Position numbers and translations under genes: made by a program. 39,848 nucleotides of DNA, from the IMG/VR virus record IMGVR_UViG_3300044522_000425, positions 1 through 39,848 of that record, one strand, 5' to 3'. This stretch comes from a virus. The notes below the pieces were generated by a model. It searched no databases. It had not been told where the DNA came from and saw only the letters and a list, made by a program, of their open reading frames with translations. Shown piece after piece: positions 1 to 39,848 of this stretch (its first letter is position 1; each line of letters starts with the position of its first letter).

Positions 1-2089
1 CGTTGATCAGAGTGACGCTTGCCCCCTCGTTGGTGCTGTAATTGTTTACAATGACCGGAGGACGCGCGTCGGTGGACGCAGAGACCCCGAGCGCGCCATC
101 CGGCCCGCGCTTGAGCGGCATGATCGCCTCCGGACCGGCTTCGCCCATGAGCCCGGTCCCGTTGGCGAACGGGAAGATCGTCGGACCAGAGACGACCCCG
201 CCCTTGGCAAACGGCACGAACCCGCTTGGTCCGAAGACGTTGCCGTCCTCGCTGCCAATGAACTGCTTGATGCCAGCGGCGATGGGTGCGGCGAACTGCT
301 CCGCGAAGAGATCCTGCGCGACCTTGGCAAGGACGTTCGATGCGAAGTCGAGCAATGCGTCCCCGAGCGACTTCGTGCCGTCCAGAACGGAGGCGAATGC
401 GCTGTTGAGCTCGTTCTCGACGGTGTCTGCAATGCCCTGGACTAGCTGTGTGAATGGGTCGAACTTGGCGTTCAAGTCCTCAAGCGCACGAGTGTAGACC
501 TCGCCGCTGATCGCCCCGGCGCGGTAGAGCGTCTCGACCTTTTCTTGCTCGGCTGCAAATCTCTCCGCCTCGGTGCGCGTGCTCTCGTAGAGACGTTTGG
601 CCTCTTGCTGAATATCTTTCGCTGAAGATGCGCCGCCCTTCATTGTCTCGTTAAATTTGGTGATCTCCGCATTGAGCCGCGCCGTCTCTTCCGCATCGGC
701 CACGATCTGCGCTTGCAGCGTGGCCCCCTGCCCGCGCAGAATTGCATCCTCCGACCCTCGCAGCGCACCCGATGATCTGTTGAACTGTGCGGCCGCAAGC
801 GCGCCAGCCTGACCAATCGGATCCCCGGCGAACTGCAGCCGGATCGCAGCGTCTTGGCGCGCTGCGGCAGCGTTGGAAGCCGCAGAAAGCGCATTCGATG
901 CAGCCCGCCCCAGCTCGTCCGCCATCCGTGACGCCTCGGTCGCCGCAGAACTAAGAGCACCCGGAAGATCCAAGCTCTTGAGGTCAAGCCCAGCGAGCGC
1001 CGCATCGAGCAAGGCGTTGTAAAGCGCGATGCCTTGGTCGGATGCCATGCCGAGCCCGCCGGTCGTCTCGTCAATTAGCTTGGCGAGAGCCTCCGTCGCG
1101 GCGACGCGCTCTTCGGTCGTGTCGGCATCCTTGACGCGCATCATCTGGTTGACGAGGTTCGCCGCTCCCCGCTCAGTGACCCCGAATGTCGATGCAATAT
1201 TTTCCAGCGCAACCCGGTACTCACTGAGTTGTCTTAAAAGATCTTCATTCGTTGCTTTGCGAGCGTAGAGTGATACGATCTCGTCATCAAGTGCATCGAG
1301 CCTTTCCCTGCTTAGAGTAGACGCACCTGCTTCATATGTGGCTTCAGCCGTGGCGATTTGATCCCGCAGTTCTGCTTGATCGTCCAGAACTCTGTTTAGC
1401 TCCAATGCGTAGCGCAATGCGGTTGAGGAATCGAGATCGGCGAGACCCGCCCCCATCGCGACGACAACTGCCCCGGAGGCTGCGCGGAAAGCGCGGTCCG
1501 CTTCGATTTCGGCAATCTGCCTCTGGATGGCCAAGAGCTCCTGCGCGGCCGATGCTTGGGCTCCGTACTGAGCCGCGAGGTCTTGCAGGCTCTGCCCCTT
1601 CTGCGCTGCGTTGAGCCGCTGCATCGCGTCCTCAAGCGCGTCCATCTTCTCCTTGAGGTCTTCCGCAGCGTCGGCAGTGTCAAACAAGGCCGGAGCAAAG
1701 GACAGGAGCGCGCCGATCGCCACGCCAGCAATCGCGCCCAGAGCACCAAAGCCCCCGAGAAGCTGCGGAAGCTGCTGTCCGAGCAAGCGCGAAGCGTCAG
1801 TTCCCCCCTGCATCTGCACGATGATATCTGAGAGCTGAAAGCTGGCGTTCTGGATCGAGGACGCGTTATTCTTGAACGCGCTGCCGACGCGGCCCATCGC
1901 TCCAGCAATCGGACCCCCTGCGGTCGTGACCTTGCCTTGAGCGCTGGCGAGCCCGTTGAGCTGATCCTCCAGCTTGTCGGCCGAGCCCGCCGCGCCCTTT
2001 GCCGCGTTCTGGAATTGCCCGAGTTGCTGTGCGGATTGCGCCGCACCCTTGGTTTGAACCTCGACGCCAAGAGATACTATGTCAGTCAC
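1..2089 (-). CDS. Tail tape measure protein, N-terminal part (runs off the left end)
   Basis: The frame opens with GTG at 2089-2087, which overlaps the stop of the tail-chaperone extension as GTGA and has an AGGAGAGG ribosome site about 10 bases upstream. It stays open to base 1. The product starts VTDIVSLGVEVQTKGAAQ. It has an Ala/Gly-rich hydrophobic stretch about 115-140 residues in, then long helical, coiled-coil-like segments, then a Gly-rich tail region with FAKGGVVSGPTIFPF. That is the usual layout of lambda gpH/HK97-type tape measures, which set tail length and are injected with DNA. Position directly behind the chaperone pair supports this. Bases 1-112 encode a C-terminus that differs from the one at 39491-39848; joining at the shared repeat gives 736 residues. 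Confidence 0.92.
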   Translation of the reverse strand, partial: MTDIVSLGVEVQTKGAAQSAQQLGQFQNAAKGAAGSADKLEDQLNGLASAQGKVTTAGGPIAGAMGRVGSAFKNNASSIQNASFQLSDIIVQMQGGTDASRLLGQQLPQLLGGFGALGAIAGVAIGALLSFAPALFDTADAAEDLKEKMDALEDAMQRLNAAQKGQSLQDLAAQYGAQASAAQELLAIQRQIAEIEADRAFRAASGAVVVAMGAGLADLDSSTALRYALELNRVLDDQAELRDQIATAEATYEAGASTLSRERLDALDDEIVSLYARKATNEDLLRQLSEYRVALENIASTFGVTERGAANLVNQMMRVKDADTTEERVAATEALAKLIDETTGGLGMASDQGIALYNALLDAALAGLDLKSLDLPGALSSAATEASRMADELGRAASNALSAASNAAAARQDAAIRLQFAGDPIGQAGALAAAQFNRSSGALRGSEDAILRGQGATLQAQIVADAEETARLNAEITKFNETMKGGASSAKDIQQEAKRLYESTRTEAERFAAEQEKVETLYRAGAISGEVYTRALEDLNAKFDPFTQLVQGIADTVENELNSAFASVLDGTKSLGDALLDFASNVLAKVAQDLFAEQFAAPIAAGIKQFIGSEDGNVFGPSGFVPFAKGGVVSGPTIFPFANGTGLMGEAGPEAIMPLKRGPDGALGVSASTDARPPVIVNNYSTNEGASVTLIN
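113..236 (+). repeat. 124-bp direct repeat shared with the right end (left copy)
   Basis: Bases 113-236 are identical to 39725-39848. The left copy is followed by the rest of the tape-measure gene. The right copy is preceded by a complete tape-measure C-terminus. The 112 bases left of this copy do not match those left of the right copy. The repeat therefore marks where the circle closes, not a packaged terminal redundancy. Confidence 0.9.
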
Positions 2090-2427
2090 GCCTTTGCCCT
2101 CTCCTGGTGCCACAGAGCATCGAGTTCCGAGATCATGTCGACCTCGAGGGGCGTAAAGATCCGCCCGGTGAGGTGACTATACGCCAAGACCTCAGAAAAT
2201 ACTATCGGCGCGTCAGCCTGTCGTGATCGGTGCAAGCGCAGAAAAGTCGCCCAGAACTCGCCGGTCGTCTTGGGCAATGGCGGGACGTCAAGCTCATGCG
2301 GCCGGATCCCGGTCGTCTTCTCAACATGCTCGTAATGCTCGCGCAACGAGATCCCGTCCTTGTCCTTCTGCGAGAGCCGGAAGACGCCCTCGGCGTGCTT
2401 CAGGAGCTCGCCGAGGTCTCGACGAAA
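2086..2427 (-). CDS. Tail assembly chaperone, -1 frameshift extension (gpT-like part of gpGT)
   Basis: This frame has no convincing start of its own. It joins the preceding chaperone after a -1 slip at the AAATTTT heptamer (2433-2427). The fusion has 115 residues from the first frame plus 113 from this one, 228 in all. The extension includes an aromatic stretch, GEFWATFLRLHRS, and ends HQERAKA. The arrangement matches lambda gpG/gpGT: the short form coats the tape measure and the extension recruits tail-tube subunits. It lies just before the tape measure and overlaps its GTG start by four bases. A TTG at 2346 could start an 86-residue product, but the frameshift explains the whole open frame better. 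Confidence 0.85.
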   Translation of the reverse strand, partial: FRRDLGELLKHAEGVFRLSQKDKDGISLREHYEHVEKTTGIRPHELDVPPLPKTTGEFWATFLRLHRSRQADAPIVFSEVLAYSHLTGRIFTPLEVDMISELDALWHQERAKA

Positions 2428-2433
2428 AAATTT
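2388..2433 (-). promoter_or_regulatory. Programmed -1 ribosomal frameshift signal (slippery heptamer plus stem-loop)
   Basis: The minus strand reads A AAT TTT (2433-2427) in phase with the first frame (GCA AAT TTT TTC), a canonical X XXY YYZ heptamer. Ten bases downstream is a perfect 8-bp inverted repeat: CCTCGGCG (2416-2409) and CGCCGAGG (2395-2388), with a 13-base loop. The 0-frame TGA (2402-2400) sits in that loop. This is the expected slippery-site-plus-structure layout for long-tailed phages. Confidence 0.85.
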
Positions 2434-2771
2434 GCGCGGGTCGATGCTGCTGCAAAGGTGTCATCGCGCAACCACGCCGGAAACTTCGGGTATATCTCGG
2501 CGGCCTCACTCACATCCGGGCGCTTGCCCCCAGCAGTGATCGACCATCGCGCCGTGATCCTGGCGAGGAACGCGATCAGCTTCTCGGTCGGATCATCAAT
2601 GCCGAGGCGCGCCACCTCGGCGAGCGCGTTTCGATATTGCTTGGTGTCGGCCCCGTAGAGCTCAACCCATTGGGGCGACCCATCCTCGTTGGGAACGGGA
2701 GCTTTCGTGATAGGATGCAAAACCTGATATGTGTAGGTGTCGCGGAAGGTGAGGTCGTAGAGGTCCATCAT
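2400..2771 (-). CDS. Tail assembly chaperone, short form (gpG-like)
   Basis: A 123-residue protein starting MMDLYDLTFRDTYTYQVLHP. Its N-terminal beta-type region carries a phrase typical of these proteins (PITKAPVPNEDGSPQWVELYG), followed by a helical region. The last nine residues are read past the slippery heptamer and are replaced in the frameshifted form. Position before the tape measure, plus the frameshift, identifies it as a lambda gpG analogue. Unusually, it is separated from the tail tube gene by a seven-gene, lower-GC cassette (2768-4816). Its start overlaps the end of the preceding gene by four bases. Confidence 0.82.
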   Translation of the reverse strand: MMDLYDLTFRDTYTYQVLHPITKAPVPNEDGSPQWVELYGADTKQYRNALAEVARLGIDDPTEKLIAFLARITARWSITAGGKRPDVSEAAEIYPKFPAWLRDDTFAAASTRANFFVETSASS

Positions 2772-3148
2772 ATTTCCCTGTCATTCGTTGAAACCAACCC
2801 CATAGCTACAAGAGCGGATAGGCCATCCATACCACCGATAGCAGTCAGGGTTGTAGTAGATGCGCTGAGAGCCTCTGTGCTGAATACCAGAGCAGCTTGA
2901 GCACGTTCTGCGGCTACCATGTCGATCACTTCAGCAGTGTCCCAGAGAGGGCGCTGTAGGGGTGCCTGCGCGAAGATGATCCACTCGTCTCTTGCTTCAA
3001 ACGAGGCGGCTGCATAGAGGTTGCCTTGAGCGTCCACCCAGTTCAGTCCACGATAGGTTTCCCCATCAGCCTCAGAGAACCCAAGGCACATGGCATACTG
3101 GTTAGCATCAGAGACAAGGAGTTTGGGTGCTGCTGCTGTGATCCTCAT
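2768..3148 (-). CDS. Hypothetical protein of the fibre cassette (126 aa)
   Basis: Starts ATG (MRITAAAPKLLVSDANQYAM) and ends overlapping the chaperone start. No motif I recognise. Residues 1-75 look like a mixed alpha/beta domain with many aromatic residues (EWIIFAQAPLQRPLW). The C-terminal 45 residues are rich in Ala, Thr and Ser. Codon use is visibly less GC-rich than in the flanking morphogenesis genes, a trait shared with the other genes of 2768-4816. It could be a fibre-associated virion protein or an accessory gene. Function is not assigned. Confidence 0.7.
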   Translation of the reverse strand: MRITAAAPKLLVSDANQYAMCLGFSEADGETYRGLNWVDAQGNLYAAASFEARDEWIIFAQAPLQRPLWDTAEVIDMVAAERAQAALVFSTEALSASTTTLTAIGGMDGLSALVAMGLVSTNDREI

Positions 3149-3153
3149 GTGGC

Positions 3154-3354
3154 TTACTCAGCTACAACAGGAAGACTGGCGTTATAAGCAGCACGAGCAG
3201 CAGCGATACCCTCGTCAGGAGTGGGTACGGAATACTGGGCCATATACGACAGCGCAGCCATGTTCATGACCATGTCCACATAGCCCTCATCCGTGGTGAT
3301 CTCAGTGGTGGGCTGGACGTAGTCTGCTACGGTGGTGACGATATAATCAGTCAT
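3154..3354 (-). CDS. Small hypothetical protein of the fibre cassette (66 aa)
   Basis: I take the ATG at 3354 (MTDYIVTTVADYVQPTTEIT), which lies inside the last codons of the preceding small gene. A longer reading from 3423 would only add sequence that overlaps that gene. The product is acidic and Thr/Tyr/Ala-rich and ends ARAAYNASLPVVAE. No known domain is seen. It is tightly packed between two other small genes, which suggests one transcription unit with the fibre-like protein. An accessory role for the fibre is inference from position only. Confidence 0.65.
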   Translation of the reverse strand: MTDYIVTTVADYVQPTTEITTDEGYVDMVMNMAALSYMAQYSVPTPDEGIAAARAAYNASLPVVAE

Positions 3355-3505
3355 TGGTCGGCTCCTTGGCTTGAGTGGCTTCTTCCAACTTGGCGAGAAG
3401 CGTTGCGGCATCTTTGACGGCACGAAGGCCGAGGGCTTTTACACCAGCGTCCAGCAGCCCTGCGAGGGCTTGGATTTCGTGGTCGGTGAGGGTGAGGGTT
3501 GTCAT
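3347..3505 (-). CDS. Small helical protein behind the fibre-like gene (52 aa)
   Basis: ATG at 3505 follows the fibre-like gene's TAA by one base. The product starts MTTLTLTDHEIQALAGLLDA and ends EEATQAKEPTND. It looks like one amphipathic helical unit with the core GLLDAGVKALGLRAVKDAAT. Small helical proteins of this look often follow tail-fibre genes in siphophages, but their role is unknown to me. It overlaps the next gene by eight bases. Confidence 0.65.
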   Translation of the reverse strand: MTTLTLTDHEIQALAGLLDAGVKALGLRAVKDAATLLAKLEEATQAKEPTND

Positions 3506-3506
3506 G

Positions 3507-4382
3507 TTATACTCCGATTACAGTCCAGTTGGTGCCGTTGTACCAGCACAGTGCAGCAGCAGCGCCACCACCGGTTACGGTCATGCCTACCACGGGCGAT
3601 GTGGCGTCAGTAACGCGGGCCATCATGCCGACTAGCGGTGTTGCGGGAAGGGTTGCTACTGTGAGCGCGGTGGTGATTTGGACGGAGCCGACCGTATCCA
3701 ACGTGAGGCGGTTGACGTTGTTGGTCCTGAAACTAATTGGGTGGTTGTTCTCAGTGCCAAAATACGAACTACCAGAAACACTAGACCAAATCCCAGTTAC
3801 TGCTGTTAGGTTATAGATATAACCACTCAAGGCTCTGAATGTGCCGTCTGCTGTAATACGCGCTCTTGCCACACCGTTGGTAAAAAACTCAAGATCACGC
3901 GCGACATAGCCGGTCCCCAGCTTATCGGAGCCAATCTGTAGGACGTTGCTTGACCACCGCATAAACCCACGCTCATAGTTCGATACGTCTGTATAGCTGT
4001 TGTACAGGTTGAAGGCTTGGGGGTTCCCGCCGTTGCGTTGGCCGAGGGTGTTGGCTGCGTCACGGGCGAGGAAGAGGTCGAGTGTAGATAAAGACGTAGA
4101 TACTGTGTTGGTCGTCCATCCATAGTATCCGCCAACACCCGGAACACGGATGGTGCCAACTGCCGTTCCTTCAATATAGACAGCGTTATTGGCAATCTGA
4201 AGGTTACCGCTGAATGCAGTAGTGCCAGCCTTCGTCACGCTGAACTTACTACTCCCACCAACCTGCAAGTCCATCAGCAGGGAGCCAGAAGCAGATGCGG
4301 TGTCGGTGACGTTCATCTTGATGGCGGTGAAAGTGGTGCCGCTGGCGTTCCATGTGTCAGCGAGATCGTAGATATAAGCCAT
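3507..4382 (-). CDS. Tail fibre-like / receptor-binding protein (291 aa)
   Basis: Starts MAYIYDLADTWNASGTTFTA. The sequence is low in charge and rich in Gly, Thr, Ser, Asn and aromatic residues, with short beta-type repeats (SKFSVTKAGTTAFSGNLQI; ARARITADGTFRALSG). The C-terminal block (MMARVTDATSPVVG, then LCWYNGTNWTVIGV) is a common ending of phage fibre and tail-spike proteins. I read it as an extra fibre or tail decoration that binds the cell surface. Its place between the tail tube and the tail chaperones is unusual, since the main fibre gene lies at 33190-34560. Its GC content is clearly lower than that of its neighbours, which fits horizontal exchange of host-range modules. Confidence 0.8.
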   Translation of the reverse strand: MAYIYDLADTWNASGTTFTAIKMNVTDTASASGSLLMDLQVGGSSKFSVTKAGTTAFSGNLQIANNAVYIEGTAVGTIRVPGVGGYYGWTTNTVSTSLSTLDLFLARDAANTLGQRNGGNPQAFNLYNSYTDVSNYERGFMRWSSNVLQIGSDKLGTGYVARDLEFFTNGVARARITADGTFRALSGYIYNLTAVTGIWSSVSGSSYFGTENNHPISFRTNNVNRLTLDTVGSVQITTALTVATLPATPLVGMMARVTDATSPVVGMTVTGGGAAAALCWYNGTNWTVIGV

Positions 4383-4384
4383 GA

Positions 4385-4534
4385 TTAGGCCCTCCGTTCG
4401 ATAATGGAATTGGCGCGGTCAAGGATGGTATCGTTGCTGCGGGTGTAGAGTTGAACGGATGTGGCCGGGTCTACGGGGCGAGTACCAGAAAGGAGTTGCC
4501 CTCTAAGGGACACAGGAAGAGCAATAGAGGGCAT
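4385..4534 (-). CDS. Very small hypothetical protein of the fibre cassette (49 aa)
   Basis: ATG at 4534, stop TAA at 4387-4385, three bases before the fibre-like gene's ATG. The product (MPSIALPVSLRGQLLSGTRP and on to SIIERRA) has no recognisable domain. It fills the gap between the 89-residue protein and the fibre-like protein, so it may be translated for coupling or be a fibre accessory. Support is moderate and rests on spacing and continuity of the operon. Confidence 0.5.
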   Translation of the reverse strand: MPSIALPVSLRGQLLSGTRPVDPATSVQLYTRSNDTILDRANSIIERRA

Positions 4535-4546
4535 CTTACTTAATCC

Positions 4547-4816
4547 TTAGATAACCAGAGAGTGAATACCAGTAGCGGTAGTACCAGTTGCTTTGATCCG
4601 GGTCACATTGGAACACGTCACATAGAAGTTCGACGGGAAAGTTACTGTCCGATCAGTCCCATCTACCGTGAAGACTACGGCGCCGCCGACAGTCACATAG
4701 AAGCCGATGACTTGGTTTTGTGCACTGATCCCCATGTTATCCGTGCTGTTGTTGGGAGTAACCGGGATCCAGTCACGAGCCAAACCCGACGAAAGATCAA
4801 CATAATTCGCTGCCAT
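4547..4816 (-). CDS. Small beta-rich virion-like protein (89 aa)
   Basis: Begins MAANYVDLSSGLARDWIPVT. It is dominated by alternating Val/Thr/Gly (VIGFYVTVGGAVVFTVDGTD, TFPSNFYVTCSNVTRIKATG), which suggests a single compact beta-sandwich. Its position right after the tail tube gene and the low charge fit a small tail decoration or a fibre-attachment protein. No family is identified. Codon use is lower in GC than in the tail tube gene. Confidence 0.7.
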   Translation of the reverse strand: MAANYVDLSSGLARDWIPVTPNNSTDNMGISAQNQVIGFYVTVGGAVVFTVDGTDRTVTFPSNFYVTCSNVTRIKATGTTATGIHSLVI

Positions 4817-4831
4817 TTTTTCCCCCTATAA

Positions 4832-5740
4832 TCAGACGGTTCTGGTGATCCGGAGTTGCGTTCCGGTCGTGCTGTCGCGCAAAGCGACGAACGGCAGCGT
4901 GATAAGGCGAGACGCCGGACTTCCGACCGGGACTGCCGCGCCGTTGATCTTGATCCTTGGCATGAGAAGCGTGTAGCCCAGACCGGCAACGCGGTCGTCA
5001 AGGACAATCTGCAGCGAGCTCTCGGTCTCGTTCAGAAACTTGTTGATGAGGACGGCGTCTTGATAGAAGACCGTCATCGTCCCCTCGAGCGTCGACATCC
5101 CGAACTCCATCTGCGGCGTCTGGACTGCGCCAAGAACGAAAATCGGGTTCAAGTTGTTGTTGAGCGTAAAGTCGATCGAGTTGACAAAGGCGATCGCGGA
5201 TCCGCCCTCGGTGATCGCTCCGGAGAAACTGTCGAAGGGCTCGTTGTTCGATGCGGCAGTCAAGCTCGCGTCGAGTGGGGTCGCGCTTTGCGTGATGTTC
5301 CGGCCAATGATCCCGAAGGTCGCGGTTGTCATCTGGTTCGGCGCGATCGACATCTGCATCGTGTTGACCATGCAGCCCGTGAAGGCGCGATACTGCGTGA
5401 CGTCCAGCGCGCCGTCCTCGACGGTGAACGATTTCACGGTCGTGCCTGTGTTCAGAATATTCGATGTGAAGGCCCCGAACAGCGCACCCTCAAGCAGCCA
5501 ATCGTAATCGGCCGGACGCATCTCGACGGCGATGTCGCCGGTGACGGTGCGCTGTCCGTGACGATCAATGCGCGGCATTCGATCTGCCGTGATCTGAGCC
5601 GACTGCACGCGCGTCTTGGTGAGGTCAAGCGAGTGCGTGACGAACGGGATCTCAACCATCGCCGGCGTTGCCGGTGTGGTGCCATAAGTGCTCTCCGCGA
5701 TATAGGCGAGCTGAGTTCTGGAGCCCTGTGCAAACGGCAT
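4832..5740 (-). CDS. Major tail tube protein
   Basis: A 302-residue protein starting MPFAQGSRTQLAYIAESTYG. The N-terminal phrase (AYIAESTYGTTPATPAM) and the following beta-rich body, with TVTGDIAVEMRPADYDWLLE, are typical of siphophage tail tube proteins that polymerise into hexameric rings around the tape measure. A C-terminal part includes ITEGGSAIAFVNSIDFTLN. Length and position after the tail terminator support this. The assignment to the general phage tail tube group is from recall of family style; the exact subfamily is not certain. Confidence 0.85.
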   Translation of the reverse strand: MPFAQGSRTQLAYIAESTYGTTPATPAMVEIPFVTHSLDLTKTRVQSAQITADRMPRIDRHGQRTVTGDIAVEMRPADYDWLLEGALFGAFTSNILNTGTTVKSFTVEDGALDVTQYRAFTGCMVNTMQMSIAPNQMTTATFGIIGRNITQSATPLDASLTAASNNEPFDSFSGAITEGGSAIAFVNSIDFTLNNNLNPIFVLGAVQTPQMEFGMSTLEGTMTVFYQDAVLINKFLNETESSLQIVLDDRVAGLGYTLLMPRIKINGAAVPVGSPASRLITLPFVALRDSTTGTQLRITRTV

Positions 5741-5755
5741 TTGTAAGCCCTCCTG

Positions 5756-6175
5756 TTATGAGCTGGTGTAGGTGTACCACGAAATTGACACCGTGACGAT
5801 ATACCACGGCGTGTCGAGCACGGCGCCGCCGCGTTCGGCATAGTTGAAGCGAACGGTCACGTCGCCCGAGGTTAGGCCGGTGTCGACCGTGAACGCCGCG
5901 CGGATCGCGTCAGCCAGGGCGTCCGCTGCCGACGCCCCCACGCCCTCGGGGAGGTGCGCAGTCACAAGGAAGCTGCCGTCATGCCGGATCTGCGGACTCG
6001 GCCCTCGAACGGCCGGTCGGCTCGTCACGGGCACAAGCGCCATGCGGACCCACGCGGTGTTGGTCGTTGGGGTGAACCGCACGTTCTCCCATGCGCGATT
6101 GCTCGATGACGGGATCCCCGAGACGTTCGCGATCTGCTGCTCTAGCGCCGCGCGGATGTCGTTCATGACTGTCAT
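5756..6175 (-). CDS. Tail terminator protein (gpU-like, DUF4128 type)
   Basis: 139 residues starting MTVMNDIRAALEQQIANVSG. The N-terminal helix, then RAWENVRFTPTTNTAWVRMA, is characteristic of the phage proteins that cap the completed tail tube (lambda gpU fold; DUF4128-like). Position between a gp10-like protein and the tail tube supports it. It starts with ATGA overlapping the previous stop. Confidence 0.75.
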   Translation of the reverse strand: MTVMNDIRAALEQQIANVSGIPSSSNRAWENVRFTPTTNTAWVRMALVPVTSRPAVRGPSPQIRHDGSFLVTAHLPEGVGASAADALADAIRAAFTVDTGLTSGDVTVRFNYAERGGAVLDTPWYIVTVSISWYTYTSS

Positions 6176-6609
6176 GGGATCCCCGTCGCCTTGATGTTCT
6201 TTATCTCGGTCACGACTGCGTTCGCAATCGCCTTCGAGCGAGCGAGTACCTTGCGCAAGAACTGCGTGCGCGCCTCAACGGGCGCTGCGTAGTTCGCGCC
6301 GTTCAGGAGGTAGATTGATCCATCAAGGTTCGCGAGCGTCTCGGCTTGACCTGCGAGACGGGCCATTGTCATCCCGGGAGCACCGGTCGTCGCCTCGCTG
6401 CCGGAAGCGCCGGGAGATCCGGTAAGCGTCGGGGAAAGAAACCAGGACGCCCTGAGCCGCCCGGTCTTCACCGGCGTGCCCTTCACGACCTCAAGCGAGA
6501 GCCGGTTTAGATATTCGTTGCGCGCCTGGGCGACTGTCACGCCCGCCTTCTTGGCGATCTTGTCAAGATCGACCGTGATCTGCTCTAGGATCTGCTTTTC
6601 TGCCATCAT
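6172..6609 (-). CDS. Neck / tail-completion protein (HK97 gp10-like)
   Basis: 145 residues, starting ATGATG over the previous stop. The core TPVKTGRLRASWFLSPTLTG and the later GANYAAPVEARTQFLRKVLA match the gp10-like family, in which a 'tpv.TG.Lr.SW' segment and a 'YA..vE' segment are conserved. These proteins act at the head-tail interface during joining. The order (adaptor, head closure, this gene, tail terminator) is standard. Confidence 0.8.
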   Translation of the reverse strand: MMAEKQILEQITVDLDKIAKKAGVTVAQARNEYLNRLSLEVVKGTPVKTGRLRASWFLSPTLTGSPGASGSEATTGAPGMTMARLAGQAETLANLDGSIYLLNGANYAAPVEARTQFLRKVLARSKAIANAVVTEIKNIKATGIP

Positions 6610-6983
6610 TCCCTCGCTTGGCAGATATAGGCGAGGATCGAAGCCCCGCTCTTGATCGTCTGAACCGAAACAATCCGCACCGGGTCGCCTTCGCCACGCA
6701 GCTCGTCATCGATCTGCGGTGTTTTAGTCAACGCCGTGCCGTTATAGGTCGCGGCAATGACTGCCTTGCGGTCGCCGCGCTGCACCAGCGTGCCGTCGAT
6801 GTCGCGCGAATTATAGTTGAGGAAGACGACGCGCGCCGTCTCGTCGGCATTGGTCCCGCCAGTTATCGCGCCGGTCGCCGGGTTGTAGGATCCGCCGCTG
6901 CGCGGGCGTCTGAACGTCAGATTGTAGCCGTGCTCCCGGAGGAGCGCGACGACATCCCGTTGCATCTCCGCGCCGGTTGCCAT
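6606..6983 (-). CDS. Head closure / head-tail joining protein
   Basis: 125 residues: MATGAEMQRDVVALLREHGY, followed by a beta-barrel-like body (SGGSYNPATGAITGGTNADE; VQRGDRKAVIAATYNG; RIVSVQTIKSGASILAYICQ). The 'R.vl.......d...G..v..gdrk' pattern resembles SPP1 gp16/HK97 gp7-type head-closure proteins, which seal the connector after DNA packaging. It sits directly between the adaptor and the gp10-like gene. Confidence 0.7.
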   Translation of the reverse strand: MATGAEMQRDVVALLREHGYNLTFRRPRSGGSYNPATGAITGGTNADETARVVFLNYNSRDIDGTLVQRGDRKAVIAATYNGTALTKTPQIDDELRGEGDPVRIVSVQTIKSGASILAYICQARE

Positions 6984-6988
6984 TGCGT

Positions 6989-7447
6989 TTAATCCTCGTC
7001 AAGCATGGGGTCGAACCGCGGCGGGTTCGAGAACTGGTCGACCCGGAACGCCGAGGGCACGCGATCGAGGTCGTCCTCGACGCTGGCCATCTCCGAGATC
7101 GACATCCCCCCCGCGACCGGCACGCCAAGTCCGACGGATCCCAGCCGCTTGCCTTCTTTGATAAGGCGAACGGCGAGCTCTGCGTATTGCGTCGCGCGCT
7201 GGGAATAGGACGACGAGACGCTTTCGATGCTGGTATCGACCAGCCGCGCATATTTGCCCGAAAGCGCGCGGCAGATGAGCGCGCTTGCGTTGTAAATATC
7301 ATCAGCGGCCTGAGAGAGCCCGAAGGCGATTTCTTCGTCGCTGACCTGCTGATCGGTCGTGTCGGTGTCACCTACAAGGAGGCGCACGGCATCGCGCCGC
7401 GTCGCCGAGGACGTTGTGCCTGGCGCTCCCCCGTAGGTCCACGTCAT
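6989..7447 (-). CDS. Head-tail connector/adaptor protein (gp6/gp15-like)
   Basis: 152 residues starting MTWTYGGAPGTTSSATRRDA. An N-terminal helical part contains VRLLVGDTDTTDQQVSDEEI, then AADDIYNASALICRALSGKY and a long amphipathic helix. This 'vr.liGDtd..d..lsDeeI' pattern is characteristic of the all-helical adaptors that form a ring under the portal. Position after the capsid gene supports it. Start overlap with the previous gene is ATGA. Confidence 0.8.
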   Translation of the reverse strand: MTWTYGGAPGTTSSATRRDAVRLLVGDTDTTDQQVSDEEIAFGLSQAADDIYNASALICRALSGKYARLVDTSIESVSSSYSQRATQYAELAVRLIKEGKRLGSVGLGVPVAGGMSISEMASVEDDLDRVPSAFRVDQFSNPPRFDPMLDED

Positions 7448-7734
7448 TCTGCCACCTTTTTCGCTCGAGCCTTCTTGGCCGGTGCGGGATCAGGAACGTC
7501 CTCGGCCAGCTTCTCGCCGAGACCTTTGTCTGTCAGATCGATTGCTGGATTTCCGGGCGCATAATGGCGGACCTTACCCGCCCGGAATAGGAGCTCGACC
7601 TTCTCTGCGGCAATCCCGAGGGACTGCCAATCAAACGCCGCGCCTCTGTTGAACCGCCGCCCGTGAGCCACGAACGAGCGGAACGCAAAGAGCGGATCCG
7701 ACTTCTGGAAAGATCTCTGCTCGACTTTCATCAT
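7444..7734 (-). CDS. Small conserved head-region protein (96 aa)
   Basis: Begins MMKVEQRSFQKSDPLFAFRS, contains FNRGAAFDWQSLGIAAEKVE and ends in a Lys/Ala/Pro tail (PAPAKKARAKKVAE). The middle, with 'f..G..fdw..lgi...k.e.L...gki.h', resembles small proteins often found between capsid and connector genes, sometimes thought to help head-tail joining. The charged tail could be a flexible arm. The role is not established. Confidence 0.6.
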   Translation of the reverse strand: MMKVEQRSFQKSDPLFAFRSFVAHGRRFNRGAAFDWQSLGIAAEKVELLFRAGKVRHYAPGNPAIDLTDKGLGEKLAEDVPDPAPAKKARAKKVAE

Positions 7735-8723
7735 GCGACAATCGCGTCCCAGAAGAAGCCCAGAGCCGAAGAGACGAGCTTGTGGTCGTAGTGCGCGCGA
7801 GCGCGGACGACGTCAGTGTCCTCTTCATCGCGACGCTTGGTGTCGACCACGAAGCCATACTCGTTCGTGCCACCCAGATAACCGGCCCACGAGAAGGTAT
7901 AGCCTGCGGCCGGGGTCATGATGCCCGGCGATGGCGGACGATAGGTCAGCAGGCACTTCTTGCCCAGAATGAACGAGTGAGCGGCGGTGTCGCCCTCTGC
8001 TGCGGTGTTCTGGATTGCCTCGCCGACCATGACCTCGTCGACCTCGAAGATCTGCGCGAGCAGGTTCAATGAGGCGATCGAGGGCTGCGAGGTCGTCGCT
8101 CCGCCGTTGATGCGGCCCTGAACGTCCGGGTGATCAATCAGCGCCGAGTAAACTTGACGGCCCATGACCATCACGTTCGGCTTGATGCCGGTCGACCCAA
8201 GGATCGTGTCGATGCCGACGCGGACGTTGCCGATCGGGTCGCCCGAGGTGGTGTCAGACCACTTGATGACCTGCCCGGACGATGGCGAGGAAGCGACGCC
8301 GGTGATGTCGGTGCCCCAGAGAGAGGTCGAGAAGAACGACGACGAGAAGTCGGTCTCTTTCTGGATCAGCATCTGGTGCGTCGCCAGTTCGGCGGCCGCG
8401 CGAGCGGGATCCGCGGCCGGATCTGCGTTGGCGCGGATCTGATCTGGGATCGGGATCGCAACGCCATATTCTTCGCAGAAATAGCTGTCGTTTGAGAGGG
8501 CATAGCCCACCTCAGACACGCGAGCGCCGGCTGCGCGCTTCTTGGCGCCGTTGCGGTTGAAGTGCGAGCGATCAAACGTGAAGTATTTGTCCGATTGCTT
8601 CTGCACCGGCACGTTCTGGAAAACGCGCGAAGCGACGAAGCTCTGCGGGTTTTGAAGGAGCGCCAGCGAGATGTTGGTCAGGGCTGCGTCGATGTGGAAC
8701 GAGCCAACGGTGGGTTGCGGCAT
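7731..8723 (-). CDS. Major capsid protein
   Basis: 330 residues starting MPQPTVGSFHIDAALTNISL. Visible features are FVASRVFQNVPVQKQSDKYF near the N-terminus, a long spine-helix-like segment (ADPARAAAELATHQMLIQKE), then PNVMVMGRQVYSALIDHPDV and a C-terminal AGYTFSWAGYLGGTNEYGFV. This is the HK97-fold capsid type seen in phages with XkdF-like proteases and DUF2190 decoration proteins. It is encoded right after the decoration gene and before the connectors. High GC third positions suggest strong expression in the native host. Confidence 0.9.
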   Translation of the reverse strand: MPQPTVGSFHIDAALTNISLALLQNPQSFVASRVFQNVPVQKQSDKYFTFDRSHFNRNGAKKRAAGARVSEVGYALSNDSYFCEEYGVAIPIPDQIRANADPAADPARAAAELATHQMLIQKETDFSSSFFSTSLWGTDITGVASSPSSGQVIKWSDTTSGDPIGNVRVGIDTILGSTGIKPNVMVMGRQVYSALIDHPDVQGRINGGATTSQPSIASLNLLAQIFEVDEVMVGEAIQNTAAEGDTAAHSFILGKKCLLTYRPPSPGIMTPAAGYTFSWAGYLGGTNEYGFVVDTKRRDEEDTDVVRARAHYDHKLVSSALGFFWDAIVA

Positions 8724-8741
8724 GATCTAAATCCCCCTGCC

Positions 8742-9110
8742 TTATGCTGATGCGCCGCGCGGCTGGAACAGGATCTCGATGATCCGCCCAGTGGCGCCGG
8801 TTTCGAGAGCCGTGCCGAGGATGATATCTCCGGTCGCGGGATTGACTGCGGTGCCGCTGGCATCCGAAGCCACAGGACCGCCACGGGTGACGACGCCACC
8901 GCAAACGACCTTGACCTTGCCAGCGATCGCCACGAGCGCAGCGCGCCCAGCGGCTGCGGGAGCGTCTTGCAGGACGCCGTCCGCATCGAGACCGTCGCCG
9001 GTGGGGTCGATCTGACCATCCGCTGCGACGCTTACGAAATAGAACTGCTTCGTCGAGAGGTCAGCACCGGCCTCCAGAGTGACGCAGATCATGTTGTCTT
9101 GAGTTGCCAT
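8742..9110 (-). CDS. Capsid decoration protein (DUF2190-like)
   Basis: 122 residues: MATQDNMICVTLEAGADLST, then a small beta-barrel pattern with FYFVSVAADGQIDPTGDGLD, AGKVKVVCGGVVTRGGPVAS and GRIIEILFQPRGASA. DUF2190 proteins sit immediately upstream of the major capsid gene and bind the shell to stabilise it, as lambda gpD does. Length and position fit well. Confidence 0.85.
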   Translation of the reverse strand: MATQDNMICVTLEAGADLSTKQFYFVSVAADGQIDPTGDGLDADGVLQDAPAAAGRAALVAIAGKVKVVCGGVVTRGGPVASDASGTAVNPATGDIILGTALETGATGRIIEILFQPRGASA

Positions 9111-9122
9111 CTGTCGGGCTCC

Positions 9123-9962
9123 TTACTGCACGTTGCGCTTGGCAAAGAGTTCCGCGCCGCGTCCGGTCCTGGTCACCTCGGCAAACGCCTTGGCAAACGT
9201 GACCTTCTTTTCGGCGGCAAACTCGTCTGCCATCTTGTTGAGCTCGGTCATGGCGTCGGTCTCTTGCGGAGCGACGGTCCCGAACTCGCGGGTCAGCTTC
9301 GAGGCGACGGAGTTCGCGCCTTTCAGCATGGCATGAGCGGACTTGCGAACGGTCTCGTCCGCGATCGCGTCGATCGCCTTGAGGACCGCGCCTTTGGTCG
9401 CTGCGTCGCCTGCGAGGTGCGGAATCTCGGCGCTTACGCGCTTCGTCAGCTCTTCGGATGCGAGGCGCTTGTTGACCTCAGCCAGCTCGTCGGCCTGCTT
9501 GGCGATCATCGAGAGAACGCTCGCAGGGAGCACGCTCTTGAGGATTACCTCGCCGCCGATCTCAATGTACTCTTCAGGCTTGCGCTTTTCGACGGTGACG
9601 GCGGCGTCCGCGATCTGGACGACGTAGCCCTCGCTCTCAAGCGACTTCACAAGCGCGTCGACCGAACCTTCGAGACGCTTGTTCGCAGCCTCGAGTTGAT
9701 CGAGGCGCTTCTCTTGATCGGACATAGATTGACCCCCTTTGCCCGGATCGCCGGTCGGTCCGGCCCCCTTGCCGCGCTTCATCCGCGCGACCTGCTCTCG
9801 GGCGTCGTCTTCCGACATGCCGCTCTCGATCAGTTCTTTGATTTTGTCCGCGTCGGGCATCATGTCATAACGCTTGAACATGACGACGCGCGCTGCAGGG
9901 TTTGCTGGTTCGTCGACCAGCGAGAGCTCAATCAGCTCTAGATCTGTAACATTAAACGGCAT
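9123..9962 (-). CDS. Capsid scaffolding protein with an XkdF-like N-terminal tail
   Basis: 279 residues. The first 30 (MPFNVTDLELIELSLVDEPA, then ARVVMFKR) look like the region that normally ends XkdF-type prohead proteases, where 'eiSLVdePAnp.a' is common. The rest is charged and helical (SDQEKRLDQLEAANKRLEG, then RAAELFAKRNVQ-like ending), as in scaffold proteins that fill the procapsid and are cleaved. It overlaps the protease gene by 11 bases. One reading is that an ancestral protease-scaffold fusion has been re-split here. Confidence 0.75.
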   Translation of the reverse strand: MPFNVTDLELIELSLVDEPANPAARVVMFKRYDMMPDADKIKELIESGMSEDDAREQVARMKRGKGAGPTGDPGKGGQSMSDQEKRLDQLEAANKRLEGSVDALVKSLESEGYVVQIADAAVTVEKRKPEEYIEIGGEVILKSVLPASVLSMIAKQADELAEVNKRLASEELTKRVSAEIPHLAGDAATKGAVLKAIDAIADETVRKSAHAMLKGANSVASKLTREFGTVAPQETDAMTELNKMADEFAAEKKVTFAKAFAEVTRTGRGAELFAKRNVQ

Positions 9963-10938
9963 TGCGTTTTCCTATGCCCCCGATTGAGAACGCGGCCAGC
10001 TCGCCGCTCTTAACCCTATTCCATACACTATCGTCGTGCACTTTCATAGCCACGATCCATCCCTCAAGCGCGGAGTGCACGCCCAGCGCCTCGCCAAGCG
10101 CCTTGGTGAGGGGGAACGAGTGAATGACCTCCCCGATCTGCGCGCCCTCGTGCATCGCCTTGGCGACGCGCACGTCGAGCATGAAACGATCCGCCGCCTT
10201 CGTCATAACATCGGCGGAGATGATATCGCCCTGCCGATCGACCATCGGCTTGCCGTCGATTGAGACGACCGACGCCCAGCCCCAGACGATGCGCGCCTCC
10301 TCGTCTAGCTTGATGATCTTCGCCGCGCGCTTCTCGACCCGCGCATCTAGGATCGCGCCGATCGCGGCCTCGATCACGGTCTCGATCAGATCCTCGGTCG
10401 GATCTTCGATCTCAGCCTGCTCCGGGTCGAGGCTCGCGGGCATGACCATCCCGGCCTCGCCGACCATCTCGAGGTAACCCTCATGGGTCGCGCCTGGCAT
10501 GTAGAACGCCTGCCCGTCAGGCCCTTCGGTCATATGCGCGACGAGCCCGAGCCCGAGTTGATGAGCGCGCTGCACGGCCTCGGTCGCCGTTGTAAAGACG
10601 TCGTCCGAGATCTGCCGCTTTCCGATATTTTTCATCTTCGTCATCTCCGATACTGAGGTTCCGCTTTCCCACATCCGGCAAGACCAGTAACGCGCCGAGG
10701 TCTTGTCCGTTGCAGTGTCGCATGAGTGCCGCGCGCGGAAATTGGCGCGCGCTTCTGGGTCGTCGCGCCGGATCTCCATGTCCGGATCCCCGAACGTGAC
10801 CTTCGTCACGCGATCCCCGACCTTGACGTAGACACCGAACTTTTTGCTCGCGCCTGCCGGAAGCCGGAATGGCTTGTCGAGCTCAACCGTGCGCCCTTCA
10901 TAGTCGGCCTTCGTGATATTGACGGCATCAGTCGACAT
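9952..10938 (-). CDS. Prohead protease, XkdF-like, with an N-terminal basic/Cys domain
   Basis: I take ATG at 10938 (MSTDAVNITKADYEGRTVEL), giving 328 residues. Residues about 5-95 form the phage domain KKFGVYVKVGDRVTKVTFGD, then ARANFRARHSC and ARYWSCRMW, which I recall as DUF6321. Residues about 215-328 are XkdF-like: EARIVWGWASVVSIDGKPMV, DRQGDIISADVM, MHEGAQIGEVIHSFPLTKAL, then GWIVAMKVHDDSVWNRVKSG. The family is thought to be a serine protease that matures the capsid. Location before scaffold, decoration and capsid genes fits. Confidence 0.85.
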   Translation of the reverse strand: MSTDAVNITKADYEGRTVELDKPFRLPAGASKKFGVYVKVGDRVTKVTFGDPDMEIRRDDPEARANFRARHSCDTATDKTSARYWSCRMWESGTSVSEMTKMKNIGKRQISDDVFTTATEAVQRAHQLGLGLVAHMTEGPDGQAFYMPGATHEGYLEMVGEAGMVMPASLDPEQAEIEDPTEDLIETVIEAAIGAILDARVEKRAAKIIKLDEEARIVWGWASVVSIDGKPMVDRQGDIISADVMTKAADRFMLDVRVAKAMHEGAQIGEVIHSFPLTKALGEALGVHSALEGWIVAMKVHDDSVWNRVKSGELAAFSIGGIGKRNAV

Positions 10939-11761
10939 CTTCGATCCATCCATAGAAACCTGCCGAGACACTTGCAGCCTTATCTGTCGTGACGCGAAAC
11001 CCGACAATCGCTCCGGCGGGAAACGCCGCTAACGCGCCATCTGCAAGCGTTGTTGTGTTGTCTTGAAGGTCGAGCCTCCCCTGCTCCAAGAGCAGCCCGG
11101 TGTCCTCGAAGCGATCGACGGTCCCGTCTAGGTTCCCGATCACCGAGGCGACGAGCGAGATCTGCACCTTCGCCGCCGCGCTGCCCGAGGATGATCCGGC
11201 AAAGAGCGAATGCACGATCAGCCGCTTGCCCGCAGGAACGCGAAACGCGCTGCTGCGCGTGGCGCGCGCTTCTGCCTCAAGATATTTGTAACGTGTTCCG
11301 CTATTGGTGACAGTGATATTCCCTACGACGTGCTTTTCAGATCCGAACGTCAGACCGGTGAGATCCCCGACCCAGCGCACATTAGTCGCCGTCGTCAGAA
11401 CTGGCGTCGTGCCGTTCATCGCCACGATCTCGCTCTGCGGGTTCAGGTTCGCATCGAGGTAGTTGAACCGCAGGGTGCGGACGCCCGTGCCTGCCGCGCT
11501 GTCCTGCGCGCTGGTCGAGACGATCGTCATTTGCACGCCGCCGACCGGTGCGACCGATGGATCTTTGACTGTCGAGCCAGGGAAGATCATGATCTCCGTA
11601 ACCGCGCCGCTGGTCGTCAGCGTCCCGGTGATCGCGACCGGCTGCGCGCCTTCAACGCGCCCGCGTGCGATCTCAACCTGCTGCGTGAACATCAGCCGCC
11701 AGATCCGCTGCGACCAGTCGCGCACGGGCTTGATCGTCTTGGTGTAACCGGTTTCCGTCAT
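10928..11761 (-). CDS. Putative virion protein of the head region (277 aa)
   Basis: Starts MTETGYTKTIKPVRDWSQRI. The body is Thr/Ser/Gly/Val-rich with an extended beta pattern (PVAITGTLTTSGAVTEIMIF; VVGNITVTNSGTRYKYLEAE; AGAIVGFRVTTDKAASVSAG). It lies between the MuF/53-residue pair and the protease, where phages often encode head fibres or decoration proteins. I recognise no family. A structural role is inferred from composition and position. Confidence 0.65.
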   Translation of the reverse strand: MTETGYTKTIKPVRDWSQRIWRLMFTQQVEIARGRVEGAQPVAITGTLTTSGAVTEIMIFPGSTVKDPSVAPVGGVQMTIVSTSAQDSAAGTGVRTLRFNYLDANLNPQSEIVAMNGTTPVLTTATNVRWVGDLTGLTFGSEKHVVGNITVTNSGTRYKYLEAEARATRSSAFRVPAGKRLIVHSLFAGSSSGSAAAKVQISLVASVIGNLDGTVDRFEDTGLLLEQGRLDLQDNTTTLADGALAAFPAGAIVGFRVTTDKAASVSAGFYGWIEDVD

Positions 11762-11799
11762 AGCACGCGCCCCTTGTCGCCGTAACTCTGTGCGATATT

Positions 11800-11961
11800 T
11801 TATTCTGTTGTGCGGGCGACGATAAGCGCCTCGAACAATTGCCCGATCATTTCACTTTCTGCGCCAATCGCCTTGTCCTTTAATCTTTGAAGCCGGCTTT
11901 CCGCGTCATCTGGCAAAGGGCGCGTTCCGACGAGTTCTTGCGCTTGGTCTAATAGTTCCAC
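11800..11961 (-). CDS. Small acidic protein behind the MuF-metallopeptidase gene (53 aa), candidate immunity protein
   Basis: GTG start at 11961, two bases after the TGA of the MuF gene (11965-11963); an AAGGAAG ribosome site lies within the end of that gene. Product VELLDQAQELVGTRPLPDDA, then SRLQRLKDKAIGAESEMIGQ, ending LIVARTTE. It is helical and acidic, with 11 acidic and 6 basic residues. No family is recognised. Its place directly behind a MuF protein with a metallopeptidase C-terminus is the classic place for an immunity gene in polymorphic-toxin loci. That role is inference only. Confidence 0.6.
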   Translation of the reverse strand: MELLDQAQELVGTRPLPDDAESRLQRLKDKAIGAESEMIGQLFEALIVARTTE

Positions 11962-11962
11962 T

Positions 11963-13780
11963 TCATACTTCCTTGTCTAATCTCTGGAATAGCCGCAAAA
12001 GCGGCGGATATATTCTAAAAAACTGGCTTTTGTCGCCCTGCATGTAGAGGGCGAAACTTTCCGCAACCAATTCCTCTTTTGATGTTCGTGAGTATTTGCT
12101 TAGCAAAAGCCCCCAGTGATTTGCGCTAATGCCCTCTAGTATAAAATCGACATCCGCCTTTAGCTGCGCATGGAACCTATGCCCCAATTCGTGATAAACC
12201 ACATCTTTAGGGTCATTCTGAACTGTGTTCTTGTAGCTGGCTGGTTTGATTTGATTGAACCGCGTTACAACGTCATTGTCGATTGTGCCGTCACTCATGG
12301 TGCTGCCTGCGTTGACTGTTTTTCTTGCTCCGGCATAATAAGATGATGCCAAATTGCGCGACAATTCGATAGTTGCATCAATGTAGTCATCATTAAAGGA
12401 TTTTTCAGCCGCTAGGTAAAAATCCCGCTTCATGTCAAACGCAGCTATGGCTGAAGGGTGCCACTTGTATTGAACCCCTGTCTTTTTGTGGTTGCCAAGG
12501 AACCCCATTGGGCCAAAGCCGAAGCGTTCTTGAACTTCTAGCGCAGCCGCGTGGGTTTTGTTAATCATTTCCAGCTTTGCGCCAGACGGCAATTCAACAC
12601 GCGCCGCGATAGTGCCAGTCATGCGCGCAATTGCTTCCTTAACTGTTTTGGACGGCGCAAGCGTCTTGTATGCAAATTGAGGCGCGGGCGCCGCCACGGG
12701 TGGCGGCGGGGGTGATACGCGCACGGGCGGCGGGGGCGCTGGCGGCGGTAGTGCGGGCTCCTCTAGCCCCGGTATGAGACCGCGAGAGATGATGCGCGCG
12801 AAGACAGCGCATCGGCATTGGATCGTATTCGCGGCAACCGCGCTGGGATCGCCGGGATAGAGGATCGGACCGAGCGGGCTCGTGAATGTCTCGGCCTGCC
12901 CGACGCCGCGCGGGTTAAGGCTCGGGATCTGAACGTGCGAGTTGCGGACGTTGCCGTCTCCGGTGTGGATCCACGTCCGGCGAACCTGCCGAGCGTCGAT
13001 CTGCCCTTTGTTGATCATGTCTTGGAAGAGCTCCCACTGCGCCCCTTGCACGGCGCGGATGCTCTCGGTCCGAGCGATGACGTTCGCTCGGTACTTGATG
13101 TATCGGTCGCGATACCGGTCGACCAGTGACCGGACCTGCGCATCGGTGAGCGCCTTGTCGTTGCGGATGGCGCGATCGACGGTGCCGTCGCTGCGTCGAT
13201 CGCGAAGCTTGCGATCGAGCGCCTCCGGGTCGAGTGCCCGCAGCATCCGCTCATAGTTCGATACCGCCGCCTCCTGCCTGCGCGTGAGCCCGATAGATCC
13301 ACGGATCCGGCGCGCGATTGCAAACGGATCGTCGCCCGCAGTCGTGCCCGATTGGAGCACCTGCCGGATCGTGTCGCGCGTCGTCTGGTCGATCTCGCGG
13401 ATGCGTGTCGACGTCATGGTCAAGGCGAACTGTTCGAGGCGCGGGTTGAGCCCGACCGCGATCTGGAAGTCCTCCTGCGCGCCGTTGATTACGCCTTGCG
13501 TGTCGCTGGTGGCCTTTACGCCTGCGAGGACGGCCTGTTGGATCGCTGCCCCGTAAGGTTGCCACTCGGTCGACGTGAAGTGCCCCGAGAAGGCGTTCTC
13601 AAGCGATGTGAAATCGCGTCGCTCGATCATCCGCGCGATCTGCTCTGCGGGGACGCGGGTCCGGATCGTTTCGATTGCCGCAATGAAAGCGCGCGCAATC
13701 TTCGGATCCATGCCTTCCGCCGCCCGCAAAAAGACGGCCACCGCATCCGAGGCGGTCATCTTGCGCAGGACGGCGTTCAT
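11963..13780 (-). CDS. MuF-like minor head protein fused to a C-terminal HExxH metallopeptidase domain
   Basis: Read from ATG 13780 (MNAVLRKMTASDAVAVFLRA) it has 605 residues; an in-frame ATG at 13837 would add 19 but overlaps the portal gene. The N-terminal half is a MuF/SPP1 gp7-type protein: helices, then TWIHTGDGNVRNSHV, LYPGDPSAVAANTIQCRC. Next is a Pro-rich linker (ALPPPAPPPPVRVSPPPPP), then a roughly 210-residue domain with VVYHELGHRFH at about 527-537 (His530, Glu531, His534) and a likely third zinc ligand in EELVAESFALY (Glu570 or Glu574). The last domain is visibly AT-richer than the MuF half. MuF proteins enter the cell with DNA; variable toxin domains on MuF are known in temperate phages. 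Confidence 0.9.
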   Translation of the reverse strand: MNAVLRKMTASDAVAVFLRAAEGMDPKIARAFIAAIETIRTRVPAEQIARMIERRDFTSLENAFSGHFTSTEWQPYGAAIQQAVLAGVKATSDTQGVINGAQEDFQIAVGLNPRLEQFALTMTSTRIREIDQTTRDTIRQVLQSGTTAGDDPFAIARRIRGSIGLTRRQEAAVSNYERMLRALDPEALDRKLRDRRSDGTVDRAIRNDKALTDAQVRSLVDRYRDRYIKYRANVIARTESIRAVQGAQWELFQDMINKGQIDARQVRRTWIHTGDGNVRNSHVQIPSLNPRGVGQAETFTSPLGPILYPGDPSAVAANTIQCRCAVFARIISRGLIPGLEEPALPPPAPPPPVRVSPPPPPVAAPAPQFAYKTLAPSKTVKEAIARMTGTIAARVELPSGAKLEMINKTHAAALEVQERFGFGPMGFLGNHKKTGVQYKWHPSAIAAFDMKRDFYLAAEKSFNDDYIDATIELSRNLASSYYAGARKTVNAGSTMSDGTIDNDVVTRFNQIKPASYKNTVQNDPKDVVYHELGHRFHAQLKADVDFILEGISANHWGLLLSKYSRTSKEELVAESFALYMQGDKSQFFRIYPPLLRLFQRLDKEV

Positions 13781-13805
13781 GCGGCGATGTCCAGTGCGAG
13801 GAACC

Positions 13806-15167
13806 TCACTCCGGAACTCCTTGGTCGAGAGGTGCATCAGGTGACCCGAGCAGATCCGGGTCGATCGTCTTCTCCGGGAAGCCTGCGGCGCGCCGGAGCG
13901 TGTTTTCTGTGTCGTCGTCGGGGAAGAGCGGCATCCCAGCGCCCGCGATGTCGCGCACGAACGCGCCCAGCTCGGCCAGATCCACAGGGGCGATCTCGCC
14001 AAACCCGATCTTGGGCATGACCTCGGGGTCGAACCCGTTGATCTCCCAAAGGCGCGGCAAGAGCTGTCGGTTAAGCACGGACGAGATCGCCTCGGTATAT
14101 CCGCTCGCCGCTGCGAGGAACAAATCCGTCTTGCTCTTCGAGAGCGCGAACGATCCAGTGTCGCCACCGCCGAGCATCAGGAAGTCCGCCAGCACCGAGC
14201 GCGCGATGTTCTGCTGGTGCCGCAGGATCACATCGCCTGTCGGGATCGCCCGAGTTCCTTGAGCAGTCACGAGCCCGAACTCGACCATCGGGATCGAGGT
14301 CTTGGTGCCGTCGTCGTTCTCGTAGACGTCTGACGGGATCAGGATGAAGCCCTGATCGTTGAACTTGACGTCGCGCAAGATCTTCTTGAATGCGTTGGTA
14401 AAGCCCTGCTGCGCCGCGCTCGCGCTTTCCCCGAGGTATTCTGATGGGATTTTTCCGACCGGGATCCCGTTCATCTCGCGCTCGACCGCGATCGCCTCGA
14501 TCATCTGAATATGCGAGGCGTAATGGTAGGAGGTGAAGGCGTTGCGGAGGATCGATCGGCCGCTCGGGTCGTTGTTCACGGTTGATGTGCGGAAGTGCAG
14601 CATCTTCGAAGCCGGGATGTCGACCGATCCGAGCTTGAGCGAGAGCGCGCTCTGCCGCACGCCGGTGATCGTCCCGTTCTCGTCGGTGAGGAAACGGTCG
14701 ATCGTCCACTGGGCGCGCGGCGCCAGCTTCCGGATCCCGTAGCGGCCGTCGTCAAACTGCGAATAGCGCGTCGGGTCGTCGGTTTTGCGTCCGGATCTGA
14801 TCTTGTAGACGACCTCAAAGACCGCGAACCCAAACGGGAGAAACGTCAGCACCTCGGCCAGGAAGTCGTCTGTCGTCCCATCCATGTCCTCGAAGCATTG
14901 CTCGACGAAGACCTGCGCCTCCTTTGCCTCTGGGCTGTCGTCTGCTGCCTCAACGCGAAACTCTGCCGCGCGCAAGAGCATCTCGAACGCCATGAGGATC
15001 GCGCCGATTGTCGGGTCGTTGTCTTTCATCTCGCGAAACGTTCGCGTCGCGTTGATTCCCCGGAGCTTCGGGAGAAACTCGTCCGGGCGGAGCTGATCGT
15101 CCCGGCCGTAGTTACCGGCGGCGCCGAGCTCTCGGGTTGCCGTCGCCTTCATTGGTGCTTTTGCCAT
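13806..15167 (-). CDS. Portal protein (Mu gp29/DUF935-like)
   Basis: 453 residues starting MAKAPMKATATRELGAAGNY. It has the typical portal order: NDPTIGAILMAFEMLLRAAE, then an acidic helix, FLPFGFAVFEVVYKIRSGRK, a 'KMLHFRTSTVNNDPSGRSIL' segment, EREMNGIPVGKIPSEYLGES, and SVLNRQLLPRLWEINGFDPE near the end. This matches the DUF935/gp29-type portals, which form the 12-fold DNA channel. It overlaps terminase by TGATG and is followed by MuF, as usual. Confidence 0.9.
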   Translation of the reverse strand: MAKAPMKATATRELGAAGNYGRDDQLRPDEFLPKLRGINATRTFREMKDNDPTIGAILMAFEMLLRAAEFRVEAADDSPEAKEAQVFVEQCFEDMDGTTDDFLAEVLTFLPFGFAVFEVVYKIRSGRKTDDPTRYSQFDDGRYGIRKLAPRAQWTIDRFLTDENGTITGVRQSALSLKLGSVDIPASKMLHFRTSTVNNDPSGRSILRNAFTSYHYASHIQMIEAIAVEREMNGIPVGKIPSEYLGESASAAQQGFTNAFKKILRDVKFNDQGFILIPSDVYENDDGTKTSIPMVEFGLVTAQGTRAIPTGDVILRHQQNIARSVLADFLMLGGGDTGSFALSKSKTDLFLAAASGYTEAISSVLNRQLLPRLWEINGFDPEVMPKIGFGEIAPVDLAELGAFVRDIAGAGMPLFPDDDTENTLRRAAGFPEKTIDPDLLGSPDAPLDQGVPE

Positions 15168-16633
15168 CAGACCGGCCTCGCTTTATTGCCCACATGATCC
15201 CCGATCACGAACAGACCGGCCTTCTTCTGCCGCTTGGGAGCGACGGCATTAAAGCCCGAGCTCGCAGCGTCTGCCTGATCCTTATACACGCCTCTTGGGA
15301 AATGTCGAAGCTCCTCGATGAAGTCTCTGTTCCACGGACCAATGACGACGTCCACGTTCCCCGCTTCCATCTGCGCCGCGAACGGTTCGGCCCGCGTCTC
15401 CTTGGACCCGCTCTGCGGTTCGATCCGCACGCGATAGCCAGCGAGCCTGACGGTGAAGTCGCGCGCCTGCGCCTTTCCCGCCTGCCCCGGATCCTGCGGC
15501 AGCGAGATCGGAACGTCGTCGCCGTCAAACTCTGCAGCATCTGCTACCATTTTTCGCACGCCGTCTGGCCCAAGTCTCCCGCGCTTGACGTCCGCGATGA
15601 TGACCCGGCGGGCCTCGACGCGCCAGCCGACCAGAACGCCTGCGGTGTATGCGCCTGCGCCGTCCGTCGCTGCCAAGTCCCAAGCCCTACACCAGTTGAT
15701 CTCTTCGTCGGGCACGGCGTTGATCATCCTGATGTTGTCGACTTTGAACAAGCCGCCTTCGCGCGGCGTGGGGCGCTGCTCAAGTTGCGCGGAGGATGCG
15801 TATGGGCCGAGCGTGTGGACCAGATCAGCCACTGCCTGCGCCGAGAAGCGCGCGGGCCACATCAGCTCTCCGTCTTGCATGCGAGGATCCTTCCAGCCGA
15901 TCGAGGTCGTGCGTGATCTCGCGCTGTCGTAGTGCATCGGGATCATGAGGTGCTCGTAGCCCTGCTCGATCGCCGCTGCGGCGACGTCCTCGTGGTGCAC
16001 GCGCTGCATGATCGTGACGAATGCGCTGCGGTCCAGATCGTTCACGCGGCTAGGAACAACCTCGCGGAACCATTGCAGCGTCTCACCGCGGATCGCGTCG
16101 CTCTCGGCCTCCAGGATGTTGTGCGGGTCGTCGATCACGAAGACATCGCCCCGCTCGCCCGTCGCGCGCCCTCGGACAGAGGTTGCCATCATTGATCCGG
16201 TCTCGGTGTTCGCGAAGTTGACCTTTTGCGCCTGGTCATCCGACAGCCGCACGCGCGGGAATAGACGCTGATAGAGCGGGCTCTCGACGATCATCTTGGC
16301 GCGCCGATTGTCACGCGCTGCGAGCGCCTCGGCGTAGGACGCGCCGATATACCGGAGCGACGGCTGCGAGATCCAGCTCCAGGTCGGCCAGAAGGCGCGC
16401 GTGAGGAGCGACTTCATGGATCCCGGCGGCACCGTTATCAGGAGCTTGCGGATCTCGCCCCGCGTGACGGCCTCGAGGTGCTCGGCTATCGCCTCAATTG
16501 GCCAGCCGGTGACGAGTTTGCGGCCGGGTTCCAGCACCGGCCAGAACGTTTGGGCGAAGTACAGCACCGAGCGCCGGCATAGCTCCGCCTCAATTAAGTC
16601 TCGGTCCGCCGTCGTGATCTTGGGGAGTTGCAT
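15167..16633 (-). CDS. terL: Terminase large subunit
   Basis: 488 residues. The Walker A-like VPPGSMKS is at 68-75, and Walker B VFVIDD at 164-169, followed by PH. The C-terminal nuclease half has acidic motifs including CRAWDLAATDGAGAYTAGV and ends with a region of Asp/Glu and basic residues. It translocates DNA into the procapsid and cuts it. It overlaps the small subunit gene by 44 bases and ends TGATG into the portal. Whether packaging is by cos or headful cannot be decided from the sequence alone; the circular assembly fits either. Confidence 0.95.
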   Translation of the reverse strand: MQLPKITTADRDLIEAELCRRSVLYFAQTFWPVLEPGRKLVTGWPIEAIAEHLEAVTRGEIRKLLITVPPGSMKSLLTRAFWPTWSWISQPSLRYIGASYAEALAARDNRRAKMIVESPLYQRLFPRVRLSDDQAQKVNFANTETGSMMATSVRGRATGERGDVFVIDDPHNILEAESDAIRGETLQWFREVVPSRVNDLDRSAFVTIMQRVHHEDVAAAAIEQGYEHLMIPMHYDSARSRTTSIGWKDPRMQDGELMWPARFSAQAVADLVHTLGPYASSAQLEQRPTPREGGLFKVDNIRMINAVPDEEINWCRAWDLAATDGAGAYTAGVLVGWRVEARRVIIADVKRGRLGPDGVRKMVADAAEFDGDDVPISLPQDPGQAGKAQARDFTVRLAGYRVRIEPQSGSKETRAEPFAAQMEAGNVDVVIGPWNRDFIEELRHFPRGVYKDQADAASSGFNAVAPKRQKKAGLFVIGDHVGNKARPV

Positions 16634-17066
16634 CTGCGATCGCCTTTGACAGTTCGAGGAGGGCTGCGGTCGAGACCTTTGAGAGGTCGACGGTCTGGAT
16701 CGGCCCGCCGGCTGCGCCGGTGATCTCGACCTTCTGCGTCTCGGACCAGCGCATCTGCGTCTTGGTCCACCAGATCATCGCAGTGACGTCTCCATTCATC
16801 GCCTTGGTGTATAGCGCGCCAGCGATGTCCCAACCCGTCTGAGCCTTGCCCTCGTCGAGCTCGAAGCGGAAGTGATTGAGGAGCGTCTCGAGCGCGATCC
16901 CGCCCCGCACAAGCATCCGGATCTGGTTCTGCGGGAGCCCGAGGCCAGAGAGCTTCTTTACCAGATCGCGCTCCTCCCCCGTCGGGACGAACGGCGGACG
17001 GCCGGAGCCGGGCTGCGGGCCGCCGAACTTGCGCTTCTTTTCTGCTGTCGGTTTAACTGCGGTCAT
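16590..17066 (-). CDS. terS: Terminase small subunit
   Basis: I take ATG at 17066 (MTAVKPTAEKKRKFGGPQPG), preceded by GAGAGAG; a GTG at 17081 would add five residues. The N-terminal basic arm includes GSGRPPFVPTGEERDLVKKL, then a helix-turn-helix-like segment (GLPQNQIRMLVRGGIALETL). After that comes ALYTKAMNGDVTAMIWWTKT, the phrase typical of phage small terminases, followed by a 'W.e' motif. It recognises phage DNA and loads TerL. 158 residues is normal. Confidence 0.88.
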   Translation of the reverse strand: MTAVKPTAEKKRKFGGPQPGSGRPPFVPTGEERDLVKKLSGLGLPQNQIRMLVRGGIALETLLNHFRFELDEGKAQTGWDIAGALYTKAMNGDVTAMIWWTKTQMRWSETQKVEITGAAGGPIQTVDLSKVSTAALLELSKAIADATPQDHDGGPRLN

Positions 17067-17141
17067 GGGGTTCTCTCTCACCTGTAGCCTGCGGCATGAT
17101 ACGCTAAAAACGAAGCCTGCGCCACGCCGTCGCGGGCTTGA

Positions 17142-17348
17142 TCAAGGCGCTGGGTCATGCTGGCGCGGCGGTGCGGGCATTGGCATCCAGTGCGTTGGGT
17201 TTGTGATGGTGTAGGGCCACCATGCGCCGCCGTCGAAGTCTTCCCAGAAGCCCGCGTCGATGATGTATCGCGATTGCGCCTCGGACCAAGATGCGATGAG
17301 GATCGTCCCGACAATCGGCGCCGTCTCGATTGGTTGCCATTCGCTCAT
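17142..17348 (-). CDS. DUF551-like small protein
   Basis: ATG at 17348, ATGA overlap with the preceding gene. 68 residues: MSEWQPIETAPIVGTILIAS, then GAWWPYTITNPTHWMPMPAP. The ending 'p(T)HWmPlP.PP' and the opening W-x-P-I are the hallmark of DUF551, common in phage accessory regions; its role is unknown. It is the last gene of the replication/modification operon before the terminase block, from which about 75 bases separate it. Confidence 0.8.
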   Translation of the reverse strand: MSEWQPIETAPIVGTILIASWSEAQSRYIIDAGFWEDFDGGAWWPYTITNPTHWMPMPAPPRQHDPAP

Positions 17349-17644
17349 GCTGTGATCCTCTCCTGATGCAAACAATGGTGGCAGATCACGTCGGCCTGTG
17401 TTGCGCTGATGATCCTGACCACGAGGCACGGCTCATCCGATTTTGCCCGCCACGGGCTGCATGTCGGGCATGGCTGGCGATGGTAGGTTGCACCCGGCGC
17501 GGGGAATATGCCATGATAGCCCAGTTCAACCATGATGGGCCAAAACGCGGCCCCTACAGCGTCAAGTTGCCCGTTGCGCGGCATGGGTAGCGGCTCGGGT
17601 GCGTATGGCCCTTCCTGCGCGATGCTATGGCTTGGCATGGGCAT
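17345..17644 (-). CDS. Zinc-ribbon-like hypothetical protein (99 aa)
   Basis: I start it at ATG 17644 (MPMPSHSIAQEGPYAPEPLP). Residues about 60-95 hold two Cys pairs: QPCPTCSPWRAKSDEPC and VICHHCLHQ, which suggests a zinc-binding ribbon. The N-terminal half is Pro-rich. No specific family is recognised. It is coupled to the genes on both sides by overlaps (20 bases upstream, ATGA downstream). A DNA- or protein-contacting accessory role is possible but unproven. Confidence 0.65.
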   Translation of the reverse strand: MPMPSHSIAQEGPYAPEPLPMPRNGQLDAVGAAFWPIMVELGYHGIFPAPGATYHRQPCPTCSPWRAKSDEPCLVVRIISATQADVICHHCLHQERITA

Positions 17645-17831
17645 TCTCTTCCTTGATCGCATCTGTCATGCGCAGCGCACTCGCCAGATCGGTGATCAGG
17701 TTCAGCGCGCCCATCGTCGAAAGCGGCACGTTGCAGAACTCAGCCCCATTGCGCCAAACGTGCAGCACGGGGCCGGGGCGAATGGTGACGAGGTTCTGGA
17801 AATCGGTGCGGGTGACTGGTCCGTGCGTCAT
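17625..17831 (-). CDS. Small hypothetical protein (68 aa)
   Basis: The ATG at 17831 overlaps the previous stop (ATGA) and gives MTHGPVTRTDFQNLVTIRPG, then VLHVWRNGAEFCNVPLSTMG and a helical end. The longer frame up to 18014 duplicates the 39-residue gene in another phase and is His-rich noise, so I reject it. No domain is recognised. The body looks like a small beta-sheet plus a helix. Confidence 0.65.
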   Translation of the reverse strand: MTHGPVTRTDFQNLVTIRPGPVLHVWRNGAEFCNVPLSTMGALNLITDLASALRMTDAIKEENAHAKP

Positions 17832-17947
17832 GCCTGCACCAAAGCCACAATGCCCGTCTTGATGTTGATGGTGACCAGTCCGTCCCGCTCCAGCGTATCC
17901 AGCGAGTAGTCGAACCATGCCAAATCCGTGGCCCACTCGATCATCAT
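17828..17947 (-). CDS. Very small hypothetical protein (39 aa)
   Basis: Starts at ATG 17947, overlapping the previous stop; an ATG six bases upstream is an alternative. It ends ALVQA with TGA inside ATGA of the next gene. Product MMIEWATDLAWFDYSLDTLE, then RDGLVTINIKTGIVALVQA. It has a plausible helix-strand-strand pattern. It is supported by perfect coupling on both sides; function unknown. Its last codons share the VQA-ATGA junction seen at 19130, 19612 and 20064. Confidence 0.6.
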   Translation of the reverse strand: MMIEWATDLAWFDYSLDTLERDGLVTINIKTGIVALVQA

Positions 17948-18282
17948 GCGCATGTGCTGCCACCAAACGCAGGCAACGCGACCTGCACCCATTCCGTTTT
18001 GTCAGATGCTTCAACGCTGTAAGATTTCTGGCACAAGGCTATCGCCATCTCCGCTGCCAACCGATGCGCCTTGGCCCACAAGGCTTGGGGCGTTGATGGG
18101 AAACGCGGGTAATGGATCAGCGTTGCCATAACGCCGGATTCTTCCCCGCCGCTGTAGATGAAATCGGCGCGTGTCAGAGCAAAACATGCGCCTTCATTGG
18201 CACAGAATTGCCTGACAACGCGGCGGGCATCGTCATAATCGCCCGCCATCCAAATCCGCACTGTGTAGCTTTCGACTGTCAT
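17944..18282 (-). CDS. Hypothetical protein (112 aa)
   Basis: The ATG at 18282 overlaps the previous stop as ATGA; GTG at 18291 would add three residues. Product MTVESYTVRIWMAGDYDDAR, then VVRQFCANEGACFALTRADF and GGEESGVMATLIHYPRFPST. The N-terminal part, with strand-helix-strand and 'G....a..i.r.fc...G.Cvt', looks like a small alpha/beta domain. I recall similar small proteins in phages beside PAPS-reductase-like genes, but no function is known. Confidence 0.65.
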   Translation of the reverse strand: MTVESYTVRIWMAGDYDDARRVVRQFCANEGACFALTRADFIYSGGEESGVMATLIHYPRFPSTPQALWAKAHRLAAEMAIALCQKSYSVEASDKTEWVQVALPAFGGSTCA

Positions 18283-19133
18283 GCCATGCACTCCCCATCA
18301 TTGGCTTGGCAAAGGACGCCTTCTGTGGTCAGCGCCCAATCACCTTGGCGACCCATAAAGTCCCTCAGTTCGGCGCGGCTATAGCGGCGGGAAAAGCGCC
18401 CATCATCTGTGCGCAATCTCCCCTTGGCGACAGACGCCGCCGAAACAAAATCCTCCATGCGCTCCCACCACGCTGCGCGCTCTGGATATTCGCGGGTGAA
18501 GGCTGCAACGTGGGCTTCGCTTTTAAGAAAGCACCCGTCACAGTTTCCAAGCCAGCAGTTGCCGCCCACATTCGGCAAGTTCAGGTCAAACGGTTGCGCC
18601 CGCCAAAATTCTGCAACGTGATGCCTGCCGACGCCTGCCGTTGCCAGTGGATTCCACACTGTCCAGCGCTCCGGCGGTGCAGGCTTGTTCAGGCGGTGCG
18701 GCTCATCGGCCCGCAGGCCCACGCAATTCGTCCAATGTTGCCAGCCAAGGGACATCAGGTAACGCTTGGCCGTCCTGATTTTCAACTCGATGGTGCAAAA
18801 TCGGGTTTGCTGATTGGGCAGATATTGCTTTTTGCGGATCATCGCCTCGAAAGGCTCGCCATTCCGTGCCGCGCTGTTGTGGCTGACAATCTGGAAATGC
18901 GGGGCTTCCGGCAGATACTCCAACCACGCAATCGCCACACCCCACCGCGCGCCGACCTCGGCCACGAAGTCCAGCGTTTGCGGCATTTCCCGCCCGGTGT
19001 TTTGAAATGTGACCACCGCCCGATCAGGCAACCCGCCGTTGGCGTCCAAGATTTGCCGCAAGAGGTAAGCCGACGTGCGCCCGCCGCTGAATGAGATTTG
19101 CACGTTTCCATCCGGTAGGGTGTAACAAGTCAT
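18279..19133 (-). CDS. PAPS-reductase-family PP-loop protein
   Basis: 284 residues. The PP-loop is QISFSGGRTSAYLL, with SGGRTS at 16-21. RFCTIELKIR has Cys113, and GNCWLGNCDGCFLKSE has Cys193, 198 and 201, so four cysteines could hold an iron-sulphur cluster or zinc. This is the phosphoadenosine-phosphosulphate-reductase-like family common in phages and related to CysH and DndC. The family adenylates or uses a sulphur nucleotide; the phage substrate is unknown. It follows a Dam-type methylase by ATGA overlap, which suggests joint work on nucleic acid or nucleotide modification. That link is inference. Confidence 0.8.
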   Translation of the reverse strand: MTCYTLPDGNVQISFSGGRTSAYLLRQILDANGGLPDRAVVTFQNTGREMPQTLDFVAEVGARWGVAIAWLEYLPEAPHFQIVSHNSAARNGEPFEAMIRKKQYLPNQQTRFCTIELKIRTAKRYLMSLGWQHWTNCVGLRADEPHRLNKPAPPERWTVWNPLATAGVGRHHVAEFWRAQPFDLNLPNVGGNCWLGNCDGCFLKSEAHVAAFTREYPERAAWWERMEDFVSAASVAKGRLRTDDGRFSRRYSRAELRDFMGRQGDWALTTEGVLCQANDGECMA

Positions 19134-19615
19134 GCTTGCACCCCGGCGACCAAATAGCCGATCTTACCATGCGCTCGAGCCAACGCTTGCTTCGCTCTTA
19201 GTCCCACGGCGAACAGCGCAACGCCGTGGCCCGGTGATGCACCAACTGTCCCGTCTGGACGCTCAAACTTGACCTTCGGTGCGACGAAGAGAACCGCGTC
19301 GCATCGCTTCAAAGCATCTTGAAACCAAGGCGCAGAAGTCCGATCCGGGGTCAATGCAATCCCGTTGCCATGCGCAAAGAACTTATCCAGCCAAGGCACC
19401 AGCCCGTTACGCGCTCCAAACGGCGGGTTCATCCACACAAAGCCGCGCCAAACAACCGATAGGCTATCGCGGCTTATCCATTCGACACAAGGCACATGGC
19501 GCGGCCCTGCGGCTGGAGCGGCAACGTCAAGGTCAAAGCGTTCCGCCAATGCAGCAAAGATGTGTGATGGGGTATACCATTCGTCAGATTGCCCTGCGGC
19601 TTCCCACGCGCTCAT
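19130..19615 (-). CDS. DNA N6-adenine methyltransferase, phage Dam type
   Basis: 161 residues starting MSAWEAAGQSDEWYTPSHIF. The opening 'deWyTP..if..l...f.lDvaA', the WMNPPFG motif (NPPF at 63-66) and the later DRTSAPWFQDALKRCDAVLF identify the phage DNA N-6-adenine-methyltransferase family (DNA_N-6-adenine_Mtase group). It transfers methyl from SAM to adenine. The likely role is protection from host restriction or mimicry of host methylation. It ends GVQA and is coupled to the PAPS-reductase-like gene. Confidence 0.88.
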   Translation of the reverse strand: MSAWEAAGQSDEWYTPSHIFAALAERFDLDVAAPAAGPRHVPCVEWISRDSLSVVWRGFVWMNPPFGARNGLVPWLDKFFAHGNGIALTPDRTSAPWFQDALKRCDAVLFVAPKVKFERPDGTVGASPGHGVALFAVGLRAKQALARAHGKIGYLVAGVQA

Positions 19616-20022
19616 GCTTGCACCTCGGGCCAGATTGCGAGCGTGTTGCCGTTTCTGTCCTCAAGTCGAACAGTGCCGCGTTTAGCATCCCGCGCCGCAC
19701 GGCGAAACTGGCGCGCGGCCTCAGATGGGATGCCGGAGTAAACTTCACGCGGTAAGTCGGTCTTGCGACCGGACCATCGCATGACGAAGTGCCTCACGTT
19801 GTTGACCATGTCGTGCGTGTCTCGGATGTTGCCTGCCTTCATCTCGCACCAGTCCGGCGTTTGGTCTGGGTCATCGATTTTGCGCGGGTTACTGCGGTCG
19901 ATGTAGCTGCACGCTTTGCCTATCGAGCTGTAGGCGTTGAATACGCACCAATGGCAGTGGATGCGTGTGATCTCGTTGGTTTTTGGGTCCACGATGACCA
20001 CCGGGCCGAATGATCTGTTCAT
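19612..20022 (-). CDS. Hypothetical Cys-containing protein (136 aa)
   Basis: ATG at 20022 has a strong GAGGAGAT ribosome site seven bases upstream. Product MNRSFGPVVIVDPKTNEITR; then IHCHWCVFNAYSSIGKACSY, WCEMKAGNIRDTHDMVNNVR, and an Arg/Lys-rich C-terminal part ending IWPEVQA. The Cys/His cluster (HCHWC and later Cys) may bind a metal. I do not recognise a family. It begins a run of ATGA-coupled genes, so its own strong ribosome site may drive translation of the modification genes behind it. Confidence 0.65.
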   Translation of the reverse strand: MNRSFGPVVIVDPKTNEITRIHCHWCVFNAYSSIGKACSYIDRSNPRKIDDPDQTPDWCEMKAGNIRDTHDMVNNVRHFVMRWSGRKTDLPREVYSGIPSEAARQFRRAARDAKRGTVRLEDRNGNTLAIWPEVQA

Positions 20023-20025
20023 TTG

Positions 20026-20067
20026 TTATCTCCTCTTCTGATGTAAGTAATATGATTGGCGGCTCAT
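20026..20067 (-). CDS. 13-codon mini-ORF at a gene junction (possible gene remnant)
   Basis: ATG overlaps the TGA of the HTH gene as ATGA. The frame reads MSRQSYYLHQKRR and stops TAA just before the next gene's ATG. It also contains that gene's ribosome site. It may be a leader for translational coupling, a scar left by loss of a gene at a GTGCAGGCATGA junction, or chance. Confidence 0.2.
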   Translation of the reverse strand: MSRQSYYLHQKRR

Positions 20068-20591
20068 GCCTGCACCCCCGCCATTTCCAGCACTTCGCGG
20101 TATTTCATGCCGTACATGGTGGAGACGTCGCCGAGGCGCTTGATTGGGTTTTTGGCCGCCAAGGCCCGCTTTATCGCGTCCGACAGGCCGGGGCGATATG
20201 CCGGTTCTGGCGCGGGCGCGGGATCTGCTTTTGGCTTCGAATTTGTACTGACGCCCGTGACCATCTGGCGCTGGCCGCCGACCGCGCGCCGTTCAAGACC
20301 GAATGCGTCCACCCTTGCGCGGATGGCAGCCTCGCCCATGTTGAACACCGCGGAAATTTTCCCCATGCTAACGCCTGCGATCCACATTTTCGTGAACTTT
20401 TCCCGGTCCGTGTGCTTGGCGCGGGCGCTCAGGGTGCCCTCCGGCTCGGGCCGTGCGATGCCCATCTTTGCCGCGCGCTTGGCGATGCATGAGCGATGCA
20501 GTCCGACGGCCAGCGCGATGGCCTTGGGCTGTTCCCCAGCCTGCCACATTTGCGCAAACAGGGCTTCGTCGATTGGTTTCGCTTTTGTCAT
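20064..20591 (-). CDS. Protein with two helix-turn-helix-like segments (175 aa)
   Basis: Starts MTKAKPIDEALFAQMWQAGE. Two repeats are visible: GEQPKAIALAVGLHRSCIAK (about 19-38), with basic RAAKMGIARPEP, and GVSMGKISAVFNMGEAAIRA (about 73-92), with RVDAFGLERR. Both look like GcrA/Trp-repressor-type HTHs ('G.s...iA..lg.s..av..r...lGL'). A Pro/Ala-rich linker follows, then a C-terminal part with AIKRALAAKNPIKRLGDVST. It may be a transcription regulator, possibly of late genes. It ends GVQA in the recurring junction. Confidence 0.65.
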   Translation of the reverse strand: MTKAKPIDEALFAQMWQAGEQPKAIALAVGLHRSCIAKRAAKMGIARPEPEGTLSARAKHTDREKFTKMWIAGVSMGKISAVFNMGEAAIRARVDAFGLERRAVGGQRQMVTGVSTNSKPKADPAPAPEPAYRPGLSDAIKRALAAKNPIKRLGDVSTMYGMKYREVLEMAGVQA

Positions 20592-20806
20592 TGTGCAGTG
20601 TCCATGCGTGGGGCTTCGTGGTTGTATGCTTTGCCGTGGTCGTCAATCAGCGGCTCATCCCAATGGGCAAGGGTGCTGATTGCGTGGGGCGCAAGGAAAG
20701 GTTGCTCTCGCAGCCAGCGGCGGGCGGTGGGCAATATCTTCTGGTCCAGAAGGTTCAATTCCATAGAAGTCAGTTCGCGGCGGTCGCCACGCTTCGGAGT
20801 CATCAT
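20588..20806 (-). CDS. Small hypothetical protein (72 aa)
   Basis: Begins MMTPKRGDRRELTSMELNLL, contains DQKILPTARRWLREQPFLAP, and ends HEAPRMDTAQ. Overlaps its neighbours by ATGA on both sides. It is basic at the N-terminus and has an amphipathic helix. No family is recognised. A role near replication is suggested only by location after the loader-like gene. Confidence 0.6.
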   Translation of the reverse strand: MMTPKRGDRRELTSMELNLLDQKILPTARRWLREQPFLAPHAISTLAHWDEPLIDDHGKAYNHEAPRMDTAQ

Positions 20807-21216
20807 TGTTCTTCACCCCTAAATTGCTTGGGTCGAAACCCGATTTCGTTCATGATGGCTTCGCGCTGTTCCTTGGTGACGACATCGCGCTTAGGCTCGG
20901 GCGGGTCCGAGAACTGGCGAACAATGGACGGAGCGGGCATTGCCAGCCGTGCCAGTTCTAAAATAGCGCCCGGTGTCGGCTTGCGGCGCGGCTCATCCCG
21001 CAGGTATTGGATGCAAGCCTGCTGCACCGCCTGTTGGGGCATCCCAGCCATAACCTCGACCCAATCAGCCGCCATTGCGGTCAACAGTTCCATTGGGTCA
21101 TCGTCTCGCCAGTAGTGGCTGAGAAGGGTTGCAATCCTCCCAGCTATCCACTCGCGGTGCGCTTGATGCGCCCGCAATGAATGCACTGAGGCGGCCTTGT
21201 CCGGTAGGTTTGCCAT
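20803..21216 (-). CDS. Putative replication accessory / helicase-loader-like protein (137 aa)
   Basis: Begins MANLPDKAASVHSLRAHQAH; residues 20-90 are helical, with LSHYWRDDDPMELLTAMAAD and MPQQAVQQACIQYLRDEPRR, then KPTPGAILELARLAMPAPSI. The pattern 'fp...v..a...y......p.Pt.geil..a' recalls proteins encoded next to phage replication initiators, where helicase loaders often sit. It overlaps the preceding DUF1376 gene by 119 bases in another frame. The loader role is a guess from context. Confidence 0.6.
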   Translation of the reverse strand: MANLPDKAASVHSLRAHQAHREWIAGRIATLLSHYWRDDDPMELLTAMAADWVEVMAGMPQQAVQQACIQYLRDEPRRKPTPGAILELARLAMPAPSIVRQFSDPPEPKRDVVTKEQREAIMNEIGFRPKQFRGEEQ

Positions 21217-21916
21217 GTTGGGTTTCCTTGGATGTGTCTATTTCATCTTCCCACCCGTTCTTGTTCAGCCACGTCTCGGGAAGTTTAACGTAGCCAGCCT
21301 GCACACGACGATCCGACCCATACCGCTTGGCCCCGTCGATGATGTCTTGCTCAGAAGCCCCTGCTTTGACGGCTGCGAGGTATTTGGCCTCAGAAGGCTT
21401 GCGCCCCTTCTTGGCCCCGCCGGGATGTGGGTAAGCGTTCCAGAACTCATCGAACCGCGTCGATTTCTGAATCCGCACAAGTGAAGGTTTACCTTCACTC
21501 TTACTTACTTCTGTATCTGTATCTGTATGGTTGAACGATTGTTGAACGGGTGTTGCCGTTACCTTTTGATTTTGCTTGCGTTTTTCCGCTGACAAAACTC
21601 CTGCAGTGGAATTTGATTTTACTACGCGGTTTCGCTTGTCGATTTCAATGGCTGCGCGGTCATTGTATATCTGCTTTCCGATTAGGATGATTTTACCAAG
21701 ATCGCACAACCTGGAAAGTGTCTTAGCTAGAGTAGATGCTCGGCAGCCGCAGTAGGCAGCGAGGCGTTCCTGGTGCAGGTCAATAGGACCGTTTTCTTCA
21801 TACATGCGGCACAACAACATCGTGTAGATGCCAACCTCTTGCGCCGTTAGGCCCCGAATGCCCCGCATGAAATCGGTCGGGTAAAAGTTGAAATATGGAA
21901 TGCGATCCTTACTCAT
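21098..21916 (-). CDS. Replication initiator-like protein (DUF1376/YdaU type)
   Basis: 272 residues. The first 90 are the DUF1376 domain: MSKDRIPYFNFYPTDFMRGI, RGLTAQEVGIYTMLLCRMYE, ENGPIDLHQERLAAYCGCRA, then a winged-helix-like segment. A charged linker follows, then a C-terminal domain: RFDEFWNAYPHPGGAKKGRK and the region near KYLAAVKAGASEQDIIDGAK, as in DnaD-like/O-type initiators ('f..fW..YP...gk....a'). It probably opens the phage origin and recruits the host helicase. The last 119 bases overlap the next gene. A tract in the linker (QKVTATPVQQSFNHTDTDTE) is AT-rich. Confidence 0.85.
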   Translation of the reverse strand: MSKDRIPYFNFYPTDFMRGIRGLTAQEVGIYTMLLCRMYEENGPIDLHQERLAAYCGCRASTLAKTLSRLCDLGKIILIGKQIYNDRAAIEIDKRNRVVKSNSTAGVLSAEKRKQNQKVTATPVQQSFNHTDTDTEVSKSEGKPSLVRIQKSTRFDEFWNAYPHPGGAKKGRKPSEAKYLAAVKAGASEQDIIDGAKRYGSDRRVQAGYVKLPETWLNKNGWEDEIDTSKETQHGKPTGQGRLSAFIAGASSAPRVDSWEDCNPSQPLLARR

Positions 21917-22076
21917 GATCGGACCTCGTCACGAACATTGACGTTTTGTGCCGTCTTGAAAATGTGGTTGAAATCGGTATATTGGCTTTGTTCAGCCATT
22001 GTCGCACCTCCTTGTAAGGTAGCGGTTTTCGGTTAGGCGCGGTCGAGGGCTGGAACCCTTTGCCGCGCCGCTTCAT
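21909..22076 (-). CDS. Small basic protein (55 aa)
   Basis: I prefer ATG 22076 (MKRRGKGFQPSTAPNRKPLP), but a TTG at 22103, overlapping the previous stop, would give 64 residues. It contains YKEVRQWLNKANIPISTTFS, which could be one small HTH-like unit, and ends SDHE. Strongly basic at the start. It overlaps the DUF1376 start by eight bases. Unknown function; a DNA-binding role is possible. Confidence 0.55.
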   Translation of the reverse strand: MKRRGKGFQPSTAPNRKPLPYKEVRQWLNKANIPISTTFSRRHKTSMFVTRSDHE

Positions 22077-22099
22077 TTTACGCTGATTTATTTTAAGAT

Positions 22100-22312
22100 T
22101 CAAGGCTTTTGACCCCCGAATGCCGTGCCGCGATCACCCAGCCGTGCTCCGAATGGACCACGCGGCGCGACGTGATCGGCCTTGCGGTTGCGGTTGATGA
22201 TCCCGGCCACCGTGTTGCGGCTCATGCCCCTAGCCTTGCCAATGACGCTGTAGGACTGGCCCTGATCAAAGTGCGCGCGCAGAATGGCGTTGACTGTGAC
22301 GATGGTGTTCAC
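22100..22312 (-). CDS. Small HTH protein resembling the GcrA N-terminus
   Basis: 70 residues: MNTIVTVNAILRAHFDQGQS, YSVIGKARGMSRNTVAGIIN, then RNRKADH and a Gly/Arg tail. The segment 'G.Sy..IgkarGmsRNtVaGiinR' closely follows the HTH of alphaproteobacterial GcrA, which pairs with sigma70 at methylated promoters, but it is too short to include the sigma-binding part of GcrA. It may be a regulator or an origin-binding protein. Confidence 0.7.
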   Translation of the reverse strand: MNTIVTVNAILRAHFDQGQSYSVIGKARGMSRNTVAGIINRNRKADHVAPRGPFGARLGDRGTAFGGQKP

Positions 22313-22653
22313 GGCGCCACCGTGATCGTCACCCGCACAATGCCTGGCTTCATGATCGGCCCACGCTCAACGGTCAAAACCCAAAGGTGATCGTCAACCC
22401 CAATGGCGTCCGATATGCCGTCAAGCCCCGCCTTCATCGCGGCTATCATGTTGTCCATGTCGCGCCTGATCCGGTCAGGCGCACAGAAGGCCATATGGAC
22501 GCATAGGCGGGCCTGTGGCAGGGCTTCGTGGGCTTCCTTAGCCAAGGCCCATGCCGTGCGCTTGTAGTTGCGCTTTGCGCTTGCCAGCCCGCTCCAATGG
22601 GCGCGAACATTTGGCCAGAGCGATCGAGGTGGCCAAGGCAAATCAATCTGCAT
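22309..22653 (-). CDS. rusA: RusA-like Holliday junction resolvase
   Basis: 114 residues: MQIDLPWPPRSLWPNVRAHW, then a helix, LCVHMAFCAPDRIRRDMDNM and IAAMKAGLDGISDAIGVDDH. The 'P.ppS.NP(n)..h' opening and the 'rRDmDNmiaamkagLDGi..aigvDD' segment are diagnostic for RusA, where the Asp residues bind magnesium. It cuts Holliday junctions made by ERF-driven recombination or replication. Coupled to the HTH gene behind it by ATGA. Confidence 0.92.
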   Translation of the reverse strand: MQIDLPWPPRSLWPNVRAHWSGLASAKRNYKRTAWALAKEAHEALPQARLCVHMAFCAPDRIRRDMDNMIAAMKAGLDGISDAIGVDDHLWVLTVERGPIMKPGIVRVTITVAP

Positions 22654-22909
22654 CAGAACAACGCCCCCTGTCTAGGATCTGGTGCTTTCGCAGGTAGATC
22701 GCCGCCGCCTTTGGGTCGCGGTTGTGCAGCCTGTGCGCCCGCAATGTCAGGTCTGGTGGCTCGTTCCCATCGGGCTTGTGCCACGGGCTGGCAAGCATCG
22801 CAGGCGTGTAGGATGCCTTGACGCTCAGCGGGTAGACGAAGGCGATGGCCTTGCCAGCCAAAGCCATGAGGCGCGTTCTTGGCCCCGCAGATTGAGCATG
22901 GTTTGTCAT
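22643..22909 (-). CDS. Small protein with two competing open frames (88 aa)
   Basis: Frame A (given here) starts ATG at 22909 in ATGA overlap with the previous gene and reads MTNHAQSAGPRTRLMALAGK, then VKASYTPAMLASPWHKPDGN, ending NRDPKAAAIYLRKHQILDRG plus seven residues. Its third positions are GC-rich, as in true genes here. Frame B (22653-22919, GTG start) reads MLPHDKPCSICGAKNAPHGF, then GILHACDACQP, with two CxxC pairs, and stops TGATG into RusA. Frame B looks like a phage zinc-knuckle protein at its start, frame A like a gene at its end. A frameshift between them is possible. Confidence 0.5.
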   Translation of the reverse strand: MTNHAQSAGPRTRLMALAGKAIAFVYPLSVKASYTPAMLASPWHKPDGNEPPDLTLRAHRLHNRDPKAAAIYLRKHQILDRGRCSDAD

Positions 22910-23229
22910 GGGGCAACACCGCCCCCTTCCAGCCATTGCTTCACCAACGGCAAGAAATCGTAATCCTTGCCGTTCGCCGCTTCCCATGTCGCCTTGGCGT
23001 TGTGATAGCCGTGCTGGCCTTGGTGGCATTCCTTGCAGAGCGGGATGGTTTTGAAGTCATCCCGCAACATACCATCCGATCGGCAATGATGGGCATCAGA
23101 CGGGCCAGGGCGCAGGCAGACGACACAACGCAGGCCCTTGACGCGGCGCATATGCAGCAACCCCCTGCGGGTGCCGTTAACGATCTTCGGTTCCTTTTGG
23201 CCCAGCGGCCCTTTGTCCATCAGGCCCAT
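22906..23229 (-). CDS. HNH-like recombination protein (DUF968/RAP-type)
   Basis: ATG at 23229, one base after the previous stop; 107 residues. MGLMDKGPLGQKEPKIVNGT; then GLRCVVCLRPGPSDAHHCRS, DDFKTIPLCKECHQGQHGYH and TWEAANGKDYDFLPLVKQWL. The Cys pairs (CVVC, CKEC) and the 'AHH.R..g...D..tiPLC..CH...H' signature fit the HNH-fold phage proteins (DUF968 or related) found beside recombination genes. It may act on DNA junctions or branches together with ERF and RusA. Confidence 0.8.
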   Translation of the reverse strand: MGLMDKGPLGQKEPKIVNGTRRGLLHMRRVKGLRCVVCLRPGPSDAHHCRSDGMLRDDFKTIPLCKECHQGQHGYHNAKATWEAANGKDYDFLPLVKQWLEGGGVAP

Positions 23230-23230
23230 G

Positions 23231-23470
23231 TCACATGCCCAGCGCGGCGCGGTACATCGCCTCAATCGCCTCTTGCTCTGCCAAGGCGTCGGCCTTCATC
23301 TTGCGCAGCGATATGACGCGGCGCATGGCCTTGGCGCTGTAACCGCGTACAGTGGCCTCTGCGTATGCCTCTTTCGTCGTCTCAGCGATGTCGGCCTTTT
23401 CGGCATTCAACTGCTCAATGCGTTCAATGAACTGGCGCAGTTCGGCTTCGGCCACGTTTACGGTTGTCAT
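23231..23470 (-). CDS. gapR: GapR-like nucleoid protein (DUF2312)
   Basis: 79 residues beginning MTTVNVAEAELRQFIERIEQ. Conserved GapR features are the N-terminal 'ELRQFIERIEqLn.EKadI' helix, 'kEaYAEAtvrGYsaKAmRrViSLRK' and the ending 'EqEaieaMYraALGM'. In Caulobacter GapR is a chromosomal protein that binds overtwisted AT-rich DNA ahead of the replisome and helps topoisomerases. Phage copies lie in replication operons of alphaproteobacterial phages. Here it may support phage replication or redirect host GapR by mixing into its tetramers; the latter is inference. Confidence 0.92.
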   Translation of the reverse strand: MTTVNVAEAELRQFIERIEQLNAEKADIAETTKEAYAEATVRGYSAKAMRRVISLRKMKADALAEQEAIEAMYRAALGM

Positions 23471-23982
23471 GCTGCATTGCTCCTGAGTTGTTCCGGCGTC
23501 ACGCCGATCTGGTGTGCGATCCAGTTCAGAACCGCTTCTTTGCTGCGTTGAAATTCCTTGGCCCCCATTGCCCGCATGGATTGGCTCTTGGGCGTGTAGA
23601 GGGCCACCACAGGCCCTCGGGCATCAGTGATGCTGTAGCCTGCCTCTGCATCACCAACCCGCTTTAGAACGCGGGCCATGCGCAGCGCCTCGGCCTTTGT
23701 GGCGCACACCACTTCCTCGACGTTGCAGAACCCCGTTGAAATCAAGGCATGTTTCCGAAGGGTGTCAGGATTTGCCGCCCAAGGCATCTGTTGCAACGCC
23801 TCGGGCAAGTGCCGCCACGCATCCGCGATTTCCGCAAACTGATGCTTGTGGGTCGCGGGGCTGCGTGTGTGGTCAACCTCGACAACCACCGTGTCGCCGG
23901 GTTGCATGATTTCCCGCGCCGCTGCCAAGCCGTATTGGCCGACAGGTGCAAGGGCTTCACCATTCCAGCGGCACCGGATCAT
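23467..23982 (-). CDS. Hypothetical recombination-associated protein (171 aa)
   Basis: ATG at 23982 overlaps the SSB stop. Product MIRCRWNGEALAPVGQYGLA, REIMQPGDTVVVEVDHTRSP, THKHQFAEIADAWRHLPEAL, then a C-terminal helical domain. The 60 residues at the start include a 'vev.r.rS..qhk.yfA.l.daw..lPe' pattern that is common in phage proteins next to SSB/ERF in Rhizobiales and Rhodobacterales phages. Function unknown to me. The frame extends upstream in an Arg-rich form up to 24255, which I reject because it overlaps SSB. Confidence 0.75.
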   Translation of the reverse strand: MIRCRWNGEALAPVGQYGLAAAREIMQPGDTVVVEVDHTRSPATHKHQFAEIADAWRHLPEALQQMPWAANPDTLRKHALISTGFCNVEEVVCATKAEALRMARVLKRVGDAEAGYSITDARGPVVALYTPKSQSMRAMGAKEFQRSKEAVLNWIAHQIGVTPEQLRSNAA

Positions 23983-24389
23983 TACAGCACCGATGGGGCG
24001 AACGGGATCTCGTCGTCCATCGCGCTGCCCCGTGAGGGTGGCGCATTCTTGGCCGGCGCCTGATAGCCGCGGTCGTCGCCACGTTCCTGCCCGCGTTCCT
24101 GCCCGCCGCCGCCCAGCGTCACCTGATCCACCCGGATCGTCAGATAGGTCTTGCCTTCGTGTTCCCGGGTGGCGAAATCGCCAGCGACAGTCACCTTGCT
24201 GCCCTTGGTCAGGTATTGCGCCAGCGTGTCGCCGCGCTTGCCCCAAAGGTTGCAATCAAACCAGATGGTTGACTTGTCTTGGCCCTGCCGATGCTCAACG
24301 GCAACGCTCCACGTGGTGACGGTGGTATCCCCAGCGGTGCGGGTCACGGCATCCTTGCCAATGTTGCCCGATATGCAGATCATCTTCAT
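23982..24389 (-). CDS. ssb: Single-stranded DNA-binding protein
   Basis: 135 residues, starting at ATG 24389 (MKMICISGNIGKDAVTRTAG), TGATG-coupled to the previous gene. OB-fold signature: GDTTVTTWSVAVEH, STIWFDCNLWGKRGDTLAQY, LTKGSKVTVAGDFATREHEG, TYLTIRVDQVTL. A Gly/Arg/Gln linker follows. Near the end is DDEIPF, the acidic tip that recruits partners, but four residues (APSVL with the Ala) follow it. This is unusual, since the tip is normally terminal. It protects ssDNA and works with ERF. Confidence 0.95.
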   Translation of the reverse strand: MKMICISGNIGKDAVTRTAGDTTVTTWSVAVEHRQGQDKSTIWFDCNLWGKRGDTLAQYLTKGSKVTVAGDFATREHEGKTYLTIRVDQVTLGGGGQERGQERGDDRGYQAPAKNAPPSRGSAMDDEIPFAPSVL

Positions 24390-25081
24390 CAGAATGCCTC
24401 CTTTTCCGTCCAGACTTTCAGCCCGTCCGCGTTGGTGAATTGCTTGTGATTCTTTGCCGCCCATACCTCGATGAAGGCGGTCATGTCGTCGCGCGCGTTC
24501 TTCGCGATGAAGTTGAGCAGCGCGCGGTGATCGGTGATTTCGTACCGCGTGACGGTCCGCATTCCTTTCACGGTGTCTTTCTGCGCCACGGCAGCTTGCG
24601 CGCGAGCATAGTCGGCTGCTTCCATCGCGGCCCGTGCTTCCCGCTGCGCATCGATATTGGCGGCGTCTGCGGCTGCCATCTTGACATCTGCCTCACGGCG
24701 GGCGGCTTCTGCGGCTTCCCATGCGGCCTTGCGGGCGGCTTCCTTTTCGGCTGCAAGTTGCCGCTTGAAACCGTCAACCAAGGCGACAAGGCCTTTTACC
24801 TGCAAATCAAGATCGTCCTGGGTCGGCTTCCATCGCGCGATTTCCGCCTTCCAAGCCTCATTCAGCGGCTTGGTTGCCAGATCGCGGGCATCATCGACTG
24901 CCTTGCGCGCGGCCTTCATGTCCTTGATCAAAGCGTCAACCGCCTTCATCTGCTCTTCGTTTTCCACCCGCGCGCCATCCAGCCAGTTTTCGGCTTCGGT
25001 GATCGTGTCACCAAACGGAACCAAGGCGTCGTCAATCGGGGAAGGTGGGTTGTTGTGCCCAATGGGCGCTGCAATGTTCAT
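24389..25081 (-). CDS. Coiled-coil protein of the recombination operon (230 aa)
   Basis: Two in-frame ATGs (25087 and 25081); the second has GAGG eight bases upstream and is preferred. Begins MNIAAPIGHNNPPSPIDDAL. Most of the body is charged helix: ENWLDGARVENEEQMKAVDA, then READVKMAAADAANIDAQRE, Ala/Glu/Lys-rich with heptad spacing. A C-terminal domain follows: VTRYEITDHRALLNFIAKNA, then FIEVWAAKNHK. Proteins with this 'p..G.N.Pp' start and coiled coil often follow ERF/RecT genes. They may be DNA-end processing accessories. No enzymatic motif is visible. Confidence 0.75.
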   Translation of the reverse strand: MNIAAPIGHNNPPSPIDDALVPFGDTITEAENWLDGARVENEEQMKAVDALIKDMKAARKAVDDARDLATKPLNEAWKAEIARWKPTQDDLDLQVKGLVALVDGFKRQLAAEKEAARKAAWEAAEAARREADVKMAAADAANIDAQREARAAMEAADYARAQAAVAQKDTVKGMRTVTRYEITDHRALLNFIAKNARDDMTAFIEVWAAKNHKQFTNADGLKVWTEKEAF

Positions 25082-25091
25082 TTGCATTTCC

Positions 25092-25718
25092 TCAATACGG
25101 GATCAAATCACTGGCAAGGTCATCCTTGCCCGCGGCTGAAAGGGCTTTCTTGCGGTCATCCTTGGCCTTGACCACGCGGCCATCCTCGGCCACCGCCCGC
25201 TTGTTGCGGTACAGATCGGTGAAATAGGCCACCAATCCATTCAGCGTCTTTTCGCGGCCAATGTCTTTCAGGGCTTGGGAAACGTCGGCGTTGAACCCGG
25301 CCATTTCATCCATGACGGGCGGCGATTTCGCGGCAGCGTTGCCATCGTCATCATCGGGCGCAATACCCGCCATCGACATCAGGCCATAACGGCGCGCATA
25401 GGTGACGGCGCTGCCATAGCCCTGCATGTCATTCTTGGCGAGGATCAACTCAACCCGGCATTCAATCTGATCTCCGCTCTCATGAGCGAGGATCGTCTTG
25501 ACGTAACGCTTGCCGTCCTCGTCGTAGATCGGCTGGATAACCGCGATGCCGTGCTTGTTGAGCGCGGGCATACATGCCGACATAACGCTGGCCAGATCCG
25601 CATATTTGGATTTGAATGCGGGGTTTGTGGAATCCTTGAGGGCTGGCCCCATTTCCATCTGAGCTGCAGCAAGCGCTCTGTAAATGAGCCTTGCTGTAGT
25701 TTTAGTTTCTTCTGTCAT
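25092..25718 (-). CDS. erf: ERF family single-strand annealing recombinase
   Basis: 208 residues starting MTEETKTTARLIYRALAAAQ, with AGGAGAG upstream. ERF motifs: ALKDSTNPAFKSKYADLASV, MSACMPALNKHGIAVIQPIY, 'E..l..AkndmQGYGSAVTYARRYGL' and the following SMAGIAPDDDDGNA. These match the P22 Erf type, where the 'G...TYarRY.l......' block is diagnostic. It anneals complementary ssDNA and may help genome circularisation. It is first in the leftward operon after the 400-base gap. Confidence 0.95.
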   Translation of the reverse strand: MTEETKTTARLIYRALAAAQMEMGPALKDSTNPAFKSKYADLASVMSACMPALNKHGIAVIQPIYDEDGKRYVKTILAHESGDQIECRVELILAKNDMQGYGSAVTYARRYGLMSMAGIAPDDDDGNAAAKSPPVMDEMAGFNADVSQALKDIGREKTLNGLVAYFTDLYRNKRAVAEDGRVVKAKDDRKKALSAAGKDDLASDLIPY

Positions 25719-26121
25719 CGTTTCTCTCCTCTGGGTTTTGAAGGTGCGGGGTGCGTGATCCTGTGCCCCGCGTCACAGCTTCAGGCGGGGGAGGGTCCGC
25801 CGATCACGCAGGCAATGGAATTTGCCCCCGGCACATGGGGGATAACCGGGGGCGCTTTGATCAGACGCAGGCATTCCGTGCCGCTCGGATGCGCTCTCAT
25901 GAGCGAATGGGTTGCCCCCGGCGTTTTCCGGTTAGCGCCTGTCCGCGCCGAGGGTGTTCTGGGGTCCAATACAAAACCGCTGTTGCGGTTGGTTGCGGCG
26001 CGCATTGCGTCACCGATCCGGCCCCATGCCGAATGAAAAAATGGGGGCGAGCTTGCACTCAAACCCCCACAGGTAGCGGGGTTGTGGGAGGAACAACCGC
26101 CCCGCGCGGTGTGGGAAATGA
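25719..26121. other. 403-base gap with several GC-rich inverted repeats
   Basis: No convincing gene. A minus frame (25781-26149) and plus frames are open but have poor composition. Inverted repeats are GCCCCCGG/CCGGGGGC (25824-25831 and 25846-25853), AACCGC-TGTT-GCGGTT (25975-25990), TGGGGG/CCCCCA (26042-26047 and 26064-26069) and a bulged hairpin about 26075-26107 (GCGGGGTTGT with ACAACCgccCCGC). It lies between the repressor stop and the erf gene. It could hold the promoter of the recombination operon, a structured RNA or an origin; nothing decides between these. Confidence 0.5.
25968..25990 (-). terminator. Weak candidate terminator behind the repressor gene
   Basis: On the minus strand AACCGC-AACA-GCGGTT (25990-25975) forms a six-pair hairpin with a four-base loop, followed by TTGTATT. 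The T-run is broken by a G and the stem is short. It would end the repressor transcript before erf. I would not rely on it without RNA data. Confidence 0.35.
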
Positions 26122-26316
26122 TCACGCTGCACCTTTGAAGGTAAAGCAATCGCGGGGCAGTGGCCGCCCTGCGTGGTTTTCGAGCATGTTGTACCAGGCG
26201 GCCGGCAACTTGTTGCCGTCCTCGGCCTTGCGGACGGCATCAATTTTGACGCTGACCAGATCAGCGACCGCTTGGCGACCGCCCAGGAATGTGATGATGT
26301 CGGATGCTGTTTTCAT
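26122..26316 (-). CDS. Small Cro/YdaS-like repressor
   Basis: ATG at 26316; 64 residues. MKTASDIITFLGGRQAVADL, then VSVKIDAVRKAEDGNKLPAA and WYNMLENHAGRPLPRDCF. Residues about 5-42 form an HTH of the Cro/YdaS type ('i..lGGrqavAdlv.v...aVrK.....klPa.wy'). It is divergent from the early plus-strand operon, and paired palindromes cover both promoters, so it most likely represses that operon and its own gene. There is no C-terminal CI-like dimer or cleavage domain. The upstream promoter puts the transcript start near the ATG, so the mRNA may be leaderless. Confidence 0.85.
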   Translation of the reverse strand: MKTASDIITFLGGRQAVADLVSVKIDAVRKAEDGNKLPAAWYNMLENHAGRPLPRDCFTFKGAA

Positions 26317-26322
26317 GCGCCC

Positions 26323-26350
26323 ACAATACACGCCCCCAGTTCTCGGTCAA
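26323..26350 (-). promoter_or_regulatory. Promoter of the repressor gene (leftward)
   Basis: On the minus strand TTGACC (26350-26345) and TATTGT (26328-26323) are separated by 16 bases. The ATG begins six bases after the -10 box, so transcription would start at or next to the start codon, giving a leaderless message, as known for lambda cI from PRM. Confidence 0.6.
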
Positions 26351-26384
26351 GGAAAACAATTCCGTTGACGTGGAAAATCTTTCC
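26351..26384 (+). promoter_or_regulatory. Two operator palindromes 21 bp apart
   Basis: GGAAAACAATTCC (26351-26363) and GGAAAATCTTTCC (26372-26384). The second is perfect as GGAAA-N3-TTTCC; the first matches as GGAA-N5-TTCC. Centres lie 21 bp apart, two helical turns, so dimers would bind the same face. They overlap the -35 of both divergent promoters. They are the likely targets of the 64-residue repressor. Confidence 0.65.
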
Positions 26385-26393
26385 GCATAGTGT
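26365..26393 (+). promoter_or_regulatory. Early rightward promoter
   Basis: TTGACG (26365-26370), 17-base spacer, TAGTGT (26388-26393). The spacer contains the perfect operator palindrome, so binding would block RNA polymerase. It would drive the plus-strand operon 26426-31282. Confidence 0.6.
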
Positions 26394-26421
26394 TTTCCTG
26401 TAGAAACGCTACAGGGAAAAC
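26392..26421 (+). promoter_or_regulatory. 30-base inverted repeat before the first early gene
   Basis: GTTTTCCTGTAG (26392-26403), five-base loop, then CTACAGGGAAAAC (26409-26421). The arms match except for one extra base. They share the TTTTCC/GGAAAA half-site of the two operators, so this may be a third repressor site. As RNA the right arm would cover the AGGG ribosome site of the first gene, so it may instead limit translation. Confidence 0.5.
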
Positions 26422-26425
26422 CAAC

Positions 26426-26626
26426 ATGACCGATTGGGTACAGACTGCACTGAGGAAACGCGCGCCGGAACTGGACGCGCTGCACATGGAAACGCTGGCC
26501 TATGCCATTGGGTCGACACTGAACGGGATGCCCGCCGCATTCTTTGATGAGGTGGCAACCCTTGCCCGCAAGATGGGCGCAAAGCGGCTGGCAGAGTTTC
26601 ATCGCCGTGAAACGGTGTGCGCATGA
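26426..26626 (+). CDS. First early gene, small hypothetical protein (66 aa)
   Basis: ATG 26426, about ten bases after ACAGGGA. MTDWVQTALRKRAPELDALH, then METLAYAIGSTLNGMPAAFF and the end RREtVCA. It is helical throughout with no transmembrane segment. No family is recognised. As the first gene under the repressor-controlled promoter it may be a regulator or host-takeover protein. It ends TGA inside the next ATGA. Confidence 0.7.
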   Translation: MTDWVQTALRKRAPELDALHMETLAYAIGSTLNGMPAAFFDEVATLARKMGAKRLAEFHRRETVCA

Positions 26627-26916
26627 CCCACATCACACCCGCGTTCGTGCGCATTGCCGAGGAGGAATTGGACCTCAGCCACGGCGGCGAAGATTTCCGC
26701 GCATTCTTCATGATGGACGATCCGCCCCGCCTGATTGGCCTGATCCGCTACGGCGACGATCTGCCGATGGATCGGACCTACGCAATCTATTGGGTCGGGT
26801 CGGATACGGTGAAACGGTGGGAGCAGGTCTGCGATGACATGCGCCCCGAATGGGAAGACGATCCCCGCGAACAGGCGGGATATGACGCAGCAAAGGAGGC
26901 ACGCTATGCAAGCTGA
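26623..26916 (+). CDS. Early hypothetical protein (97 aa)
   Basis: ATG 26623 in ATGA overlap. MTHITPAFVRIAEEELDLSH, then GGEDFRAFFMMDDPPRLIGL and IYWVGSDTVKRWEQVCDDMR. It has a strand-rich centre and an acidic C-terminus (acidic overall), rich in Asp/Glu. Small acidic early proteins in phages often bind host proteins or mimic DNA; no specific evidence is available here. It overlaps the next gene by 11 bases. Confidence 0.65.
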   Translation: MTHITPAFVRIAEEELDLSHGGEDFRAFFMMDDPPRLIGLIRYGDDLPMDRTYAIYWVGSDTVKRWEQVCDDMRPEWEDDPREQAGYDAAKEARYAS

Positions 26917-27082
26917 AATCATTCACATTAAAGCCCTGACCGCCGCTGATCGGCTGTCGCAGGCCATTGCAGTCACATCGAAGGCGGTTGACGAGGGGCG
27001 CGGCTATGTTTTGCATGTGTTCCGCGATGGCAGCCTGTTTTGCGCCACGGTGACGCTCGATGCCGCGCAGGTGGCGGAATGA
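26906..27082 (+). CDS. Early hypothetical protein (58 aa)
   Basis: ATG 26906, with AAAGGAGG ten bases upstream inside the previous gene. MQAEIIHIKALTAADRLSQA, then EGRGYVLHVFRDGSLFCATV. One helix followed by a beta hairpin. No family is recognised. Ends ATGA into the next gene. Confidence 0.65.
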   Translation: MQAEIIHIKALTAADRLSQAIAVTSKAVDEGRGYVLHVFRDGSLFCATVTLDAAQVAE

Positions 27083-27429
27083 GCACGACAGTCATGATGC
27101 ACGCGGCAGGTTCCCCCGTTGCGAAGATGGCGAATGAGGCAACGACGTGGTTGCACTTCCCGACCGAGTGCGGCGGGTACGTCGCCATTTTTATGCCGAT
27201 GCACGTCGCCGAGGCTATGGTTGCGGCCTTCAACGAGGCATCCGTTCCCGGCTATGACGCCCTGATCGGATTCGTCGAGGAGGTCCGCGACCACAAGCCC
27301 GAGGTCATCAGCGGACGCCGCCGCGACCCGCAGGACGACACCGACGACCTGATGCCGCTGCCCGAGTTCGAGGCATTCCAGGCGGATGCTGAGAAGTTGG
27401 TAGGCAAGAAGCGGAAGGTGGCGGCATGA
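27079..27429 (+). CDS. Early hypothetical protein (116 aa)
   Basis: The ATG at 27079 overlaps the previous stop. MSTTVMMHAAGSPVAKMANE, then TTWLHFPTECGGYVAIFMPM, VAEAMVAAFNEASVPGYDAL, an acidic stretch with RRRDPQDDTDDLMPLPEFEA, and a basic end VGKKRKVAA. No known domain. The pattern suggests a small globular fold followed by a charged tail. Confidence 0.65.
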   Translation: MSTTVMMHAAGSPVAKMANEATTWLHFPTECGGYVAIFMPMHVAEAMVAAFNEASVPGYDALIGFVEEVRDHKPEVISGRRRDPQDDTDDLMPLPEFEAFQADAEKLVGKKRKVAA

Positions 27430-28247
27430 AATTCAACATTTTAAACCGCTGGTCTGGCGCAGTTCAATTCACTGCCGAAATTGACTGCGATGATGACGCG
27501 CCGACTTCCGTGAAAACCGGCCTTGCGGTCCGGTGGGCCGTGAAAAACGGTGCCAGTCTTGTTGGTGCCCGTTTTGACCGTGCCAGCTTTGTCGGTGCCA
27601 GCCTTGTCGGTGCCAGCCTTGACGGTGTTCGTCTTGATGGTGCCAGCCTTGACGGTGTTCGTCTTGATGGTGCCAGTCTTGTTGGTGCCCGTTTTGATGG
27701 TGCCAGCCTTGTTGGTGCCAGCATTGACCGTGCCAGCCTTGACCGTGCTCGTTTTGTCGGTGCCCGCCTTGACGGTGCCAGCTTTGTCGGTGCCAGCCTT
27801 GTTCGTGTCCGTCTTGACGGTGCCCGCCTTGTCGGTGCCCGTTTTGTCGGTGTTTGTTTTGACGGTGCCAGCCTTGTTGGTGCTAGTCTTGACCGTGCCA
27901 GCTTTGTCGGTGCCAGTCTTGTCGGTGTCAGTCTTGACCGTGCCAGCATTGACCGTGCCAGTTTTGTCGGTGCCCGCCTTGTCGGTGCCAGCCTTGTCGG
28001 TGCCAGCGGCATCAATGACTGGATCAAGTGCATCCAGGTTGACACATACCCGATCACTTACACCGCCGATGTGATGCAGATCGGCTGTCAGCGGCATTCT
28101 CTGGCCGATTGGGCGGCATTCTCTGACGCTCAAATCCGCGCAATGGACGGGGCAAAAGCCTTGGCTTGGTGGTCAAAACATAAGGCATGGCTATTCGCCA
28201 CGATTGAACTTTGCCCCGCGAAACCGACGATTGAGGTGAAGCCATGA
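27426..28247 (+). CDS. Pentapeptide-repeat protein
   Basis: 273 residues. The first 40 (MKFNILNRWSGAVQFTAEID on) form a small N-terminal cap. Residues about 42-195 are some 30 pentapeptides of type A-S/R-L/F-V/D-G/R, which should fold as a right-handed square beta-helix. A C-terminal domain follows: WIKCIQVDTYPITYTADVMQ, IGCQRHSLADWAAFSDAQIR, and AWWSKHKAWLF. Pentapeptide proteins such as MfpA and Qnr mimic DNA and bind gyrase, so a gyrase or defence target is possible, but many have no known role. The C-terminal part recurs in phage pentapeptide proteins. Confidence 0.88.
   Translation: MKFNILNRWSGAVQFTAEIDCDDDAPTSVKTGLAVRWAVKNGASLVGARFDRASFVGASLVGASLDGVRLDGASLDGVRLDGASLVGARFDGASLVGASIDRASLDRARFVGARLDGASFVGASLVRVRLDGARLVGARFVGVCFDGASLVGASLDRASFVGASLVGVSLDRASIDRASFVGARLVGASLVGASGINDWIKCIQVDTYPITYTADVMQIGCQRHSLADWAAFSDAQIRAMDGAKALAWWSKHKAWLFATIELCPAKPTIEVKP
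27549..28010 (+). repeat. 15-base tandem repeat coding the pentapeptides (about 31 units)
   Basis: Units resemble GGTGCCAGCCTTGTC, varying mainly at GAC/GTC, AGC/CGC and CTT/TTT. Near-identity at third positions shows recent expansion or ongoing conversion. A repeat this uniform is likely to change length by slippage. Confidence 0.9.
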
Positions 28248-28459
28248 CCCGCCTGAACACCACAGAGGCGAACACCGCCCCGCTGCGCCGCTCCACTGAC
28301 TATGTGACGCCGCACAGCCGTATGGCCCCGCTGGCCGAGGCATTGCTGCGCGATCCGAATGTCATGTGTCACGCGCTTGTTCAGGCATTGCGCGCCGCGA
28401 AAGGCCCGGTTGCTGCGCAGATCATCACGCACAAACTCAATCAGGAGGCAAACCTATGA
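28244..28459 (+). CDS. Early hypothetical protein (71 aa)
   Basis: ATG 28244 overlaps the previous stop. MTRLNTTEANTAPLRRSTDY, then VTPHSRMAPLAEALLRDPNV and a helical end with AAKGPVAAQIITHKLNQEAN. The C-terminal 45 residues are helical. No family is recognised. AGGAGG near its end serves as ribosome site for the next gene. Confidence 0.65.
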   Translation: MTRLNTTEANTAPLRRSTDYVTPHSRMAPLAEALLRDPNVMCHALVQALRAAKGPVAAQIITHKLNQEANL

Positions 28460-28668
28460 GAACCGATGACCATTGGGCCGCCAACAGCGACCTTTACCGC
28501 ATCCTGGGCGAGGATGAGGTCGAACGTCTCGGATCGCCTGAGCCAGATTTCTGGGCGTGGGTTGATGATCTGAAGATGTGGATCTTCTCCGCGGTGGCGA
28601 TGTTCGCCGGGTTGAACATCTCCGCCGCGCTGATTGTCAAAGCTGGCATGTGGGCGGGGTGGTGGTGA
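28456..28668 (+). CDS. Early membrane protein, one transmembrane helix (70 aa)
   Basis: ATG 28456 with AGGAGG 12 bases upstream. MRTDDHWAANSDLYRILGED, acidic, then WAWVDDLKMWIFSAVAMFAG and LNISAALIVKAGMWAGWW, a hydrophobic stretch of about 30 residues. The N-terminus is likely outside the bilayer. It could be a small inner-membrane effector acting early in infection, for example superinfection exclusion. That is inference from topology and timing. Confidence 0.65.
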   Translation: MRTDDHWAANSDLYRILGEDEVERLGSPEPDFWAWVDDLKMWIFSAVAMFAGLNISAALIVKAGMWAGWW

Positions 28669-29315
28669 TGAGCCTTCGTGTTCTGATCGGCTGCGCCACG
28701 TCCTGCGTGGCCCTCGATGCCTTCCTAGCCCAAGGCCATGACGCATGGCAGTGCGACCTGCTGCCAGCCGACAAGCCCACCAACCGGCACATCCAAGACG
28801 ACATCCGCAACGTGCTGCACCTTGGCTGGGATCTGATGCTGGTGTCGAACCCGCCATGCACCAGGCTCTGCAATTCCGGGGTGCGCTGGTTGTCTGTCCC
28901 GCCACCCGGCAAGACCACGGCGCAGATGTGGCGCGAACTGGACGAAGGCGCGGACATGTTCAACGCCTGCCTGAATGCCCCGATTGCGCGGGTGGCGGTG
29001 GAAAATCCGGTGATGCACGGCCACGCCCGCGAAAGGATCGTGGGCTGGGTCAAGCCGCAGATCGTGCAGCCTTGGTGGTTCGGTGATCCGGCATTCAAGG
29101 CAACGGGGCTTTACCTGCGTGGCCTGCCGCCATTGGTCCCCACCAACCGCCTGACACCGCCCAAGGCTGGCACCGATGAACACAAGGCATGGTCTGCCAT
29201 TCACCGTGCCAGCCCCGGCCCTGATCGGTGGAAGATCCGCAGCAAGACGTTTGCGGGCATGGCCGATGCTTGGGCCACCCAATGGGGCGTCTATGCAATG
29301 GAGGCCGCAGCATGA
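28668..29315 (+). CDS. Phage C5-cytosine-methyltransferase-like protein (short form)
   Basis: TGATG coupling sets ATG 28668; 215 residues. MSLRVLIGCATSCVALDAFL resembles methylase motif I, CDLLPADKPTNRHIQDDIRN motif II/III, and SNPPCTRLCNSGVRWL contains the Pro-Cys of motif IV (PPC at 62-64). RVAVENPVMHG follows like motif VI, where 'ENV/P' is conserved. This short family is common in phages, often annotated as cytosine methylase, but lacks a clear target-recognition domain. It may methylate DNA or bind a nucleotide. Activity cannot be decided from sequence. Confidence 0.8.
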   Translation: MSLRVLIGCATSCVALDAFLAQGHDAWQCDLLPADKPTNRHIQDDIRNVLHLGWDLMLVSNPPCTRLCNSGVRWLSVPPPGKTTAQMWRELDEGADMFNACLNAPIARVAVENPVMHGHARERIVGWVKPQIVQPWWFGDPAFKATGLYLRGLPPLVPTNRLTPPKAGTDEHKAWSAIHRASPGPDRWKIRSKTFAGMADAWATQWGVYAMEAAA

Positions 29316-29638
29316 CCCCCGCTGAAATCGCCAAGAAGCTGACCCCGGCGCAACCGGACATCATGTTTTCGGATGCCTTTGCGGTTGTCCAATCAGCAAT
29401 CTTGCGGAGTTTGGACCAAGTGCCAGATTGGGGTTGGTGCCTTAACTTGCATGGATTGCAGGTCAGAACAGATTTCCCCAAGGAGTTCATCCGGGGCGGG
29501 GTGGCCGTTCTTCGTGCTGACGGGCTGGTTAGCCATCACACAGGCCTTTGGTGTGAGGATGGGACGCCAGCCGGGGCCGGTTATGCGCTCACCGACCTTG
29601 GCCGCGCCGTTCTTGCAGAACTGGACGCCGCGAAATGA
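29312..29638 (+). CDS. Early hypothetical protein (108 aa)
   Basis: ATG 29312 in ATGA overlap, with GGAGG nine bases upstream. MTPAEIAKKLTPAQPDIMFS, a central region with VPDWGWCLNLHGLQVRTDFP, then GLVSHHTGLWCEDGTPAGAG and the ending YALTDLGRAVLAELDAAK. The final part resembles a winged-helix end ('y.LT.lGravlael'). A DNA-binding regulator is possible but unproven. Confidence 0.65.
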   Translation: MTPAEIAKKLTPAQPDIMFSDAFAVVQSAILRSLDQVPDWGWCLNLHGLQVRTDFPKEFIRGGVAVLRADGLVSHHTGLWCEDGTPAGAGYALTDLGRAVLAELDAAK

Positions 29639-29913
29639 GCCGCGCAAAAGTCGCCCGTTGCCAGTCCTGCCGCTGGTGGGATCGGTCCAACAACTTCCGC
29701 GCAATCGGGACGGATTGGGGCATCTGTCATCTTTGGGGCGGTAAGTCGGGGTCTATGCTGCCGAACGGCCTTGGCTTCATTGATTTCAGTTTCGGCCATG
29801 AGCCGCGTGGGTCAGACACCTGTGAACACCACAACGCCGATCCGGTTCACAAGCAGAACATTCAGCGCGGTGGGGAGATGCCGCAGATCAAATGCGAAGG
29901 GGAGTTGCCATGA
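29635..29913 (+). CDS. Early Cys-rich protein (92 aa)
   Basis: ATG 29635 overlaps the previous stop. MSRAKVARCQSCRWWDRSNN holds CQSCRWW; later WGICHLW and SDTCEHH supply further Cys and His, so one zinc or cluster site is likely. The 'C..CryWd.......g.C' layout is common in small phage proteins of unknown role. Ends ELP in ATGA. Confidence 0.65.
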   Translation: MSRAKVARCQSCRWWDRSNNFRAIGTDWGICHLWGGKSGSMLPNGLGFIDFSFGHEPRGSDTCEHHNADPVHKQNIQRGGEMPQIKCEGELP

Positions 29914-30266
29914 CAAACACAAACGCAACGGCGCAGGTTCGGTCAGATGATGGGGTGATGGGGATGGATGAAGCACCGGAACGGATATGGGCCGCGCCTG
30001 ACACAGATGATGGGTGGCGTTGGCCGGTTGCCAGCAAGTTCCCGATGCAGGGTTATGCCCCAGATGGACAAGTCGCATACGTCCGCGCCGACATTCTCGC
30101 CCAAACCCTAGCCGCAAATGCCGCGCTGGTGAAGCGGTTGGAGGAGGCGCGGGGGGTGTTGCACTTCTATGCTGATTTCCACGAGAACCCCAACGACGGT
30201 CCGTGGGGCGTCAACAGTCAAGACTTCGGGAAAGCTGCCCGCGCCTTCCTCGCAGGAGGTGAATGA
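29910..30266 (+). CDS. Early hypothetical protein (118 aa)
   Basis: ATG 29910. MTNTNATAQVRSDDGVMGMD, then EAPERIWAAPDTDDGWRWPV. The 'APERIWA.pd' phrase and later VAYVRADILAQTLAANAALV with a coiled segment are typical of short phage proteins in which 'yVRaDl' recurs. Function is unknown. GGAGGTG near its end serves the next gene. Confidence 0.7.
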   Translation: MTNTNATAQVRSDDGVMGMDEAPERIWAAPDTDDGWRWPVASKFPMQGYAPDGQVAYVRADILAQTLAANAALVKRLEEARGVLHFYADFHENPNDGPWGVNSQDFGKAARAFLAGGE

Positions 30267-30673
30267 TGGAGATTGATCTGAAGCACATTGCCAAGTGCAT
30301 CCGAGATGATGGAAACCCGGACTTCAGCTATATCGGCCAACACTTTGGAGAAACTCCGGGGTGGGGTGACCTTGCCGCCGAAGTCCTGCGCCTGAGCAAG
30401 ATCAACACGCAACTCGTCACCGACTTCAACGCGATGAACCAGCACGGAGCCAAGCAGGACGCCCGCATTGCCGCCCTTGAGGCGTTGGTAGCGGCGGCTG
30501 ACAGGCTGGCGGAGTTTATGCTGACGACGCGGGATTATGTGGATGACGCATCCAAGGGCCTGATTCTCTATCGAGGCCGGTCAATGCTTGTCGAAATGGC
30601 AACTGAAGATTTGGCGAAGATTGACACAGCACTCGCCGCCTATCGCGCGGTAAAGGAGGCCGCAAATGAATGA
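30263..30673 (+). CDS. Early hypothetical helical protein (136 aa)
   Basis: ATGATG at 30263/30266; both start after GGAGG. MMEIDLKHIAKCIRDDGNPD, then IGQHFGETPGWGDLAAEVLR and two long helices (DARIAALEALVAAADRLAEF). The end EAANE overlaps the next gene by eight bases. No family is recognised. Confidence 0.65.
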   Translation: MMEIDLKHIAKCIRDDGNPDFSYIGQHFGETPGWGDLAAEVLRLSKINTQLVTDFNAMNQHGAKQDARIAALEALVAAADRLAEFMLTTRDYVDDASKGLILYRGRSMLVEMATEDLAKIDTALAAYRAVKEAANE

Positions 30674-31190
30674 AGCACCGGAACTGAAAACCTGCCCGTT
30701 TTGCGGCTTCGATGCTGCGAAAATTATGACCATCCGTGATGGCCGCGTGGTGACATGCCACAACTGCCACGCAAGCGGCCCCGCTTACTATCACGGACTA
30801 CAGGGGATTGGCGCGACCCCTGCACTAGCCGCAGATAAGTGGAACCGCCGCGCCAACCTGTCCTCGCCCCTTGAGGCGGTGGCGATGCGGGATGCAGCCC
30901 TGAAAGCCATCATGGATATTTGGGCAGAACTATGGCCCAAGATGGCCGAACTTGAATTGCAACATCCTGCCCAACCCGAGATTGACGCCATTTGCGCCAT
31001 CCCCCTCCCCGACCACGCGGCCATGCTTGCCGCAGCGTTGAAGCTGCCCGAGGTGGCGGCGATGGTGGATGCGGCGATGGGTGTCATAGCGCGGTGGGAT
31101 AGCCCAGACTGGAAATCCAGTGAGTACGAGATGATCGGCATGGCCAAGCTGCGTACCGCACTCGCCCCGTTCACGGGGGCCAAGCCATGA
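30666..31190 (+). CDS. Lar-like zinc-ribbon protein with helical extension (174 aa)
   Basis: ATG 30666, AAAGGAGG upstream inside the previous gene. The first 60 residues are Lar-like: ELKTCPFCGFDAAKIMTIRD, VVTCHNCHASGPAYY, and ALAADKWNRRA. This zinc ribbon ('LkPCPFCG....vv.C..C...gp.......A...WN.R') is shared by Lar-type restriction alleviation proteins of lambdoid phages. Residues 65-174 are a helical extension with repeats of 'll.lpevaa.vdaa...a'. Anti-restriction is one possibility; the Lar-like ribbon alone does not prove it. Confidence 0.8.
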   Translation: MNEAPELKTCPFCGFDAAKIMTIRDGRVVTCHNCHASGPAYYHGLQGIGATPALAADKWNRRANLSSPLEAVAMRDAALKAIMDIWAELWPKMAELELQHPAQPEIDAICAIPLPDHAAMLAAALKLPEVAAMVDAAMGVIARWDSPDWKSSEYEMIGMAKLRTALAPFTGAKP

Positions 31191-31282
31191 CCGCAAAGAA
31201 AATCTGCATCTGCGGCTGGAATGCGGCGGCTGGAAAGTGCCCGTATCCGATTAACTGCAAACCTTCAAAGGCCAAGCCATGA
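31187..31282 (+). CDS. 31-residue four-cysteine micro-protein
   Basis: ATG 31187 overlaps the Lar-like stop; TGA at 31280-31282. Product MTAKKICICGWNAAAGKCPY, then PINCKPSKAKP. Four Cys (CxC, then two more) could hold a zinc. The start and end share the text GGCCAAGCCATGACC. It lies three bases from the convergent spanin stop, closing the early operon. Confidence 0.5.
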   Translation: MTAKKICICGWNAAAGKCPYPINCKPSKAKP

Positions 31283-31284
31283 CC

Positions 31285-31482
31285 CTACCAGCCCGCCAGC
31301 GCCTCTAGCTGGGCCAAGAAGGCCCTGCCTGTAATCCGCGCGGCTGCCATGTCATCTCCCGCCAAAGCCTCTGCATGGGCCGCTGCAGGGGCGCGCAAAC
31401 GATCAACGCTTGTTGCGATCTGCGAACTCACGCAACCACTTGATATGATCGCCATCGGCAGCACCAACGCCCAGATCCGCAT
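31285..31482 (-). CDS. Outer-membrane spanin lipoprotein (Rz1-like)
   Basis: ATG 31482 with GAGAGGA eight bases upstream. MRIWALVLPMAIISSGCVSS is a signal peptide with a lipobox-like SSGC at about 14-17; the mature part is 49 residues and Ala-rich. It overlaps the i-spanin gene by 80 bases in another frame, the familiar Rz/Rz1 embedding. It should sit in the outer membrane and connect to the inner-membrane spanin to fuse membranes in the last lysis step. The -3 residue is Ser, not the usual Leu/Val, so lipidation is likely but not certain. Confidence 0.75.
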   Translation of the reverse strand: MRIWALVLPMAIISSGCVSSQIATSVDRLRAPAAAHAEALAGDDMAAARITGRAFLAQLEALAGW

Positions 31483-31609
31483 CGTTCATCCTCTCGTGGG
31501 CTTTGGTGTCTTGTTTGCGCTTTGCGTCCGCCACCGCATCCGCGCGGATCAACCAGATCGTCAGAAACTTCCAAACGATCTGGCCGATGATCGCAACAAC
31601 GGCTTTCAC
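31403..31609 (-). CDS. Inner-membrane spanin (Rz-like)
   Basis: GTG 31609 overlaps the holin stop as GTGA. 68 residues: MKAVVAIIGQIVWKFLTIWL is a membrane anchor; IRADAVADAKRKQDTKAHER and the rest are a soluble helix ending FADRNKR. Type II topology fits an i-spanin, though 68 residues is short. Pairing with the overlapping lipoprotein supports the call. Confidence 0.7.
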   Translation of the reverse strand: MKAVVAIIGQIVWKFLTIWLIRADAVADAKRKQDTKAHERMNDADLGVGAADGDHIKWLREFADRNKR

Positions 31610-31773
31610 GCCTTGCGCTTGGCGTAGATCGACCAGGCAGCGACAGCCAGCGTGGCAGCAGCACCGCCGATGGTGGTGACGGTTTCCGCGTCAACCATGC
31701 CTTGCCCGACGAAATAGCCGCCGATTGCCGCCGCCAATGCACGGACGATGCCGCCGATTTGCTCACCAGTCAT
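31606..31773 (-). CDS. Holin
   Basis: ATG 31773 (a frame up to 31836 is rejected as overlapping HNH). 55 residues: MTGEQIGGIVRALAAAIGGY, FVGQGMVDAETVTTIGGAAA, TLAVAAWSIYAKRKA. Two hydrophobic segments (about 8-25 and 33-49) with a short Asp/Glu turn between and a Lys/Arg end are typical of small class II holins such as those of Rhodobacterales phages. It opens the inner membrane for the endolysin. Confidence 0.85.
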   Translation of the reverse strand: MTGEQIGGIVRALAAAIGGYFVGQGMVDAETVTTIGGAAATLAVAAWSIYAKRKA

Positions 31774-31783
31774 GATTGTCTCC

Positions 31784-32299
31784 TCATTTTGCCGGATAGA
31801 CCCGGCGGTCCAGTTCCCAGTGCTCTTTTTTGCCAAACCTGTTTCCTTTGGAAAGGTTCAGCTTTGCTTCCAAGATTTGCAGGTTGCCTTCCACATGCAG
31901 GCCGCAAACGTTTTCACCCCTCAATGGAATTATGTGGTCCACTTGATACTCAGTGTTGAACTTTCTACCAAAAATAACAGCAGTTTTATAGATTTGACGT
32001 ATGGCTTTTTGATCCGCCCACAATGGCGTTTGCTTTTCGACTATAAACCTACGTCGTCTCGTCTCATCCCTCTTCAGAGCAATTCTGTCTGGCTGCGCGC
32101 TTCGTTGCTTATCGTAAAGCCTCAGTTGATCAAGTTTGACTTTTCTTCTGTTTTGGTCATACGCAGCTTTTGCAGAACCAGAGCAAACTGTTTTCTTGTG
32201 GCATGCTTTGCATCTTGAATTATACCCACATCTGCCACGAGGGTGACGATAAAAAAAATCAAAATCTTTTTCTTCCAAACACCCAGAGCAAATCTTCAT
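31784..32299 (-). CDS. Free-standing HNH endonuclease
   Basis: ATG 32299 overlaps the endolysin stop (ATGA). 171 residues: MKICSGCLEEKDFDFFYRHP, then SRCKACHKKTVCS form an N-terminal zinc finger; a basic region (RRKVKLDQLRLYDKQR) follows; the nuclease part has YQVDHIIPLRGENVCGLHVE, NLQILEAKLNLSKGNRF. The 'vDHiiPL.......glhv..NLq.l....N..Kgnrf' signature is HNH. It is much richer in A/T than the lysis genes on both sides, so it looks like a recently inserted homing-type nuclease. It is coupled to the endolysin by translation. Confidence 0.92.
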   Translation of the reverse strand: MKICSGCLEEKDFDFFYRHPRGRCGYNSRCKACHKKTVCSGSAKAAYDQNRRKVKLDQLRLYDKQRSAQPDRIALKRDETRRRRFIVEKQTPLWADQKAIRQIYKTAVIFGRKFNTEYQVDHIIPLRGENVCGLHVEGNLQILEAKLNLSKGNRFGKKEHWELDRRVYPAK

Positions 32300-32700
32300 G
32301 GATATGCCTTCCAATCAAGCTGCCAATGCGGGCCGTCCTTGAAGCTTCGCCACGAACCGCCCCAGACAATGGCCACATCTTCCTTGTCCGCAGCGGCCTT
32401 AATGACAGGGGCCAGCTTGTAGTAGAGCGGCCACGCATACATCTCCTCGACCTCGACCCTGCCGTCCTTGTCGATGTCCACATATGGGACCAGATCGACG
32501 GCATGGCCGGTCAGGTGGCGGCTGTCCAGTGTGCGGGACGCGCCGATCCGGACAAGCTCTCGCTGGCGGGCGAAAGTGCGCAGCCCCTCGGTCACGACAA
32601 AGGCAAACGGCGCCTCCTGCAGCGCCCGGTCCATGACCCGGCGGAGATCGGGGTGAATGCCGTGCAGGTTGGTCAGGCTGCGGCTCGTCCACTGTCTCAT
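32296..32700 (-). CDS. Endolysin, M15-type L,D- or D,D-peptidase with an EF-hand loop
   Basis: 134 residues starting MRQWTSRSLTNLHGIHPDLR. The fold is M15 (T5 endolysin/VanY): TEGLRTFARQRELVRIG, SRHLTGHAVDLVP (His62, Asp69) and GPHWQL (His125) provide the zinc ligands. Between them is DIDKDGRVEVEE (75-86), which fits the EF-hand loop DxDxDGxxxxxE exactly. The phage T5 endolysin in this family is known to depend on calcium. It cuts the peptide of peptidoglycan. No signal peptide, so it needs the holin. Confidence 0.93.
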   Translation of the reverse strand: MRQWTSRSLTNLHGIHPDLRRVMDRALQEAPFAFVVTEGLRTFARQRELVRIGASRTLDSRHLTGHAVDLVPYVDIDKDGRVEVEEMYAWPLYYKLAPVIKAAADKEDVAIVWGGSWRSFKDGPHWQLDWKAYP

Positions 32701-32948
32701 CGCGGGAGCGCCTTCTGGATCTCGTCAAGCTTCGACATCACCGACTTGAATGCCTCCTTGACCTCTTTGAACTCTCGGTCGTGGCTCTCCTTGACTAGAG
32801 CGTGCTCAGACCGCATGACGGCGAGCGCGGTGTCGTGCGTCTGCGTCGTCCGGTAATGAGCCCACATGAATCCGGCCAGCGGCAAGACCGCGAACTGCAA
32901 AACGAGTTTGATCATGTCCATAATGCTCTGATCCTGCTGCATGATCAT
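32697..32948 (-). CDS. Membrane protein of the lysis cassette (83 aa)
   Basis: ATG 32948 overlaps the previous stop. MIMQQDQSIMDMIKLVLQFA, then VLPLAGFMWAHYR is one membrane helix (about 11-32); the remainder is a charged coiled coil (SEHALVKESHDREFKEVKEA, FKSVMSKLDEIQKALPR). One membrane helix and a coiled coil fit a lysis regulator or an alternative i-spanin. An antiholin role is possible. Start with the endolysin directly behind supports lysis. Confidence 0.65.
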   Translation of the reverse strand: MIMQQDQSIMDMIKLVLQFAVLPLAGFMWAHYRTTQTHDTALAVMRSEHALVKESHDREFKEVKEAFKSVMSKLDEIQKALPR

Positions 32949-33190
32949 ACTCCCGGATAGGGAAAGCGCGCTTTGATCTCAGCAACCTTGGCCAGCCATT
33001 CCGCATTGGTGGCCTCGCCGCGTTGCGCCATGAAGAAAAGCGGATCGGCTTCGGCTTCATAGGAGCGCTTGCGGGCAGCCTCTTGGCTGTCGCGGGTGAT
33101 CTGTGGTTGAAGTGCTGCAACTTCTTCCGGGGTCATCTCTCGAATAGTGACTGCACCAGTTACTGCATCTGTGATGATTTCTTGAGCCAT
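32945..33190 (-). CDS. Putative tail-fibre assembly/accessory protein (81 aa)
   Basis: ATG 33190, adjacent to the fibre stop. MAQEIITDAVTGAVTIREMT, PEEVAALQPQITRDSQEAAR, then a helix with DPLFFMAQRGEATNAEWLAK and VAEIKARFPYPGV. The ending 'dpl.f...rGea...eWlakv..I...fP.p' is common in small proteins next to siphophage tail fibres (XkdW-like). It may be a fibre chaperone; ATGA coupling to the next gene. Confidence 0.75.
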   Translation of the reverse strand: MAQEIITDAVTGAVTIREMTPEEVAALQPQITRDSQEAARKRSYEAEADPLFFMAQRGEATNAEWLAKVAEIKARFPYPGV

Positions 33191-34560
33191 TACTTCACTC
33201 CATAGATACGAACACTACCAGCATCAAAGGTTCCAGTGTTGGTAGTGATTGAAACCGACGTGCTGGCGTTCGTAAACCCAGTCAAAGCTGCATCGAAGTT
33301 ACTAGTACCTGCGTTCTGCGCTGTTGATAGCGACCCTACGCCGTTTTGTAAGTCAATGTTGCAATGCCCACTAAGGGTAGCCGCGTTATTAGGTGTAGTA
33401 ACTGAAGCTGGTCCACTCCCGCCACCGACCCTAAAGTATGTAGAGACAGACATTGAAACTGCGTTGAATGTCATGAAAAGGAACTTGTAGTCAGTCAGCA
33501 CTAGTCCTGACAGCGTTTGCGTAGAACCACTAGTGGTCGTCAAAGTGCCCAACAACACAGTATCTATATAGGCAGGTGACAGAACAGCAATGGCTTGCGA
33601 CACCCTTTGAGGCGTCATCAACTTGTCGGTTGCGGTCCCGGCTTCCGCTTCGGCTTGCGATGCAATGCCAGAAATCCCGTCCAGCACGTTCAACTCTGCG
33701 GCTGTCGACGTAACCGTCGTCCCAGCAATCGAGAGCGCGTCGACATCAACAACGCCGGTCGAGCGTATCCGCATCACCTCAACCGCCGCCGCACCGCCTG
33801 CCATGACCTTGAACGAGAGGTCGAAGTCCTCGCTGGTCGACGTCACGTCGGTCGTGATCGCGTCAATCCGCGCCCCAATCTCGAAATTGTTTGCCGCCGT
33901 CTCGGTCGCAAAAAGCAGCCCTGATCCAATCCCTGCGGCCGGTGTCCCGGTGCTGCGCGCCTCGATCTGCGCGACATCGATCACGGTGTTCGTCGCGGAT
34001 GTCTCCACCAGAGCTCGGACGACGCCCGTCCCTTTCGACGCCAGGGTGATCCCGATGTTCGTGTCGCCCCCTGCGGCCGAGAGCGTCGGCGCGCCGGTCG
34101 TGGCGGCATTGGTGATGTTGAGCTGGTTGACCGCGCTGGCGGTCGTCGTGAACGAGAGCAGTTCATTATTGTTGCTGTCCGCAACCACCGGAGCGGCGAT
34201 ATTGAACTGCGCGCCGGTTGATCGGATCGTCAAGATGTCGGAGCTCGCGATCAGGTGCCGGATCTGCCCGCTGGTCGTGGAGGTTATGTAGCTCGTCTCT
34301 GCCGGATCAACCGCGACGCGCGCGACGTTGTTTGTCGCGTCGAGGATCGCTACCGTGATCCATTGCGCGCCGTCATACATCTTCAACTCGTAGTTCGCCG
34401 ACGTCGTGTCGGCCCAGAGCATCCCCGCCACGAGATAGCTCGGCGCGGTCGACCCGCTGTGCGTCGAGTGCAGAGCCGTGCGGAACGAATTGAGGTCCGA
34501 CGCCAGCGCCGTTCCACTTTTGGTGTTCGGGTCAATCGTCCCGAAATCAAACTGCGACAT
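33190..34560 (-). CDS. Tail fibre protein (456 aa)
   Basis: ATG 34560 follows the tip protein's TAA directly. MSQFDFGTIDPNTKSGTALA, a fibre attachment region, GMLWADTTSANYELKMYDGA, then Gly/Thr/Ala-rich shaft segments, AELNVLDGISGIASQAEAEA and GTATDKLMTPQRVSQAIAVL, motifs that recur in phage fibres. The final 140 residues (TVLLGTLTTTSGSTQTLSGL on, and YFRVGGGSGPAS) form a tip domain. DNA coding that tip (33190-33600) is less GC-rich than the shaft, so the receptor-binding tip was probably swapped in. It binds the host surface. Confidence 0.88.
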   Translation of the reverse strand: MSQFDFGTIDPNTKSGTALASDLNSFRTALHSTHSGSTAPSYLVAGMLWADTTSANYELKMYDGAQWITVAILDATNNVARVAVDPAETSYITSTTSGQIRHLIASSDILTIRSTGAQFNIAAPVVADSNNNELLSFTTTASAVNQLNITNAATTGAPTLSAAGGDTNIGITLASKGTGVVRALVETSATNTVIDVAQIEARSTGTPAAGIGSGLLFATETAANNFEIGARIDAITTDVTSTSEDFDLSFKVMAGGAAAVEVMRIRSTGVVDVDALSIAGTTVTSTAAELNVLDGISGIASQAEAEAGTATDKLMTPQRVSQAIAVLSPAYIDTVLLGTLTTTSGSTQTLSGLVLTDYKFLFMTFNAVSMSVSTYFRVGGGSGPASVTTPNNAATLSGHCNIDLQNGVGSLSTAQNAGTSNFDAALTGFTNASTSVSITTNTGTFDAGSVRIYGVK

Positions 34561-37500
34561 TTAAGTGCTCCTCTCTCTGCCGAACCCGATCGCCTGATAG
34601 TCGAAAGTCCGACTGATCGCAGTTCCTGCGCTGTTGCGGAATGTAACATCGAACCCGGTCCGCGTCTTGCCCGAAATCGTGTAGTAATCGCCCGTTGCCA
34701 TATCCTGCGCGGCAATCGTAACAGATCGCAGCTCGCGAAACCACGGGGAGAAGGCAACCGCGTAAGTCGCTGCCCCAGAGACCAAGTCGTTTCCGTAGTC
34801 GACGCGATCCGGCATGTCGATCACGGCCGTGAGCGCACTGATCGTTGGCGAGATGGTCGTGTAGTTGCTCGTCAGAACCGCGCGGAATTTCAGATGCCGC
34901 GCGGTGTAGTCACCGACCACAAATCGCCGCCACCCCTGATAGACAGGCGTCGCGCTGTCGACGATCGAGTAGTTCACTTGCAGTTCAACCGAGACCTCGT
35001 CGCCGGTGTCGTCTCCTGCGAGATCCGAAAGACCTGCGAGCGTGAGCCATCCGGCCATCGTCGAGAGCCCGCCTGTCGTTGAGACCACTGCGTCGACGAT
35101 CACGCGCGAGGTGTAGACCTCGCTGAGGTCAGTCTCTCCGAACTCGTAGAGACCGACGCTTGGATACCCGGTCGCGGCGGTGAACCCGATGATCGGCACC
35201 GACGCGAGCGTCGTCCAGCTGGCCATGAAGTTTTGGCTGCTGAGTTGAATGATCGATCCATTGCGATCGACGTCGGTCTTCGTCCCTGTCCAGAGGGGCT
35301 CCTCGGTGATCGTCGAGACGACATTCTGCGCGGCCGGATCTTCAAGCGAGGCGTTTGTAAAGCTCGCGGCCACTGAGCGGTTGCCGAGGATGTCGAGCGC
35401 CTTGATTGCGTATGATCCCGAGCGGCTCGGCACGGTGAAAGAGCGCGCCTCCCGCGGGAGCGCGTCCGAGAGCACCGTCATTGAGATCCAAGATGTATTA
35501 TTCTGGTCCGCAGAGTAGCGGATCTCGTAGCCTATCACGTCAACGGCGATCGACGGGTAAGTCCACTCAACGTAGGTATGATCCCCGATGGTGTTGAGCG
35601 AGAAAGTGTCGACCTGCGGAGGTTTGGCAGTCGCGCCGATGACCGTGTGATTTGATATCTCGGCGAATGCGCTCGTCGTTGCCTCGTCCGGGCCGATCGC
35701 GCGCACGCCGATGTCGTAGTTGATACCGCTCTCGACGGGGAAGATCTGGATGTAGGGGCTGTCAACCGCGCTATAGGGCATATAGCTGAATGGGTCGCTC
35801 GACCCTGATCTGCGGAATCTTGCCTGAAAGAAGGAGGTCCGGGTGACCGTGCCGTCGCTCGTCTTGGCGGTCTTGCCTGGCTGAACGTATAGGAAAATCG
35901 ATGGGACGACCGCGCCGCTCGATGTGACCTGCAGCGCGAGCTCGTCGGAGATGACCTGAGAGATGGTCGGGATCGGCGGGCCTATGAACGACGCGGAAAC
36001 CGGCGCGGATAGCGCGGTCGTGTATGCCGGGATGGTGATCGCCGAGTTGTAGATCTCGGGAGAGTATGGAACGCAAGTAACCGCGGCGCCGAGGTCGTCG
36101 AGGTATTCGATCCCCGCGATTAGAACCTGCAAGCTCTCAAGGTTCTGCTCTCCGAACTGATACAAGGCGCCGGCGACGATCTGGTTACCGTTGTTGACGA
36201 CTATGGTGTTGCTGGTCACAGTCGTCGCGACTGCTGCCACTGTGCGGACGAGCGTTGCTCCGGTCGTCGGAATGCGGGTCCGCAACGTGTAGACCTTGCC
36301 CGCCTCGCGTGTCACAGGCTCATCAAGAACGATTGTTGCCGCCGCACGAGAGACGACGCGCCCAGACATCTGACCAATGCCAGGGACGTCATGCGTGAGC
36401 CTGCACAGGTCTCCGCGCATCGCGACGATATGCTCGACATCGATCTCAAAGGTGAATATCTCCGGTCGTAGGCGCGCCGCCGCGATATAGTGCCGGCCGA
36501 GCTTGTAGACGTTGTCCGGGTCTGTCTGCCCGGGGAGATCGATGACCTGAAAGGTCGTTGCGTTTTCGGCGTTGAATCCGTCGTCATAGATGACGCGCTC
36601 GTCCTCTCGATAGTCCGAAAACTTGTTGAAGAACCGGATCCGGAGCGCGTCCGGGATCTCGTTGTAGAGGATCCGACCGGCGAAGTTGCGGGTGTTGCGC
36701 GGAGTGAAGTGCTGGACGACGGTCGAGCGCGGCTGTTCAATTACGACGGTCCACTTGTCGTCCACGTAAGCTGGGCTGGCCTTGCCCGCGTTAGCGACGT
36801 CTTGCAGTAGATCACGGACCGAGAGCTGGAAGTCGATCACTTGGTCGAATGCAAGCCCGTTCGTCCCGCAGAAGGTAAACCACGCGCCCAGCGCTGCATC
36901 GTTGATATTCGCGGCCGCGACCGGCTTCTTGTTCGGCGCGCCATTGAGGACGTAGCGGAAAATAGCTGCTGGGTTCGATGTCGCGCTGGTCGTCGCCGTC
37001 GTCCAAGCAGATCCGGTCCATGTCGGGATTTTCAACGAGACGAGCGCGTTGAGCTGGTCGACGATCCCGTTGAGCTGATCGGTCGCCTTGATGCGGAATG
37101 CGCTTTTCGCAATCCCAGGGAGGAGAACTGGCTGCGTGCTAGTGTTGAATGATCGCAGGTCAGACCAGTCGGCGCGGTCGTAGATCCGGTCGTTCGTGAG
37201 GTTCTGCTCCGCGGCAAAGCGCCGGATCTGCACCTCGTATTGCCCCGATGTGAGCGCGGTCTGACGCTGCGAGACGCGCTTCACTTGAGCGGTGTCGTCG
37301 CTGTAGGTCTCGTCAAACCATGCGGTCCAAGATCCGGCGCCGACAAGCCGATATTCCCCGACAATGCGCGCCGATGCGTTGACCCGCTTCCCTTTGCTAT
37401 TGCTCTCGAAGAGACCGGTCGCAAAGGTGATCGTGATCCCGATCTCGGTCGTGTTGAGCGCTGTCGTGCGAGAGACAAAGCTGGTCGTGAGCCGGATCGA

Positions 37501-38256
37501 GAGGTCATCCTGCGAGACGTCGCCTGGGTAGAGCCCGAGCGTCGAGGCGCTGCCATTGAAATCGTGCTCAACATCGACGTCGGTGAAGTCCTCAATCGGC
37601 GTGTTTCCGATCTTGATCTGAGAGACGTCGACCGGCCCATAGCCCCAGACCAGCACGAAGCGCAGGAATTGATCGTTCCCGACGATCTCGGTGTAGGGTG
37701 CCGCGCCGTAAGGCGGCACCATGCGATGCGTCCCGAGGACGACCGGCACGGTCTGGTAAGGCGCCAGACCGTTGCGCGCTGCGCTGATCGAATAGCTCGC
37801 GCTCTCGGCGCGGTTCTGCACCGGACGCGGCCCGAACAACGCAGAGGCGGCATAGGTGACCGCCATCGCGATTGCTGCACCCGCCACTGAGGCGGCAAAG
37901 CTACCAGCCACAAGAGCCGGGAAAAGCGCCGTTGTGATCGTCGGAGCGGCGGCCGTGGCAAGGATCGAGATGATCGAGACCGGATCCTGCGGGATGACAC
38001 GCAGATAGACCGACGCGCCCGACTTTGGGCGAACCCTCGACCAGATCTTTGGATCGATGTAGTCTCCGCCAAGGAATGCGCTGATGTGATCGCGATCAAG
38101 CTCGTTGGGGACCATAGCCGCAATTAAATCCGCAAGCGTGCCCACCGCCGCGACCCGGACGATCAGGCGATCCCCTTGCGCAAATGGGTTCAGAACGAGC
38201 GTGACCTCAATGTATTCGGCGAGCGCGCTCTCGGTATATGGGGTGAGATCATTCAA
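34561..38256 (-). CDS. Tail tip protein J-like (central fibre, host specificity)
   Basis: 1231 residues starting MNDLTPYTESALAEYIEVTL. Residues 1-90 are a small ubiquitin-like domain; about 95-142 a hydrophobic Ala-rich segment (ISILATAAAPTITTALFPAL, then AGAAIAMAVTYAASALFG); from about 160 the gpJ-type body with ARNGLAPYQTVPVVLGTHRM, 'VWGYGPVDVSQIKIGNTPIE', and later YNEIPDALRIRFFNKFSDYR. The C-terminal third has Fibronectin-III-like modules. It forms the tail tip and connects fibres to the tape-measure end. Overlap with NlpC by eight bases. Confidence 0.92.
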   Translation of the reverse strand: MNDLTPYTESALAEYIEVTLVLNPFAQGDRLIVRVAAVGTLADLIAAMVPNELDRDHISAFLGGDYIDPKIWSRVRPKSGASVYLRVIPQDPVSIISILATAAAPTITTALFPALVAGSFAASVAGAAIAMAVTYAASALFGPRPVQNRAESASYSISAARNGLAPYQTVPVVLGTHRMVPPYGAAPYTEIVGNDQFLRFVLVWGYGPVDVSQIKIGNTPIEDFTDVDVEHDFNGSASTLGLYPGDVSQDDLSIRLTTSFVSRTTALNTTEIGITITFATGLFESNSKGKRVNASARIVGEYRLVGAGSWTAWFDETYSDDTAQVKRVSQRQTALTSGQYEVQIRRFAAEQNLTNDRIYDRADWSDLRSFNTSTQPVLLPGIAKSAFRIKATDQLNGIVDQLNALVSLKIPTWTGSAWTTATTSATSNPAAIFRYVLNGAPNKKPVAAANINDAALGAWFTFCGTNGLAFDQVIDFQLSVRDLLQDVANAGKASPAYVDDKWTVVIEQPRSTVVQHFTPRNTRNFAGRILYNEIPDALRIRFFNKFSDYREDERVIYDDGFNAENATTFQVIDLPGQTDPDNVYKLGRHYIAAARLRPEIFTFEIDVEHIVAMRGDLCRLTHDVPGIGQMSGRVVSRAAATIVLDEPVTREAGKVYTLRTRIPTTGATLVRTVAAVATTVTSNTIVVNNGNQIVAGALYQFGEQNLESLQVLIAGIEYLDDLGAAVTCVPYSPEIYNSAITIPAYTTALSAPVSASFIGPPIPTISQVISDELALQVTSSGAVVPSIFLYVQPGKTAKTSDGTVTRTSFFQARFRRSGSSDPFSYMPYSAVDSPYIQIFPVESGINYDIGVRAIGPDEATTSAFAEISNHTVIGATAKPPQVDTFSLNTIGDHTYVEWTYPSIAVDVIGYEIRYSADQNNTSWISMTVLSDALPREARSFTVPSRSGSYAIKALDILGNRSVAASFTNASLEDPAAQNVVSTITEEPLWTGTKTDVDRNGSIIQLSSQNFMASWTTLASVPIIGFTAATGYPSVGLYEFGETDLSEVYTSRVIVDAVVSTTGGLSTMAGWLTLAGLSDLAGDDTGDEVSVELQVNYSIVDSATPVYQGWRRFVVGDYTARHLKFRAVLTSNYTTISPTISALTAVIDMPDRVDYGNDLVSGAATYAVAFSPWFRELRSVTIAAQDMATGDYYTISGKTRTGFDVTFRNSAGTAISRTFDYQAIGFGRERST

Positions 38257-38686
38257 GGCGATATGCTCCGATCACGCGCTGCAGGAAACGGTTGTCCCCA
38301 TCATAGCGCGAAACGCACGAGCCGACGACCTCTTCCGCGTGGAGTACGAATCCGGGCTCGGTTATGACCCCGCAATGCGTCGGCCGGCGCTTACCGCGGT
38401 GCATTCCCCACATGTGCAGGACGTCTCCGGAGCGCGCCTCCTTGATCGGGATTGATACGCCGGTCGAGGCGAAGTCGGCCACGGTCTCCGCGCCGCCCTC
38501 AATCTGCGTCTCCATCTCGTTGTGACGCGGAAGCCTGATCCCGAAGACCTCGCTATAGACCATGCAGACAAGCCCCCAGCAGGACGCGCCCTCGCGGGTT
38601 GACCCGTTCCAAGCAAAAGGGATGCCGACGTAGTTGTTCCACCAGTTAGAAGATGCCGGGGAACGTGGATGGCGAGAAGGTTGCAC
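38249..38686 (-). CDS. NlpC/P60 peptidase of the tail tip (gpK-like)
   Basis: Starts at GTG 38686, overlapping the DUF1833 gene by 41 bases; no better start is near. 145 residues: SNWWNNYVGIPFAWNGSTRE, GASCWGLVCMVYSEVFGI with catalytic Cys36, RRPTHCGVITEPGFVLHAEE with His104 and possibly His115. This is the Cys-His-His set of NlpC/P60 peptidases. In siphophage tails such peptidases help penetrate peptidoglycan or assemble the tip. Order (DUF1833, NlpC, J) is standard for lambda-type tails. Confidence 0.9.
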   Translation of the reverse strand: MQPSRHPRSPASSNWWNNYVGIPFAWNGSTREGASCWGLVCMVYSEVFGIRLPRHNEMETQIEGGAETVADFASTGVSIPIKEARSGDVLHMWGMHRGKRRPTHCGVITEPGFVLHAEEVVGSCVSRYDGDNRFLQRVIGAYRLE

Positions 38687-39122
38687 TTGGGAATGGCTCC
38701 GTGAGGAAGTTGTCGATCGTGAGGTCGATGTCCATTGCGCTTGCGTTATAGCCGACCGACGCGGCCACCAAGCCCGAAATGCTCTGCAGGATCACGGTCG
38801 GATCGCTCGCTTCGATGACCTTAAGCGAGAAGGAGACGCGCTCGCGCTGTCCGGCAAGCGTCCGCAGGATGTTGAGCTCGCTTGTGACGTGCGAGAGCGT
38901 GAGCCGTGCCCGCACTTGCAGTTCTGGATCGTCGGGCGGGAGAGTAACCGAGAACGGAAACGCGAGATAGGTGTTGGCGCCGGAGACGATGTTCTCGGTG
39001 TTGTTGACGAGGTAGAACGTCCCGATCCCGCTGTGCGAGATTTCGAGCAGCACCAAGAATACGTTGGTCGTCGTCTGCGAGTTGACGGCTGTGATGACCG
39101 ATGTGGGGAGCGTGCGCGGCAT
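38646..39122 (-). CDS. Distal tail protein (DUF1833)
   Basis: ATG 39122 overlaps the previous TAA as TAATG. 158 residues: MPRTLPTSVITAVNSQTTTN, FLVLLEISHSGIGTFYLVNN, TENIVSGANTYLAFPFSVTL, then PPDDPELQVRARLTLSHVTS. The 'l....it.....i.lvn...di.s.g..y.a.pf...lP.d......' pattern is DUF1833, a minor tail protein between tape measure and NlpC genes. Beta-rich ring component of the tip. Confidence 0.85.
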   Translation of the reverse strand: MPRTLPTSVITAVNSQTTTNVFLVLLEISHSGIGTFYLVNNTENIVSGANTYLAFPFSVTLPPDDPELQVRARLTLSHVTSELNILRTLAGQRERVSFSLKVIEASDPTVILQSISGLVAASVGYNASAMDIDLTIDNFLTEPFPSATFSPSTFPGIF

Positions 39123-39487
39123 TAGGGCAGCACCTCTAGCATGAGGTCCAGTCGCCACTGGACCGTCGTTGCAGTGTCTCCTCCTGCAACGCCAGAGCAT
39201 GACGGCGCCTGCACAAAGCGCGCCGAGACGATCGAGAAGTCGATGGGGTCGATGAAGTCGAACTCGTCCGTCCCCTCTGACAGCGTCGTCTTGTAGAAGG
39301 TCTCGAAAGTTGCGCGCTCGGATCCGGTCAAGAGCATAGAGCCAGACAAGAAGCGCGATGTCGCGGTGAACCTCTTGCGCTGCTTGTAGGGTCCGGTCTC
39401 GGTCTGCGACCGGATGAAGCCCTGCTGCCGGGTGTCCTGAACGCCGACCTCGAAGTATTGCGGAAGTGAAACCGGCCAGACTGCCAT
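39122..39487 (-). CDS. Minor tail protein (121 aa)
   Basis: ATG 39487. MAVWPVSLPQYFEVGVQDTR; then SQTETGPYKQRKRFTATSRF, LLTGSERATFETFYKTTLSE, GTDEFDFIDPIDFSIVSARF. The 'WP.slPq....g.........rt..e.Gp.k.R.r.t' start and 'l...e...f..f....l..G...F.w.dP' signature are typical of the small distal-tail protein placed after the tape measure. It probably forms a ring at the tail tip. Confidence 0.85.
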   Translation of the reverse strand: MAVWPVSLPQYFEVGVQDTRQQGFIRSQTETGPYKQRKRFTATSRFLSGSMLLTGSERATFETFYKTTLSEGTDEFDFIDPIDFSIVSARFVQAPSCSGVAGGDTATTVQWRLDLMLEVLP

Positions 39488-39490
39488 CGC

Positions 39491-39848
39491 TTAACCTCTC
39501 TGCTGCAAGCGGTTGCCGAGCCCGAACGTCGTCCGGATCGCTCGGTAGGTCGGCCCGCCGGAGGTGATGTCCTGCGCTATGGCGCGCCCGATTTCGACGA
39601 CGATGTTGCCGGCGCTGTCGGTTGAGGATGTCGCCTCCTGCCCGCTGTAGTTGTTGATCGTGATGTTCGGCGCGCTGTTGCCGTTCGCTGCGACCACGCC
39701 GAGCTTGCCGTCAGATCCCCGGGAGAGCGGCATGATCGCCTCCGGACCGGCTTCGCCCATGAGCCCGGTCCCGTTGGCGAACGGGAAGATCGTCGGACCA
39801 GAGACGACCCCGCCCTTGGCAAACGGCACGAACCCGCTTGGTCCGAAG
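39491..39848 (-). CDS. Tail tape measure protein, C-terminal part (continues across the join)
   Basis: Open to base 39848, stop TAA-proximal at 39491. Starts in the shared repeat (FGPSGFVPFAKGGVVSGP) and continues LMGEAGPEAIMPLSRGSDGK, then INNYSGQEATSSTDSAGN and IGRAIAQDITSGGPTYRAIR, ending LQQRG. Frame is in phase with the gene at 1-2089 when the repeats are merged (2211 bases). After the merge this is the last 119 residues of a 736-residue protein. Confidence 0.9.
   Translation of the reverse strand, partial: FGPSGFVPFAKGGVVSGPTIFPFANGTGLMGEAGPEAIMPLSRGSDGKLGVVAANGNSAPNITINNYSGQEATSSTDSAGNIVVEIGRAIAQDITSGGPTYRAIRTTFGLGNRLQQRG
39725..39848 (+). repeat. 124-bp direct repeat shared with the left end (right copy)
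   Basis: Identical to 113-236. Ends exactly at the contig end. This copy is continuous with the complete tape-measure C-terminus and the distal tail genes, so the circle closes here. Confidence 0.9.

Follow-up and report, generated by a model that had tools for sequence, protein, structure and literature searches.

Two overlapping reading frames in front of a viral tape measure gene raise the question of whether a tail assembly chaperone is made in a short and an extended form through a −1 ribosomal frameshift and, if so, on which slippery heptamer ribosomes would slip and what the adjacent hairpin would contribute. This question was studied in the window, the whole stretch of DNA analysed, a record of 39,848 bases. 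An earlier sequence-only reading had proposed a −1 frameshift of the gpG/gpGT type at this locus. That proposal is well supported by the assignment of the −1-frame product (T) to PF23812, by the gene order, by a switch in the constrained frame and by a conserved heptamer. We consider it very probable that the tail-chaperone gene undergoes a programmed −1 ribosomal frameshift of the lambda gpG/gpGT type, and that it does so on U UUU UUC.

Organization of the tail locus

The head and tail genes of the window are located on the minus strand, as are all the elements of the proposed cassette (Table 1), for which the sequence-only reading had given correct coordinates while leaving the strand unstated. 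The 0-frame product (G) is encoded between a phrog_290 protein of tail-tube type and the tape measure protein, which is the position of gpG/gpGT-type pairs. Because homologues begin MDLYDL, the start of G is probably the second ATG (2768), and translation of the fusion (GT) from this codon gives a product of 227 aa, for which a size of approximately 25 kDa would be expected. The TGA of T (2088-2086) overlaps the GTG of the tape measure gene (2089) as GTGA.

Table 1. Position of structural genes and of the elements of the proposed frameshift cassette in the window
Feature	Position	Strand	Remarks
Terminase	16633-15167	(-)	
Portal	15167-13806	(-)	
Major head protein	8723-7731	(-)	
Tail terminator	6175-5756	(-)	
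Upstream tail protein	4832..5740	(-)	phrog_290; relatives at the same position annotated as major tail or tail tube protein
G, tail assembly chaperone, 0-frame product	2400..2768	(-)	122 aa; 123 aa from ATG 2771
A AAT TTT	2427..2433	(-)	in phase; heptamer of the sequence-only reading; 11/35 close sequences
T TTT TTC	2424..2430	(-)	in phase; most likely shift site; 35/35 close sequences
Spacer between T TTT TTC and stem	2417..2423	(-)	7 nt
Stem-loop	2388..2416	(-)	arms 2416-2409 and 2395-2388; loop 2408-2396
0-frame TGA of G	2400..2402	(-)	inside the hairpin loop
T, −1-frame extension	2086..2430	(-)	114 codons plus stop; PF23812 match
Tape measure protein	2..2089	(-)	GTG start; leaves the window at the window start

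The tape measure ORF matches phrog_1716 and phrog_1538, both tape measure families, and its C-terminal part resembles RcGTA_tape NF058675 with an E value of 5e-30 that remains below the cut-off of that model. Between the phrog_290 tail protein and G there is a region of approximately 2 kb (2768-4816) with four small minus-strand ORFs, unlike the arrangement in CRP-6 and other relatives, where G directly follows the tail protein. An ORF of 291 aa in this region (4382-3507) reads as fibre- or decoration-like and has no family match.

Coding capacity of the two frames

The −1 frame is open from nucleotide 311 of G to the stop of T. The sequence-only reading had described this frame as open and ending at the tape measure start, which is correct; the length of 113 residues given there has to be replaced by 114 codons when counting from the T run. 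The product of this frame matches Pfam PF23812 (Phage_TAC_18) with an E value of 2.3e-12 and 47.3 bits against a cut-off of 27, indicating that the −1 frame encodes a protein domain and is not an accident. The AlphaFold model of T was of moderate quality (pLDDT 73) and gave weak matches to viral structures, some of them named tape measure chaperone; one weak structural match to this model is a protein of Escherichia phage Seurat, a tape measure chaperone of 268 aa.

Relatives of G were recovered at the profile level. A G profile matched the G proteins of twelve distant phages end to end (hhalign probability 96.8, E value 2.7e-10), with its FF residues aligned with theirs, and some of these proteins are annotated as tail assembly chaperones. 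G alone had no relative in a tblastn search of 50,697 phage records, where T does match; comparison with Pfam and NCBIfam gave no match for G, comparison with PHROGs a chance-level match only, and a profile search of PDB sequences no relevant match. For G, AlphaFold gave a model of low quality (mean pLDDT 51).

The distribution of variable columns in the alignment of homologues changes along the gene. Before the slip site, these columns fall on the third positions of frame 0 (87 of 175), and after the G stop they fall on the third positions of frame −1 (80 of 148).

Identification of the most likely slip site

The end of G reads GCA AAT TTT TTC GTC GAG ACC TCG GCG AGC TCC TGA on the minus strand. 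The heptamer A AAT TTT of the sequence-only reading is indeed in phase within GCA AAT TTT TTC, and three bases past it lies a second, overlapping in-phase heptamer, T TTT TTC, that had been missed. In-phase heptamers of the type X XXY YYZ (Y being A or T) occur six times in 7,077 minus-strand codons, and two of these six are at the end of G. Within the close set, formed by 34 homologous viral loci (61-99% G identity) and the window itself, T TTT TTC is present in every one of the 35 sequences and A AAT TTT in 11 of them, with the remaining 24 carrying GCC AAT TTT TTC or GCT AAT TTT TTC instead. In four sequences with GCT AAT TTT TTC (L066, L068, L073 and L074) the −1 frame has a TAA directly before the T run, so that entry into this frame is only possible at the run. 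Codon usage shows the same region as constrained: 17 of 20 two-fold codons for invariant G residues vary at the third base in 24 sequences, and the only invariant two-fold codons in G across these homologues are AAT, TTT and TTC at the slip. In the phage of the window, AAT (20%) and TTT (30%) are minority codons.

On the basis of its conservation in relatives, T TTT TTC (U UUU UUC in the mRNA) is most likely the slip site in the clade, and the former assignment of the site to AAATTTT is not sustained, this heptamer having been lost in most close sequences. Nevertheless, A AAT TTT may contribute to the shift in the window, because both heptamers belong to an efficient class in E. coli, where Sharma et al. 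found the H_HH.U_UU.Y motifs, including U UUU UUC and A AAU UUU, among the most efficient (PMC4066793).

It appears unlikely that most of the shifting takes place at A AAT TTT, which would place tRNA-Asn in the P site next to tRNA-Phe in the A site. This heptamer is in phase, conforms to the efficient A_AA.U_UU.U class in E. coli (PMC4066793) and occurs in place of TTTTTTC in 13 of 85 loci of the wider family, among them Bradyrhizobium phage ppBdUSDA122-1, and two overlapping sites could both work; however, it is missing from the 24 close sequences with GCC or GCT before AAT and, as judged from decoding rules, re-pairing of tRNA-Asn from AAU to AAA would require a G.A contact in third position, whereas either U codon allows tRNA-Phe to pair correctly again. 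Slippage at either heptamer results in an identical GT protein with the junction RANFFRRDL, and so does the addition of one U, so the junction peptide would prove the fusion and not its site or mechanism. Altogether, as judged by comparison with its relatives, the gene is encoded in two frames, with the switch at the slip, T TTT TTC conserved and T belonging to the Phage_TAC_18 family.

In one relative, L114, the arrangement at ~1195-1207 is more extended: AAATTTTTTTTTC contains three in-phase heptamers that overlap, and its nine consecutive Ts are sufficient for polymerase slippage to be considered.

Hairpin and stop codon of G

The hairpin is exactly as first described: a perfect 8-bp stem (CCTCGGCG and CGCCGAGG) starts 10 nt past AAATTTT, i.e. 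7 nt past TTTTTTC, and the loop includes the 0-frame TGA. This loop has 13 nt, AGCTCCTGAAGCA, and allows an inner 3-bp GCT/AGC helix across one A.A mismatch. Of 728 positions sampled, 3 (0.4%) have a perfect stem of at least 8 bp at the same spacing. When the T peptide of the window was recoded synonymously, an 8-bp stem, with G-U pairs allowed, arose in 10.7% of cases, and the stem alone is therefore weaker evidence than it appears. Conservation of the stem pairs, suggested along with the original proposal as a check, gave a mixed result: almost every clade sequence retains the core pairs, and their changes are one-sided changes to G-U, with no compensatory, two-sided change in the core. One flanking pair varies between C-G and G-C in the clade and is A.G in the window. 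Furthermore, when nine clade members were compared with their synonymous recodings, the 45 nt after the slip folded better in eight of them (z from -1.9 to -2.8); for L060 the value was -0.9.

Most distant relatives lack the hairpin. No stable hairpin is present in CAjan, JenP2 and VLCpiS6a, and CAjan and JenP2 have no equivalent of the one in the window; V45iii and Almagne are more folded than their recodings, but into other structures, and some distant relatives are less folded. A search for a pseudoknot between the loop and the downstream sequence revealed complements of only 4 nt (GAAG/CTTC and TCCT/AGGA), inspection by eye of the 6-17 nt upstream of the slip revealed no Shine-Dalgarno-like stimulator, and no Rfam match or tRNA gene was found. 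The hairpin is probably a clade-specific stimulator.

The position of the stop had been taken in the sequence-only reading as a sign of an unusual coupling between termination and structure, a claim that finds no support beyond the clade. Clade members have 18 or 21 nt between T TTT TTC and the 0-frame stop, which is inside or at the edge of the loop, while in the TTTTTTC loci of the wider family the stop lies 0 to 102 nt past the slip and the hairpin is mostly missing. The mean distance from slip to stop is 26 nt in the PRFect training set and 36 nt in the Xu phages (PMC10885494). We read the stop in the loop as a local feature of the clade, a consequence of having the stop about 20 nt downstream, which is a usual distance, since some 20-30 nt between slip and stop are common in genes of this type.

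Two readings give the loop-borne stop a more active role. According to one of them, A AAU UUU UUC would act as two overlapping slip sites, and the loop stop and the hairpin would jointly tune the G:GT ratio of the clade, for example if a ribosome terminating in the loop left the hairpin open for the next one; we regard this as highly unlikely. Slightly less probable again is a mechanistic coupling in which termination in the loop and unfolding of the stem jointly set the ratio: the position of the clade stops is in line with it, but the scattered stops of the wider family and the lack of a stable hairpin in CAjan, JenP2 and VLCpiS6a argue against it, and a slipped ribosome never decodes the 0-frame stop.

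Slippery heptamers in the Phage_TAC_18 family

The T of the window is similar to the T of 66 phage records, and that of Baskent_P4_1 to the T of 180. Among 85 distinct loci of the wider family, which were gathered by similarity to a few of themselves and are not independent draws, 40 have T TTT TTC in phase, and in 39 of these 40 the heptamer coincides precisely with the residue at which the T match begins. CAjan, JenP2, Donnerlittchen and Baskent_P4_1 resemble the window in their T domain, which shows 30-40% identity, and in a T TTT TTC that coincides with the first residue of T; their 0-frame stop lies elsewhere. Besides the 13 loci with A AAT TTT, other heptamers were found, namely A AAA AAG (10 loci), G GGA AAG/C (7) and T TTT TTT/G (4), and the scan detected no X XXY YYZ heptamer in the remaining 11, which include a G GAT TTT group with CRP-6. 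TTTTTTC, AAATTTT, AAAAAAG and GGGAAAG/C replace one another at a single family boundary.

In CRP-6 and its relatives (L082, L161, L165, L166, L169 and L182), G GAT TTT, which is not of the X XXY YYZ type, is found at the homologous boundary. If a shift takes place at G GAT TTT in this group, the motif would be outside the X XXY YYZ rule.

Slippage of RNA polymerase on the run of six Ts, adding one U so that the mRNA would encode GT, is a remote alternative to ribosomal slippage. Homopolymer runs can slip, and an added U leads to exactly the same GT protein. On the other side, six Ts are a short run for polymerase slippage, and other family members have AAAAAAG, GGGAAAG or GGGAAAC at the same boundary, which are ribosomal heptamers and not long runs.

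With regard to the start of T, conservation in its frame begins at the T run, ahead of any start codon, and T homology with distant phages starts at the slip residue. Translation of the second frame from its own start only, a possibility raised with the original proposal, is not in agreement with the homologues, which share no start codon within the first 60 T codons. Least probable among the alternatives is that T is made separately, with no fusion: in most relatives gene callers do treat T as an ORF of its own that starts internally, and T codon 29 of the window is a TTG, but this TTG is common to only 2 of the 23 other sequences, and separate translation is very unlikely to judge from the sequences compared, because the constrained frame changes at the slip and no start codon of T is conserved.

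Proposed mechanism and comparison with known systems

For the programmed −1 shift on U UUU UUC, we infer its occurrence, its rate, the role of the hairpin and the binding partners of G and GT. Most ribosomes would translate G in frame 0 and terminate at the TGA of the hairpin loop. A smaller fraction, carrying tRNA-Phe in the P as well as the A site on U UUU UUC, would move back one base, re-pair on UUU UUU and go on to produce GT, whose C-terminal T half would be the Phage_TAC_18 domain. The GC-rich hairpin located 7 nt downstream probably raises the rate of the shift. By analogy with lambda, G might coat the tape measure protein and GT might recruit the tail-tube protein.

The lambda gpG/gpGT tail assembly chaperones are reportedly the subject of work by Levin in 1993 and Xu in 2004 and 2013. 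Mature lambda virions contain neither G nor GT. As in the window, the lambda genes encode in order a tail protein, G, the −1-frame T and the tape measure protein, and, as proposed here, a short and an extended product are made from one start through a low-frequency −1 shift near the end of G (PMC5009743). In lambda, the partner of G is the tape measure protein and that of the T half the tail-tube protein, and the proportion of the two products is important (PMC5009743). The window differs from lambda in having U UUU UUC, not G GGA AAG, and a T of the Phage_TAC_18 family. In phage TP901-1, blocking the shift resulted in tail-less capsids, and forcing a permanent fusion resulted in intact-looking, non-infectious particles (PMC4493119).

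A −1 shift at UUUUUUC has been predicted for the 17.5/17.5* pair of SPP1 (PMC6316719). This pair is likened to that of the window by its heptamer and by the position of the tail chaperone gene upstream of the tape measure gene; a point of difference is that SPP1 is a phage of a Gram-positive host. SPP1 was the only case found when a literature collection with few subscription papers was searched for TTTTTTC in connection with frameshifting and tail assembly. The Caulobacter phages phiCbK (AAAAAAC) and Colossus (GGGAAAC) have chaperones encoded before the tape measure gene (PMC3556154), which are likened to those of the window by their two-product arrangement and have different heptamers.

The gene arrangement, the heptamer class (from SPP1) and the T family were already known, and the system is ordinary phage biology. 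To this, the sequence comparison adds a likely slip site for the clade, together with a rule for Phage_TAC_18 phages, whose T half starts at the site of the slip, in most cases U UUU UUC. Most of the records examined either leave T unannotated or list it as a hypothetical protein of its own, whose internal start is probably incorrect; the rule is usable for annotation and would allow the fusion to be annotated in the 180 phage records found.

Other features of the window

The last 124 bases of the window (39725-39848) are an exact repeat of positions 113-236, in frame within the tape measure gene. When the pair is extended to 153 nt (84-236 and 39696-39848), it shows 11 mismatches, all in the first 29 bases. 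The record probably represents an almost complete genome, circular or permuted, that was cut within the tape measure gene, with the first 112 bases being probably variant or misassembled.

On the strand opposite to the structural genes, an ORF of 273 aa (27426-28247, plus strand) contains about at least 26 copies of a 15-nt repeat and is pentapeptide-repeat-like, with an ASLVG/ARFDG pattern. In addition, a phosphoadenosine phosphosulfate reductase-like gene, a type of auxiliary metabolic gene, is found on the minus strand at 18279-19133 (phrog_424, E value 5.6e-47).
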